Of a stretch of DNA of 64,000 bases, positions 1 to 64,000 are shown piece by piece (position 1 is the first letter of the stretch; the number at the start of each line of letters is the position of its first letter). Location of the stretch: NCBI RefSeq assembly GCF_037914945.1, contig NZ_CP149787.1, positions 2,790,001-2,854,000 on the forward strand, given 5' to 3'. The position numbers and the translations under genes were made by a program. Below the pieces are notes generated by a model that was not told the origin of the DNA, did not search any database, and worked only from the letters and a program-made list of their open reading frames with translations. This stretch comes from Haloterrigena sp. KLK7 (GTDB lineage Archaea; Halobacteriota; Halobacteria; Halobacteriales; Natrialbaceae).

Positions 1-88
1 GACGCGCTGTAAGACGCCGGGGCCGCACAACCGGGAGTCCGCGGACCGTTTCGATGAGAGTCAATCGCGGCTTTCAGTACAACGAACT

Positions 89-1441
89 ATGGAAATCGAA
101 ATCGCAACAATCGGCGGCTACGAAGAAGTCGGACGGCAGATGACTGCCGTTCGCGCCGGAGACGACGTCGTCATCTTCGACATGGGTCTGAACCTCTCGC
201 AGGTCCTGATCCACGACAACGTCGAAACCGAGCGGATGCACAGCTTAGATCTGATCGACATGGGCGCTATCCCCGACGATCGGGTCATGAGCGACCTCGA
301 GGGCGACGTGAAGGCCATCGTGCCGACCCACGGCCACCTCGACCACATCGGCGCTATCTCGAAACTCGCCCACCGGTACAACGCGCCGGTCGTCGCGACG
401 CCGTTCACGATCGAACTCGTCAAACAGCAGATCGAGGGCGAGCAGAAGTTCGGCGTCGAGAACGACCTCGTGAAGATGGACGCCGGCGAGACGATGTCGA
501 TCGGCGACAGCGGCAAGGTCGAACTCGAGTTCGTCAACGTCACGCACTCGATCATCGACGCGATCAACCCGGTCCTGCACACGCCCGAAGGCGCGGTCGT
601 CTACGGGCTGGACAAGCGGATGGACCACACGCCCGTCATCGGCGACCCGATCGACATGGAGCGGTTCCGCGAGATCGGTCGCGAGGGCAACGGCGTCCTC
701 TGTTACATCGAAGACTGTACGAACGCCAACAAGAAGGGGCGGACGCCCTCGGAGAACGTCGCCCGGGAACACCTCCGGGACGTCCTCTACAGCATGGAGG
801 ACTACGACGGCGGCATCGTCGCCACCACCTTCTCGAGTCACATCTCGCGCGTGACGAGCCTCGTCGAGTTCGCCAAGGACATCGGCCGTCAACCCGTCCT
901 GCTGGGTCGCTCGATGGAGAAGTACTCCGGCACGGCCGAACGGCTGGACTTCGTCGACTTCCCCGACGATCTGGGGATGTTCGGTCACCGCAAGTCCGTC
1001 GATCGGACCTTCAAGCGGATCATGAACGAGGGCAAGGAGAACTACCTGCCCGTCGTCACCGGCCACCAGGGCGAGCCCCGCGCGATGCTCACCCGAATGG
1101 CTCGCGGCGAGACCCCCTACGAACTGGACGACGGCGACAAGGTCGTCTTCTCGGCGCGAGTCATTCCGGAGCCGACCAACGAGGGCCAGCGCTACCAGGC
1201 CGAAAAGCTGCTCGGGATGCAGGGCGCCCGCGTCTACGACGACATCCACGTCTCGGGTCACCTCAACCAGGAGGGCCACTACGAGATGCTGAACGCGCTC
1301 CAGCCCCAGCACGTCATTCCCGCTCACCAGGATATGAGCGGCTACTCCAGCTACGTCAATCTCTGTGAGAGCGAGGGGTACAAACTCGGACGTGATCTCC
1401 ACGTCACGCGCAACGGGAACCTCATCCAACTCGTCGACTGA
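89..1441 (+). CDS. rnj: Ribonuclease J (archaeal beta-CASP exoribonuclease)
   Basis: A 450-residue metallo-beta-lactamase/beta-CASP nuclease expected to degrade RNA 5'-3' in the cytoplasm. The zinc motif HGHLDH is at residues 81-86, preceded by the family's N-terminal [13 protein letters not shown]. The beta-CASP part carries SSHISR and later HVSGH and PAHQD motifs near residues 385-415, the order seen in aRNase J. The ATG at 89 gives the expected N-terminus, and the stop lies one base before the idsA start, so the two are co-transcribed. An in-frame TAA at 10-12 may end an upstream gene that lies almost wholly outside the window. The pairing RNase J - prenyl synthase - GluRS is a recurrent archaeal arrangement. 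Confidence 0.93.
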
Positions 1442-1442
1442 T

Positions 1443-2492
1443 ATGACCAGTCCCGAGGCACGCGAGGAGGCGGTGCTCGAGGCGGTCCGCGAGCGCCGCG
1501 AGCGGGTCAACGAGGCCATCCCGGAGGAGCTCCCGATCCAGCGCCCCGAACGGCTCTACGAGGCGTCGCGGTACCTGCTCGACGCCGGCGGCAAGCGGCT
1601 GCGACCGACCGTCCTGCTGACGGCGGCCGAATCGCTGCTCGACGTCGAGCCGCTGAGCACCGACTACCGCGAGTTCCCGACCCTGAGCGGGAGCACCATC
1701 GACATCATGGACGCCGCGGTCAGCGTCGAGGTCATCCAGTCGTTCACCCTCATCCACGACGACATCATGGACGACGACGACCTCCGGCGGGGCGTCCCCG
1801 CGGTCCACAAGGAGTACGACCTCGAGACGGCCATTCTCGCCGGCGACACGCTCTACTCGAAGGCGTTCGAGATCATGCTCGAGACCGGCGCGAAACCCGA
1901 CCGATCGGTCGAAGCGCTCAACGTGCTCGCGACGACCTGTACCAAGATCTGCGAGGGCCAGTCGCTGGACGTCACCTTCGAGGAGCGCCAGGACGTCTCC
2001 CCCGACGAGTACCTCGAGATGGTCGAGCAGAAGACCGCGGTGTTGTACGCCGCCTCGGCGTGTCTCCCGGCCGTCCTGCTGGAGGCCGACGAGGAGACGG
2101 TCGACGCGCTCTACGGCTACGGGCTCGACATCGGTCGGGCGTTCCAGATCCAGGACGACGTCCTCGACCTGACGGTTCCGAGCGAGAAGCTCGGCAAACA
2201 GCGAGGGAGCGACCTCGTCGAGAACAAGCAGACGCTGATCACGGTCCACGCCCGCGACCAGGGCGTCGACGTCGACAATCTGGTCGACACGGACGACGTC
2301 GAGGCCGTCACCGAACGCGAGATCGACGAGGCCGTTGCCGAACTCGAGGCCGCCGGCTCGATCGAGTACGCCAACACCACGGCCCAGGACCTCGTCGCCC
2401 AGGGCAAGGAGCGACTCGAGGTCCTGCCGGACAACGAGGCCCGCGAGTTGCTTCGGGATCTGGCGGATTACCTGATCGAACGCGGCTACTGA
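1443..2492 (+). CDS. idsA: Geranylgeranyl/farnesyl diphosphate synthase (trans-polyprenyl synthase)
   Basis: A 349-residue class I prenyltransferase making the C15/C20 (possibly C25) isoprenyl diphosphates of archaeal lipids. The first aspartate-rich motif DDIMDDDD is at 106-113 and the second, DDVLD, at 238-242. The GGKRLRP motif near 49-55 binds isopentenyl diphosphate. The start chosen is the ATG one base after the RNase J stop; a longer in-frame reading would overlap RNase J and add an unsupported N-terminus. The product length (C20 or C25) cannot be told from these motifs alone. The gene is the second of a likely RNase J - idsA operon. Confidence 0.94.
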   Translation: MTSPEAREEAVLEAVRERRERVNEAIPEELPIQRPERLYEASRYLLDAGGKRLRPTVLLTAAESLLDVEPLSTDYREFPTLSGSTIDIMDAAVSVEVIQSFTLIHDDIMDDDDLRRGVPAVHKEYDLETAILAGDTLYSKAFEIMLETGAKPDRSVEALNVLATTCTKICEGQSLDVTFEERQDVSPDEYLEMVEQKTAVLYAASACLPAVLLEADEETVDALYGYGLDIGRAFQIQDDVLDLTVPSEKLGKQRGSDLVENKQTLITVHARDQGVDVDNLVDTDDVEAVTEREIDEAVAELEAAGSIEYANTTAQDLVAQGKERLEVLPDNEARELLRDLADYLIERGY

Positions 2493-2868
2493 GACGCTCG
2501 GTGGCGTCGTTCGGTCGCCGCTTTTCGACGATATTTTTCGGCCGTGTGAGTGCGATCGCTCGAGTAGCGGCGGGACGTCGGTTCGGAAGAGGGACCACAG
2601 GGGTCGAGAACGGATCAGTACGGATCGAGGGCGTGAGGGGAGCGAGCGATTAACAGGAGTGAGCGAGTCGGCTGGAGAGGACGTGGCATCACTACTACGA
2701 TAGCAGCGCACGAACCGTCCGCTCGGACGTGCGAACACGTACCCGTTCCGTTTAGACACGATCTGAATCGTGGTTTCACGGAGTGTCGATGAAAACGAGC
2801 GTCCTGCTACCGTGGCAACATGGAGTTGCCACTCCCTCCCCAGCCGATTCGCTCCCGTCGTCTGCTCA

Positions 2869-2885
2869 CGGGCGCTTCGCGCCCG
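2869..2885. repeat. Hairpin, 7-bp stem, TTC loop
   Basis: CGGGCGC and GCGCCCG flank a TTC loop, a perfect inverted repeat. It lies 13 bases before a second, similar hairpin. It is too far from the idsA stop to be that gene's terminator and has no T-tract. Confidence 0.8.
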
Positions 2886-2898
2886 TTCGCATGGTATG

Positions 2899-3000
2899 CG
2901 GGACCTTCGGTCCCGCACTAGTCGCTCATCCCTCGCACGAATTTGCTGCCCGGCCTCGCGTTCGCTCGGCCGGTCGACAGCGCGCGCCACCGCATGCCGG
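2899..3000 (+). repeat. Dispersed 102-base repeat, copy 1 (upstream of gltX)
   Basis: This segment aligns without gaps to 41589-41690 over 102 bases with 74 identities by hand count. The two ends are best conserved (the first 20 bases have two mismatches, and bases 81-90 have one). The 5' end is a hairpin with GGGACC/GGTCCC arms around TTC. The middle contains another inverted repeat that differs in sequence between copies but is present in both. The copy ends 127 bases before the gltX start, in the same orientation. No function is known to me. Confidence 0.75.
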
Positions 3001-3126
3001 ACGACCGGTCCGCCGTCGGGACGAACCGAGCATCGTCGTCACCGCCGCGGAATTCGCGAGGGAGGACCCGCAAACGACGCATGAACATCGCGGACGTTTT
3101 GGTCCGGGCACGACTATCGCAGCGTA

Positions 3127-4902
3127 ATGAACGACGAGTTGCGCGAGCGCATCGAGCGCGAGGCCGAGAAGCACGCGCTGTTGAACGCCGTCAAACACGA
3201 GAGCGACGCCGATGTCGGCGCGATCATGGGGCCGCTGATGGGCGACAACCCCGACTTCCGCGAGCACGGCGACGAGATCCCGGGCATCGCCGGCGGCGTC
3301 GTCGGCCGGGTCAACGACCTCGACTACGAGGAGAAACGCGAGCGCCTCGAGGACCTCGCCCCCGAGGAACTCGCCGAGATCGAGGCCGAAGAGGAGGAAG
3401 ACGAGCACGACCTCCCGGACCTACCCAACGCCGAGGAGTACGACGAGATCCGGATGCGCGTCGCGCCCAACCCTAACGGGCCGTGGCACGTCGGCCACGC
3501 CCGGATGCCCGCCGTCATCGGCACGTACAAGGAACGGTACGACGGCTGGTTCTGCGTCCGATTCGACGACACCGACCCCGAGACGAAGCGACCCGATCTG
3601 GAGGCCTACGACGCCATCCTCGAGGACCTCGACTACCTCGGCTTCGAACCCGACGCGACCTACAGAGCCAGCGACCGCCTCGAGACCTACTACGAGCACG
3701 CCCGCGAACTGATCGAACTCGGCGGGGCCTACACCTGCTCGTGTTCGGGCGAGGAGTTCTCGGAGCTGAAGAACAGCGGCGAGCCGTGTCCCCACCGCGA
3801 GAAGGACGCCGAGACGGTCCGCGAGGAGTTCGAAGCCATGGTCGACGGCGAGTACAGCAGCGGCGAGATGGTCCTGCGGATCAAGACCGACATCGAGCAC
3901 AAGAACCCCGCGCTCCGGGACTGGGTCGGGTTCCGGATGATCGACACCCCCCATCCCCGCGAGGCGGCCAGCGAGTACCGCTGCTGGCCCATGCTCGACT
4001 TCCAGTCGGGAGTCGACGACCACCTCCTCGAGATCAGCCACATCATCCGCGGGATCGACCTGCAGGACTCCGCGAAGCGCCAGCAGTTCGTCTACGACTA
4101 CTTCGGATGGGACTATCCTGAAGTCGTCCACTGGGGCCACGTCCAGATCGACGCCTACGACGTGAAGATGAGCACGTCGACCATCGCCGAACTGATCGAG
4201 GAGGGCGAACTCGACGGCTGGGACGACCCGCGCGCGCCGACGCTCAAGAGCCTCCGCCGCCGGGGCATCCGCGGCGAGGCCATCGTCGAGGCGATGGCCG
4301 GGCTCGGCACCTCGACCAGCGACGTCGACCTCGCGATGAGTTCGATCTACGCGAACAACCGCGACCTGATCGACGAGGAGACCGACCGTCGCTTCTTCGT
4401 CCGCGAGGGCAACCAGCTGCCCATCTCCGGCGATCCGCCCGCGGAGGCGAACCCGCCGCTCCACCCCAACCACGAGGAGCGCGGTGTCCGCGAGATTCCC
4501 GTCAGCGACTCCGTGATGCTCGAGCCCGAGGACGTCCCCGAAGACGGCGAGCGGATCTGGCTCAAGGGACTGGGCTGTTTCCGGTACGCCGAGGGCGCGC
4601 TCGAGTACACGGCCGACGATATCGACGTGGTCCGCGAAGGCGCGGTCGACGTCGTCCACTGGGCCCCGGCGAGCGAGAGCGTCGACGTTCGGATGCGTAC
4701 GCCCGACGGCGACGTTCGCGGCCACGCCGAGCCCGGCGTCGGCGACCTCGCACCCGACGAGATGGTGCAGTTCGAACGGGTCGGGTTCGCGAGGATTGAC
4801 AGCGTGGCGCCACGCGCCACGGATGATTCGAGCGGACGAAGTCCGCGAGACCGTCACGACGATGAAGAAGACGAGACCGTCGTCTACTACGCGCATCCCT
4901 AG
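3127..4902 (+). CDS. gltX: Glutamyl-tRNA synthetase (GluRS, archaeal type)
   Basis: A 591-residue class I aminoacyl-tRNA synthetase charging tRNA-Glu (and, in archaea, tRNA-Gln for later amidation). The ATP-binding HIGH motif appears as HVGH at 121-124 after APNPNGPW, and the KMSKS loop as KMSTS near 346-350. A zinc-type cysteine group (CSCSG...CPH) follows the Rossmann part. The ~100-residue N-terminal helical extension and beta-barrel C-terminus fit the archaeal/eukaryotic type. Close to the C-terminus, residues ~556-578 form an insertion rich in D, R and S that is encoded by two hairpins; family members I recall go from ARID almost directly to an acidic stretch and ETVVYYAHP. The following gene is convergent. 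Confidence 0.95.
   Translation: MNDELRERIEREAEKHALLNAVKHESDADVGAIMGPLMGDNPDFREHGDEIPGIAGGVVGRVNDLDYEEKRERLEDLAPEELAEIEAEEEEDEHDLPDLPNAEEYDEIRMRVAPNPNGPWHVGHARMPAVIGTYKERYDGWFCVRFDDTDPETKRPDLEAYDAILEDLDYLGFEPDATYRASDRLETYYEHARELIELGGAYTCSCSGEEFSELKNSGEPCPHREKDAETVREEFEAMVDGEYSSGEMVLRIKTDIEHKNPALRDWVGFRMIDTPHPREAASEYRCWPMLDFQSGVDDHLLEISHIIRGIDLQDSAKRQQFVYDYFGWDYPEVVHWGHVQIDAYDVKMSTSTIAELIEEGELDGWDDPRAPTLKSLRRRGIRGEAIVEAMAGLGTSTSDVDLAMSSIYANNRDLIDEETDRRFFVREGNQLPISGDPPAEANPPLHPNHEERGVREIPVSDSVMLEPEDVPEDGERIWLKGLGCFRYAEGALEYTADDIDVVREGAVDVVHWAPASESVDVRMRTPDGDVRGHAEPGVGDLAPDEMVQFERVGFARIDSVAPRATDDSSGRSPRDRHDDEEDETVVYYAHP
4795..4881 (+). repeat. Intragenic hairpin expansion near the 3' end of gltX
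   Basis: Two hairpins sit inside the reading frame: GTGGCG-CCACG-CGCCAC at 4804-4820 and GCGGAC-GAA-GTCCGC at 4832-4846. They are separated by short aspartate-coding stretches (IDS, DDS, DDE). The decamer CGAGACCGTC occurs at 4846-4855 and again at 4872-4881 in a different reading frame, which indicates a recent local duplication. Total insertion is about 60-70 bases and keeps the frame open. Confidence 0.7.
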
Positions 4903-4958
4903 TTCGGCCCGGCGCCGACCGCACGTCGATCGGTCGGTCGGCCGGTGACGGTGGAACG

Positions 4959-5225
4959 TTACTGCGTCTCTGTCTCCGTTTCGGTTCCTGTTTCCGTCTC
5001 TGTACCCGTTTCCGGCTCCGTTCGGGCGCTCGTCTCCACGTCCGATTCGGTCGCCTCGGAGACGCGCTCGAGTTCGCTGCTGCCACACTCCGGACACGTC
5101 TCTTGCTCGCTGTGGAATCGGGTCTCGCAGTCGCGACAGCGGTAGGCAGCGCTGTCGTCGCGTGCGGCCACCGCCTCCTGCTTGAAGCGCTCGACTTTCT
5201 CGCCGAGCCGTTCGAACATGCTCAT
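4959..5225 (-). CDS. Small zinc-ribbon protein with Thr-Glu-rich tail
   Basis: An 88-residue protein read from the ATG that begins MSMFERLGEKVERFKQ. A short basic helix is followed by a single zinc ribbon, CRDC...CPECG, with 14 residues between the pairs. The last ~20 residues are a run of TET/ETG units, encoded by imperfect hexamer repeats at 4964-5020, typical of slipped-strand variation. The zinc ribbon suggests nucleic-acid or protein binding, but no specific role can be assigned. A longer upstream start would add 13 residues without support. It is convergent with gltX. Confidence 0.7.
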   Translation of the reverse strand: MSMFERLGEKVERFKQEAVAARDDSAAYRCRDCETRFHSEQETCPECGSSELERVSEATESDVETSARTEPETGTETETGTETETETQ

Positions 5226-5340
5226 AGACGGAGTACGGTCCGTGGCCGGATAAGTTGCAGTCACGACGGCGCGAATACGAATCGGAGCGCTATCGTCTCG
5301 TCCCGACCGACGCGAGAACGGTAGCGTGCGAACGCGGCGA

Positions 5341-5826
5341 TCAGAACACGAAGAGCGCGACGAGGAATCCCAGGAGGATCGTGAGGGTCAACAGCACCTG
5401 AATCGCCGTCGACGCGAGCATCCCGCCGGTCGCGTACGCCGCCGATCGGACGCTGCCGCCGGCGTCGCCACCTTGAACGAACTCGACGACGAAGACGGTC
5501 CCGAACAGCCCGGCGAGCAGCCCCAGCGGCCCGGTGACGATCATGAGGACGATGGCGACGACGGTGGCGATCGTGGTAGTGGTCCACGAGGCCCCGCCCG
5601 CCTTGGCGGCGATCGAGCCGCCGAACAGTTCCGCGACGATCGTCATGACGGCGAGGAGCGCGAGGACGGCGACCGTGAGGGTCCCGGGCTCGCTGAAGCC
5701 GGAGCCCCACCAGTAGAGCCCGAGTCCCGACAGCGAGAGCAGCCCGCCGGGGACCAGCGGGGCGACCGTTCCGACGACGCCGCCGACGAGCAGGGCGACC
5801 GCGATGATCGTGACTGCATCGACCAT
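5341..5826 (-). CDS. DUF456 family membrane protein
   Basis: A 161-residue protein, almost entirely hydrophobic, with about five transmembrane segments. Glycine-rich segments such as LVPGGLLSLSGL and GPLGLLAGLFGTVFVVEF match the DUF456 family (small integral membrane proteins with glycine-zipper-like stretches). I place the start at MVDAVTIIAVALL; the ORF extends nine residues further upstream without support. Function of the family is unknown to me. It is divergent from the SDR gene, and the ~100 bases between them must hold both promoters. Confidence 0.75.
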   Translation of the reverse strand: MVDAVTIIAVALLVGGVVGTVAPLVPGGLLSLSGLGLYWWGSGFSEPGTLTVAVLALLAVMTIVAELFGGSIAAKAGGASWTTTTIATVVAIVLMIVTGPLGLLAGLFGTVFVVEFVQGGDAGGSVRSAAYATGGMLASTAIQVLLTLTILLGFLVALFVF

Positions 5827-5925
5827 ACGGGGACCGACGACGGGGCCGGCCAAAGGTGTACGGCCTTCGACCGGTCAGCGCTCGGCCACCGGTATCGTTA
5901 CCTCCCGGCGTCCGAATCGACGGGT

Positions 5926-6669
5926 ATGAGCGAGACGCGCGGGGCGATCATCGTCGGCGGCTCCTCCGGCATCGGCGAAGCGCTGGCTCGAGCGCTCGCC
6001 GACGAGGGATACGCGATCGGGCTGGCGGCCCGACGGACGGAACGCATGCAAGAGATCGGTGCCGCGTTGCCGACCGACGCCTCCGTCGCGACGATGGACG
6101 TCACCGATACCGCAGACGCCCGCGAGGGCTTCTTCGAACTCGCCGCGGCGATGCCGTCGGTCGACGTGGTCGTCATCAGCGCCGGCACCGCGGCGATGAA
6201 CCCGGACCTCGAGTGGGAGTCCGAACGGGAGACGATCGACGTCAACGTCCGCGGGTTCACGGCGATCGCAACCGCCGCGATGGAGTACTTCGAGTCGACG
6301 CCCGACCACGCGCGAGCCGGAGACGGCCACCTCGTGGGCATCTCCTCGGTCGCGGCCCACTTCGGGGTCGGCGGCGTGCAGGCGTACAACGCCTCGAAAG
6401 CGTTCGTCTCGACGTACCTCGAGGGACTGCGGGCGCGACAGGCCGATCGCGACGCGGACGTGACGATCACGACCGTCGAACCGGGCTTCGTCGACACCGA
6501 ACTCTCGATGGGCGGCTTCTGGGAGTGCTCGCCGGAAACGGCCGCCGCACAGATCGCCCGCGCGATCCGCGAGCGACGGACCCACGTCTACGTCACGCGG
6601 CGCTGGCGGCTCGTCGCGTGGGTCCTGAAAGCGACGCCCGAGTCGGTACTGCGGCGACTGCTCTCCTGA
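5926..6669 (+). CDS. Short-chain dehydrogenase/reductase (SDR)
   Basis: A 247-residue classical SDR. The nucleotide-binding motif is VGGSSGIGEALARAL near residues 9-24, the catalytic Ser is in GISSVAAH and the Tyr/Lys in YNASK near 150-155. These features support an NAD(P)-dependent oxidoreductase acting on an unknown alcohol or ketone. The ATG at 5926 gives the standard short N-terminus; a 200-residue upstream extension in the same frame reads through the divergent DUF456 gene and is a shadow. The C-terminal segment with RRWRLVAWVLKATPESVLRRLL is hydrophobic and may contact the membrane. Confidence 0.9.
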   Translation: MSETRGAIIVGGSSGIGEALARALADEGYAIGLAARRTERMQEIGAALPTDASVATMDVTDTADAREGFFELAAAMPSVDVVVISAGTAAMNPDLEWESERETIDVNVRGFTAIATAAMEYFESTPDHARAGDGHLVGISSVAAHFGVGGVQAYNASKAFVSTYLEGLRARQADRDADVTITTVEPGFVDTELSMGGFWECSPETAAAQIARAIRERRTHVYVTRRWRLVAWVLKATPESVLRRLLS

Positions 6670-6756
6670 CCCCTCGCAGAGAGTGCTCCCGACCGTTCGC
6701 GGCGAATCGTTCACCGCCACCGTAATCGGCTAAGGGACGCGGCGCGGAGAACGACC

Positions 6757-7821
6757 ATGAAGTTCACGCCAGGACCGACGGCGGTTCCGCCGGCGGTCAG
6801 GGAGGCGATGGCCGAGGAACAGCCGAACCCAGACGTCGATCCCGCGTTCGCGGAGCGCTACCAGGCGCTCTGCGAGGACCTCGCCGACGTCTACGACACC
6901 GACCACGACGTCGTCGTCCCCGGCGGCGAGGGCATTCTGGGCCTCGAGGCGGCGATCGCCTCGCTGGTCGCGCCCGGCGACCGGGTGCTCTGTATTTCGA
7001 ACGGGCTCTACGGCGACGGGTTCGCGGACTTCGTCGAGTCCTACGGCGGCGAGGCCGAACTCGTCTCGGCGCCCTTCGACGAACCGCTCGACCTCGAGGC
7101 CGTCGAACGTGCGCTCGAGGACGCCGAAAACGACGGCGAACCGTTCGAACTGGCGACGATGGTCCACTGCGAGACGCCGACGGGGACGCTCAACGATCTC
7201 GATCCCATTCTGGACCTGCTCGAGGAACACGACGTGCCGAGCGTCGTCGACGCCGTCTCGTCGCTCGGCGGGACGCCGGTCCCGACCGATCGGATCGACG
7301 TCTGTCTCGGGGCGTCCCAGAAGTGTTTCAGCGCGCCGCCGGGGCTGACCACCGCCGCGATCAGCGACCGGGCCTGGGAGCTGATGGACGACCGCGACCC
7401 GTCCTCGCTGTACACGAACTTCCTCCCGTGGCGGGACGTCTCCGAGGAGTTCCCCTACACGCACCTGAGCGCGAACGTGGCCGCCCTCGAGGAAGCGATC
7501 GATCGCCTGCTCGAGGAGGGCCTCGAGAGCGTCTACCGGCGCCACGAGGCCGCCGCCGAGCGCTGTCGCGAGCGCGGCGCCGAACTGGGACTCGAGGTCT
7601 ATCCCGATCGGGAGCGGAGTTCCCCGACCGTGACGGCGTTTCACCTCCCGGGCGAGGCGAAGCAGGTTCAGCAGCGGGTCGCGGCGGAGGAGGACGTCGT
7701 GCTGGCGACCGGACTCGGCGAGATGGAGAACGATATCCTCCGATTCGGCCACATGGGGTACAACGCCGAGCTCGAAAAGGTCGATCGCGCGATGGACGCG
7801 CTCGAGGCCGTCCTGGAGTAG
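6757..7821 (+). CDS. Class V aminotransferase (serine-pyruvate / alanine-glyoxylate type)
   Basis: A 354-residue PLP enzyme of the small-subunit hydrogenase/alanine-glyoxylate aminotransferase family. It starts MKFTPGPTAVPP, the family's usual opening. The PLP-binding Asp/Ser region is VVDAVSSLGG and the Schiff-base lysine is in GASQKCFSAPPG near residues 185-195. The C-terminal FRFGHMG motif appears as LRFGHMGYNAE. It probably moves amino groups among alanine, serine, glyoxylate and pyruvate; the donor/acceptor pair cannot be fixed from sequence. It is convergent with tmcA, whose stop is 19 bases away. Confidence 0.88.
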   Translation: MKFTPGPTAVPPAVREAMAEEQPNPDVDPAFAERYQALCEDLADVYDTDHDVVVPGGEGILGLEAAIASLVAPGDRVLCISNGLYGDGFADFVESYGGEAELVSAPFDEPLDLEAVERALEDAENDGEPFELATMVHCETPTGTLNDLDPILDLLEEHDVPSVVDAVSSLGGTPVPTDRIDVCLGASQKCFSAPPGLTTAAISDRAWELMDDRDPSSLYTNFLPWRDVSEEFPYTHLSANVAALEEAIDRLLEEGLESVYRRHEAAAERCRERGAELGLEVYPDRERSSPTVTAFHLPGEAKQVQQRVAAEEDVVLATGLGEMENDILRFGHMGYNAELEKVDRAMDALEAVLE

Positions 7822-7839
7822 CTCGAACCGACGCCTCCG

Positions 7840-10155
7840 TCATTCCTCGCTGAACCGCTCTCGGACCTCGAGTGCCGCGTCCGTCCCGTAGCGGTCGACC
7901 AGCGGACAGACCGCGCCCCCGAGCGCGCGCATACACTGGCTCGTAGAGTGGTACTCGAGACGCTCCGCAACGGCAGCCCACGGTCGGCCCTGCAGGGCGC
8001 GCAGGACGAGCAGGCGCTCCTCGCGGCCGGTTAGATCGACGTCATCGGGATCCTCGACGAAGTATCGGACGACGAGGTCACGGAACGGGCCGGGATCGAC
8101 GTCGAACAGGCCGGGGCCGTAGGCCGCGCCGGCGACGATGCGCCAGTCGTGAGCCGAGAGAGCGAGCTCCGGGGCCGCGTCGGCGTCGACCGACCGAAGC
8201 ACCGCACGGGCGACGTCCGGCTCGAGGTCCGAGAGTGCGTCCGTACAGAGCGCGGGGAACCGGCGGGCGAACCAGTCGGCGTGGCGGTCGTGGAGTTCGG
8301 TTCCCGAATCGCTCGTCGGCGCGAGCATGAGCGCCGAGTACTCGCCGCTGGCGTCGTTTCGGGTCGTCGAGAGGTGGACCGCGCGGTAGCCGTTGTCGCG
8401 CCAGAACTCGAGGAGGCCAGGCGTGGCGCCGAAGCCGGTTCCCAGCCAATCGACCGCGGACTCGAATTCCTCGCGAACGCGCTCGAGCAGGTGCGAGCCC
8501 AATCCTCGAGAGCGGGCCGCGTGGTGGGTCGCGATGCGGACGACGCGGAGGCCCGCTGGCTCGCTGGCGGCCTCGTCGCGCAACTGACTGGTGAGGACGT
8601 CCGGAAGCATGTTCCCCCGGACCCGGCCGCCTTCGTACATCATCGCGCGCGTCTCGGGCGGGAGGGTCCCCTCGCGAGCCAGCAGTGCGACGCTGACGAC
8701 GTGGCCGTCGTGAACCAGCGCGCGGGCCTCGAGGTTGGGCGCGTCGAGCAGTCGCGCGAGGTCGTTGGGCTCGGTGCGATAGTGAGCGAGGACGAGCAGG
8801 CCGAACGCCTCCCGGAGCAGCGTCTCGTCCGCGAGGAGGGCGTCGGGCTCGAGGGTGCGGTACTCGACCGTTTCGGGCGTCGCGTCGGCGACCAACGACT
8901 CGACCGGCGGGCGAGCGTCGAGCAAGAGGGCCCGAAACGCCCAGACCTCGACGGGGTCGCCCGCCGCGTAGCGGATCGGGTCGACGAGCGTGCGTTCGAC
9001 CACCTCGTGGTCGCTCTCGGCGAGTCGGTCCCGGAATCGGACCGAGAAACCGCGACCGGCCCCCTCGTAGCCGTGGATCGTCGTCGCGAACGCGACGCGG
9101 TCGGCCGCGAGCAGCGACTCGAGCCTCGAGACCGGCAACGCGGCGGCCTCGTCGACGACGACGACGTCCGCGGCCCCGAGCCGGTCGCTCTCGACGGCGT
9201 CCGCTGGCTCGAGGAACCGAACCACGCCGCCGGCGGCCGTCTCGATCCGCCGGGAGTCGATCGTCGCCTCGATCTCGAGCGTCTCCAGCAGTTCGCCGAC
9301 GCGGTCGAAGACCTCCGCGGCGTTTCGCCTTCGCGGGGCGGTGACGAGCACGTCCAGCCCGTCGGCAGCGAACGCACCAGCGGCCAGTCCCGCCGCGCTC
9401 GATTTGCCGCGGCCGCGGTCGGCCTCGAGGACGACGGCTCGCCTGCGGTCGTGGCGGTCCGGGTCGTCGCCCTCCCCGACGTTCGGTCCGTCTCCGCCGG
9501 CCTCGAGCAGCGATTCGAACGCGGCGACCGCCTCGACCTGATCGGCCGTGAGACAGGCCTCGTACGCGGCGGCCGGAAACCGGTGATCGGACGGCGGCGT
9601 CGGCGCAGCGGAGTCACGTATCCGCGGCGCGGGGTCCGTCAGTCCGTCGTCGACGATCCGGTCGGTCTCGCGGTCGAGGTCGACGATTCCGATTCCGCGA
9701 TGTTCGCGGAGCGTCTCGACGAGTCGCCGTCGGAACCGGCCCGTCACGTCCGACAGCGAGAACGGGGGGACGGCGAGCGACTCGTCGAACGCGCCGCGAC
9801 GGTCGGGCCAGTCCTCGAGCGACGGCGTCAGCAGGACCAACAGGCCGCCGCCGTCGACCGCACCGACCACCGCTCCGAGCGCGTTCGGCCGGAGCCCCTC
9901 GTGGGCGTCGAGCGCGATCACGTCTCGCGTCGTCCCGAGGAGTTCCCGTGCGTTCGCCTGCGGGAGGCGTTCACAGCGGAGGCGATCCTCGGGGCCGACG
10001 AGCGCGGTGCCGGTGATCGCGACGGGAAGGGCGTCGAGGATCGACTCGAGGGCGTCGTACCCGCGCTCTCGGTCACCGGCCAGGACGAGGACGCGTCGCT
10101 CGTCGACCGCCGTCGCCTCCTCGAACAGGGCTATCGCACCCCTCTCGACGATCAT
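7840..10155 (-). CDS. tmcA: tRNA(Met) cytidine acetyltransferase TmcA
   Basis: A 771-residue enzyme that N4-acetylates cytidine (wobble C34 of elongator tRNA-Met in bacteria; archaeal homologues act more widely on RNA) using acetyl-CoA and ATP. Order: N-terminal DUF1726-like domain, RecA-like helicase with Walker A in EADRGRGKSSAAG near residue 250, GNAT acetyltransferase with RIATHHAARSRGLGSHLL near 540-560, and a C-terminal tRNA-binding part. I start at MIVERGAIALFEEA; an upstream extension of 34 residues lacks family character. A decayed partial copy of this gene lies at 11190-11420, on the far side of the lipoprotein gene. Confidence 0.92.
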   Translation of the reverse strand: MIVERGAIALFEEATAVDERRVLVLAGDRERGYDALESILDALPVAITGTALVGPEDRLRCERLPQANARELLGTTRDVIALDAHEGLRPNALGAVVGAVDGGGLLVLLTPSLEDWPDRRGAFDESLAVPPFSLSDVTGRFRRRLVETLREHRGIGIVDLDRETDRIVDDGLTDPAPRIRDSAAPTPPSDHRFPAAAYEACLTADQVEAVAAFESLLEAGGDGPNVGEGDDPDRHDRRRAVVLEADRGRGKSSAAGLAAGAFAADGLDVLVTAPRRRNAAEVFDRVGELLETLEIEATIDSRRIETAAGGVVRFLEPADAVESDRLGAADVVVVDEAAALPVSRLESLLAADRVAFATTIHGYEGAGRGFSVRFRDRLAESDHEVVERTLVDPIRYAAGDPVEVWAFRALLLDARPPVESLVADATPETVEYRTLEPDALLADETLLREAFGLLVLAHYRTEPNDLARLLDAPNLEARALVHDGHVVSVALLAREGTLPPETRAMMYEGGRVRGNMLPDVLTSQLRDEAASEPAGLRVVRIATHHAARSRGLGSHLLERVREEFESAVDWLGTGFGATPGLLEFWRDNGYRAVHLSTTRNDASGEYSALMLAPTSDSGTELHDRHADWFARRFPALCTDALSDLEPDVARAVLRSVDADAAPELALSAHDWRIVAGAAYGPGLFDVDPGPFRDLVVRYFVEDPDDVDLTGREERLLVLRALQGRPWAAVAERLEYHSTSQCMRALGGAVCPLVDRYGTDAALEVRERFSEE

Positions 10156-10416
10156 GGGTCTCGTTGGAACGCAGACCGTAATAGTGGCCGGGATCCGTCG
10201 AGGACGGCATCCCTGCGTCCCATCCGGCGGTTCGGTGGCGGGGCCGAGAACTGTCACCGTTCCGTTGCAATCAATGCAATCGTTGATGTCGCACCCGGTC
10301 GGACGCGACCGAACTGCGACTCTCCCATCGTAAACGCCGGACGGCGCCTCGATTGAGCGTCAGGAAACAATCCCAAAATTCGAACGGTCGCGTCTCAATT
10401 TATATCCGCCAATTAC

Positions 10417-10423
10417 CTTTAAG
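10417..10423 (+). promoter_or_regulatory. TATA-like element for the 10446 lipoprotein gene
   Basis: CTTTAAG is centred 26 bases before the ATG at 10446, inside an AT-rich stretch that stands out from the GC-rich surroundings. This spacing predicts transcription starting at or next to the ATG, so a leaderless mRNA. Confidence 0.55.
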
Positions 10424-10445
10424 AAGTATCGTCGACGTGGCGCCC

Positions 10446-11102
10446 ATGGAGCGAAGAAAACTCCTCATTGGTAGCGGCGTCGGACTGGCAACCGTCCTCG
10501 CGGGCTGCAGCGGCGGGGATCTCATGAGCGGTGGCGAGAACGATTCCGACGAGAACGGAAACGGGAACGAAACGCCGAACGACTCCAACGAAAACGGCGA
10601 AAACGGCAAGGACGGCAAAAACGGTAAGGACGGCAAAAACGGTGAAAACGGCGAGGACGGCGACGAGAAAGGCGGTGACAAGAAGGGGAAACGAGACGTT
10701 CCCGGCCTCGATGTCGACGCGTTCGAATCCCTGCTGGAGCAACGGGGTATCACTATCGAGACGCTCCGCCGAAGCGGGTCGAATCTCACTCTCGAGGTGT
10801 CGGTCTCGGACATGAACACGGACGACCTGTCGGCCTCGGCTGACAGTGCCGAGGTACGACAGCGGCTCTCGGACATCGTTAGCGCCGCGACCGACGCGGT
10901 CACCGATCTGCAGGCGTTCATCGCCGAAATCGAGACCATCACCGTGTCCATCCTGGACGAGACCCACGGGAAGAACAAGAAAGGAAAGTCGGGCCTCACG
11001 ATGAATGTTCGCGTCTCCTGGCTGGTCGAGTTCGTGCGCAACCAGCGCTCGGAAGAAGAACTCCTCGATCGGATCACCGAAACCGCTTCCGAAGGCGAGT
11101 AA
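10446..11102 (+). CDS. Haloarchaeal lipoprotein of unknown function
   Basis: A 218-residue exported lipoprotein: the N-terminus MERRKLLIGSGVGLATVLAGCSGG has a lipobox (LAGC), so the mature protein is probably anchored outside the membrane. A linker of about 55 residues consists of short NGK/DG/NGE units, a disordered halophile-type spacer. The globular part (residues ~80-218) contains the LDVDAFESLLEQRGI opening and ends in a basic, then acidic, helix. No named family is recognised with confidence. The promoter geometry supports this start. It is divergent from tmcA and lies between tmcA and a tmcA-derived fragment. Confidence 0.75.
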   Translation: MERRKLLIGSGVGLATVLAGCSGGDLMSGGENDSDENGNGNETPNDSNENGENGKDGKNGKDGKNGENGEDGDEKGGDKKGKRDVPGLDVDAFESLLEQRGITIETLRRSGSNLTLEVSVSDMNTDDLSASADSAEVRQRLSDIVSAATDAVTDLQAFIAEIETITVSILDETHGKNKKGKSGLTMNVRVSWLVEFVRNQRSEEELLDRITETASEGE

Positions 11103-11189
11103 CGGCGGTCGTCGACGCGAGTCGGCGTCGACCGTTCGCGTTTCGAAAATCGATTTTCCGATAGTTCGAACGGCACGTTCACTACCGCA

Positions 11190-11420
11190 CTCGACCGAGC
11201 GACGGCTCGAGGAATCGAACGCGACCAGCGGCACACGTCTCGATCGTCCGAGCGTCGATCGTCGCGTCGGCCGCGAGCGTCCCAGCAGTTCGCCGGCGCG
11301 GTCGAACAGCTCCGCCGCGTTCCGCAACCAGGGTGCGGTGACGAGCACGTCCGGACCCGCGGCGGTCGGGCCAGTCTTCGAGCGGCGGGGTTAGCAAGAC
11401 GAGCAGGTCGCCGCTGCTCG
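11190..11420 (-). pseudogene. Decayed internal fragment of a second tmcA copy
   Basis: Three segments of TmcA are recognisable in order on the minus strand but in different frames. LLVLLTPPLEDWPDRRG corresponds to LLVLLTPSLEDWPDRRG of the intact gene. DVLVTAPWLRNAAELFDRAG corresponds to DVLVTAPRRRNAAEVFDRVG. ATIDARTIET then VRFLEP corresponds to ATIDSRRIET then VRFLEP. About 450 bases that separate the first two segments in the intact gene are missing, and a frameshift follows. There is no start, Walker A or acetyltransferase domain. This is a dead remnant of a duplicated or horizontally acquired tmcA. Confidence 0.8.
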
Positions 11421-11421
11421 C

Positions 11422-11817
11422 TCACTCGGACTCCCGTTCGCTCACGCAGAACCCGTTCCCCTCGGGATCCTCCATCACCGTCCACTCCTGGGTACGATCG
11501 CCGAAGCGTTCGAGTTTCGTTTCGACCGCGCTCGCGCCGAGGGACTCGAACCGTTCGACCGACGCTCCCCTGTCCGCGACCGCCAGATCGAGGTGGATGG
11601 GGATGTCCTCGGTGGTGCTCTTCGGCATTCGTTTGAACAGCAGGTCCGGTGTTCGATCCTCGGGATCGGTGAGCACGACGTGGTCGGGGTCGCCCGTCTC
11701 GCCACCGGCCAGTTCCCGCGGCAGATTCACTCGCTCGCGCTCGAGCGCGCTCGCCCAGAACGCCGCGAGTCGGTCCGGCGAGTCACAAGCGAAGGTAATT
11801 TTTTCTATCGAAGCCAT
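11422..11817 (-). CDS. VOC (glyoxalase/bleomycin-resistance-like) protein
   Basis: A 131-residue vicinal-oxygen-chelate fold protein with two beta-alpha-beta-beta-beta modules. Motifs include CDSPDRLAAFWASAL at the N-terminus, IPIHLDLAV in the middle (a potential metal-binding His) and WTVMEDPEGNGFCV at the end, as in the large uncharacterised glyoxalase-like group of actinobacteria and haloarchaea. The substrate is unknown. I start at MASIEKITFACDS; 17 extra upstream residues in the ORF are unsupported. Its stop abuts the tmcA remnant. Confidence 0.85.
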   Translation of the reverse strand: MASIEKITFACDSPDRLAAFWASALERERVNLPRELAGGETGDPDHVVLTDPEDRTPDLLFKRMPKSTTEDIPIHLDLAVADRGASVERFESLGASAVETKLERFGDRTQEWTVMEDPEGNGFCVSERESE

Positions 11818-11930
11818 GCGTTTCGTGCATATTTCAATGCCTGAGAAGTTACTTAAAGTCGGAACCAATTGACAGTATTTCCACTATCGGCGGGTTCGGG
11901 CGGCGTGGTCGACGGCTGCTATCCCGCGGC

Positions 11931-12430
11931 CTACTCGATCCGGGACAGCGCGGTCTCCTTCGCGGTGTCGGCGTCCGGAAACGGCGTTTCACCGACGCGA
12001 ATTTCTGAGACCCACTTCACGCTCTCCCAGCAGTCGCGGTTGGGACCGATCGGGACGAGTCGGGCCGGCCCGCCGTGTTCGACCGGCAGGGGCTCACCGT
12101 CGAGTTCGACCGCGAGCAACGCGTCCGAGAGCGCCTCGAGCGGGAACGAACAGGCGTAGTCGCCGTCCATCGCGCGGGCGAGGGCGTGCTCGGCCTCGGC
12201 CGACGGACCGGCACGCTCGAGGAGATCTCCGACGCGAACCCGCGCCACGCGAGTCCGTCGGCGACCCACCCCTCGGCACAGGCGAAGTCGTCCGTGATCG
12301 TCTCGAGCGGGAGCGACTCGAGAGCCGCCGCGGAGAGGCGAAGCGATCGGTCGACGGCGCCTGTCACGCGGAGCGTCCAGTCATCGGGCTCGACCGCGTC
12401 CGGGACCGCGTGGGTTCTGAGATCGTTCAT
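11931..12430 (-). pseudogene. Sulfite-oxidase-like molybdopterin oxidoreductase, frameshifted
   Basis: Two overlapping minus-strand frames together give one continuous ~165-residue protein. The 5' part, MNDLRTHAVPDAV..., contains FACAEGWVADGLAWRG, the molybdenum-ligand cysteine region (C-x-E-G-W). The 3' part, VRVGDLLERAGP...DCWESVKWVSEI, finishes the fold in another frame. They join at a run of three C (plus strand 12239-12241); adding one base there restores WRGVRVGDLL. The cause is either a real inactivating single-base deletion or a homopolymer sequencing error. The intact protein would be a small Moco-binding oxidoreductase of unknown substrate. Confidence 0.75.
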
Positions 12431-12521
12431 AGAGTGCGATACGGTGCCGAGCGAGTAACCTGTCGATACACACATGTTCGGGACCACCTTCTCGAGCGCT
12501 CGAGCGAAACGGACGCCCGAT

Positions 12522-12920
12522 ATGAGCGACGAGACCGAGTACGACGACCTGCCGCTGGTCTACTCCTGTTCGGGCTGTTCGAGCGCCGCACAGCTGGCGA
12601 ACGAGCTGGCCGTCTCCCTCGACCGGGACGGCGTCGCCGAGATGTCGTGTATCGCCGGCGTCGGCGGCGGCGTGGCGCCGCTGGTCGACACCGCGACGTC
12701 CGGACGCCCGATCGTCGCGATCGACGGCTGCCCGCTCGAGTGCACGAAGCAGTGTCTCGATCGCCACGACGTTACGCCAGACCGCCACTACATGCTCGCG
12801 GAACACGGCGTGGCGAAGGAGTATCACACCGACTACGACGACGAGGACGCCGAACGACTGCGTCAGGAACTGGTCGAGGAAATCGAGGCCCTTCGACTCG
12901 AGGCCGAGGGCGCGACCTGA
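12522..12920 (+). CDS. DGC-type putative zinc-binding protein
   Basis: A 132-residue protein with paired cysteine motifs: YSCSGCSS near residues 11-18, a middle CIAGVGGG and VAIDGCPLECTKQCL near 68-82. The DGC tripeptide names the family, predicted to bind zinc or a thiol-linked metal centre. The start is the ATG of MSDETEYDDLP; the ORF could extend 16 residues upstream. It is divergent from the broken molybdopterin gene, about 90 bases apart. Function is unknown, but the company suggests redox or metal chemistry. Confidence 0.82.
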   Translation: MSDETEYDDLPLVYSCSGCSSAAQLANELAVSLDRDGVAEMSCIAGVGGGVAPLVDTATSGRPIVAIDGCPLECTKQCLDRHDVTPDRHYMLAEHGVAKEYHTDYDDEDAERLRQELVEEIEALRLEAEGAT

Positions 12921-13024
12921 GTCTCGATCGAACTGTCGATTTAGTGATGTTAGGGTGACGAAGGTGAGACGACGTGGTACTCTCCTGTGCGGACGCGTCG
13001 CACGGCTCCGTGCGTTTGAACACG

Positions 13025-13032
13025 CTTTTAAG
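13025..13032 (+). promoter_or_regulatory. TATA box of the rpl7ae operon
   Basis: CTTTTAAG followed by a G-run lies about 155 bases before the rpl7ae ATG. It predicts a start of transcription near 13055 and an unusually long (~130-base) leader for a haloarchaeal gene. The leader ends in a good Shine-Dalgarno stretch, GGAGAGGTGA at 13168-13177. Confidence 0.6.
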
Positions 13033-13184
13033 GGGGGCAACGCTACAGACGTAGTACACCCTACGCGGGGTTGATGATGCTCCTAGCCTCACAGGACTTC
13101 CGCCGATTTTGATTCGGCCCGGGGTGCCCAGCGTCCCGGACGGCAGGGGAGCGCGAGCCCACGTGTAGGAGAGGTGAACAACCA

Positions 13185-13547
13185 ATGTCAGTCTACGTCA
13201 ACACCGACATCCCAGCCGACCTCGCAGAGGACGCCCTCGAGGCCCTCGAGGTCGCACGAGACACCGGACGCGTAAAGAAAGGAACGAACGAAACCACGAA
13301 GGCGATCGAGCGCGGCAACGCCGAGCTCGTCTACGTCGCCGAGGACGTCTCCCCCGAGGAGATCGTCATGCACCTGCCCGACCTCGCCGAGGAGAAGGGC
13401 ATCCCCGTCGTCTTCGTCGAGACCCAGGACGACGTCGGCCACGCAGCCGGCCTCGAGGTCGGCTCGGCCGCCGCGGCGATCGTCGACGCCGGCGAGGCCT
13501 CCGACGACGTCGAAGATATCGCCGACAAGCTCGAGGACCTCGACTGA
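13185..13547 (+). CDS. rpl7ae: Ribosomal protein L7Ae (eL8), K-turn-binding protein
   Basis: A 120-residue L7Ae family protein. Besides the 50S subunit, archaeal L7Ae binds kink-turns in box C/D and H/ACA guide RNPs and in RNase P. The core motif [26 protein letters not shown] (residues ~27-52) is the RNA-binding signature, followed by ...[18 protein letters not shown]. First gene of rpl7ae - rps28e - rpl24e - ndk, each within about 11 bases of the next. The long leader is notable because L7Ae of other archaea is reported to bind a K-turn in its own mRNA leader; I could not identify a convincing K-turn here by eye. Confidence 0.96.
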
Positions 13548-13558
13548 GGTGATCAGAG

Positions 13559-13783
13559 ATGAGTGCTGAAGAGGAAGAAACTGGATCCACGCCCGCCGAG
13601 GTCATCGAGATCGTCGGCAAGACCGGCATGCACGGCGAGGCCATGCAGGTCAAGTGCCGTATTCAGGAGGGCGAGAACCAGGGACGTATCATCACCCGGA
13701 ACTGCCTCGGGCCGGTCCGCGAAGGGGACGTACTCCAGCTTCGCGAGACCGCCCGCGAGGCGGACTCCATCGGAGGACAATAA
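13559..13783 (+). CDS. rps28e: Ribosomal protein S28e
   Basis: A 74-residue small-subunit protein with an OB-type fold. The conserved core [21 protein letters not shown] followed by [22 protein letters not shown] identifies it. The N-terminus carries a short acidic halophile-type extension (SAEEEETG). GAGGTGATC lies just upstream as ribosome-binding site, overlapping the rpl7ae stop region, which supports translation coupling. Confidence 0.95.
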
Positions 13784-13786
13784 CCA

Positions 13787-14158
13787 ATGGTCGAGAAACG
13801 AACCTGCGACTACACGGGCGAAGAGATCGAGCCCGGCACGGGCATCATGTACGTCAAGAACGACGGCAGCGTGCTCCACTTCGTCGACTCGAAGGCGGAG
13901 AAAAACTACAAGCTCGGTCGCGAACCGCGCGATCTCGAGTGGACCGAAGAGGGTCGTCGCGGCAAGAGCCCCGCGCAGGCCGACACGCCTGCCGACGAGG
14001 AAGGCGACCAGACCGAGGAAGTCGACGCCGCCGAGGACGAGGACCTCGAGACCGAGGCCGACACCGTCGACGAGGGTGAAGACGACGTACCCGCCGGCGA
14101 CGAAGCGGTCGACGAGACCGAGGAAGCCGAAGTCGAGGCCGAGGAGAGTGAGGCCTAA
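13787..14158 (+). CDS. rpl24e: Ribosomal protein L24e with long acidic C-terminal tail
   Basis: A 123-residue protein. The first ~62 residues are the L24e core ([17 protein letters not shown]...[24 protein letters not shown]). One cysteine (C6) remains of the zinc-ribbon cysteines found in other L24e proteins, so zinc is probably not bound. The remaining ~60 residues are almost entirely D, E, A, T and V. Its stop overlaps the ndk start (TAATG). Confidence 0.93.
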
Positions 14159-14622
14159 TGAGTGACCACGAGCGGACCTTCGTGATGGTCAAGCCCGACG
14201 CCTTCGCGCGCGGGCTCGTGGGCGAGGTCGTCTCTCGACTCGAGGACCGCGGGCTCAAGCTCGTCGGTATCAAGGTCGAGAACATGCCCCGCGAACGGGC
14301 CGAGGAACACTACAGCGAACACGAGGACAAGCCGTTCTACGACGACCTCGTGGACTTCATCACCTCGGGACCGGTCGTCCCGATGGTCTGGGAGGGCCAG
14401 GACGCGACGCGCCAGGTTCGCCAGATGATCGGCGAGACCGATCCCCTCGAGGCCGAACCCGGCACGATCCGGGGCGACTACGCGCTCGATCTCGGTCGGA
14501 ACGTCGTTCACGCCGCCGACCACGAGGACGAGGGCGCCAACGAACGCGAGATCGCGATCCACTTCGACGACGACGAGCTGATCGACTACGATCAGCACGA
14601 CGCCGAGTGGCTCTACGAGTAA
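14158..14622 (+). CDS. ndk: Nucleoside diphosphate kinase
   Basis: A 154-residue NDK that equalises nucleoside di- and triphosphates via a phosphohistidine. It has the opening TFVMVKPDAFARGLVGE, the kink region and the active-site histidine in GRNVVHAADHED near residue 121-126. Haloarchaeal NDKs carry this longer HAAD-type active-site loop. Last gene of the ribosomal operon; in other archaea infB often follows, but here an unrelated regulator does. Confidence 0.96.
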   Translation: MSDHERTFVMVKPDAFARGLVGEVVSRLEDRGLKLVGIKVENMPRERAEEHYSEHEDKPFYDDLVDFITSGPVVPMVWEGQDATRQVRQMIGETDPLEAEPGTIRGDYALDLGRNVVHAADHEDEGANEREIAIHFDDDELIDYDQHDAEWLYE

Positions 14623-14842
14623 CGCGTTCACTGCGAACACCGCGGTCGCCGTTTTCGTCGTCAGTTATCACTTCCCAGCAGCCAGCGAACTGGCGTTAGC
14701 GGGCTCGAAACGGCATTCTACTACCGACCGAGTCCGGAATGGAATACATGTATTTTTCTAGGTAGACGTAACATCTAATGTGACGGCTGCAGTAGGGGCG
14801 AGTGGTGGTTTCGAATGGTAACATACGGTAGGTGGTTCGTGG

Positions 14843-15268
14843 ATGCGTGAAACGGAGGGAGAGTCGACGGAGCTCACGGCAGAGGTAACGCCGTCGCTGG
14901 ATCTCATCTTCGAGTTGCTCTCGAATCGTCGCCGCCGATACGCGCTCTATCATCTCCACGACCAGTCCGATGGCGTCGCAACGATGGAGGAACTGACGGA
15001 CGCCGTCGTTTCGCGACAGTATCTCGAGTCGAACGCGGACCGCACGGCGGAGACGGATCGGCCCGAAGCCGACGCTGACGCCGACGCCGATTGCGACCTC
15101 GAGAACCGCCGACGACGGGTTCGGATGGAACTCCAGCACACGCACCTGCCGAAGCTCGAGGACGCGGGCGTTCTCGAACACGACCATCGCAGCGAGATGG
15201 TCCGCTACTGGAACCAGCCGTCGCTCGAGGAGTGGCTCGAGCACGCCCGTCACAAGGAACTCGCCTGA
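14843..15268 (+). CDS. Haloarchaeal winged-helix regulator (DUF7344-like)
   Basis: A 141-residue protein. DLIFELLSNRRRRYALYHLHDQ near residues 20-41 is the opening helix pair of the haloarchaeal winged-helix family often annotated DUF7344, with a second half ELQHTHLPKLEDAGVLEHDHRSEMVRYW forming the recognition helix and wing. Between them sits an acidic Asp-Ala repeat (EADADADADCD). Probably a DNA-binding transcription factor with unknown targets. The 220 bases upstream are AT-richer than average and hold its promoter. Confidence 0.8.
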   Translation: MRETEGESTELTAEVTPSLDLIFELLSNRRRRYALYHLHDQSDGVATMEELTDAVVSRQYLESNADRTAETDRPEADADADADCDLENRRRRVRMELQHTHLPKLEDAGVLEHDHRSEMVRYWNQPSLEEWLEHARHKELA

Positions 15269-15430
15269 GGGAACACCGATAACCGCGCGGGAAGCGGACG
15301 ACCCAGACGGGCGCGACTCCATGTCACGCTGCCATCGATAGCGCAAACCACGTGACGGTACTCGGTTGTGTTCCATGGTAGCGTTTCCCTCCTCAAAGCT
15401 TAACACGCGAGATGTGGATATGAACTTATA

Positions 15431-15436
15431 GGTGAG
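15431..15436 (+). promoter_or_regulatory. Shine-Dalgarno site of sod
   Basis: GGTGAG lies five bases before the sod ATG. A weak TATA-like GCTTAAC at 15398-15404 would give a leader of about 15 bases, so this gene, unlike many neighbours, appears to use a leadered mRNA. Confidence 0.5.
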
Positions 15437-15441
15437 CGCCA

Positions 15442-16044
15442 ATGACTGACCACGAACTTCCACCACTTCCGTACGACTACGACGCGCTGGAACCGGCACT
15501 TTCCGAGCAGGTACTGACCTGGCATCACGATACCCACCACCAGGGCTACGTGAACGGGCTGAACTCGGCCGAAGAGACCCTCGCGGAGAACCGCGAGGAG
15601 GGCGACTTCGGTTCGACGCCCGGCGCCCTCAAGGACGTCACCCACAACGGCTGTGGCCACTATCTCCACACGCTGTTCTGGGAGAACATGTCCCCCGACG
15701 GCGGCGGCGAGCCCGAGGGCGAGCTCGCCGACCGCATCGAGGAGGACTTCGGCTCCTACGAGGGCTGGAAGGGCGAGTTCCAGAAGGCAGCCGGCGCCGC
15801 CGGCGGCTGGGCGCTGCTGGTGTACGATCCGGTCGCCAAGCAGCTGCGTAACCTCGCGGTCGACAAGCACGACCAGGGCGCGCTCTGGGGCGCACATCCC
15901 GTGCTCGCGCTGGACGTCTGGGAACACTCCTACTACTACGACTACGGTCCGGACCGCGGCGAGTTCATCGACGCCTTCTTCGACGTCGTCAACTGGGAGA
16001 AGGCCGAAGAGGAGTACCAGACCTGCCTCGACCACTTCGAGTAA
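15442..16044 (+). CDS. sod: Superoxide dismutase (Mn/Fe family)
   Basis: A 200-residue cytoplasmic enzyme converting superoxide to oxygen and peroxide. Metal ligands are visible: the first His of WHHDTHHQ (H28), the His of HYLHTLFW, and the Asp and His of DVWEHSYYYDYG. Haloarchaeal enzymes of this type use manganese, though sequence alone does not settle Mn versus Fe. Length and ends match the family exactly. Confidence 0.96.
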   Translation: MTDHELPPLPYDYDALEPALSEQVLTWHHDTHHQGYVNGLNSAEETLAENREEGDFGSTPGALKDVTHNGCGHYLHTLFWENMSPDGGGEPEGELADRIEEDFGSYEGWKGEFQKAAGAAGGWALLVYDPVAKQLRNLAVDKHDQGALWGAHPVLALDVWEHSYYYDYGPDRGEFIDAFFDVVNWEKAEEEYQTCLDHFE

Positions 16045-16158
16045 GTCGCCGGCCGCGACAGCGACGAGCCAGTCAATCTCGACTTTTTATCGCAGATCGG
16101 TCCGCCGATAGCGGCGCACCTGTGAGTGTCACTCGAGGGGAGAATGCAGCGCTCGCCG

Positions 16159-16845
16159 TTACGAATCGTCTTCGACGCCGGCCGCTCGCAGATACTCCTC
16201 GAGCAGCGTCGGGAACTGCCCGCCGCGGACGTACCGGAGGCCGAACTCGTCGGCCCAGGAGATGATGCCACGGTCCTCGGTGACCACGCCGGCGTCGAGC
16301 TCGCGGGCGAGGATCAGCAGGTCGAAGTCCTCGCGGGAGTCGAGCACGCCCTGTCTGAGCGCGCGTCGATACTTGTCTCGCATGTCCGAGAGGATCCGAT
16401 CGGCGTCGGTCATGTACTCCTCGCGCCCGTCGTCGTTCGAAGCGCTCGCGAGCGCCTCGGGGTCGAGCTGCTCGACCTCGCGGATCGCCTTCTCGGAGAC
16501 GCGGAGGCCGCGGTCGACGCGATCGCTCATCTCGTCGATGAAGTTGTAGACGATGTTCGCCGGAATCGTCACGCCGTACCGGTCTGGACTCTTGCGGACG
16601 ACCCACGTATCGAGCCGCGAGAACACCGCCTCGTCGACGTCGCGCTCGCGCAACATCGTCGCGAGTTCGTCGTGGATCGACGGCGGCACGTAACAGGAGA
16701 TGTTGAGCTCGAGGCGCGCGGTCGCGACGAGGCCCAGCAGGCGGACGACGGCCGTCTCGAGCGATTCGTCCTCTCGCCGGATCTCCTCGGTGATGAACAG
16801 CGACGTGTCGAGAACGAACTGTTGGCGCGGCAGTTCGCCGGGCAT
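16159..16845 (-). CDS. RNA ligase partner protein (PIN-like nuclease fold)
   Basis: A 228-residue protein starting [22 protein letters not shown]. The LDTSLF opening, central acidic residues and C-terminal [30 protein letters not shown] follow the PIN-domain pattern of acidic metal ligands (D in LDTS, D in FDLL, E-D in VVTEDRG). The family is found beside archaeal ATP-dependent RNA ligases, and here it is divergent from exactly such a gene, with 146 bases between starts. It may be a ribonuclease acting with the ligase; biochemical function is not known to me. Confidence 0.88.
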
Positions 16846-16991
16846 AGCCGCCACTTCGACGGTGCGCTACAAAGGTCTCCCCCCGAGTTCGATCGTCCGG
16901 GCGCGGTCGATCGGTCGACGATCCGCGGACCGCTGATCGCCGGCCGCCGACCGACCGGGTGTTTTTCACGAGGTGTGGTGACAAACAACGC

Positions 16992-18125
16992 ATGGACCGC
17001 GACGAGTACCTCGAGCGCCTCGAGGCCACCACGGAAGCGTCAGCCGACCTCTTCGAGCACTTCGAGGAACGGGCGACCGCGGGCCGAACGCACTACGTCC
17101 TCACGGCCGCTCGCCACGGCGTCGAGCGGGGGACGGTCATCGTCGAGGAGACGGAGACGATCGTTCGCGGCTATCCGAGCATTCCCCGGATTCTCGTGCT
17201 CGATCCCGGCGTCCCCTCGTTCTTCGAGGAAAGCGAGACCGTCGCGATCGAGGAGAAACTCGACGGCTTCAACGTTCGAATCGCGGCCGTCGACGACGGC
17301 GACCCCCTCGCGTTCACCAGAAGCGGGTACGTCTGTCCGTACACGACGGCGCGGGCCCGCGACCGCCTCCCGCTCGAGGAGTTCTTCGCGAGCCACTCGG
17401 AGAAGACCCTCTGTGCCGAACTCGTCGGGCCGGAGACGCCCTATTCGACCCACGAGTACGAGGGGGTCGACACCCACGAGTTCCGCGTCTTCGACGTCCG
17501 CGACCGCGAGTCGGGGGAGCCACTCGCCGTCGCCGACCGACGACGGCTCTGCGAGGAGTACGGCCTCACCCAGCCGCGACTCTTCGACCGAGCGGCGCCC
17601 TCCGACGCCGTTCGACCGACTCGAGCGGCGATCGAGGAGCTCGACGCGGCCGGGCGCGAGGGAGTCGTCCTGAAATCGGCGGACGGCGAGCGGCTGGTCA
17701 AGTACACGACGGAGGCTCAACACCACGAGGAACTCGCCTACGCGTTCTCGCTGCCCTTCGATCACGGCCGCGACTTCGTCTTTTCGCGGATCGTCCGGGA
17801 CGCGTTTCAGGCCGCCGAATCGGACGCGGACGAGGATCGACTCGAGGAGCGGGCGCGCGACCTGGGCGAGTCGATCCTCCGGCCGATGGTCTCGACGATT
17901 CGGGACGTGGAAGCGGGGGAGACCGTCGGCGAACGGCACACGGTCAGGGGCGATCCGGAGACGATCGAGGCGCTCCTCGAACACCTTCGCGGGCAGTCGC
18001 TGACGATCGACCTCGAGTCGGACCGCCGCGAGGACGGCGAGCGCGTCCTCGAGTTCGTGAAGGTGGCCGAGTCGAGTCGGGACCGGATCCGGTACTACCT
18101 GAACGGTGGCACGCGGGACGAATGA
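16992..18125 (+). CDS. ATP-dependent RNA ligase (archaeal homodimeric type)
   Basis: A 377-residue nucleotidyltransferase-superfamily ligase. Motif I, the AMP-accepting lysine, is EEKLDGFN with K89. Later motifs are seen in FRVFDVRDRESGEP (motif IIIa-like), EGVVLKSADGERLVKY (motifs IV-V). The C-terminal ~130 residues match the dimerisation region of archaeal ligases related to the characterised Methanothermobacter enzyme. It seals 5'-phosphate/3'-OH RNA ends or circularises RNA; the natural substrate is unknown. The ATG at 16992 gives MDRDEYLERLEA. Paired divergently with the PIN-like partner. Confidence 0.9.
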   Translation: MDRDEYLERLEATTEASADLFEHFEERATAGRTHYVLTAARHGVERGTVIVEETETIVRGYPSIPRILVLDPGVPSFFEESETVAIEEKLDGFNVRIAAVDDGDPLAFTRSGYVCPYTTARARDRLPLEEFFASHSEKTLCAELVGPETPYSTHEYEGVDTHEFRVFDVRDRESGEPLAVADRRRLCEEYGLTQPRLFDRAAPSDAVRPTRAAIEELDAAGREGVVLKSADGERLVKYTTEAQHHEELAYAFSLPFDHGRDFVFSRIVRDAFQAAESDADEDRLEERARDLGESILRPMVSTIRDVEAGETVGERHTVRGDPETIEALLEHLRGQSLTIDLESDRREDGERVLEFVKVAESSRDRIRYYLNGGTRDE

Positions 18126-18169
18126 GGGCAGCGCTCGCGTTCGGACCGCTCGCCGACTCGACGAGCGGC

Positions 18170-19918
18170 TCAGGGTTGAGACGGGTCAGGCCTGGGCGGT
18201 GACTCGTTCGGTTCGACGTCGGCGTCCGCGGGAGTCGCGTCGCCGGCTGGTTCGACGCCGCGGAACTCGAACCTGGCGCCGCCGGTGTCGCTCTCCGCGA
18301 CGGCGCTGGTCCAGCCGTGGGCCGTCGCGATCTCGGCGACGATCGCGAGTCCGAACCCGGTTCCGTCCTCGTCGGTCGTGTACCCCCTCTCGAAGACCCG
18401 ACCACGCTGAGCGGGCGGGATTCCGATGCCGTTGTCCGCAACGTAAAACCCCGCTTCGAGTCCGTCGCCGGAGTCGCCGAGCGTTCCCACCGTAATCTCG
18501 AGGGCGGTGCCGTCCGAACGTTCGGACCCGTGCTCGAGGGAATTGTGAAACAGGTTCTCGAGCAGCCGCTGCAACCTGTCGGGATCGGCCGGTATTGGCG
18601 CGCTCGAGTCGATCACGAGGGTCGCGTCGCCGGTATCGACGCTCGCCCACGCGCGGTCCGCGAGCGCCGCGAGGTCGACGGGTTCGGCATCGGTCACGTC
18701 CCGTCCCTCGCGGGCGAGCGCGAGGACGTCCTCGATGATCGTCTCCATGCGATCGTGGGAGCGCTCGATCTCGTCGAGGTGCGGGTCGGGGTCGTCGGCC
18801 TCGCGGGCCAGTTGCAGGTGGCCGCCGGCGACCGTCAGCGGGTTCCGGAGGTCGTGGGAAACGATGTTTGCGAACTCCTCTAAGCGCTCGTTTTGCCGCT
18901 CGAGTCGGGTCTCGCGGCGTTTCCGGTCGGTGATCTCGCGAGCGACGAATAGCCGGCCGGCGTGGCGGTCGCGGCCGTCCTCAATGGGCGTCGTTCGCAC
19001 GAGGTAGTAGTCGTCGCCGACCGCGAGTTCGCGTTTCGCGGGGTCGCGAGTCGCGGTCAGCGCGCGGATCTCCTCGCGCAACGCGGGCCGGTCGGCGAGC
19101 AGCGAGTCGACGCTCGCGCCGATCGGCGAGCCGTCGACGCACGCGAGCAGGCGCCGACCGACGGGGTTGGCGTCGATCAGTCGGTCCTCGTCGTCGACGA
19201 CGAAGACCGCGTCGGTGACGGTGTCGAGCACCCGATCGCGGGCGATCGGGACGACGTCGACCAGTCGGTAGCGAAGGATCGCGACCGCGTACAGGATCCC
19301 GGTGACGGCGAACCCGATCGGCGAGACGTCGACGTCGGTCGGCCCGAAGACGTAGGCGGCGTTCCCGAGCCAGGTCGCGAGCGTGCCGGCGAGCAGCGCC
19401 GCGCTCTGTCCCCGGTACAGCGACCGCGAGCGAACCAGAAACTCGGCGATCAGCACCGTCACGACGGCGAGGACGGCGTAGGAGTACGCCGTGTGGATCC
19501 AGAACGCGGGTCCCCACTCGACCGTTCCGCCGCTCATTGTGTAGACGAGGCCCCCCGGATTCGCGACCGTCATGAGGACGACCAGAACCGGTTCGATCGA
19601 CAGCGCGGCCAGGATCGGCGGCCTGAGTAGTTCCTCTCGACCGGTGTACTCGAGCGTGAAGACGAGCAGCGCCATCGTTCCGACCCCTACACCGAAGAAC
19701 AGGAGTGCGAGGAATGCGAGGGCGAGGGGGCCCGGATCGATCCGCATAAGGGCGAGCCCGCAGACGGTCCACAGCCCGGCCCCGAAGACGTTCCCGAGGA
19801 GCGGCCGCGCGCCGGGCCGATCGCGATGGCGCCACAGCACGCCGGCGAGGGCGACGCTGTTGAGGGCCGTGATCGCGTACATCGCCTGTACGATCGGGCT
19901 TCCCGGGGCCGCGGACAT
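18170..19918 (-). CDS. Membrane sensor histidine kinase, 7TM-PAS-HisKA-HATPase (copy A)
   Basis: A 582-residue kinase. Residues 1-215 form about seven transmembrane helices of the N-terminal 7TM histidine-kinase type. A PAS domain follows (TDAVFVVDDEDRLIDANPVGRRLL, ~235-340). HisKA has the phosphoacceptor His in NIVSHDLRNPL near 353, and the ATPase has the N-box NLFHNSLEHGS, DNGIGIP and GTGFGLAI boxes. No receiver gene is adjacent. It is the downstream member of a tandem pair with copy B (same architecture, clearly duplicated). Start at MSAAPGSPIVQ, with a TATA-like CTTTAC about 26 bases upstream; a GTG nine bases earlier is the alternative. Confidence 0.9.
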   Translation of the reverse strand: MSAAPGSPIVQAMYAITALNSVALAGVLWRHRDRPGARPLLGNVFGAGLWTVCGLALMRIDPGPLALAFLALLFFGVGVGTMALLVFTLEYTGREELLRPPILAALSIEPVLVVLMTVANPGGLVYTMSGGTVEWGPAFWIHTAYSYAVLAVVTVLIAEFLVRSRSLYRGQSAALLAGTLATWLGNAAYVFGPTDVDVSPIGFAVTGILYAVAILRYRLVDVVPIARDRVLDTVTDAVFVVDDEDRLIDANPVGRRLLACVDGSPIGASVDSLLADRPALREEIRALTATRDPAKRELAVGDDYYLVRTTPIEDGRDRHAGRLFVAREITDRKRRETRLERQNERLEEFANIVSHDLRNPLTVAGGHLQLAREADDPDPHLDEIERSHDRMETIIEDVLALAREGRDVTDAEPVDLAALADRAWASVDTGDATLVIDSSAPIPADPDRLQRLLENLFHNSLEHGSERSDGTALEITVGTLGDSGDGLEAGFYVADNGIGIPPAQRGRVFERGYTTDEDGTGFGLAIVAEIATAHGWTSAVAESDTGGARFEFRGVEPAGDATPADADVEPNESPPRPDPSQP

Positions 19919-20017
19919 CGTCTTCACTCGAGCGCCGAGTACGTAAAGTGCACTGGCCGTTCGGTCGGCAGTCGAACCGACGCCGAGCGGAGGTCGACCG
20001 CCGCGACTCGAAGCCGG

Positions 20018-21748
20018 TCAGTCAGCAGTTGGAGCGGTCGCGTCCCGGTCGTCAGTCTCGATCCCGGTGAACTCGAATCGAGCGCCGCCAGCGTCGCTCT
20101 CGGCGGCCTCGATCGCCCACCCGTGGGCCGTCGCGATTTCCTCGACGATCGCGAGTCCGAACCCGGTTCCGTTCTCGTCGGTCGTGTAGCCGCCCTCGAA
20201 GACCCGACCACGCTGGGACGACGGGAGTCCGACGCCGTCGTCCGCGACGTAAAACCCCGCGTCGGAGCCGTCGCCGGAGTCGCCGAGCGTTCTCACCGCG
20301 ACCTCGAGGTCGGCGCCGTCCCCGCGCTCGGCACCGTGCTCGAGGGAATTGCGAAACAGGTTCTCGAACAGTCGCGTGGTCCGCTCCGGATCGGCGAGGA
20401 TCGAGGCGTCGGTATCGATCGCGAGCGACGCCGCGCCCGTATCGACGCCGTTCCACGCCCGTTCGGCGATGGCAGCGAGCGCGACCGGCTCCGGGTCGGT
20501 CACCTCCGCACCCTCGCGGGCGAGCGCGAGGACGTCGTCGATGATCGTCGCCATCCGCTCGTGGGACCGCTCGATCTCGTCGAGGTATTCCTCGTCGTCG
20601 GTCTCGCGGGCGAGCTCGAGGTAGCCGTCCGCGACGTTCAACGGATTGCGAAGATCGTGGGAGACGAGATCGGCGAACCGCTCGAGCCGTTCGTTCTGGC
20701 GCTGTAATTCGGCTTCCCGGCGCTTGCGGTCGGTGATGTCGCGGACGACGAACAGCCAGCCGACGTGGCGATCGCGGCCGTCCTCGATCGGCGTCGTCCG
20801 AACGTGAAAGTGTCCGCCGCGGAACGCCAGTTCGCGTTCGGTCTCGACGGAGCGATCCCTGAGACCGCGGAATTCGTCGCGTAATTCGGGGCGATCGGCG
20901 AACAGCGAGTCGAGGTCCGTGCCGATCGGCGACTCGTCGAATTCCTCGAGCCACGCTCTCCCGACGGAATTGACGTCGATGAGGCGATTCTGAGTATCGA
21001 CGACGAAAACGCCGTCGGTGACGGTATCGAGGACCCGGTCGCGGGCGATCGGAGCGATATCGACCAGCCGGTAGCGGACGATCGCGACCGAATACAGCGC
21101 ACCCCCGACGATGAAGCCGATCGGCGTCGTATCGATGTCGATCGACCCGAGGACGTCGAGGGTGTAGACCACGTTCGTCAGTAGCGGCGACGCGGACGCG
21201 CCGACCAGCATCGCGGCTTGGCCCCGGTATAGCGACCGAGAGTTGTGCAGGAACTCGAGGATGAGTATCGTTCCGGCGAGGGAGAGACAGTACGAGTAGA
21301 CGAGGTGGACATCGAACGCGGGGCCCCACCGAAAGGCGATACCGCCGACGACCGTCGGATCGCGGGAGATCGATTCGAAAAAGAGGTTGCCGGGGTTCGC
21401 GAACGCGAACGCCACGAGGAGTACTGGCTCGATCGAGAGGAGCGCGACCGTCCGTCGCGTGAGGAGGCGCTCGCGGCCGGTGTACGCGAGGACGAACAGA
21501 AACGAACCGAGGACGCTGGCTCCGACACCGACGTAGAGAAATCGGAGGAAAAACACCGACAGCGAGACGTGATCGACCGCGGAGCGCGCGAACAGCGATC
21601 CCGCCCAGATCACTGCGCCGGCCATCGCCACCACCAGCGGCACGACCCCGGTTTTCTCCCGATGGCGCCAGATGGCACCGCCGAGAACGGCGGCGATCAC
21701 CGTCGCAACTGCGTAGATGATCGGAACCAGGGCATTGGTAGATTCCAC
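20018..21748 (-). CDS. Membrane sensor histidine kinase, 7TM-PAS-HisKA-HATPase (copy B)
   Basis: A 576-residue paralogue of the next gene downstream, with the same domain order. The 7TM part spans ~1-215 and the PAS domain reads TDGVFVVDTQNRLIDVN. The phosphoacceptor is in DLVSHDLRNPLNVADGY near 361, the N-box is NLFRNSLEHGA and the G-boxes are DDGVGLP and GTGFGLAI. The start is a GTG (no in-frame ATG nearby). TTATAAA 26 bases upstream makes a leaderless transcript from this GTG likely. It has its own promoter, and copy A has its own in the 99-base gap, so the pair may be regulated separately. Confidence 0.9.
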   Translation of the reverse strand: MESTNALVPIIYAVATVIAAVLGGAIWRHREKTGVVPLVVAMAGAVIWAGSLFARSAVDHVSLSVFFLRFLYVGVGASVLGSFLFVLAYTGRERLLTRRTVALLSIEPVLLVAFAFANPGNLFFESISRDPTVVGGIAFRWGPAFDVHLVYSYCLSLAGTILILEFLHNSRSLYRGQAAMLVGASASPLLTNVVYTLDVLGSIDIDTTPIGFIVGGALYSVAIVRYRLVDIAPIARDRVLDTVTDGVFVVDTQNRLIDVNSVGRAWLEEFDESPIGTDLDSLFADRPELRDEFRGLRDRSVETERELAFRGGHFHVRTTPIEDGRDRHVGWLFVVRDITDRKRREAELQRQNERLERFADLVSHDLRNPLNVADGYLELARETDDEEYLDEIERSHERMATIIDDVLALAREGAEVTDPEPVALAAIAERAWNGVDTGAASLAIDTDASILADPERTTRLFENLFRNSLEHGAERGDGADLEVAVRTLGDSGDGSDAGFYVADDGVGLPSSQRGRVFEGGYTTDENGTGFGLAIVEEIATAHGWAIEAAESDAGGARFEFTGIETDDRDATAPTAD

Positions 21749-21770
21749 TCGAATTCGTCTCTCGCCGAAA

Positions 21771-21777
21771 TTATAAA
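21771..21777 (-). promoter_or_regulatory. TATA element of histidine kinase copy B
   Basis: TTATAAA on the plus strand (TTTATAA on the coding strand) is centred 26 bases upstream of the GTG start at 21748. It settles the start choice because transcription would begin at the GTG. Confidence 0.55.
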
Positions 21778-22022
21778 GATTTGTGGCTAATAGCTAGCGT
21801 ATGCGCTATATATTGCGAGATCATCCCCATCCAACTTTGGATTTTACTACTCGCGACGGCACATCGAACGGTAGACGTGTTTGAGGGCCGGATACGTCTC
21901 GGTAGTCGTCTCGTCTCTCGAGTGCTGTCGTCCCTCGAACCGTCGTCGCGGCGACTGGATCGGGGACGGAATCGAGAACCGGGATCGGTGCGGTCTTGTG
22001 GCGCGCACGCGTACGGTCGGGT

Positions 22023-22289
22023 ATGCCGGTTCCGAAATCCGAATTCGATCAGCTTCCACCGTGTGACTTCTACACGCCCGATGAGTTGCTCGAGGACGAC
22101 CAGATGTACACCGTCTACGAGATCGCCCGCCTCCTGCAGGGGCTCGAGCCCGACGCCGAGATCGACGAGGGCACCGAGAGCGTCCTGCTCGACTGGGCGA
22201 TCCCCTGGGTGATGATCAACGCGGACGATCTCGTCGTCGCCGAGCCCCGATCCGACGACGAACCCGGCTACTACGGTCTGAAAGAATGA
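22023..22289 (+). CDS. Small conserved haloarchaeal protein (DUF5827-like)
   Basis: An 88-residue acidic protein, MPVPKSEFDQLPPCDFYTPDELLEDDQ..., ending DDEPGYYGLKE. The sequence resembles the haloarchaeal DUF5827 family; no catalytic motif is seen. Its stop overlaps the start of the P-loop ATPase by four bases (ATGA), which suggests co-translation and a shared role. The ORF could extend nine residues further upstream, but MPVPKSEFD is the natural start. The 270 bases before it are AT-richer and contain no other gene. Confidence 0.72.
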   Translation: MPVPKSEFDQLPPCDFYTPDELLEDDQMYTVYEIARLLQGLEPDAEIDEGTESVLLDWAIPWVMINADDLVVAEPRSDDEPGYYGLKE

Positions 22290-23125
22290 TCCTCCTCGTG
22301 GTCGGTGCCGATCGCGTCGACGCCGGCAAGACCACGTTCTCGGTCGGCCTGCTCGAGCGGACCGGCGCGGTCGGCTACAAGCCTCGGGCCGGCAACGACT
22401 ACTGGTTCGACCACGACGACTGCCGGACGGCGCTGGCCGACGACCGACTCTACGGCAAGGACGCGAAGCGCCTCGCGGCCGCGGAGGGGCGCGACCGCGC
22501 CCCGGAATCGCTCAATCCCGTTCACCGACTCTGGCGGCCCACGCCCGGCGACGGGACCGGGCTCCTCGGGAAGTCGGATCGCGAGTTCCTCGTCGATCGC
22601 GTCGGGCGTCCGGGCGGCGACGGCGCCGGACCGACGTTCGTGCGCAACGCGACCGCTGATATTCCGGACGCGGTCGCCGACGCGCTCCCGCTCGAGGACG
22701 CCGTCCCCGTCGAGACCGTCGCGGAGTTCAACGAGATCGCCGAGCGGCGGTACGTCCCCGCCTTCGAGGACCTGGCCACCGAGATCGAGGCGCGGGAGGT
22801 CGCCGTCGTCGAGTCTTACAGCGACATCGCGCAGCCGCTCCAGTCGCTCGATCCCGCGTCGATCAGCGCCGTCGCGGCCGTCGAACCCGGACGCGCACGG
22901 ATCTATCCGAGCGACCGCTACTGTCGCGCCTGCGAGATCGCCAGCTCGAGCCCGAGAGACGGCGCCATAGAGAAGCGCGTCCCCGACGTGCTCGAGTACC
23001 TCGACCCGATCGAGCGGGTTCGCCTGCCGCCGCTGGGGAGCGACGACCGGGCGGCGCCCGCGCGGATCGCTCGCGCGTATTCGGACGCCTACGACGCGCT
23101 GCTCGAGGCGGCCGGTGCGGTCTGA
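22286..23125 (+). CDS. P-loop ATPase of unknown role
   Basis: A 279-residue protein beginning MILLVVGADRVDAGKTTFSVGLL, a SIMIBI-like Walker A (ADRVDAGKTT) of the type found in dethiobiotin synthetase/CobQ-like and related GTPases/ATPases. VAVVESYSDIAQPL (residues ~165-178) could be the Walker B/switch segment. A pair of cysteines (YCRAC) near 212-216 may bind metal. It overlaps the preceding small gene by four bases. Restricted in my knowledge to haloarchaea; substrate unknown. Confidence 0.75.
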   Translation: MILLVVGADRVDAGKTTFSVGLLERTGAVGYKPRAGNDYWFDHDDCRTALADDRLYGKDAKRLAAAEGRDRAPESLNPVHRLWRPTPGDGTGLLGKSDREFLVDRVGRPGGDGAGPTFVRNATADIPDAVADALPLEDAVPVETVAEFNEIAERRYVPAFEDLATEIEAREVAVVESYSDIAQPLQSLDPASISAVAAVEPGRARIYPSDRYCRACEIASSSPRDGAIEKRVPDVLEYLDPIERVRLPPLGSDDRAAPARIARAYSDAYDALLEAAGAV

Positions 23126-23308
23126 CCGGAGAATCGAACGTCGTGATCGGCCGTCCCGGGATCGCGTCGTGATCGTCCGGGTCGGAGATTCCGAACCGAT
23201 GAGGGTCAGTTTTGCACTCGTATATCCGTTCGAACGCACTCTCTACGGCACGTATTGCCGGAATACGCGATCAGAGGGATTAAGACCACTCAGTTGAACC
23301 ACCGTGTA

Positions 23309-24421
23309 ATGAAACGGCGTACGTTTCTCGGTACCGTCGGCGGGGGATCGGCACTCGGTCTGGCGGGCTGTCTGACTCGAGACGGAGAGGGCGGTGGAGA
23401 CGGTGGGAACGGTGGAGACGGCAGCAGCGAGGGCGACGGAACGCTCACCGTCGTCACGTACGAGTCGATGATCGACACGGAGGAATCCGCCGGACCGTGG
23501 CTCAAAGACGCGTTCGAAGACGAGTTCGACGCCGAACTCGAGTGGAAGCAGCTTCCCGAGCAGGGGCTCAACCACTACATCGAGCGCGCCGACAGGGACG
23601 TCGAGATCGATGCCGACGTCTACCTCGGACTGAACGTCGACGATCTGGTAACGATCGACGACACGCTCGAGGACGGCGCCCTCTTCCGCGAGCTCGATCG
23701 CGGGCGACTCGAACGCGCCGACCGCGTCCGCGACGAGCTCGAACTGGGCGATCCGCACGGGCGCACGCTCACCTACGACACGGGCTACATCAGCCTCGTC
23801 TACGACGAGAGCGAGGTCGACGAACCCGAGACGCTCGAGGACCTGACCGCGCCCGCATACGAGGACACGTTGCTGGCACAGAACGCCCAGAAAGCCGATT
23901 CGGGACAGGCGTTCCTGCTGTGGACGATCGACGCCTTCGGCGAGGACGGCTACCTCGACTACTGGCGGCGACTCGAGGACAACGGCGTTCGCGTCCTCGA
24001 CGGCTGGACCGAGTCCTACTCCGGCGCCTACATGGAGGGCGAGCGATCGATGGTCGTCTCCTACTCGACCGACCAGGTGTACGCCAACCGATTCGACTAC
24101 GACTTCTCGCGCCACCAGGTCGCCTTCCCGAACGATCAGGGCTACGCCAATCCCGAGGGGATGGCGATCTTCGAGGGCGCCGGCGACGTCGACCTCGCCT
24201 ACGACTTCTTCGACTTCGTCCTCTCGAGCGAGGCCCAGGCCGAGATCGCCACGCGAAACGTCCAGTTCCCGGCTGTCGCGGACGAACACGTCGATCTGGG
24301 CGAGGAGTTCGACGAGTACGCACACACGCCCGAGGAGACGGTCTCGTTCGGTTACGACGACCTCCGGGGCAACCTCGACGGCTGGGTCGAGGACTGGGCG
24401 CGCGAGTTCGTCGGCCAGTAA
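23309..24421 (+). CDS. Thiamine-type ABC transporter, substrate-binding lipoprotein
   Basis: A 370-residue exported lipoprotein. MKRRTFLGTVGGGSALGLAGC has a lipobox (LAGC) and an RR-containing Tat-like leader. A Gly/Asp-rich linker of ~20 residues follows, then the binding protein LTVVTYESMIDTEESAGPWLKDAFE. The fold and DTGYISLVYDE, WTESYSGAYMEGERSMVVSYSTDQ segments match the ThiB/TbpA family. An ATTAAG element ~28 bases upstream of the ATG suggests a leaderless start. First gene of a three-gene transporter operon. Thiamine (or its phosphates) is the likely ligand by family; other ligands are possible. Confidence 0.85.
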   Translation: MKRRTFLGTVGGGSALGLAGCLTRDGEGGGDGGNGGDGSSEGDGTLTVVTYESMIDTEESAGPWLKDAFEDEFDAELEWKQLPEQGLNHYIERADRDVEIDADVYLGLNVDDLVTIDDTLEDGALFRELDRGRLERADRVRDELELGDPHGRTLTYDTGYISLVYDESEVDEPETLEDLTAPAYEDTLLAQNAQKADSGQAFLLWTIDAFGEDGYLDYWRRLEDNGVRVLDGWTESYSGAYMEGERSMVVSYSTDQVYANRFDYDFSRHQVAFPNDQGYANPEGMAIFEGAGDVDLAYDFFDFVLSSEAQAEIATRNVQFPAVADEHVDLGEEFDEYAHTPEETVSFGYDDLRGNLDGWVEDWAREFVGQ

Positions 24422-24430
24422 CGGGGCAGC

Positions 24431-26341
24431 GTGTCCGTGTCTCTCGCAGATCGTCCCCTCGTCGATCGGCTCTCGTCCGGTGCCGTCAGCGCGTGGCTCG
24501 AGCGCCACGCCCTCTCGCTGATCACGCTCGGGACGGCGGCCGTCCTCGTCGTCATGCTCTACCTGCCCGTCGGCCTCGTCTTCGTCGAGGCGCTCCTCGA
24601 GGACGGGTCGCCGACGCTCGGCCATTTCGTCGAGGTGCTGACGGACCCGTTCTACTTCGGCGTCCTCGCGGATGTCTTCGCGGACCCGCTCGCGATCGGC
24701 ACGCATCTCGGCTCGCTCGCGGGCTGGATCGCGGGGATTTCGGTCTCGCTGACGGTCGCGTCCCCGCTCCCCGGCGTCGACCTCTCCGTCCCGTGGCTCG
24801 CCGTCGACGCGCCGCCCGTCCGGAAGGGGCTGTTCGGCTTCACGGCCTATCAGGCCGCCCTGTCGACGGCCGGGAGCGTCGCGCTCGGCCTCCCGGCCGC
24901 CGCTATCCTCGCGAACTACGAGTTCTACGGCCGGCGAACCCTCCGGTCGCTGACGATTCTCCCGTTCGTGCTGCCCGGAATCATGGTCGCCGTCGGCTTC
25001 TACGCGATGTTCGGGCAAACGGGGACGCTCAACACCGTTCTCGGCCTCATCGGCGTCGGACCGTTCGCGTTCATCGAGACGAGCCCGCTCGCGATCGTGA
25101 TCCTCGCCCACGCCTTCTACAACGCGCCGCTGGTCGCCCGCCTGACCGTCGCCGCCTGGGAGTCCGTCGACGCCCGGACCGTCGAGACCGCCCGCAGCCT
25201 CGGCGCGAGTCCGCGCCGGGCCTTCCGCGACGTCGTCGTCCCGCAGCTCGTTCCGGCGGTCCTCACCGGCGCCCTGCTGACCTTCATCTTCACGTTCATG
25301 ACCTTCCCCATCGTGCTCGCGCTGGGCGGCCTCCGGCTGGCGACCGTCGAGGTCTGGATCTACGACCGCGTCCAGCGGCTGGCCTACGGCGAGGCGGCGA
25401 CGCTCGCGATCCTCGAAACGACGCTCTCGCTGGGGTTGACCTACGCCTATCTCCGCTACGAGTCCGCCCGGTCCGGGTTCTCGCAGGCGCCGTCGCCACC
25501 GCCGAGGGAGCCGCTCTTCCCCGACGTTCGGACGGCGCTCTCGCCGCGACGGCTCGCCGTGCTCGGCTACGGTCTCGTCGCGCTCGTCCTCTTCGTCGGG
25601 CCGCTGGCGAGTCTCGTCGTCGGGAGTTTCACTGACGGCTCCGGACTCACCCTCCGGAACTACGCGTTCCTGCTCGAGCGCCAGCTCGAGGGGGCGAGCT
25701 TCCAGACGCGTCCGGTCCCCGCGATCCGGAACTCGCTGCTGTTCGGGCTCGCGACGCTGGCCGTCGCGGTCCCGATGGGCGTCGTAATCTCGGTACTGAC
25801 GGCCCGGGCTGGCAGGAGCGGGCGGCTCGTCGACACGCTCGCGATGCTCCCGCTGGCCGTCAGCGGCGTCGTCTTCGGGCTCGGGCTCCTGCAGGGGCTG
25901 GTCTTCGGTATCCCGCTGCCCGGCGGCTGGCGCTTTCAGGTGACGGGCACGGTCGCCATCGTCGCCGCCCACGCGGTCGCGGCCTACCCGTTCGTGACGC
26001 GCAACGTCTCGCCGCTGCTCGCGACCCTCGATCCGGCGATGCTCGAGTCCGCCCGCGCGCTCGGCGCCTCGCGGGCCCGCGCGCTCGTCGATATCGAACT
26101 CCCGCTCGTCGCGAACGGGATCGTCGCCGGCGCGGCCTTCGCCTTCGCTATCTCGATCGGCGAGTTCTCTTCGACGGTCATTTTGGCCAGCGGGAGCGAG
26201 CACTACACGATGCCGGTCGCCGTCGAACGCTACCTCGGCCGTCGATCCGGTCCCGCGATCGCCATGGGAACCCTGCTGTTGCTCGTCACGGCGGCGAGTT
26301 TCGTCGTCGTCGACCGCGTCGGCGGGAGGTACGAGCTGTGA
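24431..26341 (+). CDS. ABC transporter permease, fused two-domain (ThiP-like)
   Basis: A 636-residue membrane protein with two permease halves in one chain. Each half carries an EAA-type loop for the ATPase: ETARSLGASPRRAFRDVVVP in the first and ESARALGASRARALVDIELP in the second. About 12 transmembrane segments are expected. The first half has an extra ~75-residue outward or inter-helix segment after the first TM. The start is a GTG nine bases after the binding-protein stop, and the end overlaps the ATPase start by four bases. Confidence 0.88.
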   Translation: MSVSLADRPLVDRLSSGAVSAWLERHALSLITLGTAAVLVVMLYLPVGLVFVEALLEDGSPTLGHFVEVLTDPFYFGVLADVFADPLAIGTHLGSLAGWIAGISVSLTVASPLPGVDLSVPWLAVDAPPVRKGLFGFTAYQAALSTAGSVALGLPAAAILANYEFYGRRTLRSLTILPFVLPGIMVAVGFYAMFGQTGTLNTVLGLIGVGPFAFIETSPLAIVILAHAFYNAPLVARLTVAAWESVDARTVETARSLGASPRRAFRDVVVPQLVPAVLTGALLTFIFTFMTFPIVLALGGLRLATVEVWIYDRVQRLAYGEAATLAILETTLSLGLTYAYLRYESARSGFSQAPSPPPREPLFPDVRTALSPRRLAVLGYGLVALVLFVGPLASLVVGSFTDGSGLTLRNYAFLLERQLEGASFQTRPVPAIRNSLLFGLATLAVAVPMGVVISVLTARAGRSGRLVDTLAMLPLAVSGVVFGLGLLQGLVFGIPLPGGWRFQVTGTVAIVAAHAVAAYPFVTRNVSPLLATLDPAMLESARALGASRARALVDIELPLVANGIVAGAAFAFAISIGEFSSTVILASGSEHYTMPVAVERYLGRRSGPAIAMGTLLLLVTAASFVVVDRVGGRYEL

Positions 26342-27558
26342 CCGACCTCCGACTCGAGGGCGTCACCAAGCGCTACGGCGCGGACGGAACCGGCGTGGGG
26401 GACGGAGACGGCGGCACCGTCGCGCTGCGGGACGTCGACCTGACCGTCCGCGACGGCGAGTTCTTCACGCTCGTCGGGCCGTCGGGCTGCGGGAAGACGA
26501 CCACGCTCCGGACCGTCGCGGGGTTCGAGGCGCCGACCGAGGGGACGGTTCGGTTCGACGGTGAGCCGGTCACCGACGCGGCGCCCGAGGAGCGCGACGT
26601 CGGCGTCGTCTTCCAGAGCTACGCGCTCTTTCCCCACATGAGCGTCGCCGAAAACGTCGGCTACGGGCTCCGGTACCGGGAACCGCCCGCGGGGACGAGC
26701 GCCGACGAACGCGTCCGAGAACTGCTCGAACTGGTCGACCTCGAGGGAATGGGCGATCGCGATCCCGACCAGCTATCGGGCGGGCAGCGCCAGCGGGTCG
26801 CGCTGGCCCGCGCGCTCGCGCCGGAACCCGACCTCCTCCTGCTCGACGAACCGATGAGCGCGCTCGACGCGCGGCTCCGGGAGTCGCTGCGCCGACAGCT
26901 CACGCGGATCCAGTCGACGCTCGGAATCACGACCGTCTACGTCACCCACGATCAGGCGGAGGCGCTGGCGATCTCGGACCGCCTCGCGGTGATGCGCGAC
27001 GGGCGGATCGAACAGGTCGGTCGCCCTCGAGAGATCTACCGCGAGCCGTCGACGCGGTTCGTCGCCGAGTTCGTCGGCGACAACAACGTCTTCGACGCGA
27101 CCGTGCGCGCCCGCGACGGCGACCGAGCGCGGGTCGCCGTCGACGGCAGCGACCGCGAGTTCGAGATCGCGGGCGTCCCGGCGGGCGCGGAGCGAGTGAG
27201 TTTCTGCGTCCGACCGGCCGCGCTGGCTCGAGCCGCCGACGCCAATCGGTTCGCCGTCGATATCGAGACCAGCGAGTTCCGCGGCGAGCACGTCCGAGCG
27301 TACGGGCAGTGGGACGGCCGGTCGGTCGTGCTCCAGTTCGACGCCGCGGAACGACCGGCGGCGGGAGCCGGCGGCCGCGAGGGGGTGGAGGCGACCACCG
27401 ACGGTGGTGCGGACGCGGCGAGCAACGAGGGTCGTGACGCGGCGAGCGATGGCGCGCCGACCGACGGCGGTGCGGACGCGACGGTCGACGGCGACGTCAC
27501 GGTGGGGTTCGCGCCGACGGCCGCTCGCGTGCTGGAGACGCGGTCGCAGTCGCGATAA
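26338..27558 (+). CDS. ABC transporter ATP-binding protein (thiamine/Fe/polyamine type)
   Basis: A 406-residue ATPase driving the adjacent permease. Walker A is GPSGCGKTTT, Q-loop VVFQSYALFPHM, signature LSGGQRQRVALARAL, Walker B LLLLDEPMSALD and H-loop VTHDQAEA. A C-terminal TOBE-like domain follows. A GTG start overlaps the permease stop. Between two TOBE strands lies a low-complexity stretch of ~35 residues (27390-27500) with the unit TDGGADA duplicated at DNA level, so the linker looks newly expanded. No TPP-type leader RNA was recognised for the operon. Confidence 0.9.
   Translation: MTDLRLEGVTKRYGADGTGVGDGDGGTVALRDVDLTVRDGEFFTLVGPSGCGKTTTLRTVAGFEAPTEGTVRFDGEPVTDAAPEERDVGVVFQSYALFPHMSVAENVGYGLRYREPPAGTSADERVRELLELVDLEGMGDRDPDQLSGGQRQRVALARALAPEPDLLLLDEPMSALDARLRESLRRQLTRIQSTLGITTVYVTHDQAEALAISDRLAVMRDGRIEQVGRPREIYREPSTRFVAEFVGDNNVFDATVRARDGDRARVAVDGSDREFEIAGVPAGAERVSFCVRPAALARAADANRFAVDIETSEFRGEHVRAYGQWDGRSVVLQFDAAERPAAGAGGREGVEATTDGGADAASNEGRDAASDGAPTDGGADATVDGDVTVGFAPTAARVLETRSQSR
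27399..27486 (+). repeat. Imperfect internal duplication in the ABC ATPase linker
   Basis: The segment coding TDGGADAA near 27399 recurs as TDGGADAT near 27462, with DAASNEGRDAASDGA between. The DNA copies differ at a few third positions. The insertion is in frame and outside the nucleotide-binding domain. Confidence 0.6.
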
Positions 27559-27579
27559 GACGGAGTCGTCCCGTCCGTC

Positions 27580-28158
27580 TCAGGCCTGTCGCGCCATCTG
27601 CGCCGAGAGTTCGACGTGGTCGTACGGATCGGTCGTCACGCTCGGCCCGTGGCCCGTGTGCATCGCCTCGAGGTCCGGATCGATCCGCTCGAGGACGCGA
27701 TCGATGCTCTCGATCAGCTGCGCTCGGTCGCCCTCCTCGAGGTCCGTCCGACCGAAACTCCCGTTCTGGAAGATCAGATCGCCGGCGAAGAGGACGCCGG
27801 CGTCCTCGGCGTAGAAGCAGAGGTGGTCGTTCTTGTGGCCGGGCGTGTGGAGCGCGACGTACTCGTGGTCGCCCAGTCGGACCGTCTCCTCGTCGGCGAT
27901 GGCGCGGTCGACGCCGTCGATCGAGGGGGCGAACCCCCACGCGTCGACGTCGAAGGCGTCTTTCACCGCCTCGAGGTTGCCGACGTGGTCGCGGTGGGTG
28001 TGCGTGAGCACGACGGCGTCGATGTCGTCGACCCGCTCCCGAACGGCCGCGACGACGTCGAAGTTCGCTCCCGCGTCGATCAGCACGGTCCGCTCGCCGT
28101 CGACGAGAAAGACGTTGCTCGTAAACGCCTGGACGCCCTGTGCGAGGTTGTCGATCAT
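27580..28158 (-). CDS. MBL-fold metallo-hydrolase
   Basis: A 192-residue metallo-beta-lactamase-fold hydrolase. The metal motif HTHRDH is near residues 55-60, followed by HTPGHKNDH (third His region), GDLIFQNGSFGRTDL and the C-terminal HTGHGPS. The arrangement resembles glyoxalase II-like and persulfide dioxygenase-like hydrolases, but the substrate cannot be fixed. I start at MIDNLAQGVQAF; the ORF is open for 51 more residues of arginine-rich shadow sequence. Convergent with the transporter operon. Confidence 0.88.
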   Translation of the reverse strand: MIDNLAQGVQAFTSNVFLVDGERTVLIDAGANFDVVAAVRERVDDIDAVVLTHTHRDHVGNLEAVKDAFDVDAWGFAPSIDGVDRAIADEETVRLGDHEYVALHTPGHKNDHLCFYAEDAGVLFAGDLIFQNGSFGRTDLEEGDRAQLIESIDRVLERIDPDLEAMHTGHGPSVTTDPYDHVELSAQMARQA

Positions 28159-28371
28159 AGCCCACGATACGCCGTCGACCGGTTTGTACGTATCGACATC
28201 TCGACACGCGCGTCGATCCCGGACGTGTTTGCGACTCGGTCCCGTCCCCGTCCGATCGCGATTCGGCCCCTGAACCCGGCTATTTCGGGTTCTCGATCGG
28301 GATATCGGCAAGTTGACTCGAGACTCTCGTATTCACAAGGATTTTTAGCTGCGGCACGTAGTGGTAGACGA

Positions 28372-29619
28372 ATGAACCGGTCGGTCTCCGTCGTCGCCGT
28401 CGTTCTCGTCGTCCTCTGTGTCGCCGGTCTCGGCGTCCCGACGGCGATGGCCGGGACAGGTGCTGCACAGAGCGACCCGTCAACGGAGCGGCAGGTAATG
28501 GCGGCGTCACCGACGGAGACGCAGTCGCAGTTACAGTCGCCGGCGATCGCTCAGTCCCAGGACTTCGATCAGACGACCTTCGAGATCACCGTCCACGAGA
28601 ACGGGAGCGCGACGTGGACGATCCGCCACGAACAGCAGTTCGATCGCGAGAACGAATCCGAGGAACGGACGGCGTTCGAGGAGTTCGCCGAGGAATTCGA
28701 GTCCGAAGAGACCCCGCTCTACGAGCGGTTTATCAACTCGTCTACGGCCATGACGGCGAGCGGTGCCGAGCAGACCGATCGAGAGATGGAGGCGACGAAC
28801 TTCCGACGTTCCGCGGAAGTAGATCAGCCCGGTGGCAGGCGTGGCATCGTCGAAATGACGTTTACCTGGAAGGGATTCGCCCGGATCGACGACGGGACCG
28901 TCGAAGTCGGCGACGTCTTCGAGGACCTCTACATCGCGGAGGACCAGGCGATCGAGATCGAGGCCGGCGACGGGCTCACGTTCGACCGCATCGACCCCGA
29001 AGACGACGCCCGATACGGACGCGACTCGCTCGAGAACACGAATTCGGTCCGCTGGAGCGGCGAGCAGCAGTTCCTCGACGGGCAACCGCGAGCGGTGTTC
29101 GTTCGGGAGGGGACCGCGGGGAGCGCCGCCACGTGGCAACTCGCCGCCGGCGGCCTCTTCGCGTTGGCGATCGGCGGCGGCGCCATCTGGTATCACCGCC
29201 GGCGGACCGACGACACCGGCGGCGACGCGACACCGGACCCGGTCGGACAGTCGGACGACGCGGGGGCGGCCGCCTCGTCGCCGTCGGCCGCGGCCGCGAC
29301 AGCGGCGACGGCCGATCGCGATCGCGACGACGAGCCGTCGTCGCGGGAGCCGGAGCCGGACCCGGAACCGGATCCGCTCCCCGACGAAGAACTGCTCACT
29401 GACGAGGACCGGGTCGTCAAACTCATCCGTGAGAACGGCGGCCGCATGAAACAGGTCAACATCGTCGACGAAACCGGCTGGTCGAAATCCAAGGTGAGCA
29501 TGCTCCTGTCCGATATGGAGGAGGACGGTACGATCAGCAAACTCCGCGTCGGCCGCGAGAATATCATCAGCCTCGACGGGTTCGAACCCGAGGCAACCAA
29601 GTCGCCCTTCGAGGATTAA
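28372..29619 (+). CDS. Membrane-anchored helix-turn-helix regulator
   Basis: A 415-residue protein. A signal peptide (MNRSVSVVAVVLVVLCVAGLGVPTAMA) leads to an extracytoplasmic domain of ~220 residues beginning FEITVHENGSATWTI. One transmembrane helix (LAAGGLFALAIGGGAIWY, ~265-283) follows, then a disordered Asp/Pro/Glu linker. The cytoplasmic end is a winged helix: LLTDEDRVVKLIRENGGRMKQVNIVDETGWSKSKVSMLLSDMEEDGTI. This signal peptide - sensor - TM - HTH design is common in haloarchaea and suggests a one-component sensor of envelope state. A TTTTTAG element lies ~20 bases before the ATG. Confidence 0.85.
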   Translation: MNRSVSVVAVVLVVLCVAGLGVPTAMAGTGAAQSDPSTERQVMAASPTETQSQLQSPAIAQSQDFDQTTFEITVHENGSATWTIRHEQQFDRENESEERTAFEEFAEEFESEETPLYERFINSSTAMTASGAEQTDREMEATNFRRSAEVDQPGGRRGIVEMTFTWKGFARIDDGTVEVGDVFEDLYIAEDQAIEIEAGDGLTFDRIDPEDDARYGRDSLENTNSVRWSGEQQFLDGQPRAVFVREGTAGSAATWQLAAGGLFALAIGGGAIWYHRRRTDDTGGDATPDPVGQSDDAGAAASSPSAAAATAATADRDRDDEPSSREPEPDPEPDPLPDEELLTDEDRVVKLIRENGGRMKQVNIVDETGWSKSKVSMLLSDMEEDGTISKLRVGRENIISLDGFEPEATKSPFED

Positions 29620-29678
29620 CGAACTGTCCACGCCCGAACCCGTGTCACGGTGGGACACTCTCGGATCGAAACGGAATG

Positions 29679-29684
29679 CTTAAA
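29679..29684 (+). promoter_or_regulatory. TATA-like element upstream of tRNA-Glu
   Basis: CTTAAA within GGAATGCTTAAACATCG, 45 bases before the tRNA 5' end. It would start a precursor about 20 bases upstream of the mature tRNA, for RNase P to trim. Confidence 0.5.
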
Positions 29685-29727
29685 CATCGTACGCCGCAAC
29701 GATTGAATGCAGACGGAGGACGTGAAC

Positions 29728-29802
29728 GCTCCGTTGGTGTAGTCCGGCCAATCATATTGCCCTCTCACGGCAATGACCAGGGTTCGAATCCCTGACGGAG
29801 CA
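29728..29802 (+). tRNA. tRNA-Glu (CUC)
   Basis: A complete cloverleaf. The acceptor arms are GCTCCGT and ACGGAGC. The anticodon stem TTGCC/GGCAA holds the loop CTCTCAC, giving anticodon CUC. The T-arm is AGGG-TTCGAAT-CCCT. The discriminator base is A, CCA is not encoded and there is no intron. It reads the GAG codon, dominant in this GC-rich genome. A degenerate copy of its 3' end lies at 29893-29913. Confidence 0.95.
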
Positions 29803-29892
29803 CTTCTTCGCGAACAACTTCGTGAGCCGAGAATACGATCCTGAGTTTGAATTAGACAAGTCGAGCGCAGCGAAGCGAGTACGTCTGGGCGC

Positions 29893-29913
29893 GATTCGAA
29901 TCTGACGGAACAG
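29893..29913 (+). repeat. Degenerate copy of the tRNA-Glu 3' end
   Basis: GATTCGAATC-TGACGGAACA matches the tRNA's GGTTCGAATCCCTGACGGAGCA except for two substitutions and a two-base deletion. Between it and the tRNA are a TCGCGAA/TTCGTGA hairpin (about 29806-29823), a weak inverted T-arm-like GTTTGAATT, and a region flanked by AGAC/GTCT. The order of parts parallels the better-preserved arrays after tRNA-Ser and tRNA-Leu. Confidence 0.65.
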
Positions 29914-30367
29914 CTACGCACCGGTTTTCTCGAGTTTCAGTTATCTATCTGGAGAGCCAGAGAGCCGCGGGATCGCCTCGAGCGAGGGTATCGACACCGA
30001 ACGAGTCGAGTCGAGCGGGAGCCGTGGATAGCGATTTCCGGAAAGGTGGAGATGGAAGGGGGTGCCGCGATAGGGCAGGAAACTGCCTCTGACACCGAGA
30101 GATGATAGGTGGGTACCTGCCCTACGACGACAGAGGAAACCCATCGGAATAATCGTATATCCAATACGATTTGGTATTACCCAGTGCGGTGCAGCGATCC
30201 CCGCTCGCGACGGACTCGTGACCTCACGGGCGAATGGTCGACGATCGGGGAGTGATCGGCGGTGGCAACGGAGCCCGCCGCGGCGTGTGCTACCGCCGGC
30301 TCGGACTTCAACGACCTGAACGTGTAACGCGATAGCAGAACCCCGGTCGGGACGGAAGGGGTCGTAG
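29914..30367. other. Intergenic, no gene seen
   Basis: About 450 bases between the tRNA-Glu tail copy and the LEA-like gene. Short ORFs on the minus strand have no family features. The one notable item is an AT-rich perfect inverted repeat, AATCGTAT-ATCCA-ATACGATT, at 30151-30171, which could be an operator or hairpin. Confidence 0.5.
30151..30171. repeat. AT-rich inverted repeat, 8-bp arms
   Basis: AATCGTAT and ATACGATT separated by five bases, about 200 bases upstream of the LEA14-like gene. Its AT content contrasts with the neighbourhood. Possible regulator binding site; no direct support. Confidence 0.4.
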
Positions 30368-31429
30368 ATGGGCCGTCGCAGAGCGGGGCTGGCGATTCTC
30401 GTCGCGATCCTCCTGACCGGCGGGACTGCAACGTACGGCGTGATCACGGCGGACCGGCCGCAGGTCGAATCAGTCGATACCGAGTGGGGGTCCGTGACCG
30501 ACGAGCGGACCGAGGTCGAGACTCGGATCGGCGTCGACGATCCGCAGTTACTCCGCGCCGGCGACGCCGCGGCGGACGTCTCCTATACCGTCACGGTGAA
30601 CGACATCGTGATCGCGTCGGAGCGGGAGAACCGCGTCCGACTCGACGGGACGGACACCGTCACCGTCTCGACGTGGTTCGACAACGACGAGATCCCGGCG
30701 TGGTGGGCGTCCCACGTCGACCGAAACGAGACGACGACGGTGCGCGTCGAACCGGACGTGGTGACCGACTACGGCGGCGTCCGACTCCCCGCGGAGGGGT
30801 GGACGCGGGAACGGACCGTCCGGACGGATCTGCTCGAGCCGTTACGGACGAACGAGAGCCAACGGTTCCGCGCGTACGATCGGACGGTGCTCGTCGTCGA
30901 CGAAACGGACGCTCAGTGGGGCACCGCGACCGCGAACCGAACGCCGATCACCGCGTCGGCGACGGTGACCAACCCGACCGGGATCCCGGTACCGATCGCG
31001 GAGATCGGGTACACGATACGGCTGAACGGAATCGTCGTCGGCCAGGGCGTCGCCGCCAACCGGACCGTCGTCGCGCCCGACAGTACGGAGACGATCGAGG
31101 CCAGCGCGGCTATCGACAACTCCGAGCTCGACGACTGGTGGGTGACGCACGTCCGGAACGACGAGCGGTCGAATCTGACGGTCGAGTTCGACGCGACCCT
31201 CGAGTACGCCGGAATCGAGCGAACGGTCCCGCTGGACTTCCTCTCGTACGATCGCACGTTCCGGACGGACCTGATGGGGTCGACTGACGCGGACGCGGAC
31301 GAGAACGGGAACGAGTCAGCGAGTTACCGGGACGGGCAGCGAGAACGGGTTCGGAAGGCGAACCAGCAGTCGATACGACCGGCAGCGCAGTCACGACGGG
31401 ATCGTGCGAGCGCGGTCGGTTCGGGATAG
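30368..31429 (+). CDS. Membrane-anchored protein with two LEA14/WHy-like domains
   Basis: A 353-residue protein. An N-terminal hydrophobic helix (AGLAILVAILLTGGTATYGVI) anchors or exports it. Two homologous ~130-residue domains follow. Each contains a core YTVTVNDIVIASE / YTIRLNGIVVGQG, then FDNDEIPAWWASHV / IDNSELDDWWVTHV and a closing TDYGGV / LEYAGI segment. This is the pattern of LEA type 2 (WHy) domains linked to desiccation or salt stress. The last ~45 residues are a basic, Gln/Ser/Arg-rich tail of unusual composition. Function is inferred from the fold only. Confidence 0.8.
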   Translation: MGRRRAGLAILVAILLTGGTATYGVITADRPQVESVDTEWGSVTDERTEVETRIGVDDPQLLRAGDAAADVSYTVTVNDIVIASERENRVRLDGTDTVTVSTWFDNDEIPAWWASHVDRNETTTVRVEPDVVTDYGGVRLPAEGWTRERTVRTDLLEPLRTNESQRFRAYDRTVLVVDETDAQWGTATANRTPITASATVTNPTGIPVPIAEIGYTIRLNGIVVGQGVAANRTVVAPDSTETIEASAAIDNSELDDWWVTHVRNDERSNLTVEFDATLEYAGIERTVPLDFLSYDRTFRTDLMGSTDADADENGNESASYRDGQRERVRKANQQSIRPAAQSRRDRASAVGSG

Positions 31430-31432
31430 CCC

Positions 31433-31451
31433 GTTCCTCGCAGCGAGGAAC
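31433..31451. terminator. Hairpin between convergent genes
   Basis: GTTCCTCG-CAG-CGAGGAAC, a perfect 8-bp stem with 3-base loop, fills the 32-base gap between two convergent genes. It could act as a bidirectional terminator or 3'-end protector; no T-tract follows. Confidence 0.45.
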
Positions 31452-31461
31452 CGCGACGGCG

Positions 31462-33387
31462 TCACTCGCCGAGTTCGACGGTCGCGAACGCCCGCGGGTT
31501 CTCCCACGCTTCGTCGCTCTCGTCGAACCAGCCGAGCTTCGCGATTCGTTCGCCGTCTCCCCTGACGCCGATGTGGACGTCCAGTCCGAGGCGGGAGCCG
31601 ACGATCGGCCGCACGTCGTATTCCTTCCACGGGACCGCGAATTCCACCCGCCAACCGCCGTCGGTCTCAGTCGTCGCGACCTCCGCAACCCGGGCGATCG
31701 GCGCCGAGTGTGGGCCTTGCCACGGGTATTCACCGCCTCGCTCGAAACCGAGGTGGTGATCGTTTTCCCCGTCGTACGTTTCCTCGCGGCTGTTATCGAG
31801 GTCGAGATAGAGCTCCGCGAAGGCGTCCGTCCACCCCTCGGGATCGGTGATATCGACGAGCGCGTACAGCGCGTTCTCGTCCCACAGTGCCCGCCACGTT
31901 GCCGTTACCTCGAGAGGGCGGTCGGTCCAGAGGATCGTATCGACGGGATGTGCCTCGGCGAGAGTCCACGCGTCGTCGACGTCGCCGTCGATCGCCGGCA
32001 CCGAGTCCGTTCTGGGGATCGCGGCCTCGGGACTGGTCGGATCGAGCGTACTGAACCGAACCGACGCGGGGTCCGACTCGAGGCCGCGCTCGTCGACGGC
32101 CGTCACGCGCACCTCGTAGTCCCGACCCGGGCCGAGGTCGAACAGTTCCGTCACCCGTTCGACGCCACGCAGAACCGTCGGATCCCGGTCGTCGACGGTC
32201 ACCCGGTACTGGAGAACGTCGTCGCCGTCCGGATCACGCGGTTGCTCCCATCGCACGGTCGCTTCCGTCTCGTGGACCTCGACGATCCTGACCGCCTCGG
32301 GAGGCGCCGGCGCCGATCCCTCGCCGGACGGGATCGGCGTCCGCTGACCGGGTCGGTGGTCGTCGCGTCTGTCGGCGAGCCAGTCGTTGACCAGCGCACC
32401 CATGTGGTCGTCGCCGTCGGGAAGGGTCCAGTCGGCGTCGAACACGGCGGGCCGTCGGCGAGCGTCGAACGTCGCCGCACACCAGTGGACGTTCTCGTGA
32501 GCGTCGACCCACTCGCGGAACGGCTCGCCCCAGTCCTCGGTAGTGCCGATCAGGTGGGTCTCCGACCCCGCCGCCTCGGCGGTTGTGTATCCCCACTCGG
32601 TCACGAACACCGGAACCTCGAGGGCGGGCGTGCCGAACGCCGCCTCCCAGGAGCGGGGCTCCCACGACGGATAGACGTGGGCCGAGTACAGCAGTCCGTC
32701 GCGGTCGAACGGCTCCTCGGCGGCGTAGGCCGTCATCGACGACCACGCCGGCGAGCCGACGACGATCGGCGTGTCCGGGGCGCGGTCGCGAACGAGGGAC
32801 ACCCACGGGCTCGCGCGGTCGCGCCAGGTCCGCCAGGCCTCGAGTCCGCCGGCCGCCGGCTCGGTCGGCGCGCCGAACAGTTCGTAGAGGACGTGCGAGT
32901 CGTCGGCGTACCGAGGGGCGACGCGATCCCAGAACGCGCGCAGTCGACGGTCGATCGACGGCGTGTCGTAGCGTTCGCTCGCGTGATAGTCGACGAGGAG
33001 GTAGACGCCCAGTTCGGCCGCGAGTTCGACCGCCCGATCGAGGTACTCGACGACGGCGTCCATCCCGGCCGCGCCGATCGAACGGGGCTCGACCGGGAGC
33101 CGGAGTATCCGCGCGTGCCACCCCGCGGCGTCGTCGGTCGCGAGTCGGAGCGTCTCCCAGTAGTCCGTTCCCCGCTCCGCCGCGTGCTCGATGCGCCACA
33201 CCGGATCGGCGACGCTCACGCCGCGGAGGACGACCGGATTGCCGTCGGGATCGGTCAGCCATCGCCCCTCGACGCCGAGTCGCGGCGGACCGGCCGTCTC
33301 CGGACCGTCGGTTCGCCGGCTCGAGCAGCCGGCGATTCCGGCCAGCGACCCGGCCGAGAGCGATGCCAGATACCGGCGACGGTTCAT
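31462..33387 (-). CDS. GH5-like lipoprotein with Fn3 and CBM9-like domains
   Basis: A 641-residue exported lipoprotein. MNRRRYLASLSAGSLAGIAGC has twin Arg and a lipobox. Residues ~40-330 resemble a glycoside hydrolase family 5 barrel: LTDPDGNPVVLRGVS opening, YLLVDYHASE on an early strand, and the nucleophile strand PVFVTEWGYTT. A fibronectin type III domain (~385-470) and a CBM9/DOMON-like beta-sandwich (~480-641) follow. The strand that normally carries the acid/base Asn-Glu-Pro reads YELFGAPTEP, so the NEP is GAP and catalysis is doubtful. It may bind rather than cleave polysaccharide. Confidence 0.82.
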   Translation of the reverse strand: MNRRRYLASLSAGSLAGIAGCSSRRTDGPETAGPPRLGVEGRWLTDPDGNPVVLRGVSVADPVWRIEHAAERGTDYWETLRLATDDAAGWHARILRLPVEPRSIGAAGMDAVVEYLDRAVELAAELGVYLLVDYHASERYDTPSIDRRLRAFWDRVAPRYADDSHVLYELFGAPTEPAAGGLEAWRTWRDRASPWVSLVRDRAPDTPIVVGSPAWSSMTAYAAEEPFDRDGLLYSAHVYPSWEPRSWEAAFGTPALEVPVFVTEWGYTTAEAAGSETHLIGTTEDWGEPFREWVDAHENVHWCAATFDARRRPAVFDADWTLPDGDDHMGALVNDWLADRRDDHRPGQRTPIPSGEGSAPAPPEAVRIVEVHETEATVRWEQPRDPDGDDVLQYRVTVDDRDPTVLRGVERVTELFDLGPGRDYEVRVTAVDERGLESDPASVRFSTLDPTSPEAAIPRTDSVPAIDGDVDDAWTLAEAHPVDTILWTDRPLEVTATWRALWDENALYALVDITDPEGWTDAFAELYLDLDNSREETYDGENDHHLGFERGGEYPWQGPHSAPIARVAEVATTETDGGWRVEFAVPWKEYDVRPIVGSRLGLDVHIGVRGDGERIAKLGWFDESDEAWENPRAFATVELGE

Positions 33388-33454
33388 TACCGGTGTACTC
33401 TCTCGGTAACGCTGATAACGCTGGTGGCCCCGGCGGGAGGACGGGTCGAACGCC

Positions 33455-33473
33455 GCTCGAGGACTCCTCGAGC
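33455..33473. repeat. Hairpin, 8-bp stem, upstream of the GH5-like gene
   Basis: GCTCGAGG-ACT-CCTCGAGC, a perfect inverted repeat in the ~185-base gap between the histidine kinase 3' end and the GH5-like gene. It is downstream of the kinase on the minus strand and may end its transcript. Confidence 0.45.
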
Positions 33474-33572
33474 AGCGCTGCTCACGCCCTCGGTTCACGG
33501 GGTCCGTGGAACAGGTCCCCTCCGAAGATCGGTGTGGACATCACGGACGCCGTCACTCTCGAGGCGGTCCGG

Positions 33573-35555
33573 TCACGTCCCGTCGACGTCCGAGACGACG
33601 AACTTCGCCCCGTCGTCGTAGCTCTCGTCGACGGCGATCGTCCAGTCGTGTGCGGAGACGATGCTCTCGACGATCGCCAGTCCGAACCCGGTCCCGTCCT
33701 CGGCCGTCGTCGCGCCGTACTGGAAGACGTCGTCGACGGCGTCCGTCGGAATGCCGGGGCCGTCGTCGGCGATGTAGAAGCCCGTCTCCGTGGGGCCGAC
33801 CTCGAGGCTGACGCTCGACGCGTCCGGCCGTGAGACGGCGTGCCGAGTTTGCGCGGCGGAGCTCCCGGAACCGCGCTCCACGGCGTCGTCAGCGCGGTTC
33901 TCGCGCTGACTGCTTGTCGAACCGCGTTCGACAGCGTCCTCCTGAGCCTGCGAAGGAGGGCTCGTAGAGCCGTGCTCTACAGCGTTCCGAAAGAGGTTCT
34001 CGAACGCGCGCAGGAGCCGATCCCGATCGGCCTCGAGCGGTCGGCTCCCGACCACCGACAGCGTCGCGTCGTCGTGGTCGACGTTCGCCCACGCGTCGGT
34101 CGCGATCGACTCGAGGTCGATCGAAACGGTCTCGTCGATGGTGTCGTTCTCCTCCCGGGCGAGGGCCAGCACGTCGTCGATGATCGTCTCCATGCGTCCG
34201 TGGGACTCGTCGATCCGCGTCACGTACTCCCGGAGCTCCTCGAGGTCGATGTCCTCGGTCTCGGCGTCGGCGAGCGTCGCCGCGAGGAGGTCCCGGTAGC
34301 CGTCCGCGACGTTCAGCGGGTTGCGCAGGTCGTGGCTGACCGTACTCGCGAACTGGTCGAGGCGTTCGTTCTGGCGCGCGAGCCGCTGACTGGAGCGTTC
34401 GGCCCGTTCCCGCGCCGCTTCGGTCTCGCGGATCTGCGTCCGGAGGGCGTCCCGCATCGCCGCGAAGGAGGCGAACAACCGCCCGATCTCGTCTTCGCGG
34501 TCGGTCCGCAGGTCGACGTCGAACTCGCCGGCCTCGAGCGCTCGGGTCCGCTCGCGCAGTCGGATCAGCGGGAGGACGGTCCCGCGACCCAGGACGAGGC
34601 CGACGACGGCGAGGGCGCCGAGCGAGGTCGTCACCAGGAGGACCACGTTTCGACCGACGGTCTCGCTGGCCGCGTAGAGTCGCGTCTTGGGAGCCTCGGC
34701 GACGACGATCCAGTCGGTACCGTCGACGGGGGCGAGCGCGAACACGTCGGATTCGCGGTGGTGAATCGCCGTCTCCCCGTCCCGGGCGGTTTCGAACGCC
34801 GTCGAATCCGCGAGGAGCGTCGGTCGGGACTGGCGCGGAGCGGCCACCTCGCGGCCGTCGGCGGTCAGTACCCGCGTCGTCGTGATCGTCTCCGACCCGT
34901 AGAGTTGCTCGAAGCCCTGACGGACGTCGGCCACGACGACGAGAACGCCGTCGCCGACGCGAACCGGCCGGGCGAACGCCATCAGCAGGCGCCCGTTGCG
35001 CTCGTAGGCGCGGTCGGACGACGCGACGGCGCTCCCGTTCGATTCGGCGGTCGCCCGCTCGATCGGACCGCTCCAGGCCGGAGCCGTCGTCGCGACCGAT
35101 CCGCCTTCGGAGCCCGGATCGGTGCTCGCGACGATTTCGCCGTTCTGCGGATCCACGTAATGGGCGCCCACGACGTCGTCACCGGCCAGCGCCTGCGAGT
35201 CGCGCAGGTGGTTCCGGATCGCCTCTCGGTCTCGAGTGCCGTAGACGTCCGACGACGCGATCCCGCGCGTCTGGCTCTCCCTCGCGTCGATCCACTCGCC
35301 GACGGTGTCGGACTGGGCCGTCGCAGCCGATCGGAGCGTGTCCTCCGCGTCCGCTTCGATGATGCCCTGAATCTGGACGTAGCTGACCACGCCGATGCCG
35401 GTGATCAGCAGAACGACGACGAAGAGCGCGAGCGCGAGTTTCAGCGCGTAGTTGCGCCGGACGACCCCCGGAACTATCGAGCGCGCGAGCCGCGAGCGGA
35501 GCGACCGCTCCGGGCCCCCGTCCCGTTCCCTCGTCGGCGGACCCGAATCTGCCAT
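33573..35555 (-). CDS. Sensor histidine kinase with extracytoplasmic Cache-like domain and HAMP
   Basis: A 660-residue kinase. A transmembrane helix (~37-60), an outer sensory domain (~62-295, Cache-like) and a second helix (~300-322) lead into HAMP (LPLIRLRERTRALEAGEFDVDL). HisKA has the phosphoacceptor in TVSHDLRNPLNVADGY near 403; the ATPase has DDGPGIP and GTGFGLAI. Immediately after the N-box NLFRNAVEHGS there is an insertion of ~45 residues in which the N-box end is repeated: NAVEHGSTS, DAVERGSTS, DAVERGSGS, with Ser/Gln/Arg spacers. The start is the ATG of MADSGPPTRERDGG; a longer reading adds 78 unsupported residues. Confidence 0.9.
   Translation of the reverse strand: MADSGPPTRERDGGPERSLRSRLARSIVPGVVRRNYALKLALALFVVVLLITGIGVVSYVQIQGIIEADAEDTLRSAATAQSDTVGEWIDARESQTRGIASSDVYGTRDREAIRNHLRDSQALAGDDVVGAHYVDPQNGEIVASTDPGSEGGSVATTAPAWSGPIERATAESNGSAVASSDRAYERNGRLLMAFARPVRVGDGVLVVVADVRQGFEQLYGSETITTTRVLTADGREVAAPRQSRPTLLADSTAFETARDGETAIHHRESDVFALAPVDGTDWIVVAEAPKTRLYAASETVGRNVVLLVTTSLGALAVVGLVLGRGTVLPLIRLRERTRALEAGEFDVDLRTDREDEIGRLFASFAAMRDALRTQIRETEAARERAERSSQRLARQNERLDQFASTVSHDLRNPLNVADGYRDLLAATLADAETEDIDLEELREYVTRIDESHGRMETIIDDVLALAREENDTIDETVSIDLESIATDAWANVDHDDATLSVVGSRPLEADRDRLLRAFENLFRNAVEHGSTSPPSQAQEDAVERGSTSSQRENRADDAVERGSGSSAAQTRHAVSRPDASSVSLEVGPTETGFYIADDGPGIPTDAVDDVFQYGATTAEDGTGFGLAIVESIVSAHDWTIAVDESYDDGAKFVVSDVDGT
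33838..33986 (-). repeat. N-box hairpin repeats within the histidine kinase
   Basis: Three to four copies of the codons for (N/D)AVE(H/R)GS, each about 45 bases apart. Each copy is itself a hairpin (33964-33980, 7-bp arms, loop CGT; 33915-33933, TGTCGAAC/GTTCGACA arms). The spacers fold too: 33888-33910 has GTCAGCGCG/CGCGCTGAC arms, and 33938-33959 has CCTCCT/AGGAGG. All insertions preserve the frame. The two paralogous kinases at 18-22 kb lack the expansion. Confidence 0.8.
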
Positions 35556-36017
35556 AGGTTCGCTTGTGAGTACGCCCTCTTGATTATTGTTGCCCAGTAC
35601 CCGACACCGTTCGATCGAGATGTCACATCGACCGTGGCTTCGCTTGACATCGCTATGCATCGGATACAGCGGTCCGAACGCGGCGGTGAACTCGGGCGCG
35701 GTCGGTAATGGGCCCGTGGAAGACCTTCGTCTCAGATAATTCACTATTCTTGTAGTAATTTGAATGCCGCTCGCGTCAATGCGTGTCACTAATCGATGAA
35801 CTCGGCACTGACGAGTCGCCGCTTGCGAGTCGAATCCGATCGAAATAGCGCTGGAGAGTCGACTACGACGGCGTCCGGATGAACGCGCTGGTATCGATCC
35901 TCCGTCAGAAGCGTCGCCGCTATCGACCGCCGTCGATAACTATCACGGAAAACGGTTCAAATCTGCGGTAGACCGGCTACACAGGGGTTTTTGGGGGAGA
36001 AGACACACCATACCAGT
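35556..36017. other. Divergent intergenic region, histidine kinase / ppc
   Basis: About 460 bases between divergent starts. It is AT-richer near 35735-35765 and 35930-35990, which probably contain the two promoters. No ORF with coding character, RNA gene or repeat was recognised. Confidence 0.5.
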
Positions 36018-38711
36018 ATGAGACTTCACAACAGGGAGATTCGACAGGACGTCCGAGAGCTCGGTGCGTTGCTCGGCGACGTCCTCGAGGACCAGACCTC
36101 CCGAAAGGGATTCGAGACGGTCGAGTCGTGTCGGCAAGCGGCGATCGACTACCGGTCGGGCGACCTCGAGTCGCGAGAGCCGCTGGTCTCGCGACTCGAG
36201 GGGCTCTCGCCCCACCAACAGCGGATCGTCGCGCGGGCGTTTACGACCTACTTCGAACTGATCAACCTCGCGGAGGAGCGCGAGCGGGTCCGGACGATCC
36301 GCACGGAATCCGACGAGGGAACGCTCGAGGACAGTCTCGAGATGGCGGCCGAGGAGCTCGGCGAGCGGGGCGTCGACACCGTCGCGGGGGTACTCGACGA
36401 CGTCCTCATCGAGCCGACGTTCACGGCCCATCCGACCGAAGCCCGGCGCAAGACCGTCAAATCGAAGCTGCGGACGATCTCGACGCACCTCGAGACCTTA
36501 GACGAGCGGCTGCTGACCGAGAAGGAGGAGGAACAGGTCTGGCGGGACATCGACGCGGAGGTAACGAGCCTGTGGCAGACGCCGCAGGTGCGCAACCGCC
36601 AGCCCGAACCCGAAGACGAGGCGCGCAACGTCCAGTGGTATCTCGAGAACACGCTGTTCGACGTGGTCGGCGAGGTCTACGACGAACTCGCCGACGCGAT
36701 CGATGCGGAGACCGACGGCGACCTCGAGATTCCGAAACTGTTCGAGTTCCGCTCGTGGGCGGGCAGCGACCGCGACGGCAACCCCTACGTCACGCCCGAG
36801 GTCACCGCCACCACGCTCGAACGCCAGCGCGAGGTCGTCCTCGAGAAGTACCGCGACGAGCTCAAGCGCCTTTCGGGCGTGTTGAGTCAGGACGGGAGCC
36901 GGATCGACCCGGGCGGCGAGTTCCAGGCCTCCCTCGAGGCGGACCGCGAGCGACTGCCGGGAAGCGCCCGCACGGCCGAGGAGCGATACCCGGGCGAGCC
37001 CTACCGTCAGAAGCTCAAACTCATGCGCGAGCGCCTCGCGCGCGTCGGCGACGTTCGGCCCGGCGGCTACGACGACGTCGAGGAACTGCTCGATGACCTC
37101 GCGGTCATCGCCCAGAGCCTGCGGAACAACGGTGGCGAGAGCGTCGTCGAGGCCCACGTCGATCCGATCCGCCGACAGGTCGCCACCTTCGGCTTCTCGC
37201 TGGCCAGCCTCGATCTGCGCGAACACCAGCAGAAACACACCGACGCCATCGCCGAAGCCCTCGAGCGCGAGGGGATCGACTACAAGTCGCTCTCGGAGGA
37301 CGAACGCGTCGAACTGCTGACCGACGCGGTCCTGCAGGACGACCCCCTCATCGACCTCTCGGAGACGGGCGACCTCTCCGACGACTCGGCGCGAGTGCTC
37401 GAGTTGTTCGACAGCCTCGGGGACTGGCAGACCGAGTACGGCGTCGAGGCCATCGACACCTACGCCATCTCGATGACCGACGAGCCCAGCCACGTCCTCG
37501 AGGTGCTCTTCTTGGCGGACCAGGCCGGCGTCGTCTCCCTGCCCGAACACTCGGGGATCGACATCGTCCCCCTGCTCGAGACCGAGTACGCTCTCTCCGG
37601 CGCGCGCCGGATCATGGGCACTCTGTTCGAGAACGAGGCCTACAGTCAGGCCCTCGAGGCCCGCGGCCAGACCCAGGAGATCATGCTGGGCTACTCGGAC
37701 TCGAACAAGGAGAACGGCTTCCTCGCGGCCAACTGGTCGTTGTTCAAGAACCAGCGCCGGCTGGGCGAGATCTGCGACGATTACGACGTCCAGATGCGGC
37801 TGTTCCACGGCCGCGGCGGCTCGATCTCACGTGGCGGCGGCCCGATGAACGAGGCGCTACTCGCGCTGCCCAACAACACGATCACCGGTCAGGTCAAGTT
37901 CACCGAACAGGGCGAGGCCATCGCCGAGAAGTACGCCAACCCCCGCATCGCCGAGCGCAACATCGAGCAGATGCTCAACGCCCAGCTCCGGGCGCGACTG
38001 TACGCGACCGAGGAGCCCGACGAGGAGGAGCTCCCCGAGGAGTGGTTCGAGGCGATGGAGACCATGGCCGACATCGCCCGGCGGGAGTACCGCGACCTCC
38101 TCGAGAGCGAGGGGTTCGTCCGGTACTTCGAGCAGGCGACGCCGATTACGGTCATCGAGGACCTGGATCTCGGCTCGCGACCGGCCTCCCGCAGCGGGGA
38201 ACGATCCGTCGAGGACCTGCGGGCGATCCCGTGGGTGTTCTCCTGGACCCAGTCGCGGTGTATCCTCCCGGGCTGGTACGCGCTGGCGTCCGGCATCGAC
38301 GCCTATTTAGACGACGGCGGCTCGATGGAGACCCTCCAGGAGATGTACGACGAGTGGCCGTTCTTCCGGACGACGCTCGACAACGCCGCCCTCTCGCTGT
38401 CCCGCACCGAACTCGAGATCGCCGAACAGTACGCCGACCTGGCGAAGCCGGACCTCCGCGAGCGGTTCTTCCCGCGGATAACCGACGAGTACCGGCGAGC
38501 GACGGAGTTGATCACGACCATCGGGCAGCGCGAGGACCTCCACACCCGCGACTGGCTCGGCGAGAACCTGGCGCGGCGCAACCCCTACGTCGACCCGCTG
38601 AACATCCTGCAGGTCTACCTGCTCCAGCAGACGCACCGCACCGACATCGAGGAGCGGACGCTGCGGCTGACGGTCAAGGGAATCGCCGCCGGCATGAAGA
38701 ACACGGGCTGA
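36018..38711 (+). CDS. ppc: Phosphoenolpyruvate carboxylase
   Basis: An 897-residue bacterial-type PEPC converting PEP and bicarbonate to oxaloacetate, replenishing the citric acid cycle. Signature segments are LIEPTFTAHPTEARRKT (catalytic His in AHPTE, ~136-150), MLGYSDSNKENGF near 557 and LFHGRGGSISRGGGP near 600, plus the C-terminal MKNTG end that is near-universal in this enzyme. The start is MRLHNREIRQDVRE. Together with the malic enzyme at 58.8-61.0 kb it provides both directions of the C3/C4 node. Confidence 0.97.
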   Translation: MRLHNREIRQDVRELGALLGDVLEDQTSRKGFETVESCRQAAIDYRSGDLESREPLVSRLEGLSPHQQRIVARAFTTYFELINLAEERERVRTIRTESDEGTLEDSLEMAAEELGERGVDTVAGVLDDVLIEPTFTAHPTEARRKTVKSKLRTISTHLETLDERLLTEKEEEQVWRDIDAEVTSLWQTPQVRNRQPEPEDEARNVQWYLENTLFDVVGEVYDELADAIDAETDGDLEIPKLFEFRSWAGSDRDGNPYVTPEVTATTLERQREVVLEKYRDELKRLSGVLSQDGSRIDPGGEFQASLEADRERLPGSARTAEERYPGEPYRQKLKLMRERLARVGDVRPGGYDDVEELLDDLAVIAQSLRNNGGESVVEAHVDPIRRQVATFGFSLASLDLREHQQKHTDAIAEALEREGIDYKSLSEDERVELLTDAVLQDDPLIDLSETGDLSDDSARVLELFDSLGDWQTEYGVEAIDTYAISMTDEPSHVLEVLFLADQAGVVSLPEHSGIDIVPLLETEYALSGARRIMGTLFENEAYSQALEARGQTQEIMLGYSDSNKENGFLAANWSLFKNQRRLGEICDDYDVQMRLFHGRGGSISRGGGPMNEALLALPNNTITGQVKFTEQGEAIAEKYANPRIAERNIEQMLNAQLRARLYATEEPDEEELPEEWFEAMETMADIARREYRDLLESEGFVRYFEQATPITVIEDLDLGSRPASRSGERSVEDLRAIPWVFSWTQSRCILPGWYALASGIDAYLDDGGSMETLQEMYDEWPFFRTTLDNAALSLSRTELEIAEQYADLAKPDLRERFFPRITDEYRRATELITTIGQREDLHTRDWLGENLARRNPYVDPLNILQVYLLQQTHRTDIEERTLRLTVKGIAAGMKNTG

Positions 38712-38772
38712 TCGGCCGACCCGACCGGCTCGGCGCCACGGCGCGGCCGACGCGGCCGTGATTCCGATCCCG

Positions 38773-39300
38773 TTAGTCGTCCTCGTCGTATCGCTCCGCG
38801 GCCGACTCGAATCCCAACTCCTCGCGTTCGCGACCGCGCCGTTGCTCGAGCGCGGCGATCGCGTCCGGGTCCGGCGCCGCGTCGTCGGTGATCCGCGCCC
38901 ACGAGTTGTGGACCTTCGCGTGACACCACCGACAGAGGTAGATCGTGATCTCGTGGGAGAGGGTCTCCCCGTCGCGCGCGTACGAGAGGTGATGCTCCTC
39001 GAGCAGCGGCCGTTCGTCGTCGTGGGCCATGCGCTTTTCCTCGAGGCCGCAACGCACGCACTCTCGATCGCGATTGCGCGAGCGGAAGTGCGGGCAGTCG
39101 GCCCACGTCCAGTCGGCTTCGGGGTCGACGACGGGACACTCGTAGTCGTCGGCGGCGCGCTCGCGGGCGAACTCGGGGTCGTGCTCGTAGTGGTCGAAGG
39201 CGTACCGACAGCGACCCTCCCCGGTGAGGTGGTCGCAGACGCCGGCGAACTCGTAGGGGTCGTCGACGCCGACCGACGTGCCACGCGGCGTTTTCTCCAT
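38773..39300 (-). CDS. HNH-like zinc protein (haloarchaeal)
   Basis: A 175-residue protein rich in Cys and His. CDHLTGEGRCRYAFDHYEHD at the start and ADCPHFRSRNRDRECVRCG in the middle are zinc-type pairs. The C-terminal half has LLEEHHLSYARDGETLSH and LCRWCHAKVH, which has the layout of an HNH endonuclease motif with a zinc-binding CxxC. It may be a nuclease or a nucleic-acid-binding relic; I know no characterised member. Confidence 0.75.
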   Translation of the reverse strand: MEKTPRGTSVGVDDPYEFAGVCDHLTGEGRCRYAFDHYEHDPEFARERAADDYECPVVDPEADWTWADCPHFRSRNRDRECVRCGLEEKRMAHDDERPLLEEHHLSYARDGETLSHEITIYLCRWCHAKVHNSWARITDDAAPDPDAIAALEQRRGREREELGFESAAERYDEDD

Positions 39301-39571
39301 GCGTAGTTAGCGGCCATTCACGCGGCGAGCAGTTGAACGTCACGGGTCGGCGAGTCGGCTCCGGGCTCCGACCTCCGACCGCTCGCTCGAGTCGCGTCGG
39401 TTCCGCGGATCGTTCGCGCGGTGAGACGAAACGGTACCTTCGGTCGCAGGAACCGGCGCTGCGGAACGGCGTAGTACGACGTCGGGTCGGGAACGGAGTC
39501 CGGCGAATTTCGACGAGCAGAACCCGAACTCCGAGCGCCGGCCAGCGGTTCTTCTCCCCGGAGTCGGCAGT

Positions 39572-40180
39572 CTAATTACCGTCAGTGTCGTTGCCGCCGG
39601 TGCTTTCGTCGTCGGGGATCGTCTCTTGCTGATTCCGCCACCAGTCGTCCCCCTCGAGCAGTTGCGTTTCGATCTCCGTCTCGACCGGACTGAAGTTGAT
39701 CGTGGTCAGCCGCGGATCGTCATCGAAGGGTGACCACTCCGGGCTAACCTCGTACACCAGCGGCCGGTCAGAGCCGTCTTTCAGGTTCGGGACATATCCG
39801 AGGCTCACATCGTACTGCCCGATGTCGGCCTCGTCCGCGACGAATAGCTGGACGTGTTCGCCAGTGTTGAGCCACCGAATCATGCGCGTGTTGTAGCCCG
39901 TGAACCAGCTATCGTCGATCCCGCCGTAATTCGGAGACCAGTCGATGGTGTCCGAGACGATCGCAAACCGCGCTTCCGGATGGAAGTTGTTCTGGAAAAT
40001 CAATGCCTCCCACGCGCCCTCGAGGGGGCCGGGCCGCTCCTCGTCGTAGTCCTGTGCGTTCGCTACGCCCGATGCTGCGGCGCTCGCGCCGGCGGTTGCG
40101 ACGACGCTCTTCTTGAGGAACGTCCGGCGTGATTCATCGGCAACGATTCTCTCAGGCCGGTGTTTGGTACTGTCAGTCAT
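39572..40180 (-). CDS. Tat-exported protein of unknown function
   Basis: A 202-residue protein from the ATG of MTDSTKHRPER. The signal RRTFLKKSVVATAGASAAASGVANA is a clear twin-arginine leader with an ANA/QD cleavage site. The mature part contains aromatic-rich segments (DTIDWSPNYGGIDDSWFTGYNTRMIRWLN) and lacks cysteines, so it is probably a folded extracellular protein. It ends in a D/G/N tail. No family was recognised. Confidence 0.72.
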   Translation of the reverse strand: MTDSTKHRPERIVADESRRTFLKKSVVATAGASAAASGVANAQDYDEERPGPLEGAWEALIFQNNFHPEARFAIVSDTIDWSPNYGGIDDSWFTGYNTRMIRWLNTGEHVQLFVADEADIGQYDVSLGYVPNLKDGSDRPLVYEVSPEWSPFDDDPRLTTINFSPVETEIETQLLEGDDWWRNQQETIPDDESTGGNDTDGN

Positions 40181-40539
40181 CGTTCTCTCGTCCCCGCGGA
40201 CGCTCTCACGTAGAAACGGCATCCAATAAAAGACGGAAGTTCGTTCACGGTCGTAATCTTCGCGTGGCGCCGCCTACCCGAGCGTTTTCGGTCGCATCAC
40301 TGCGGTTACGGTGATGAAGGGACGGTTAGCAACGAGAAAGATCGCGTTATAATCCAGCCGGTAGTACACGGAGCGTTTCCGTTGCGAATACGACGATGTT
40401 TTCGCAGATCTACACTCCTCGGATCGAGCACTGCTCGCACGGTATTCCGTAGAACCGATCTGCTCGGTCTCGTCGCAGTCGGCTCTCGGAGACGCCTCGA
40501 GCGAGAAGACTTTTGCTATCCGCCTCCCGACACGAGGGC
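40181..40539. other. Intergenic, promoters only
   Basis: About 360 bases between two divergent genes. AT-rich stretches near 40225-40250 and 40345-40370 may hold promoters. No ORF, RNA or repeat was recognised. Confidence 0.45.
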
Positions 40540-40914
40540 GTGCAGTTGGTTCACGAACCGGTTTCGGGCGGCGATTCGACCGACGAGGGCGGCGACCGAC
40601 GAGTGCTGGCGACGGACGTCGACCTCGCCGACTCGCTGGTGACCCAGACCCGCGGCCTGATGTTTCGCCGATCGCTGCCCGACGGCGCCGCGCTGGCCTT
40701 CCGATTCGATTCCGTCGCGGTTCGCGACGTCCACATGCTGTTCGTCTTCTTCCCGATCGACGCCGTCTGGATCGCCGACGGCGTCGTCCAGCGCGTCGAA
40801 CGCCTGCGCCCGTGGCTGAGTTTCGCCCGCGCGGAGTGTGACCTGCTCGTCGAACTCCCGGCCGGGGCCGCGGACGGCGTCGAGGAAGGTGACCGGGTCG
40901 TGTTCGAGTCCTGA
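40540..40914 (+). CDS. DUF192 family protein
   Basis: A 124-residue protein. TRGLMFRRSLPDGAALAFRFD, then VHMLFVFFPIDAVWIADGVVQRVERLRPW, are the DUF192 hallmarks, where residues around the aromatic FFPID pocket are thought to bind a small ligand. I use the GTG at 40540 (MQLVHEP); an upstream TTG adds nine residues. It is convergent with the phosphoribosyltransferase gene. Function of the family is unsettled. Confidence 0.85.
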   Translation: MQLVHEPVSGGDSTDEGGDRRVLATDVDLADSLVTQTRGLMFRRSLPDGAALAFRFDSVAVRDVHMLFVFFPIDAVWIADGVVQRVERLRPWLSFARAECDLLVELPAGAADGVEEGDRVVFES

Positions 40915-40942
40915 TTACGGCTCCCGATCCCGCAACTGCCGC

Positions 40943-41503
40943 TCAGTCGACGACCTCGAGTTTCCCGTCTCGAACGCGGACGTCGAGGAGACTCGTCACG
41001 TCCCGGGAGACGTCCTCGTGGTCCGCGTCGACCCGCCGGAGGACGGTCACGACGTCGACGATTTCGGCGTCGACGGCCTCGAGGGCCTCGCAGACGGCCT
41101 CGATCGTTCCGCCCGAGGAGAGCACGTCGTCGATCAGGACGACGCGGTCGCCCGCGTCGACGCCGTTCAGGTAGAGGTCGCTCTCGCCGTAACTGGTCTC
41201 CTGGTGGACGGCCACCTCCTCGGGAAAGCCGTAGGCGCGTTTGCGGACGACGACCAGCGGGACGCGGGTGGCCAGCGACAGCGCCGTCCCGTGGTGAATC
41301 CCCATCGCTTCGGGCGCGACGAGCGCGTCGACGCCCTCGAGGTCGATCCGCTCGCGGATGCCGTCGGCGATCGCCTCTAACACCGCGGGTTCGATCGACG
41401 GCACCCCGTCGGTGACGCCGTGGACGAAGTACTCGTAGCCGTCGCGGTCGACGACCGGGGCCTCGCGAAGCGACCGCGCGAGCGGCTCCAGGGTCGGGTC
41501 CAT
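40943..41503 (-). CDS. hpt: Hypoxanthine/guanine-type phosphoribosyltransferase
   Basis: A 186-residue purine phosphoribosyltransferase that recycles a base onto PRPP. The PRPP loop is VVLIDDVLSSGGT (~125-137), preceded by VAPEAMGIHHGTAL and the flexible catalytic loop around HQETSYGES. The overall type is the archaeal Hpt, related to adenine PRTases, so base preference needs assay. I start at MDPTLEPLARSL. The ORF runs 59 residues further upstream, but that part overlaps the dispersed repeat and is not protein-like. Confidence 0.88.
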   Translation of the reverse strand: MDPTLEPLARSLREAPVVDRDGYEYFVHGVTDGVPSIEPAVLEAIADGIRERIDLEGVDALVAPEAMGIHHGTALSLATRVPLVVVRKRAYGFPEEVAVHQETSYGESDLYLNGVDAGDRVVLIDDVLSSGGTIEAVCEALEAVDAEIVDVVTVLRRVDADHEDVSRDVTSLLDVRVRDGKLEVVD

Positions 41504-41588
41504 GCTCGAGCGGGGATACCACGGGAGACTGGAAGGGTGTTCGGGTGGGTTCAGCGGCGTGAGAACGTTCGCTCGAGGAGTTCGGAGA

Positions 41589-41690
41589 CGGGATCTTCGG
41601 TTCCGCACTGTTCGCTCGACCCTCGCGCGGCGTTGTCGGCTGGCCGAGCGACAGCGAGAGCAGTCGATAGCACGCGCCACCGCATATCGG
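41589..41690 (+). repeat. Dispersed 102-base repeat, copy 2 (upstream of leuA)
   Basis: Ungapped 73% match to 2899-3000. The first 20 bases (hairpin-forming GGGATC/GGTTCC around TTC) and the last 25 are nearly the same. The middle keeps an inverted repeat (TGTCG...CGACA) with different sequence. The copy ends about 100 bases before the first upstream ORF of leuA and is in the same orientation, as copy 1 is to gltX. Confidence 0.75.
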
Positions 41691-41756
41691 GCGGACCGAG
41701 ACGTCGAGCGGACGCGACCGGTCCCGAAACTCGGTTCCGCGATTCGGGACCGGCGG

Positions 41757-41763
41757 ATTTAAG
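41757..41763 (+). promoter_or_regulatory. TATA element of the leuA leader
   Basis: ATTTAAG is centred 33 bases before the ATG at 41793, predicting transcription from about 41785-41790. That places the first short ORF at the very 5' end of the mRNA. Confidence 0.55.
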
Positions 41764-41792
41764 TCAGCACACTGTGATAGAGGCACATACAT

Positions 41793-41849
41793 ATGTCCGA
41801 GGATAGAGGAAGTCGGGGCGACCCGGCTGGGCGTGAAATTCTCCGATGA
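41793..41849 (+). CDS. Short upstream ORF 1 in the leuA leader (18 codons)
   Basis: ATG to TGA encoding MSEDRGSRGDPAGREILR. It sits at the predicted 5' end of the transcript, where haloarchaeal ribosomes start without a leader, so it is likely to be translated. It ends with Ile-Leu-Arg just before the stop. Its TGA overlaps the ATG of a second mini-ORF. It may be a regulatory leader peptide. Confidence 0.45.
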   Translation: MSEDRGSRGDPAGREILR

Positions 41850-41863
41850 ACAGACTGCTGTAA
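41846..41863 (+). CDS. Short upstream ORF 2 in the leuA leader (5 codons)
   Basis: ATG AAC AGA CTG CTG TAA, coding Met-Asn-Arg-Leu-Leu. It overlaps uORF1 as ATGA, allowing reinitiation. Two consecutive leucine codons right before the stop, upstream of a LeuA-family gene, is the pattern expected of a leucine-sensing leader. Very short, so chance occurrence is possible. Confidence 0.3.
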   Translation: MNRLL

Positions 41864-41883
41864 CAACTGATTCACTTTTACCT

Positions 41884-43410
41884 GTGACGCACTCCGCCGA
41901 CGACACGATCGCTCCAGACCGCACAGTCCGCCTTCTCGACACGACGCTTCGCGACGGCGAACAAGCCCCGGGCGTCTCCCTGACGCCCGACGAGAAAGTC
42001 GAGATCGCTCGCTCCCTCGAGCGGGCCGGCGTCTCGGTCGTCGAGGCGGGCAGCGCCTGTACCGGGGCGGGCGAACGGCAGGCCATCTCGCGGGTGACCG
42101 ACCTCGATCTCGACGCCCGCGTCACGAGCTTCTGTCGCGGGATGGAGTCCGACATCGATCTGGCGCTCGACTGCGACGTCGACGGAGTCCACCTCGTCGT
42201 CCCCGCGAGCGACCGCCACATCGAGGGCAAGGTCGGCACCTCCCACGAGGACAACCTCGAGAAGACCGCCGAACTCGTCGCCTACGCGAAAGAACACGAC
42301 CTCTGGGTCGAGGTCATCGGCGAGGACGGCTCGCGGGCCGATCTCGACTACCTGGTGGACCTGAACGCGACGGCCGTCGACGCGGGCGCCGATCGGATCT
42401 GCTTCGCCGACACCGTCGGTCACACCGGACCCGAACGCACCGCCGAAGCGGTGAGTCGGCTCGCCGACGTCGGGCCGGTCAGCGCCCACACCCACGACGA
42501 CCTCGGGCTGGGCGTCGCGAACGCGCTGTCGGCCGTCTCGGCCGGCGCCGACCTCGTTCACTGCACGGTCAACGGGCTCGGCGAACGCGCCGGCAACGTC
42601 GCCCTCGAGGAGGTCGCGATCGCGCTCTCGCACGTCTACGACGTCGAAACGCTCGACCTCACGGAACTGTACGGCCTCGCCCAGACCGTCTCCCGGGCGA
42701 CGGGCGTTCAGCTCCCGCCGAACAAGGCCGTCATCGGCGAGAACGCCTTCACCCACGAGAGCGGGATCCACACCGACGGGACGCTCAAGGACGACAAGAT
42801 GTACGAGCCCTACGCGCCCGAGACCGTCGGCCGCGAACGGCGGCTCGCGCTCGGCAAGCACACCGGCCGCGCGGGCGTCGCGGCGACCCTCGAGGAACAC
42901 GGCGTCGAGGCCGACGAGGAGGCGATCGCCGCGATCGCCGAGCGCGTGACCGAACTCGGCGACCGCGGGCGTCGCGTCACCGACGCCGATCTGCTGGCCA
43001 TCGCCGAGGACGTCACCGGCGACGACCGCGAGCGCGTCGTCGAACTGCTGGACCTCAACGCCACCAGCGGCGGTGCCGTCCCCACGGCGAGCGTCCGACT
43101 CGAGGTCGACGGCGAGGAACGCGTCGCCAGCGGGACCGGCTCCGGTCCCGTCGACGCCGCCGTCTCCGCGGTCCGCGAGGCGCTGGGCTCGATGGCCGAC
43201 GCCGAGCTCGACTCGTACCACGTCGACGCCGTGACCGGCGGCACCGACGCCGTCGTCACCGTCGAGGTGACGATGATGCGCAACGATCGGTCGGTGACGG
43301 TCGCCCGCAGCGAGGCCGACATCACGCGTGCGAGCGTCGAGGCGATGGTCGACGCGCTCGATCGGTTGCTCGCTGCCGATCAACAGCCGCTCGCGCCGGC
43401 GGACGACTGA
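41884..43410 (+). CDS. leuA: 2-isopropylmalate synthase / citramalate synthase family (LeuA/CimA)
   Basis: A 508-residue enzyme condensing acetyl-CoA with a 2-oxoacid at the start of leucine (or, via pyruvate, isoleucine) synthesis. LLDTTLRDGEQAPGVSL is the catalytic DRE-TIM opening, HTHDDLGLGVAN carries metal-binding histidines, and the last ~140 residues are the regulatory LeuA dimer domain. Substrate choice (2-oxoisovalerate or pyruvate) is not decided here. I prefer the GTG of MTHSADDTIAPD. A GTG at 41833 would add 17 residues, but their codons (ACT GCT GTA ACA ACT...) mostly end in A or T, unlike the rest of the gene, so this part is probably untranslated leader. Confidence 0.88.
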   Translation: MTHSADDTIAPDRTVRLLDTTLRDGEQAPGVSLTPDEKVEIARSLERAGVSVVEAGSACTGAGERQAISRVTDLDLDARVTSFCRGMESDIDLALDCDVDGVHLVVPASDRHIEGKVGTSHEDNLEKTAELVAYAKEHDLWVEVIGEDGSRADLDYLVDLNATAVDAGADRICFADTVGHTGPERTAEAVSRLADVGPVSAHTHDDLGLGVANALSAVSAGADLVHCTVNGLGERAGNVALEEVAIALSHVYDVETLDLTELYGLAQTVSRATGVQLPPNKAVIGENAFTHESGIHTDGTLKDDKMYEPYAPETVGRERRLALGKHTGRAGVAATLEEHGVEADEEAIAAIAERVTELGDRGRRVTDADLLAIAEDVTGDDRERVVELLDLNATSGGAVPTASVRLEVDGEERVASGTGSGPVDAAVSAVREALGSMADAELDSYHVDAVTGGTDAVVTVEVTMMRNDRSVTVARSEADITRASVEAMVDALDRLLAADQQPLAPADD

Positions 43411-43479
43411 TATCGCGAGCGGTCCGTTTTCGACGCGACCGATCGACGTAGCGGTATCGCTACGCTCCCGTCTCGATCG

Positions 43480-43677
43480 CTAGTGGAACCGCTGGCGGCT
43501 GATGACGTTCCAGGGATCGAGCAGGTAGACGCCCGCGAGGAACAGCGCGAAGAGCACGACGAGCAGTTTGGGGATTTCACTCACGGTCGACGGAACGCCC
43601 GGCTCGAGCGCGATCGCCATCAGGGCCGCGACGCCGATCCAGAGGGAACCGACGATCAGTCGCTGGCGAATGTCCAT
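43480..43677 (-). CDS. Small two-helix membrane protein
   Basis: A 65-residue protein with two hydrophobic segments (LIVGSLWIGVAALMAIAL and IPKLLVVLFALFLAGVYLL) and a positively charged end. The compact design suggests a conserved haloarchaeal small membrane protein; function unknown. It is convergent with leuA. Confidence 0.65.
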   Translation of the reverse strand: MDIRQRLIVGSLWIGVAALMAIALEPGVPSTVSEIPKLLVVLFALFLAGVYLLDPWNVISRQRFH

Positions 43678-43737
43678 ACGTAGACCTTCGTGGCGGGCGT
43701 AATGAACCCGACGGGTCGCCGCCAGGGGACTCTCCGA

Positions 43738-45339
43738 TCACAGGGAGGGGCCTTGAGGGCCGAAGGTCTCCTCGTCGAGGACGTCCTTGCGGACGTCCGT
43801 CTGGTCGACGTCCTCGTAGGCGACCGGTCCCTCGACCTGGTGGGCTTCCGGACCGGGTTGGTTGCCAATATAGACGACGTTCGGATCCGTCCCGATGTCC
43901 TCGAGCAGTTTGAACTGCGACTGCGGGTCGCCGCCGAAGTCTTCGAGCACTTCCTGTGCGAGCTCCTCGCTCGGTCCCCCGAACTCCTCGTCGTCACCCG
44001 GTTCCTCGGCGAGGTCCAGTTCGACGAGCAGTTCCTGTCCCTCGAGGTTGAGTCCGTGCTCGTCGAGGGTCTGGACGAGCTCGAGGACGAGTTCCTCCTG
44101 ATCGGCTAACGTACTGTTCTCCGGGCCCTCGGGCTGGCCTTCCGGACCGAGGACAGCGATCGCCAGCATGACGGCGATCGTCTCCTCGTCGAAGGCCTCG
44201 ACGGCCTCGATGACCGCCTCGAGGTTCGCGTCGGTACCCTCGAGGGCGCTCTCGACGTCCTCCGGGGACGGAAGGTTGTCGGCGGTCTGCGTGAGCGACC
44301 GGCTCTTGGCGGTGTTCTCGATGTAGCGCTGGGGATCGCTGCTCGAGTCGTTCATATCGCCGAACTGAATCACTTCCGGCGGGCAGGCGTCCTCGCAGGC
44401 CGTCCTGCCGACGAACTCCTCGCCTTTGCTCCCGTCCTGGCGCGTCGGACAGAACGTGCACTTCGCCATGACGCCCTTCGGCGCGCGGGCGCTGACCGGC
44501 CGGCCACGTTCGTCGTAGACGTGGTCCTCGTCGAGTTCGGATTCCGGGACTTCGGGCTCGTCCCACTGGAAGTAGTTGACGCCGTACGGACAGGCGACCT
44601 GACAGTACCGACACCCGATGCAGACGTCGTAGTCGGTCAGCACGAGTCCGTCGGAGTCGCGGGTGTGCCGTGCCGTCGTCGGACACACCTTCTCACACGG
44701 CGCGTCGGTACAGTGCTGGCAGGGGCGAATGAGGCGATAGCTCTCATCCTCGTCCGTCGTCTCGTCCTGATAGTCGAGGATGTACATCCAGTTGGCGCCC
44801 TGGTTCCAGTCGTGTTCCTCGGCGCAGGCGACGACGCAGGAGAGACAGCCGTCGCAGTACTCCAGGTCGAGCGCCATCCCCCACTGAGTCCCTTCCTCCT
44901 CTTCGCCCCCTTCTTCGGACTCTTCCGCGAGCGCGGCGGCCGGCGGCTCGTCGGAGCCGCCGTTGGAGAGGCCCCAGGCACCGAATCCCACCGCACCGGC
45001 GCCGCCCATCTTCTTCATCACGTCTCGGCGCGACTCCTCGCCCACGCCGAGCCGGGAGAGCGTGCTCTCGAAACGGCTCCCTTCGTCGGCCGTGTCGCCG
45101 GCTTCGACCGGTCGCTCGTCCTCGCCGAACTCGTCCAGCACGTCCTCGTGATAGCGATCGTGGAACTCCGCCTCCGAGAGCTCGCCCTTCGTGACGCGCA
45201 TGGCGTCTTTTGCCATCTCCATGCCCAACTCCGCGTCGTACTCCGTGTCCTCGAGCTCCGCCTCGAGACCGTCCTGCCAGTCCTCGCCGAGCGGATGGAA
45301 CGTCTCTTCGTCCGTTCCGTCTCGATCGTCGGAACTCAC
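43738..45339 (-). CDS. [4Fe-4S] electron-transfer subunit of a DMSO/polysulfide-reductase-type complex
   Basis: A 533-residue iron-sulfur protein. The first ~100 residues form an acidic helical domain. Then SRRDVMKKMGGAGAVGFGAWGLS is an internal Tat-like motif. Four cysteine groups follow: CDGCLSCVVAC, CQHCTDAPCEKVC, CIGCRYCQVACP and CTFCPTRQ...CEDACP, as in DmsB/PsrB. After the fourth group an extra ~135-residue Glu/Leu-rich segment is inserted before the terminal QFKLLEDIGTDPNVVYIG. No membrane (NrfD) or catalytic subunit is next to it. The GTG of MSSDDRDGTDEE is the chosen start; a TTG five codons earlier is possible. Confidence 0.85.
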   Translation of the reverse strand: MSSDDRDGTDEETFHPLGEDWQDGLEAELEDTEYDAELGMEMAKDAMRVTKGELSEAEFHDRYHEDVLDEFGEDERPVEAGDTADEGSRFESTLSRLGVGEESRRDVMKKMGGAGAVGFGAWGLSNGGSDEPPAAALAEESEEGGEEEEGTQWGMALDLEYCDGCLSCVVACAEEHDWNQGANWMYILDYQDETTDEDESYRLIRPCQHCTDAPCEKVCPTTARHTRDSDGLVLTDYDVCIGCRYCQVACPYGVNYFQWDEPEVPESELDEDHVYDERGRPVSARAPKGVMAKCTFCPTRQDGSKGEEFVGRTACEDACPPEVIQFGDMNDSSSDPQRYIENTAKSRSLTQTADNLPSPEDVESALEGTDANLEAVIEAVEAFDEETIAVMLAIAVLGPEGQPEGPENSTLADQEELVLELVQTLDEHGLNLEGQELLVELDLAEEPGDDEEFGGPSEELAQEVLEDFGGDPQSQFKLLEDIGTDPNVVYIGNQPGPEAHQVEGPVAYEDVDQTDVRKDVLDEETFGPQGPSL

Positions 45340-45354
45340 CGCTGTCCACCCCAA

Positions 45355-45644
45355 CCGACGGCCACCTGATTACAATCGAGTTCCATGTTAGCTAGTGGTA
45401 GTATCGATTTCGCTCCGATTTCGATAAACGGTATGCTTGCGAGTGACATGGTACCGTCCGGCGCTCGAGTCGTCACCGAGCGAAGTCGCTCGCAGTCACC
45501 GACGGGCCGGCGACGGGTCTCGAGCGCAAAGATTGATTTCAGTTGCTACCGTGCGCGCTCGGCTGAAAAATCGGCGATCGGACTCGAGTCGACGGATAGC
45601 GAGCGGAAACCCGGACGACTCACCGGCTCGAGGCGACCGGAGGG
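45355..45644. other. Intergenic, hairpins only
   Basis: Upstream of the Fe-S gene and downstream of the tRNA-Ser tail array. It contains a CGAGCGA-AG-TCGCTCG hairpin near 45477-45492. ORFs here are short, arginine/serine-rich shadows. The Fe-S gene promoter is probably in the AT-rich 45385-45435. Confidence 0.45.
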
Positions 45645-45666
45645 CGAGAGTGAGGTTCGAATCACG
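45645..45666 (-). repeat. tRNA-Ser tail, degenerate copy 3
   Basis: On the plus strand CGAGAGTGAGGTTCGAATCACG, aligning with copy 2 (CGAGAGGGAGATTTGAACCACG) at 18 of 22 positions, including CACG just beyond the part shared with the tRNA. It is followed by a hairpin with GACGCGC/GCGCGTC arms at 45671-45696. Confidence 0.6.
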
Positions 45667-45782
45667 CAACGACGCGCTCGCTTCGCAGCGCGCGTCTCCT
45701 CTCGTTCGAATTCCCGTGCCGTTCTCCACTCACGGATGCGAGCACACGCTACGCGATGCTCGCGGAATTGGTCGCGGAAAAG

Positions 45783-45803
45783 CGTCGAGAGGGAGATTTG
45801 AAC
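45783..45803 (-). repeat. tRNA-Ser tail, copy 2
   Basis: Plus-strand bases 45783-45803 equal the 3' end of tRNA-Ser (including the discriminator) at 20 of 21 positions. Next to it is a nested hairpin (CCGAG-AAC-CTGCGC-GAA-GCGCAG-AAC-CTCGG, about 45810-45839). An inverted T-arm fragment TTCAAATCT lies at 45845-45853, pairing with AGATTTGAA of this copy at 45794-45802. Confidence 0.85.
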
Positions 45804-45864
45804 CACGCCCGAGAACCTGCGCGAAGCGCAGAACCTCGGTCTAATTCAAATCTTTCGTACTGGA

Positions 45865-45963
45865 TTTCAGCAGCACGGACGGCTCGCTACGCTCACGGCT
45901 TCGCCGTTCGCGATTCCGTGGCCCTATGCGCCACGCACCGCTCGCCGTTTTGTGCTGCTGAAA
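45865..45963. repeat. Spacer unit bounded by 12-bp inverted repeats, abutting tRNA-Ser
   Basis: TTTCAGCAGCAC at 45865-45876 and GTGCTGCTGAAA at 45952-45963 are perfect inverted repeats. The right one ends two bases before the tRNA-Ser 3' end. Inside are further hairpins (ACGGC-TTC-GCCGT near 45895; CGTGG...CCACG near 45917-45935). The whole 99-base unit could fold into a cruciform immediately downstream of the tRNA. Confidence 0.75.
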
Positions 45964-45964
45964 A

Positions 45965-46049
45965 CGCCGAGAGGGAGATTTGAACTCCCGAGTCCGTGAG
46001 GACAGTAGATTTCGAATCTACCGCCTTGGCCGGGCTAGGCTATCTCGGC
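45965..46049 (-). tRNA. tRNA-Ser (CGA)
   Basis: A class II tRNA of 85 bases. The acceptor arms are GCCGAGA/TCTCGGC and the discriminator is G, as usual for serine. The anticodon stem GTAGA/TCTAC encloses TTCGAAA, giving anticodon CGA. There is a long variable arm and a T-arm GGGAG-TTCAAAT-CTCCC. No intron and no encoded CCA. Two further copies of its 3' end lie downstream. Confidence 0.95.
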
Positions 46050-46146
46050 TCATCCCTTCCTATTCGGGTGATGTTTTTACCGGTTTCGATTTTCTCCCCG
46101 TTTGGTGGTGTATGTCGCATCTCGGTCCCGGGATTCCCGCTCGCTC

Positions 46147-46341
46147 TCAGAGGATATCACCGACGCGTCGCGGTTCGCCCTGGAGGTTCGGCTGTTCGGC
46201 GACGATCTGCAGCACTTCGTGGTCGGTCACGTCGTAGTAGGTCTTCTCCGTCGCCTCCTCGATGAGTTCTCGCTCGAGGCGAAACTCGGTGCCTTCGTAG
46301 ACGACGTCGACCCCCTCTTCGTCGAACGCGAGAGTCGTCAT
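46147..46341 (-). CDS. Small conserved haloarchaeal protein (DUF5800-like)
   Basis: A 64-residue acidic protein, MTTLAFDEEGVDVVYEGTEFRLERELIEEAT..., ending EPRRVGDIL. It matches my memory of the DUF5800 family, short haloarchaeal proteins without assigned function. It lies just upstream of tRNA-Ser on the same strand and may share a transcript with it. Confidence 0.72.
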   Translation of the reverse strand: MTTLAFDEEGVDVVYEGTEFRLERELIEEATEKTYYDVTDHEVLQIVAEQPNLQGEPRRVGDIL

Positions 46342-46431
46342 GGACGGCCGTATGCGGTGCGGGATTAAAAGCGGGGCGTTGCACTTCCGCGCGTGTGAGA
46401 CGCGCGTCAGACGTGCGGCGGACGACGCGCG

Positions 46432-46439
46432 AGGTTTAT
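46432..46439 (+). promoter_or_regulatory. TATA-like element of the bactofilin-like gene
   Basis: GGTTTATT (46433-46440 region) lies about 31 bases before the GTG at 46467. This favours that GTG over the ATG at 46446, which would be too close to the TATA element to be transcribed intact. Confidence 0.45.
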
Positions 46440-46466
46440 TAGTGGATGACTCCTTTGGGGCGAAGT

Positions 46467-47327
46467 GTGGCCTTCAGTAGGGACCCGCTGGACGAACTGG
46501 TCGTTCCCGACGGAACGGAAGCCAAGGAAGTCGACCTCGTAACCGACGGTGACGTGCTCGTCGGCGGTCGGTCGACCGTCGAGTTCGGGGTGCGCGGCCG
46601 AAACGTCCTCGCCGGCGAGAGCGTCTCGTTCGGCGGCGCCATCGAGGCCGAGGAAGACTGTCGGCTCGACATGTGGTGTGACGTCGCCGAGAACGTGCTC
46701 GTCGGTCAGGACGCCTACATCGGCGAACGCGTCCACGTCGGCGGCGAAATGAAAGTCGCCGGCGATCTCGATATCGGCGACGACGTCGAGATCGAGGACG
46801 GGTTCGAGGCCAACGGCTGGATCGTCATCCGCAACCCCATGCCGACGATCGTGTTCCTGTTCGTCTACCTCAAACACCTCCTGCTGATCGGCGAGGAACA
46901 GACCGCGCAGCGACTCGTCTCCGAACTCGTCGACGAAGACGAGGGCGAGGAGATCGACGCCGACCCGCTCGTGATCCCCAAGAACGCGACGGTCAGTGAC
47001 GACGCCTGGCGAGTCTCGACGCCCGCGACGATCGGGGACGACTGCCGGCTCCACGGGAACGTCCGCGCCGAGACGATCGACGTCGGAGCCGACACCACGA
47101 TCTTCGGAAGCCTCCGGGCTCGAGGCGACGTCTCCGTCGGCGAGGGAACGCGGATCCACGGCGATCTGACCACGCGCGACGGCGACGTCAGGATCGCGGC
47201 GGGCGCTCGAATCCTCGGCGACGTCTCGTGTGCGGCGCTCGAACTCGGCCCCGACGCGGAGATCGACGGGACGATCCGCGCCGCCGGCGAGATCACGATG
47301 GTGACGACCGACCGCGATTCCGAGTGA
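46467..47327 (+). CDS. Polymer-forming cytoskeletal protein (bactofilin/halofilin-like)
   Basis: A 286-residue protein from the GTG of MAFSRDPLDELVVPDGTE. Two blocks of short beta-helix repeats are seen: ~15-115 (VDLVTDGDVLVGGRSTVEFGVRGRNVLAGESVSFGG...) and ~185-280 (ATIGDDCRLHGNVRAETIDVGADTTIFGSLRARGDVSVGEGTRIHGDL...). Such right-handed beta-helices assemble into filaments in bactofilins; haloarchaeal relatives (halofilins) affect cell shape. Between the blocks is a hydrophobic segment, MPTIVFLFVYLKHLLLIG, that could touch the membrane, and an acidic linker. It is convergent with phoU. Confidence 0.85.
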   Translation: MAFSRDPLDELVVPDGTEAKEVDLVTDGDVLVGGRSTVEFGVRGRNVLAGESVSFGGAIEAEEDCRLDMWCDVAENVLVGQDAYIGERVHVGGEMKVAGDLDIGDDVEIEDGFEANGWIVIRNPMPTIVFLFVYLKHLLLIGEEQTAQRLVSELVDEDEGEEIDADPLVIPKNATVSDDAWRVSTPATIGDDCRLHGNVRAETIDVGADTTIFGSLRARGDVSVGEGTRIHGDLTTRDGDVRIAAGARILGDVSCAALELGPDAEIDGTIRAAGEITMVTTDRDSE

Positions 47328-47364
47328 GAACGGTGCCGGGCGAAGCGGGCGTGGCGCGCCGCGC

Positions 47365-48036
47365 TCAGTAGATCAGTTCGTCGTCGTTTTCGACCATGTA
47401 CAGCGTCCGCGCCGCGATGTTGACCGAGTGATCGCCGACGCGCTCCAAGTCCCGAATGGTCAACAGGAGCCGCGAGACGTCCTGGAGCAGCAGTTCGACC
47501 TCGTCTGGCGAGTCGAGCTCGCGCTCGATCAGGTCGCGGACGACGATCTCGCTGGCTCGCTCGGCGAAGTGATCGAGATCATCGTCGCGAGCGGCGAGTT
47601 CGCGGCAGGCCTCGGTGTCCTCCTCGTCGTAGGCGACCATCGCGTCTTCGACCATCTGGAGGGTCAACTCGCCCATCTCCTGTACGTCGACGTCGGGGAA
47701 GAGGTTCTCCTCGGCGTCCAACGTGTACTCCCCGAGGTTCGTCGCGAGATCGGCGATCCGTTCGAGGTCGGTGATGATCTTGAACGAGGCGGCGATAAAC
47801 CGGAGGTCGCTCGCGACCGGCTGCTGGAGTGCCAGCAGGTCGATACAGTCCTGCTCTAAGTCGAGGTACATCCGGTTGATCTCGCCGTCGCCCTCGATCA
47901 CCTCGCGGGCGAGTTCGTGGTCTTTCTGCTCGAGGGCGTCGAGCCCCATCCGAAGTCGCTCCATGACGACCTCGCTCATGTAGAGGATGTCCTCGCGGAG
48001 TTCCGCGAGCTTCTCCTGGTACGATTTCCTGGCCAT
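47365..48036 (-). CDS. phoU: Phosphate signalling protein PhoU
   Basis: A 223-residue all-helical protein with two PhoU repeats, each with the metal-binding motif: ITDLERIADLATN and IRDLERVGDHSVNIA. PhoU links the Pst transporter to phosphate signalling and restrains uptake. It is transcribed in the same direction as the pst genes upstream but is separated from pstB by a metal-hydrolase-like membrane gene and a usp remnant, so it probably has its own promoter. The start MARKSYQEKLAELR is standard. Confidence 0.94.
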   Translation of the reverse strand: MARKSYQEKLAELREDILYMSEVVMERLRMGLDALEQKDHELAREVIEGDGEINRMYLDLEQDCIDLLALQQPVASDLRFIAASFKIITDLERIADLATNLGEYTLDAEENLFPDVDVQEMGELTLQMVEDAMVAYDEEDTEACRELAARDDDLDHFAERASEIVVRDLIERELDSPDEVELLLQDVSRLLLTIRDLERVGDHSVNIAARTLYMVENDDELIY

Positions 48037-48104
48037 GATTCTGCCACCTTCCCGGGCGAAGATATAACTTGTGCTCACCTCGCTTCGCGACCGGTCGCCA
48101 CCAG

Positions 48105-48250
48105 CGGTCGCCGACATGATCGTCATGGGAACCGCCGGCCCAACGGGGCTCGAGAAACGGATCGTCGGCAGCGCCACCGACACAGTCGTCCGCACGGCGT
48201 CCCTCCCGGTCGTCACGGTCCGCCCGGAGGGGACGATCGACGCCGCCTGA
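48105..48250 (+). pseudogene. C-terminal remnant of a universal stress protein (UspA family)
   Basis: The plus strand reads VADMIVMGTAGPTGLEKRIVGSATDTVVRTASLPVVTVRP then a short tail and stop. This is the C-terminal third of a UspA domain, with the ATP-binding G-x2-G-x9-G(S/T) pattern partly kept. The N-terminal two thirds are missing. The region upstream is the phoU promoter, on the opposite strand. Too short to fold as a Usp. Confidence 0.75.
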
Positions 48251-48370
48251 CGGACGCGGTCGGTTCGCGTCGGTTCCGCCTCCCGCTCATAGACGTTCGA
48301 GGCGAACGCACCGGCTGAAGCCGTGGGCAGGAGTCACGGCGAGGGCGGGACGAATCGTCGAGACGGCGCA

Positions 48371-48862
48371 CTATCGGAACCGCTCGAGCGTCGATCTCGG
48401 GGACCGAAGGGGAACTCGTCGGTCGAAGTCGTACTTCATCCCGAGCAGGCCGCCGAGGATCACGGCGACCGCGATGGCAGACGCGAACATATTCAGGAGT
48501 AGCCAATCGAGCGAAACCCCGTACAGCGTCTGCTCGACGGGCGCGAACAGCTGGACCCCGCCGCTCAGCATGTCGAAGGCGACGTGCGATCCGAACCCGA
48601 TCGCAGCGGCTCGCCAGGGACCGAACGCGGAGAGGAGAGCGACCACGACGACCCCTGCCAGCAGCGAATGCGTGAGTCCTCGGTGCGTCCACGCGACGCT
48701 CGAGACGTAGCCGAGTTCGATCAGCGGCCGAAAGACGAACGTGTCGGCGTCGGGGACGGTCGCGGCGAGCGCCGCGACGAGATACGGCTCGGCTCGTTCG
48801 GATCGAACGATGAGCAGGACCAGTGCCAGACTGAGCAGGATATGCACCCCAGTGGCAACCAT
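48371..48862 (-). CDS. YdjM/DUF457-type membrane metal-dependent hydrolase
   Basis: A 163-residue membrane protein with four hydrophobic segments. The family signature is present: PDADTFVFRPLIELG followed by WTHRGLTHSLL, with Asp and His residues suited to metal binding, and a later GFGSHVAFDML. Members are predicted membrane-bound hydrolases (LexA-regulated YdjM in E. coli) without a proven substrate. It sits between pstB and phoU but is not part of phosphate uptake as far as known. Confidence 0.85.
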   Translation of the reverse strand: MVATGVHILLSLALVLLIVRSERAEPYLVAALAATVPDADTFVFRPLIELGYVSSVAWTHRGLTHSLLAGVVVVALLSAFGPWRAAAIGFGSHVAFDMLSGGVQLFAPVEQTLYGVSLDWLLLNMFASAIAVAVILGGLLGMKYDFDRRVPLRSPRSTLERFR

Positions 48863-49057
48863 GTTCCCAAACCATGCTAGTGTATCACATAAGGAGTATG
48901 GTTAGTGAACAATACACATTCTCGGAGCAACGTATCTCATCTGACGGTAGCCAGTGCGTTCGCTCACACGATCGGTAGCTGAGAGCGTCGCTTCGACCAA
49001 AATTGCACTCGATCAGCGCGCGATCGGCGGCCGTCGTCCGAAAGCGGGCGTCGGCGA

Positions 49058-49927
49058 CTAGCCGAACTTGCCGGTAATGTAGTCCTCGACGCGGTCGTGC
49101 TCGGGGTTCTCGAAGATTTTGTCCGTGTCGTCGAACTCGACGAGCTCGCCACCGGTCAGGAAGACCGCCGTCTTATCGGAGATGCGGGCCGCCTGCTGCA
49201 TGTTGTGGGTGACGATGACGACCGTGTACTCCTCGGCGAGGTCCTCGATCAGATCCTCGATCTTCGAGGTGGCGACGGGGTCCAGCGCCGACGCCGGTTC
49301 GTCCATCAGGATCACTTCCGGGTCCGGAGCGATCGCGCGCGCGATACAGAGTCGCTGTTGCTGGCCGCCCGAGAGATCCAGCCCGCTCGAGTCCAGTTGA
49401 TCCTTGACTTCGTCCCACAGGGCGGCCCGCTCGAGGGCGGTTCGGACCTTCTCGTCGACGTTGTCGTCCTTGCCCTGAACGCGCAGGCCGTAGGCGACGT
49501 TGTCGCGGATGCTCTTGGGGAAGGGGTTCGGCGACTGGAAGACCATCCCGACCTTCCGACGGAGCGCGACGGGATCGACGTCGTCGTCGTAGACGTTCTT
49601 CCCGCGGAAGTAGAGGTCGCCCTCGACGCGGGCGATGTCGATGAGGTCGTTCATCCGGTTGATCGAGCGCAGGAACGTCGACTTCCCGCAACCCGAGGGA
49701 CCGATCAGCGCCGTCACCTGTTTCTCGGGAATCTCCATGTTGATCCCCTGAAGCGCCTGGTCATCGCCGTAGTAGACGTCGAGGTCTCGCGCCTCGAGCA
49801 GCGTTCGGTCGGTCACCGTCTCGGCGCCGGCGTCGGCACTGTCGGTGAGACCGCCGGTTCCCGGCGTCGGGGCTGGCTGGTCGTCGGTCGATTCCGTTTC
49901 CGAGGAGGTCATCTGTTCGTTAGTCAT
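49058..49927 (-). CDS. pstB: Phosphate ABC transporter ATP-binding protein PstB (operon copy)
   Basis: A 289-residue ATPase. A ~45-residue acidic N-terminal extension precedes [16 protein letters not shown]. Walker A is GPSGCGKST, signature [15 protein letters not shown], Walker [13 protein letters not shown] and H-loop VTHNMQQA, ending in the PstB-type [12 protein letters not shown]. Last gene of pstS-C-A-B, starting two bases after the pstA stop. A ~93% identical second copy is at 53090-53944. Confidence 0.96.
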
Positions 49928-49929
49928 TG

Positions 49930-50820
49930 TCAGGTGCGCTGTTGATATCGGTTCCGGATGACGATCGCGATCGAGTTGATCGTCAGCAGGACGACGAGTA
50001 GCGTGACGACGCCGGCGGCGACGACGCCGTACTGGAATTCGGTCTGGGGGTAGGAGGCCCAGTTGTAGATCTGCAGCGGCATGGCGCTGACCTTGCTGAA
50101 GGGGCCGTTCGGGAGCCCGAAGACGGTCGTCGGGGCGGCGATCATGATCAGCGGCGCGGTCTCGCCGATCGCGCGGCCGAGCGCGAGGATCGTCCCGGTC
50201 ATGATGCCGGGCATCGCCCGCGGCAGTACGACGTTGCGGATCGTCTGCCACTTCGTCGCGCCCATCCCGTAGGACGCCTGCCGCTGGGAGTCGGGAACGG
50301 ACCGGATCGCTTCCTGGGCCGAGATGATCACGATCGGCAGGATGAGCAGGGCGACGGTGAACGCGGCCGCCAGCACCGACCCGTAGCCGATGCTAAAGAG
50401 GCCGACGAACAGCCCCAGTCCCAGCAGGCCGTACACGACCGAGGGGACGCCGGCGAGGTTCGCGATGTTGAGCTGGATGAACTTCGTGAGGTAGCCGTCG
50501 CCGGCGTACTCCTCCAGATAGATCGCGGCGCCGACGCCGAGCGGGAACGTGACGAGCGCGATCACGAGCATGATCGCGATCGAACCGACGATCGCCGGCA
50601 GGAACCCGGCCTGATACGGGTCGGGATGCGGCGGGTTCGTGAGGAACTGCCAGTCGAGCCAGCCGACGGCGTCGACGGCGACGTTCAGGAGCAACGCCGC
50701 CAGCGAGACGATGCCGATGAGCGTCGCCGCCAGCGCGAGCAGACGGAAGGCGACGTCTTTCGTCCGGCTGATCTGACCGAACCCGGAGTCGACGGGTTCG
50801 TCGCGGGTGTCGGCCGCCAT
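49930..50820 (-). CDS. pstA: Phosphate ABC transporter permease PstA
   Basis: A 296-residue membrane protein with six helices. The permease signature loop reads [35 protein letters not shown], which contacts PstB. N-terminus [15 protein letters not shown] is cytoplasmic and acidic. The start overlaps the pstC stop by one base (TGATG), so the two are translationally coupled. Confidence 0.95.
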
Positions 50821-51743
50821 CAGCGGTACACCTCCCGATAGCGCGACGCGACGAGTTCACTGATGAGGTTCATGGCGAAGGTGATGACGAACAGCGTTAG
50901 TCCGACCGCGAAGAGGCTCTTGTACGCCGGTCCCTGTCCGACGAGATCGCCCGTCCCGATCTGGACCATCGCGGAGGTCATCGGCTGGATCGAGTTCAGG
51001 AACATTCCCGCCGGGTCGGAGAGATCGACCATCCGCGGCGTCTGTCCCGCCGCGATGGCGACGATCATCGTCTCGCCGATCGCCCGCGAGAGCGCGAGGA
51101 TGAACGAGGAGAAAATTCCCGACAGCGCCGCCGGCACGACGACGGACGTCGAGACGGTGAACTTCGTCGCGCCGAGGCCGTAACTGGCCTGACGAAGCGA
51201 GTCCGGAACCGCGCTCATCGCGTCCTCGCTGATCGAGGAGACCATCGGGATGATCATGATACCGACCATGATCGACGCCGACAGGGCGTTGAACGTCGAC
51301 AGCGGCAGGAACGTGTCCAGCGCCGGCGTCACGTAGACCAGCGCGAAGTAGCCGTAGACGACCGTCGGCACGCCCGCCAGCACCTCGAGCGCCGGCTTGA
51401 GGTAGGCGCGCTGGCGGTCGGAGGCGTACTCGCTGAGATAGATAGCGGTCAGCAGCCCGATCGGGAGCGCGACCATCGCCGAGCCGATGGTGATGACGAG
51501 CGTCCCCGAGATCAGCGGCAGCACGCCGAACGAGACCGGATCGTGCGTCGGGTTCCACTCCGTTCCGGTGAGGAATTCGACGGGCGAAACCTGAGCGAAG
51601 AAATCGACCGCATCGATGAGCAACGTCAGGATGATCCCGAGCGTCGTCAGAATCGAGAGGAGCGCACAGAGCAGGAAGAGGTACTTGAACGCGGTCCCCC
51701 GCGCCGTTCGGATGTCGTCGTGGGAGAAATCGGGTTGGCTCAT
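50820..51743 (-). CDS. pstC: Phosphate ABC transporter permease PstC
   Basis: A 307-residue membrane protein. [32 protein letters not shown] is the ATPase-contact loop, and [18 protein letters not shown] is typical of PstC. It forms the channel with PstA. Its start overlaps the end of pstS by four bases. Confidence 0.95.
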
Positions 51744-52714
51744 TCGGTCACCTCCGCGACCGCGGCGTCGAGTTTCTCGAGGTTCTCGTCGCGTGTCTCC
51801 TCGTCGATCGGGACGTAACCGACGTCGGAGACGAGATCCGTCGCGGCCCGTTCCATGTAGAACCGAACGAAGTCACGGACCGCCGGTTTCGTGAGCGATT
51901 GCTTCGCGACGTAGATGAACAGCGGTCGCGAAAGCGGCGTGTACTCGCCGGACATGGCCGTCTCGATCGACGGCTCGACGCAGCCGTCACCGCTGTCGAT
52001 CGAGACGGCTTTGATCGAATCCGGGTTCTCGCTGTAGTACGAGAAGCCGAAGTACCCCATGGCGTACTCCGAACCGCGGACCCCCTGAACGATCGTTCGG
52101 TCCCGTTCGGTCGCGTAGTAGTCGCTACGGTGGTTCAGTTCCTCGCCGAGGACCGCCTCGTTGAAGTAGTCGAACGTGCCCGAGGTGGTCGCGGCGCCGT
52201 ACAGTTCGATCTCCTCGTCGGGCCACTCGTCGTCGAGTTCGCTCCACCGCTGGGCGCCGTCGGTCCGCCAGATCTCCTGGAGTTGTTCGACCGTGAGACA
52301 GTCGACCCAGTCCGCCTCCGGATTGACGACCACCGTCAGCGCGTCGGTCGCGATCTGGAACTCGATCGGCGTGACGTCGTTGTTTCCGCACTGTTCGATT
52401 TCGGCGTCGGCGATCGCCCGACTCGCGTTGTTAATGTCGGTCCGCCCCGCACAGAAGAAGTTCCCGAACCCACCGCCAGTTCCGGTCTTACTGAGCGAGA
52501 TGTTGACGGTCGGGTTCTCTTCGGAGAACGCGGAGGCGATCGCCTCGGTCACGGGAAACACCGTGCTGCTCCCCGCGACGTTCACTTGTTTCCCTTCCGC
52601 GGCGAAGACGCCGCTACAGCCGGCTAATCCACCGGAAAGGGCAACGCCAGCCGCGGCGAGAAAATCACGCCGACCGGATTCGGTCGGCAGGGACGCCGTG
52701 GTTTCTCTCGACAT
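51740..52714 (-). CDS. pstS: Phosphate-binding lipoprotein PstS
   Basis: A 324-residue exported binding protein. [35 protein letters not shown] is a Tat-type lipoprotein leader with lipobox LAGC. The phosphate-binding opening [19 protein letters not shown] and the SGTFDYFNE segment are family hallmarks. It delivers phosphate from outside to PstCAB. First gene of the operon, with a strong TATA upstream. Confidence 0.95.
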
Positions 52715-52760
52715 CACCGGATGCAAGCCACACTGTAGGTAAGTAGACTACTATGAGGAC

Positions 52761-52766
52761 TATATA
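52761..52766 (-). promoter_or_regulatory. TATA box of the pst operon
   Basis: TATATA within CTATATAG is centred ~50 bases before the pstS ATG, giving a leader of ~20-25 bases. It is one of the strongest TATA elements in the window, as expected for an inducible uptake operon. Confidence 0.6.
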
Positions 52767-53089
52767 GAGATATGTATCTAATACCGTGGTAGTCAGTCCG
52801 GTGACTGGTACCGATCCCAGGCCGCTAACCCATACATATGACAATTCATGCCAGTCAGGCGATTCGGAACGAATGGAAATACGTCCAGCGATATCGTGTT
52901 CGACGGAAATCGACCGAACATATATAGACGAGACTGCGACGATCGTTCGGTCCGTTCGAACGGCGCCACAGCGGCGAGGCCCTGGAGTCGGGTCGAAGCG
53001 CTCGACGCGCCTCGAGTCTCGCGACGCACCGATCACGAACTGCCCGACGAGGGGTTTCAGGAGGGTCGCGTTGTCGACGCTCGCCGCCC
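52767..53089. other. Intergenic between pstS promoter and second pstB
   Basis: About 320 bases. A second TATA-like CATATATAG at 52918-52926 has no recognisable gene at the matching distance on either strand. It might serve a small RNA or be an upstream pst promoter. ORFs here look like shadows. Confidence 0.4.
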
Positions 53090-53944
53090 TTACCCGAACT
53101 TGCCGGTGATATAGTCCTCGACGCGGTCGTGCTCGGGGTTCTCGAAGATCTTGTCCGTGTCGTCGAACTCGACGAGCTCGCCACCGGTGAGGAAGACCGC
53201 CGTCTTGTCGGAGATACGGGCCGCCTGCTGCATGTTGTGGGTGACGATGACGACCGTGTACTCCTCGGAGAGGTCCTCGATCAGGTCCTCGATCTTCGCG
53301 GTGGCGATCGGGTCCAGCGCCGACGCCGGCTCGTCCATCAGGACGACCTCGGGATCGGGGGCGATCGCGCGCGCGATACAGAGCCGCTGTTGCTGACCGC
53401 CCGAGAGATCCAGCCCGCTCGAGTCCAGTTGGTCTTCGACTTCCTCGAGCAGGGCCGCCCGCTCTAAGGCGGTACGAACCTGTTCGTCGACGTTGTCGTC
53501 CTTGTCCTGAACGCGCAGGCCGTAGGCGACGTTGTCGCGGATGCTCTTGGGGAAGGGATTCGGCGACTGGAAGACCATCCCGATCTTCCGGCGCAGGGCG
53601 ACGGGATCGACGTCGTCGTCGTAGACGTTCTTCCCGCGGAAGTAGAGGTCGCCTTCGACGCGAGCGATGTCGATGAGGTCGTTCATCCGGTTGATCGAGC
53701 GCAGGAACGTCGACTTCCCACAGCCGGAGGGACCGATCAGCGCGGTTACCTTCCGTTCGGGGATGTCCATGTCGATGCGCTGGAGCGCCTGATCGTCGCC
53801 GTAGTAGACGTCCAGCTCGCGGGCTTCGATGACGGCGTCGTCGATGCGCGGCGATCCGAGGGGAGCGTTGCCGGGTATCGACGTGTCCTCGAGGGCGTTG
53901 CTGTCGTCGGACGTCGAGACGGATCGGGTTCCGTTCGCGGTCAT
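53090..53944 (-). CDS. pstB: PstB paralogue (second copy)
   Basis: A 284-residue phosphate-type ATPase. From [17 protein letters not shown] to ITGKFG it is roughly 93% identical to the operon copy by eye. All ATPase motifs are intact, and the ~35-residue N-terminal extension is unrelated to that of the first copy. It stands alone upstream of pstS, without its own permease, so it probably works with the same PstAC. DNA-level similarity is also high, consistent with gene conversion. Confidence 0.94.
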
Positions 53945-54470
53945 TGTAGTGATCGAATCGGTAATTTCGGCCGGTTACGAGTTTGAGAACGCGGTTCGAT
54001 GCGGTCGCTGCCGTGGTGGCACGCGATCGGCGTCGCGCGTCGGACCGACCCCGGTTCCGCTCGGCCGGCGTCGAGTCCGTGCGCAGGTACCATCATCGGA
54101 AGCCAGCCGCCGAGCGGATAAATACCGTGCTATGACCGGTCCGTCCGCGGCAAGTCGGTCCAGTGGCGCTATAGTGATCTATGGATACCGGAACGAACCA
54201 CTTCGCTGGTCGCCGACACGGTCGCGTTCCCGAGATCGAGCGACGCGTCGATCGCGAACGGTTCGGTTCGCGGATTCAGCCTCGACGCCGCTACATAGTT
54301 CATCGCAGTATCTACATATCCGTACCCCCGAGACCGGCTCTCAGGGGATTAGTGGTCAGTATCTCTCGGCGAATTACCGAGATAGCGGCGGTACTGTGCT
54401 CGTCTCGGCCTCGGGTGAGAACTCTATAGAGGAAGATGGATTTATACGCACACGGGCGAATCGCCTCGGT
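53945..54470. other. Divergent intergenic region, pstB copy 2 / AbrB-PhoU
   Basis: About 525 bases with no convincing ORF. AT-rich segments at ~54117-54135 and 54295-54320 could be promoter or operator sites for the flanking phosphate genes. TTTATA at 54441-54446 serves the AbrB-PhoU gene. Confidence 0.5.
54441..54446 (+). promoter_or_regulatory. TATA element of the AbrB-PhoU gene
   Basis: TTTATA is centred 28 bases before the ATG at 54471, so the transcript is probably leaderless. This supports the chosen start over longer in-frame alternatives. Confidence 0.6.
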
Positions 54471-55466
54471 ATGGAGACGCGCAAGGTGCAGGTAACGGGC
54501 GGGTCGACGTTTACCGTCTCGCTGCCGAAGTCCTGGGCGATCGACAACGACGTCAGCGCCGGAACGACGGTCGAGTTCTACCCGGAGGAGGACTCGCTGT
54601 TGTTGACGCCGCAGAACGAAACCGATCGCCAGACGGGGACCCTCGATATCACGGATCTCGAGGGCGAGCGACTCACTCGGGCCGTGATGACGATGTACGT
54701 CAGCGGCTTCGACATCATCCGTCTCTCGGCCGGCCGCATCACGACCGACCAGCGCAGCGCGATCCGCAGCGCGACTCAGAGCCTCGTCGGTGTCGAGGTC
54801 TTAGAGGAGACGACCGACAGCGTCGTCATTCAGGACCTGCTCGACTCCTCGGAGCTCTCGATCGTCAACGCCGTCTCGCGGATGCGCCTGATCGCCCGAG
54901 CGATGCTCGAGGACGCCGTCACGGCCCTCGTCGAGAACGACGACGACATCGCGCAGGACGTCATCGAACGCGACGACGACGTCGACCGCCTCTGGCAGGT
55001 CGTCTCGCGGATCTTCCGCGCGACGCTGCGCTCGCCGCGGGCCGCGGAGGAGCTCGGCGTCCACCGCGAGGACTGTTTCGACTTCCACTCGAGCGCCCGC
55101 CAGCTCGAGCGGGTCGCCGATCACGCCGCCAAGATCAGCAATCTCGCGCTCAAACTCGAGGCGATTCCCGGGGACGTCGCCGACGCGCTCGTCGACCTCC
55201 ACGACGACGTGTCGGATATCCTCGAGAAGTCGATGGACGCGCTGGTCGCCGAGGACAGCGACGAGGCGACCGATCTCGGCCACGCCGCCCGCGAGGCGAT
55301 CCTCGAGATCGACGAGCACACCCGAACGATCGACGACATGCTCCGGGAGCTCGAGCCGGTGCAGGCCCAGTCGCTGGGGCTGATCGTCGACTCGCTCTCC
55401 CGGAGCGCCGACTACGGTGGCAACATCGCCGAGACGGCGCTTCAGAAGGCCGCGCCCCGTCCCTGA
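54471..55466 (+). CDS. AbrB-like DNA-binding / PhoU two-domain regulator
   Basis: A 331-residue protein. METRKVQVTGGSTFTVSLPKSWAIDNDVSAGTTVEFYPEEDSLLL is a SpoVT/AbrB swapped-hairpin DNA-binding domain. The rest is PhoU-like with FHSSARQLERVADHAAKISNLAL and a second repeat VDSLSRSADYGGNIAETAL. The fusion suggests a transcription regulator whose DNA binding is set by PhoU-type phosphate signalling. It is divergent from the second pstB and is a good candidate for controlling the pst genes. Confidence 0.9.
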   Translation: METRKVQVTGGSTFTVSLPKSWAIDNDVSAGTTVEFYPEEDSLLLTPQNETDRQTGTLDITDLEGERLTRAVMTMYVSGFDIIRLSAGRITTDQRSAIRSATQSLVGVEVLEETTDSVVIQDLLDSSELSIVNAVSRMRLIARAMLEDAVTALVENDDDIAQDVIERDDDVDRLWQVVSRIFRATLRSPRAAEELGVHREDCFDFHSSARQLERVADHAAKISNLALKLEAIPGDVADALVDLHDDVSDILEKSMDALVAEDSDEATDLGHAAREAILEIDEHTRTIDDMLRELEPVQAQSLGLIVDSLSRSADYGGNIAETALQKAAPRP

Positions 55467-55597
55467 TTCGGCTCTCTTTCGCTTTTTCTATTGCCCGCTC
55501 GAGCGGCCGTTCCCCACTCGAGGTTCGTATCGGGCGCCGGGACAGTGTTCGCGAGACCGGGAGAGGACTTTCCCGCGGCGGGGCGAACGACGACGGG

Positions 55598-56581
55598 ATG
55601 GAGTACACCCACCTCGGCGAGACGGGACTCGAGGTGTCCCGGCTCTGTCTCGGCTGTATGAACTTCGGTTCCGGCGAGCCGTGGATGATAAACGACCGCG
55701 AGCAGTCCCGCGACGTGGTTCAGCGGGCGCTCGACCTCGGGATCACGTTCTTCGATACGGCGAACGTCTACTCGCAGGGCGAGAGCGAGGAGATCCTCGG
55801 CGAGGCGCTGGCCGAGTCCGACCGAGCGCGGTCGGAACTCGCCGTCGCGACGAAGGTCTACGGGCCGATGCACGACGGCCCGAACGGGCAGGGACTCTCC
55901 CGCAAGCACGTTCTCGAGCAGGCCGACGCGAGCCTCGAGCGCCTCGGCCTCGACTACGTCGATCTGTACCAGATCCATCGCTGGGACGACGAGACGCCGA
56001 TCGCGGAGACGCTCTCGGCGCTCGATACCCTGATCGACGAGGGGAAAGTCCGCTACGTCGGCGCGAGCACGATGCCAGCCTGGAAGTTCTCGAAGGCGCT
56101 GTACGAGGCCGACCTGAACAACCGCGAGCGGTTCGTCTCGATGCAGTGCGAGTACAACCTCGTCGACCGCCACGAGGAGGCCAACGTCCTGCCGCTCTGT
56201 GCCGACCAGGGGATCGGCGTCCTCCCGTGGTCGCCGCTGGCCGGCGGCTTCCTGACGGGCAAGTACGAGCGCGACGCGGACCCCGAGGAGGGCCGCGCCG
56301 CGTCGGACGGGTTCATGGCGAAGCGGTTCACCGAGGAGAACTGGGACGTCCTCGAGGTCGTCCGCGACCTCGCCGACGAGAAGGACACGACGCCGGCGCA
56401 GCTCTCGCTTTCGTGGCTCCTGCACAAGGATCTCGTCGACGCCCCCATCATCGGCCCGCGGACGATCGAGCACTTAGAGGACAACGTCGTCGCGCTCGAG
56501 GTCGAGCTGACTGCCGACGAGATCGAGCGTCTCGAGGCACCGAAGACGCCGGTCTGGAATCCCGAGATCGGGGACGTCTGA
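55598..56581 (+). CDS. Aldo/keto reductase
   Basis: A 327-residue NADPH-dependent oxidoreductase with a TIM barrel. Catalytic residues are the Asp and Tyr of FFDTANVYSQGESE, the Lys of VATKVYG and the His of YQIHRWD. The cofactor end IIGPRTIEHLEDNV is present. It belongs to the YajO/YghZ-like group of general aldehyde/ketone reductases; substrate unknown. Confidence 0.92.
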   Translation: MEYTHLGETGLEVSRLCLGCMNFGSGEPWMINDREQSRDVVQRALDLGITFFDTANVYSQGESEEILGEALAESDRARSELAVATKVYGPMHDGPNGQGLSRKHVLEQADASLERLGLDYVDLYQIHRWDDETPIAETLSALDTLIDEGKVRYVGASTMPAWKFSKALYEADLNNRERFVSMQCEYNLVDRHEEANVLPLCADQGIGVLPWSPLAGGFLTGKYERDADPEEGRAASDGFMAKRFTEENWDVLEVVRDLADEKDTTPAQLSLSWLLHKDLVDAPIIGPRTIEHLEDNVVALEVELTADEIERLEAPKTPVWNPEIGDV

Positions 56582-56717
56582 CGCGCCTGCGATTGCGCCC
56601 GCTCGAGCGGGCACTGTGACTGCGCGAACGGGGTTCCGCGACTGTTCGAAGAAAGATGTCGCTCGAGGGAAACCGAGCGTCGCCGCCGAAGCGAAGACGA
56701 AGTGAGACGGTCGCGGT

Positions 56718-57089
56718 CTAGTCGAGCAGAACGGCGTTGACCTGACCGGTCTGACCGGGACGGGAGGTGACGCGGGCGCGGCCTTCCGAGGTCTCGATGA
56801 CGGCGCCTTTCGTGATGATGTTTCGGCGGACGTAGTTGGGGTTGGCGTCGTTCTCGACGACGTCCTCGATCTCCGCGGAGACGGTCTCGCCGCCCTTGTT
56901 GACGCTGGCGACGTTCGTCGCGAGCGCGCGGGTCTTCGTCTCGTTACCGCGGACGTCGACGGTCCGGTATCGCGGCTCGCCGACCTGCGTCTCCGTCGGC
57001 AGGCGCCCGAGTTCGTTCTTGCGGCGCTTGCGGACGTTCTTCAGTCGACCACCGGTTCGCTTGCGCGTGGAGCGTCCCTGGTTTTGCAT
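56718..57089 (-). CDS. rps8e: Ribosomal protein S8e
   Basis: A 123-residue small-subunit protein. MQNQGRSTRKRTGGRLKNVRKRRKNELGR is the basic N-terminus, followed by RTVDVRGNETKTRAL and the closing GAVIETSEGRARVTSRPGQTGQVNAVLL. The ATG at 57089 is used; a GTG two codons upstream is possible. Monocistronic here, with an AT-rich promoter region just upstream. Confidence 0.96.
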   Translation of the reverse strand: MQNQGRSTRKRTGGRLKNVRKRRKNELGRLPTETQVGEPRYRTVDVRGNETKTRALATNVASVNKGGETVSAEIEDVVENDANPNYVRRNIITKGAVIETSEGRARVTSRPGQTGQVNAVLLD

Positions 57090-57163
57090 ACTCACACCCA
57101 GTCCCGGCGCATATTTATATGCAACGAGTGCGCTCCGGTCGGGACCGCCGTCTCACCGACTCG

Positions 57164-58528
57164 CTACTCGTCGCCGACCAGACAGTAGGCGTGTCCGGGC
57201 TCCTCGAGGGTCGTCTCCGCGTCATCGTCGTAGTAGTTCGAAAAGACGGCGCGCTCGGCGTAGTAGATCCGTCCGTCGACCGGCACCGCCGCGCTGGTGA
57301 CCCGACCCCGGTTCCGGACTCGCCATCGTCGGTCGCCGGTCTCCTTGTCGAGGGCGTACAGGTGCGAATCGTACGAGCCGGCCAGCACCGTCTCCGCGGT
57401 GACCGTCAGCGCGCCGATGACGCGGCCGCCGACGTCCGTCGACCACAGCTCATCGCCCGAGTCGGGATCGAGCGCGTAGACGGAGCCGTCGTCGCTGCCC
57501 ATGTAGACGACGTCCGCGTCGACGTCGACGGCCGGATTCGACATGATCACCTCGCCCGTCTCGAAGGCCCACTCCTCCGAACCGTCCTCGAGGTCGAGAC
57601 AGTAGGAGTTCCCGTCCCAGCTACCGACGTAGCCGTAGCCGTCGTGGGCCGCGACGGTGCCCTTGATCTGGGCGCCCTTGCGGAAGGCGCCGCCCTCCTG
57701 TTTCTCCCCGTCGGCGTCGGCCTGAAAGGACCACGCGAACTCGAGGGAGGGGTACTCCCAGCAGTAGACGACGCCGTCGTTCGACCCGAAGAGCAGCCGG
57801 CCCGCCTCGAGATCGATCGTCGGCGAGGGGTGGGCCTGCCCCCAGACGCGGTCGTCGCTCCACGTCGGCTCGCCGGTGTCGGGATCGATCTCCCAGATCG
57901 CGCCGGAGGAGGGCGGGGCGTACTCGGAGACGACGTAGAGGCTGCCGTCGTGGTAGGCCGGACTCGAGCCGATCGCGAGCGGGCCGCCCAGATCGCCGTC
58001 CTCCGAGCGCGTGCGCCAGACGAGGTCCCCGCTCTCGGTATCCAGCGCGTAGAGGTCGCCGTCGTAGCCGCCGATGAAGGCGGTGTCGCCGATGATCGCC
58101 GCCGAGCCGTGAAAGCCCTTGTTCGTCGCGTCCGTCTTCGTCGTCCACTGCAGTTCGCCAGACGGGGCGTAGCCGTACACCCAGCCGGTGTCGCCGGCGA
58201 AGACGATCGTCTCGCCGTCGGGCGTCGGGACGGGACTGGACTTGGCGGCCGTGTGGTCGGCGGCGTTGATCGGAGCCGACCAGTTGACGCGCACCGACTC
58301 CGGGACGGTCTCGTCGGGGTAGTAGCCGAGCCGTCGGAGGCCGTTCTGGAACAGCGACACCGCGTCCGTGTCGTCGACGAGGTCGCCCAGCGTACTCGGG
58401 AGGTCGACGCAGCCGGCGAGTCCCGTCGCCGCGGCGGCGCCGCCCGCGCCGAGGAGTCGTCGCCTCGAGACGTCGCCAGCGCCGTCTCGATCGCGTCCGG
58501 TCGCCGCGCGTCGGTTCGTGAATCGCAT
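57164..58528 (-). CDS. Exported PQQ-like beta-propeller lipoprotein
   Basis: A 454-residue protein. RRRLLGAGGAAAATGLAGC gives a Tat-type lipoprotein leader. The mature part has at least six repeats of the PQQ/BamB type, each with a pattern such as GDLYALDTESGDLVW, GSVYALDPDSGDELW or SHLYALDKETGDRRW. These propellers mediate protein contacts or bind PQQ; without dehydrogenase-specific motifs the former is likelier. About 20 residues precede the twin arginine. Confidence 0.88.
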   Translation of the reverse strand: MRFTNRRAATGRDRDGAGDVSRRRLLGAGGAAAATGLAGCVDLPSTLGDLVDDTDAVSLFQNGLRRLGYYPDETVPESVRVNWSAPINAADHTAAKSSPVPTPDGETIVFAGDTGWVYGYAPSGELQWTTKTDATNKGFHGSAAIIGDTAFIGGYDGDLYALDTESGDLVWRTRSEDGDLGGPLAIGSSPAYHDGSLYVVSEYAPPSSGAIWEIDPDTGEPTWSDDRVWGQAHPSPTIDLEAGRLLFGSNDGVVYCWEYPSLEFAWSFQADADGEKQEGGAFRKGAQIKGTVAAHDGYGYVGSWDGNSYCLDLEDGSEEWAFETGEVIMSNPAVDVDADVVYMGSDDGSVYALDPDSGDELWSTDVGGRVIGALTVTAETVLAGSYDSHLYALDKETGDRRWRVRNRGRVTSAAVPVDGRIYYAERAVFSNYYDDDAETTLEEPGHAYCLVGDE

Positions 58529-58580
58529 TCCAAGTTCTACTGACCGTCACGCGTTCCGACAGCTAAAGAACGGTGGTTTC

Positions 58581-58600
58581 CGCGGGACTCGAGTCCCGCG
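58581..58600. repeat. Perfect 20-base palindrome
   Basis: CGCGGGACTC followed directly by its reverse complement, with no loop. It lies in the 238-base region between malic enzyme and the propeller gene, just upstream of the latter. Candidate operator or cruciform. Confidence 0.6.
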
Positions 58601-58766
58601 GGGACGAGCCGTGTTGCCGAAATCACTCCTGTAGGCATCGACGACCGCGCACCGACCGTTTTCGCGTTCGGGTTCGCTTCCTCCGTCGCTCACCGCTCAC
58701 GCGAAAAATCTCGACCAAAAAAGGCCACTCCCTCACTTCGTTCGGTCGTGGTGGGTGTCGTCGAGC

Positions 58767-61022
58767 CTACTCCTGCTGGGCGTCGACCACGGCCACGCCC
58801 GCCAGGTTCACGATGTCCTTGACCTCGTCGCCCCGCTGGAGGACGTGAACCGGCTTGTCCATGCCGACCAGCATCGGGCCGATGGCGTCGGCGCCGCCGA
58901 GTCGCTGGAGCAGCTTGTAGCCGATGTTACCCGACTCGAGGTTCGGGAAGACGAGCACGTTCGCGGGGTCCTCGAGCTCCGAGAAGCCGTAAGTGCCCTC
59001 GAGGATGTCCTCGACGACGGCCGTGTCGGCCTGCATCTCGCCGTCGACCGGGAAGTCGGCCTCGGGGTCCGCCTGGAGCATGCTCGCGGCGCGTCGGGGT
59101 CTGCGGGTCGCTTCGTTGTCGACGCTGCCGAAGTTCGAGTACGAGAGCAGCGCTGCGCGCGGTTCGATGTTGAACCGGCGTGCGAGCTTGCCCGTCTGTT
59201 TGGTGACCTCCGCGAGGACCTCCTCGTCGGGGTCCTGGTTGACCGTCGCGTCGGCGACGAAGATCACGCGGTTCTTGAACGTCAGCATGTAGACGCCGGC
59301 AGCGTAGTCGACGTCGTCGTCGGTGCCGATGACCTGCAGCGGCGGTCGCAGCGCCGACGGGTAGTGATGCGAGAGGCCGGTCAGGAGGGCGTCGGCGTCG
59401 CCCTGTTCGACCATCACGCTGCCGAAGTAGTTGGTGTCGCGCTCGATGAGTTCGCCGGCCTCGCTCCGGGTGATCCCCTTGCGGGAACGGAGTTCGTGGA
59501 GTCGATCGGCGTACTCCTCGTAGTCGCCGACCGACGGGTCCGCGACCTGCGGATCGAAGTCCAGTCCGAGGTTGGCCGAGGTCTGGCGGATCTCGCTCTC
59601 GTCGCCGATGAGGATCGGCAGCGCGATCCCCTGCTCCTGGATCTGGTAGGCCGCGCGGATCATCTTCTCGTTCTCGCCCTCCGCGAGCGCGACCGTCTTG
59701 GGATCGCTCTTTGCCTTGTTGAGGACGACGCGCATCATCTCGCGGGACTTCCCGAGGCGGGCCTCGAGTTCCTCCTCGTACTCGTCTAAGTCGAGTTCGG
59801 TGCGTGCGGCGCCGGACTCCATCGCGGCCTCCGCGATCGCCGGCGCGACGCGGAAGAGCACGCGCGGGTCGACCGGCTTGGGAATGATGTAGTCGGGGCC
59901 GTACTGGATCGGTTCGTCGCCGTAGGCCTTGACGACCGCGTCGGGGACGTCCTGGCGGGCGAGGTCTGCCAGCGCCTCGGCGCAGGCGACCTTCATCTCC
60001 TCGTTGATCTCGGTCGCGCGCACGTCGAGCGCGCCGCGGAAGATGAAGGGGAAGCCGAGCACGTTGTTGACCTGGTTCGGGTAGTCCGAGCGGCCGGTGG
60101 CCATGATGACCGTGTCGTCGCGGGCTTCTTTGGCCTCCTCGTAGCCGATCTCGGGATCGGGGTTGGCCATCGCGAAGATGATCGGATCGTCGGCCATCGA
60201 GCGGACCATGTCCTGCGAGACGATGCCGCCGATCGAGAGGCCGACGAACACGTCGGCGCCCTCCATCGCGTCCGCGAGGCCGCCTTCGGGGAGGTCCCGG
60301 GCGAACTGCCGTTTGTACTCGTTGACGTCGCCCTCCTCCGCGCGGGCCTCGGTGATGATCCCCGAGGAGTCACACATCGTGATGTTCTCCTTTCGGACGC
60401 CCAGCGACTCGTAGAAGCGGGCCGACGCGATCGCGCTCGCGCCGGCGCCGGAGAAGACGACCTCGAGTTCCTCGAGGCTCTTCCCGGCGATGTCGGCGGC
60501 GTTGAGCAGCGCGGCGCCGGAGATGATCGCGGTACCGTGCTGGTCGTCGTGGAAGACGGGAATGTCGATCTCCTCGCGCAGGCGTTCCTCGATGGTGAAA
60601 CAGCCCGGCGCCTTGATGTCCTCTAGGTTGACGCCGCCGAACGTCGGTTCCATCATCTTGATGGCCTCGACGATCTTGTCGGGGTCGGCCTCGTCGAGTT
60701 CAACGTCGAAGACGTCGATGTCGGCGAAGCGCTTGAACAGCACGCCCTTCCCCTCCATGACGGGTTTCGAGGCCTGCGCGCCGATATCTCCCAGTCCCAG
60801 CACCGCGGAGCCGTTCGAGACGACGCCGACGAGGTTCCCCTTGGCCGTGTACTGGTAGGCGTCGGTCGGGTCCTCGTCGATCTCCGTACACGGCGCGGCG
60901 ACCCCGGGCGAGTACGCGAGCGAGAGGTCGCGTTGGGTATTCGTCGGTTTCGTTGTCGAAATCTCTATCTTTCCCGGCGGATCGGTTCGGTGATACTCGA
61001 GTGCGTCCTCGTCTAATCCCAT
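58767..61022 (-). CDS. maeB: NAD(P)-dependent malic enzyme with phosphotransacetylase-like domain
   Basis: A 751-residue MaeB-type enzyme making pyruvate and CO2 from malate. The N-terminal ~420 residues contain the malic domain ([27 protein letters not shown]) and the Rossmann domain ([25 protein letters not shown]). Residues ~430-751 form a phosphotransacetylase-like domain used for allosteric control and assembly rather than catalysis. The start is [18 protein letters not shown]. Divergent from the PPAT gene. Confidence 0.95.
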
Positions 61023-61139
61023 ATTGGGGACACTGCAGGGGAGTACTAAAAACAATGTGAAGGTCAGTTTCGACAATCGTCGAATTTTCGATCCGATCCG
61101 ATCGGTGCTCGAGACCGACGCGTTCCCCGATTCGACCGT

Positions 61140-61145
61140 TTTATA
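61140..61145 (+). promoter_or_regulatory. TATA element of the PPAT gene
   Basis: TTTATA is centred 27 bases before the ATG at 61170. The leaderless geometry supports that ATG over one 12 bases upstream. Confidence 0.6.
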
Positions 61146-61169
61146 CGCTCCGCGCCAGTGGAATGGGGT

Positions 61170-61658
61170 ATGGACGTCGCGCTTGGTGGGACGTTCGACC
61201 CCGTCCACGACGGCCACCGTCGGCTGTTCGAACGGGCGTTCGAACTCGGAGACGTGACTGTGGGACTGACGAGCGACGAACTCGCACCGAAGACACGACA
61301 CGTCGAACGCCGCGTCAGATCGTTCGACGAACGGAAGGAAGCGCTGGAGGCGGAGCTCGAGTCGTTCGCCGCGGACCACGACCGGCAGTTCGAGGTGCGG
61401 TGTCTCGAGGAACCGACCGGCATCGCGACCGAACCGCAGTTCGACTATCTGGTCGTCTCGCCGGAGACGAAAGACGGCGGCGAGCGGATCAACGAGATCC
61501 GTCGGGAGCGCGGCCACGACCCCCTCGAGGTCGTCGTCGTGCCGCACGTCCGCGCGGAGGACGGCGATATCATCTCGAGCACCCGAATCGTCGAAGGCGA
61601 GATCGACGAACACGGAAACGTGCGCGACGAAGGGGACGACGCGGCCGAAGCCAACTGA
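61170..61658 (+). CDS. coaD: Phosphopantetheine adenylyltransferase (archaeal PPAT)
   Basis: A 162-residue nucleotidyltransferase that adds AMP to 4'-phosphopantetheine, the penultimate step of coenzyme A synthesis. The ATP-binding motif is [15 protein letters not shown] (HxGH-type) at the start, and [12 protein letters not shown] is the second ATP-site motif. Archaeal PPATs belong to this eukaryotic-like group. The promoter spacing fixes the start at [10 protein letters not shown]. Confidence 0.93.
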
Positions 61659-61814
61659 CGGTCGCGGATCGTTCCGATGGCCCAGCCGGGGAGCGAACCG
61701 GGTGACAGCGCGATGATCGTTCGACTCGCGAATTTCGTTCTCGTAGCGTATACTTACGCCGGCGCAGTACGGGACTATTCCGATGAAACAGTCGAAACGG
61801 TCGGCTCGGTCGAG

Positions 61815-62123
61815 TCACCACCGCGGCGGCTCGAGGCCCGCGGTTTCGAGCAGGTCCTTCCAGCGAGACTGGATCGAGAGCCGCGAAACGTCCGCAGCGT
61901 CGGCGACGGCGCCCTGCGTTCGGCCCTCGCCGGCGACGAGCGACCCGGCGTAGACGCTGGCCGCGAGGACGGCTCGCTTCGATCGGTCGTCCTCGGGAAC
62001 GTCAGTCAGGAAGAGATCCACCGCACACGACCGCGCCTCGGTCGATAGCTCCAGTCGATCGGCGATCCGATCGAGTTCCTCGAGCCACGGTTCGTATTCG
62101 ATCCGGTCCCGCGCGCTGTGCAT
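61815..62123 (-). CDS. Small cyclin-box (TFB-core-like) protein
   Basis: A 102-residue helical protein. LDRIADRLELSTEARSCAVDLFLTDVPEDDRSKRAVLAASVYAGSLVAGEGRTQGAVADAADVSRLSIQSRWKDLL spans one cyclin-like repeat as in the core of TFB: helices, then AASVYAGS...RTQGAVADAADVS. There is no zinc ribbon or second repeat. It could be a transcription adaptor or a TFB relic. A TATA-like CTTTAT 28 bases upstream supports the ATG at 62123; an in-frame ATG nine codons earlier is less likely. Confidence 0.75.
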   Translation of the reverse strand: MHSARDRIEYEPWLEELDRIADRLELSTEARSCAVDLFLTDVPEDDRSKRAVLAASVYAGSLVAGEGRTQGAVADAADVSRLSIQSRWKDLLETAGLEPPRW

Positions 62124-62382
62124 ACGGCCGGCTATCGGTGCAGCCCGCATAAAGGTACGGCACGACACGTCAGAAAACGAGTACATATTCGGACGGCTGG
62201 CGCGAAAGAGTACCGAACGAACCGTCCAATCCGGTGCTACGCTGGACAACGTTCAGCTACGAACGAGTAGCCGAAATGGCTGTTCTCTGGTATTTTCACT
62301 AGGACACGACTACTAAACCGGGTTGTCTCCGTCCGTCACAATAGACGCTCGTCCGGTCTCGCTGCACGGCTGCGTCCCGTCC

Positions 62383-62556
62383 ATGAAAGAGCCAACCTGC
62401 AAGCTCGTCTGTACCGGCTGCGGCCTCGAGATGCCGTACCGGAATCGATCGCTGGCCGAACAAGCGGCGGAGCTGCACCAGCTCCGGGATTCGGAGCACG
62501 TGACGTTTATCGTGCCGCCGGACTGGTCGCCCGAAGAGCCAGTGAAACAGCGGTAG
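62383..62556 (+). CDS. Small CxxC protein
   Basis: A 57-residue protein, MKEPTCKLVCTGCGLEMPYRNRSLAEQAAELHQLRDSEHVTFI... A CxxC with a nearby cysteine and a histidine could bind one zinc ion. Such mini-proteins are abundant in haloarchaea. Codon use is normal for the genome. A longer reading upstream (20 residues) is not favoured. Confidence 0.6.
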   Translation: MKEPTCKLVCTGCGLEMPYRNRSLAEQAAELHQLRDSEHVTFIVPPDWSPEEPVKQR

Positions 62557-62602
62557 CGCGTATCGACAGGTACTTACTCGATTCGTGAAAACCTGGGGGT
62601 GA

Positions 62603-62687
62603 GCGCGGGTAGCCAAGCTAGGCCAACGGCGCAGCGCTTAGGACGCTGTCCCGTAGGGGTCCGCCGGTTCGAATCCGGTCCCGCGCA
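62603..62687 (+). tRNA. tRNA-Leu (UAG)
   Basis: A class II tRNA of 85 bases. Acceptor arms GCGCGGG/CCCGCGC; anticodon stem CAGCG/CGCTG with loop CTTAGGA, giving anticodon UAG. It has a long variable arm (TCCCGTAGGGGTCC) and a T-arm CCGG-TTCGAAT-CCGG; the discriminator is A. No intron or encoded CCA. Two more copies of its 3' end follow within 260 bases. Confidence 0.95.
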
Positions 62688-62715
62688 TGAGCGAACGCAG
62701 TGAGCGAAGAGCAGG

Positions 62716-62728
62716 CCGGATTCGAACC
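62716..62728 (-). repeat. Inverted T-arm fragment 1 of tRNA-Leu
   Basis: CCGGATTCGAACC is the exact reverse complement of GGTTCGAATCCGG in the tRNA-Leu T-arm. It sits between the first and second tail copies and can pair with either. A GGAAACC/GGTTTCC hairpin (about 62731-62755) follows. Confidence 0.8.
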
Positions 62729-62756
62729 CTGGAAACCGAACGTAGTGAGGTTTCCT

Positions 62757-62781
62757 CCGGTTCGAATCCGGTCCCGCGCAT
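62757..62781 (+). repeat. tRNA-Leu tail, copy 2 (perfect)
   Basis: All 25 bases equal 62664-62688, that is, the T-arm, 3' acceptor strand, discriminator and one following base of tRNA-Leu. The two start 93 bases apart. A perfect match indicates a recent event or strong maintenance. Confidence 0.95.
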
Positions 62782-62783
62782 TG

Positions 62784-62863
62784 TCTGCGAATCGTAGATT
62801 CGCAGGCCAGCAAATCTCTGATTTGCGCTGCTGTCGCGAGCAACTCCGCGAGCGACAGCAATC
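62784..62863. repeat. Three consecutive hairpins in the tRNA-Leu tail array
   Basis: CTGCGAATC-GTA-GATTCGCAG, then GCAAATC-TCT-GATTTGC, then a longer pair TGCTGTCGC...GCGACAGCA. They lie directly after tail copy 2. Two have 3-base loops, like the hairpins in gltX, the histidine kinase and the region before gltX. Confidence 0.8.
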
Positions 62864-62868
62864 GCCGA

Positions 62869-62880
62869 CCGATTCGAACG
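62869..62880 (-). repeat. Inverted T-arm fragment 2 of tRNA-Leu
   Basis: CCGATTCGAACG, close to the reverse complement of the T-arm core. It is followed by a GAAGACG...CGTCTTC stem and then tail copy 3, repeating the order of the first unit. Confidence 0.65.
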
Positions 62881-62928
62881 AGAGAAGACGCGCGCAGCGA
62901 CCGACGGGAGCGAGCACGTCTTCGCGTT

Positions 62929-62948
62929 GTTCGAATCCGGTCTCGCGC
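62929..62948 (+). repeat. tRNA-Leu tail, copy 3
   Basis: GTTCGAATCCGGTCTCGCGC matches the tRNA 3' end at 19 of 20 positions. It ends the array; after it the sequence returns to ordinary intergenic DNA. Confidence 0.85.
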
Positions 62949-63081
62949 CGCGCCTCTGACTGATCACAGAAGAAATCCGACAGGAGCCTCGAGTACCTCC
63001 GAGAATCCCAACCGAAGACGGCCCCAAGCCGAAGCGATATCGCTCGAGCACCGAACCGCGACGTCACGGGTTTCGAAGCCG

Positions 63082-63088
63082 TAATAAT
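63082..63088 (+). promoter_or_regulatory. TATA-like element of the small membrane protein gene
   Basis: TAATAAT is centred 26 bases before the ATG at 63111, predicting a leaderless mRNA. Confidence 0.45.
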
Positions 63089-63110
63089 CCTCCGCGTGTC
63101 GACACTAGCT

Positions 63111-63347
63111 ATGAGCCGTACGGGACGATATGGTGACCTCGATTACCCGATGCTCACGAAGAGCGGATTCCTGCTCGGCGTCGGACTCTTAGCACTGGGC
63201 GCGGGCGGCGAACTCCTCGGCCACATGTTCATGGGACCGCTTCCGTCGTGGGAACACACGCTGTTTACCTTCGCGGAGGGCGGCGGCCTCGTCATCGGGT
63301 TCTTCTCGGTGTGGATCTTCGGGGTCATTCTGCCGCTGACGGAGTAG
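63111..63347 (+). CDS. Small conserved haloarchaeal membrane protein
   Basis: A 78-residue protein, MSRTGRYGDLDYPMLTKSGFLLGVGLLALGAGGELLGHMFMG..., with two transmembrane helices separated by PLPSWEHTLFTFAEGGG. Promoter spacing supports this start; six extra upstream residues are possible. No function is known to me. Confidence 0.7.
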   Translation: MSRTGRYGDLDYPMLTKSGFLLGVGLLALGAGGELLGHMFMGPLPSWEHTLFTFAEGGGLVIGFFSVWIFGVILPLTE

Positions 63348-63709
63348 ACGCTCGTCGCGAGCGTGGGGCCACACCGATTGCGTCGAGCCGACGACGAGGA
63401 GCGGTGGTCGTTCGACACCGACCCGTACTCGCGAGTGCGAACTGATTCTCGCTCGAGCGGTCGCCCGAAATCACGGATCGGCGACCGTTCGAAAACGATT
63501 TCGGCGTCGTCGAGAGCGGGCTTTCACTGGTTGAGAATGGACCGAACGCTACGTTACACCGTCGAATGACGGGTTCGCCGTCCGATCGCCGGATCGAGTG
63601 GCAGTCCGCGATGGCCGTCTTTTGAACCCGGCCGAACCGAGAGCGAAGCGACAGACATGCGTCAGACGGTCCATAACGCTTATTCGCGCGGGAGCAACTT
63701 GTATGAGCA
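63348..63709. other. Intergenic, nothing recognised
   Basis: About 360 bases without a credible ORF, RNA gene or repeat. CTTATT at 63679-63684 is a TATA-like element 28 bases before the last gene. Confidence 0.5.
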
Positions 63710-64000
63710 ATGGCCGGGTTAGACGACGTGTTCGGGGATCTCTATGCGAGCATCGATGCCGTTCTCCTCTTTTCACCAAGCGGCTCGTACTACGAGCGAT
63801 TCGCGGACGTCGACGACCTCGACGTTATCGTCGTCGGCACGGAAAACCCCGTCGGCGCCGACGTCTTCGTCGAACTCCCCCTCGCGTTCGACGACATCAA
63901 AGAGCGGATCAAGTTCGGCCTCGAGGGCGCCATCGAACAGGACCTCATCGAGGACGGCGATCAGCTGGTCTGTGCGACGAGTCTCTACGGCGACGAGATC
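63710..64000 (+). CDS. dacZ: Probable diadenylate cyclase (DacZ, DisA_N domain), 5' part
   Basis: The first 97 codons of a gene cut by the window end: MAGLDDVFGDLYASIDAVLLFSPSGSYYERFADVDDLDVIVVGTENPVGADVFVELPLAFDDIKERIKFGLEGAIEQDLIEDGDQLVCATSLYG. The LLFSPSGS opening, the IVVGTEN strand and the ERIKFGLEGAIEQ helix resemble the N-terminus of archaeal DacZ, which makes c-di-AMP, a regulator of osmotic balance. The catalytic DGA and RHR motifs would lie beyond the window, so the call rests on the N-terminus. Confidence 0.6.
   Translation, partial: MAGLDDVFGDLYASIDAVLLFSPSGSYYERFADVDDLDVIVVGTENPVGADVFVELPLAFDDIKERIKFGLEGAIEQDLIEDGDQLVCATSLYGDEI

Follow-up and report, generated by a model that had tools for sequence, protein, structure and literature searches.

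Many tRNA genes of haloarchaea are followed at their 3' ends by short, gene-less units that form a haloarchaea-wide family, of which the array behind tRNA-Ser(CGA) in Haloterrigena sp. KLK7 is one instance in its genome and in the class. The units are oriented, are matched to their own isoacceptor, are present or absent as blocks bounded by copies of the tRNA tail, and are stacked with the least-decayed copy next to the tRNA. We see about an even chance that they are non-autonomous and are inserted site-specifically at tRNA 3' ends, probably via a folded single-stranded DNA site. The 3' ends of tRNAs are classic docking sites of mobile DNA, and here about half of the tRNAs carry stacked, matched units. 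If mobile, the units would be among the smallest site-specific elements known and would point to an integron-like pathway of recombination through single-stranded DNA in archaea; they would account for many tRNA-tail fragments in haloarchaeal genomes, and their arrays would naturally document the order in which units were inserted beside each tRNA. A search of the open-access literature returned no description of these units.

The window, by which we mean the whole stretch of DNA analysed (64,000 nt; contig NZ_CP149787.1, positions 2,790,001 to 2,854,000), contains the following features at tRNA-Ser(CGA):

45965-46049, minus strand: tRNA-Ser(CGA), the docking gene (ARAGORN; Rfam RF00005)
45965-45984, minus strand: proximal tail P, T-loop to 3' end, within tRNA-Ser(CGA)
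45865-45963, minus strand: hairpin H1 of unit 1, a 99-base segment with perfect 12-bp arms, single copy in the genome
45845-45856, minus strand: S' of unit 1, an inverted copy of the T-loop/T-stem of tRNA-Ser(CGA)
45803-45844, minus strand: core (nested) hairpin of unit 1, TTAGACCGAGgttCTGCGC..GCGCAGgttCTCGGGCGTGG
45783-45802, minus strand: distal tail copy D1 of unit 1, 19/20 to P (1 mismatch)
45716-45782, minus strand: decayed H1 region of unit 2 (from sequence)
45705-45715, minus strand: inverted T-loop copy of unit 2
45662-45704, minus strand: core hairpin of unit 2, ending in CGTGA (from sequence)
45642-45661, minus strand: distal tail copy D2 of unit 2, 5 edits in 20

An earlier note on this DNA had described an ordered array behind this tRNA, with copies of the tRNA tail, a T-arm fragment in inverted orientation and a hairpin unit bounded by inverted repeats, and all of these were located. 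The 12-bp ends that it reported are perfect, the arms TTTCAGCAGCAC (45865-45876) and GTGCTGCTGAAA (45952-45963) being 100% complementary and 75 nt apart, and the exact pair in inverted orientation, sought at a spacing of 62-90 nt, occurs at one place in the 4.64-Mb genome, namely at tRNA-Ser(CGA), which excludes a dispersed element with these ends. The 99-base hairpin itself exists, but it accounts for no more than the first half of a larger unit made up of H1, the inverted T-loop, the core and the tail. As single-stranded DNA, unit 1 folds into exactly H1 and the core hairpin (z = -5.2 against shuffles), and unit 2 repeats the same series in decayed form. In an Rfam search of the locus the tRNA alone was matched, all other matches falling far under the cut-off. 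A 66-bp palindromic stretch within H1 (window 45883-45948) belongs to a second, dispersed hairpin family, with further copies in the genome and in congeners, some of them not near tRNAs (such loci include L002, L007, L008, L024, and L026).

The layout of the Ser units recurs at both other tRNAs of the window, with two units at tRNA-Leu(TAG) and a single decayed one at tRNA-Glu(CTC):

62603-62687, plus strand: tRNA-Leu(TAG), the second array-bearing tRNA of the window
62688-62780, plus strand: Leu unit 1; inverted copy 62715-62726, tail copy 62761-62780 (20/20)
62781-62949, plus strand: Leu unit 2; inverted copy 62868-62878, tail copy 62930-62949 (2 edits)
29728-29803, plus strand: tRNA-Glu(CTC), the third tRNA of the window
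29804-29912, plus strand: Glu unit, single and decayed; tail copy 29895-29912 (3 edits)

Beyond the window, similarity searches in the same genome and in five congeners repeatedly matched tRNA flanks, and the flanking sequences of each of the 48 tRNAs in the genome itself were listed. A unit was scored where both an inverted and a direct copy of a tRNA's own tail were present, and searching with another isotype's tail served as the null. They lie downstream of 23 of the 48 tRNAs in the genome itself and of 61 of the 113 tRNAs sampled in the congeners, compared with null means of 3.7 and 8.4, respectively, and the same detector found none upstream of the 161 tRNAs of the six genomes. A strict pattern (GATTYGAA-N24-54-GTGGTTCRAATC) was present in 316 of 391 Halobacteria genomes, corresponding to 79 of 86 genera (among them Natrinema, Halorubrum, Haloarcula, Natrialba, Halorhabdus, and Halobacterium), and in 0 of 312 genomes of other Halobacteriota; the reversed-pattern control likewise gave 0. 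Four matches from clearly different groups in the scan of named genomes were counted as chance. In the other loci that were fetched, 136 of 163 strict matches lie at most 700 nt 3' of a tRNA on the same strand, and several of the others are at locus edges. At one haloarchaeal locus (L091), a tRNA-Lys-like gene that was not called by ARAGORN is found on the minus strand just upstream of a unit; it seems to be interrupted at the anticodon by about 50 nt of inserted sequence, which may be an intron.

Read outward, the tail of the tRNA is followed by H1, S' (the inverted T-loop), the core hairpin, CGTGG, and the tail copy, and units have a median length of 123 nt (97-231 nt at the 5th-95th percentile). 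The tail copy extends from G53 to the tRNA 3' end (N73), a span of 20-21 nt, and its borders are sharp: identity is 100% at G53, 72% at G52, and 25% at G51, and it drops again just past the tRNA end. Per position, 0-12% of tail copies mismatch their own tRNA, while permuted tRNAs give mismatches of up to 74%. S' covers T54 to about position 63 and differs from its own tRNA in 4% of cases at R57 (36% expected) and in 5% at the next variable position (42% expected). For inverted and direct copies alike, the match is specific to the adjacent tRNA and does not extend to tRNAs at large. When the inverted copy is followed over the whole tail, pairing past position 12 is at most weak (0.21-0.39). T-rich stretches come after the tail copies. 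At tRNA-Ala there are also type-2 units, in which the inverted repeat is the tRNA acceptor end (TGGACTCGCCG..CCCGGCGAGTCCA) and not the T-loop (L335, L337, and L338 at tRNA-Ala-CGC of congeners; L274, L276, and L277 at tRNA-Ala-GGC).

The core hairpin carries a motif, NNAG..CGTGG, that is common to different isoacceptors and genera. Its layout is conserved, running from an outer stem through a partly unpaired NN/GG step, one G-C or C-G pair and a purine mismatch to a variable stem and a variable end. The CACG common to tail copies 2 and 3, from which the earlier note had concluded that copy 3 probably arose from copy 2, is no private mark of copy 2 but the CGTGG that core hairpins carry throughout the class. 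Most units of the class have CGTGG ahead of the T-loop, and GTGG ends 158 of 225 cores, so that sharing it is no evidence for a descent of copy 3 from copy 2.

Comparison of orthologous tRNA flanks across the five congeners revealed that units at the same tRNA differ, are unrelated, or are missing. Congeners carry different H1 hairpins at the Ser locus, each with its own complementary stem, contrary to the earlier expectation that the 99-base segment would be present or absent as a block. The block gained or lost is instead bounded by two tail copies, as follows from tRNA-Ala(CGC), where two species have empty alleles (tail followed by TCAAGATTTTGTAACG; L045 and L336) and a third has a filled one (tail followed by H1-S'-core-tail and then TTAGAATTTTGTAACG; L334), although clean empty sites of this kind could be deletions between 20-bp tail copies and not insertions. 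In arrays of at least two units, decay of the second tail copy exceeds that of the first in 29 cases, falls short of it in 2, and equals it in 28 (p = 5e-7 for 29 versus 2); a looser count allowing 6 edits (57 versus 10) is noisy, and the stricter count is preferred. Given that distal tails are the more decayed, new units appear to arrive beside the tRNA and to age outward, which reverses the growth away from the tRNA proposed earlier, although the 29-versus-2 pattern would equally be expected if the tRNA converted the nearest tail copy.

Additional evidence on the point of arrival comes from Haloterrigena salina, in which a decayed 3.1-kb element (L192, minus-strand coordinates 4733-7952) containing broken integrase fragments and a P-loop ATPase-like frame is located between tRNA-Val(CAC) and an intact unit. 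As the displaced unit directly adjoins tRNA-Val(CAC) in a congener, the position of this element suggests that new DNA enters at the tRNA end and displaces older units outward. The same species has three tRNA-Asp copies in about 600 bp (G004:C11:141783-142371), compared with two in the other congeners.

At positions where the tail and the distal copy differ, the inverted copy agrees with the tRNA in 20 cases and with the distal copy in 3, suggesting that hairpin pairing is not kept up after insertion. Congeners often have similar units at the same isoacceptor (23-28% of pairs), but within one genome the similarity between units of different tRNAs does not exceed background; unit lineages stay with their isoacceptor, and recent jumping between tRNAs is not indicated. 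In G001, the proximal and distal tails at tRNA-Ala(CGC) have a change in common that is missing from the empty congeners, a pattern that fits duplication of the host tail, or conversion, better than a tail borne by the element.

The core stems are conserved in structure, with compensatory changes in 21 both-side cells, compared with 6 in shuffled data, in each of two ungapped sets, a count reached by 0 of 500 shuffles. With RNA parameters, the tRNA-sense strand is the better-folding one in 165 of 177 cases and its complement in 12; with DNA parameters, the split is 155 versus 15. Apical loops are mostly C(GNA)G, forming a mini-hairpin in 99 cores, with the complementary TNC type in 19, and loops of the GNA and GNNA types are extraordinarily stable DNA mini-hairpins (PMC4686876). 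On the sense strand, G.T pairs in the core stems are not in excess over A.C (74 versus 75), while such an excess would be expected of RNA; together with the GNA loops, this favours a single-stranded DNA form. Loop and mismatch statistics thus provide moderate evidence that the units act as single-stranded DNA.

With regard to mechanism, site-specific insertion is likely, and single-strand recombination is a reasoned guess. Insertion would occur at the T-loop/3' end and leave the tRNA intact, and units would be lost through recombination between tail copies. The most plausible active form would be the tRNA-sense single strand, in which S' would pair with the following T-loop copy and generate a double-stranded attachment site on the hairpin. 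A putative recombinase acting in trans would then join the folded site to the T-loop of the tRNA, in the manner of XerCD with the CTXphi attP or of IntI with attC, the tRNA taking the role of attI/attB. It is possible, if on balance doubtful, that the units constitute an integron-like, gene-less, class-wide haloarchaeal system in which (i) the tRNA corresponds to attI, (ii) the cassettes carry a folded single-stranded hairpin addressed per isoacceptor, and (iii) an undiscovered host or viral recombinase is employed; the outer stem of the cassette hairpin would then be the copy of the target T-loop, and insertion would rebuild the tRNA tail. PF00589 proteins were found in all genomes searched, and integrases of this family are equally common in genomes without the strict pattern and in genomes rich in it; none is encoded inside the arrays read.

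Alternatively, the units may be IS200/IS605-like (PATE-like) single-stranded DNA elements mobilised by a Y1 transposase (TnpA), with H1 and the core as left and right end hairpins, S' as the guide for the right cleavage site, and the T-loop as target, which we consider unlikely. Guides in IS608 lie 5' of a hairpin and pair with a site 3' of it, and S' has this guide-like arrangement. Furthermore, the hairpins are strand-specific and located near both ends without terminal inverted repeats, and the end-to-palindrome distances have a PATE-like asymmetry (about 20 nt at the 5' end and about 4 nt at the 3' end). However, H1 and the core are unlike each other, IS605 elements are characterised neither by 8-12 nt of pairing nor by the re-creation of a 20-nt tRNA tail, and insertion is not dispersed over 4-6 bp targets, given the 136 of 163 strict matches placed 3' of a tRNA. 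A Y1 transposase was not detected in the draft genomes G004 and G112 (11 and 12 strict units, respectively), TnpA numbers are alike in genomes without units and in unit-rich ones, and none of the loci read has a transposase between tail copies.

A function as RNA, whereby read-through tRNA transcripts containing H1, S', and the core act in 3' processing, termination, or regulation, on the model of the rtT RNA of E. coli tyrT, is quite unlikely. While the units are always on the tRNA-sense strand, fold strongly on that strand, and have T-rich stretches after the tail copies, half of the tRNAs lack them and congener orthologues carry unrelated units or none. The DNA-type GNA triloops, the lack of a G.U over A.C excess in the core stems, and the agreement of the inverted copy with the tRNA over its hairpin partner, so that pairing is not maintained, all speak against this reading, and no Rfam family was matched.

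Equally improbable are scars of ordinary double-strand integrase elements (pleolipoviruses, plasmids) that integrated repeatedly and lost their bodies, leaving tails and att-flanking palindromes. Haloarchaeal SNJ2-type integrases do use tRNA 3' ends (PMC8371274, PMC7911831), and the 3.1-kb element of Htg. salina shows integrase fragments between a tRNA and an intact unit. Nevertheless, the SNJ2 attP comprises only 13-15 bp of the acceptor end, without an inverted T-loop hairpin, the core motif occurs in 0 of 50,697 phage records, and a two-hairpin layout kept across a class is unexpected from random decay. Template-switching during replication at stalled tRNA genes, which would create fold-back tail copies in situ without a mobile element, would agree with inverted copies matching the local tRNA, with the acceptor-end versions at tRNA-Ala, and with the lack of spread between tRNAs of one genome, but is very unlikely given borders at G53 and the tRNA end that are too sharp and a core motif common across isoacceptors and genera yet absent outside Halobacteria.

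Several other candidates were set aside. Casposon (Cas1) insertion involves terminal inverted repeats and a duplication of 14-15 bp; here the duplication is 20-21 nt from G53, and the unit ends (T-rich stretch; ..GTGG) are not mutual inverted repeats. A MITE is rejected for want of fixed terminal repeats, the outer sequences following the local tRNA instead. As for a viral vehicle, the scan of viral contigs returned 6 matches with one real unit and the phage records lacked the core motif. The one viral contig with a real unit (L113, IMG/VR, 29.6 kb) holds a tRNA-Glu and is possibly a provirus with host flank. A plasmid search gave three partial matches, none over most of the query.

Among known arrangements, the E. 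coli tyrT locus (rtT) has 178-bp tandem repeats, in which about 19 bp of the 3' end of the tRNA recur every time. Like the units described here, these are tandem units downstream of a tRNA with a copy of its 3' end in each; they differ in being confined to one locus and are not known to have an inverted copy or a conserved core hairpin common to tRNAs. SNJ2-type elements and pleolipoviruses also target the 3' end of tRNAs, where they leave a second copy of the tail on their distal side, but they are 10-20 kb in length with an integrase, and their attP is a 13-15 bp acceptor end lacking an inverted T-loop; at 97-231 nt, the units are too short to encode such an integrase. No hairpin was found in the known attP regions of pleolipoviruses. 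Directly 3' of a tRNA-Ala-GGC that lacks a hairpin unit, an SNJ2-type integrase is encoded intact (L049:407-1414, G000 C1); it shares 49% identity with the integrase of Natrinema virus SNJ2.

In the PATEs of Haloquadratum, palindromes lie near the termini, farther from the end on the 5' than on the 3' side, and the target is not duplicated (PMC3119063). These PATE (IS200/IS605) elements of haloarchaea and the units are alike in being short and non-coding, with palindromic ends, asymmetric end distances, and no terminal inverted repeats; PATEs, however, target 4-5 bp genome-wide and have no tRNA tail copies, whereas the units lie behind tRNAs. CTXphi forms its attP from an inverted pair of att copies, separated by about 90 bp, that fold together in single-stranded DNA (PMC3089051). 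This pair is paralleled by S' and the T-loop copy, both in CTXphi and other single-strand-integrating Xer elements, although CTXphi is a phage that targets dif via XerCD, and the units target tRNAs and have no phage genome.

Integron attC sites, which are used as folded single-stranded DNA, conserve their palindromic structure and hardly their sequence (PMC4792948). Integron arrays are polarised at a fixed site, as those described here appear to be, and both have (i) units ending in an imperfect palindrome of conserved shape and variable sequence, (ii) strand asymmetry via unpaired bases, and (iii) a variable terminal hairpin. An attC-like palindrome that favours structure over sequence closes each unit, as seen from the compensatory changes and the variable terminal loops. 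On the other hand, the units contain no genes, the docking site is a tRNA T-loop, and the outer stem copies the tRNA; in place of the core sites RYYYAAC/GTTRRRY they have GTTCRAATC/GATTYGAAC, which shares GTT and continues with C and not a purine. The units resemble integrons and CTXphi in their working parts, but without the integron core-site consensus and without an integrase inside the arrays read.
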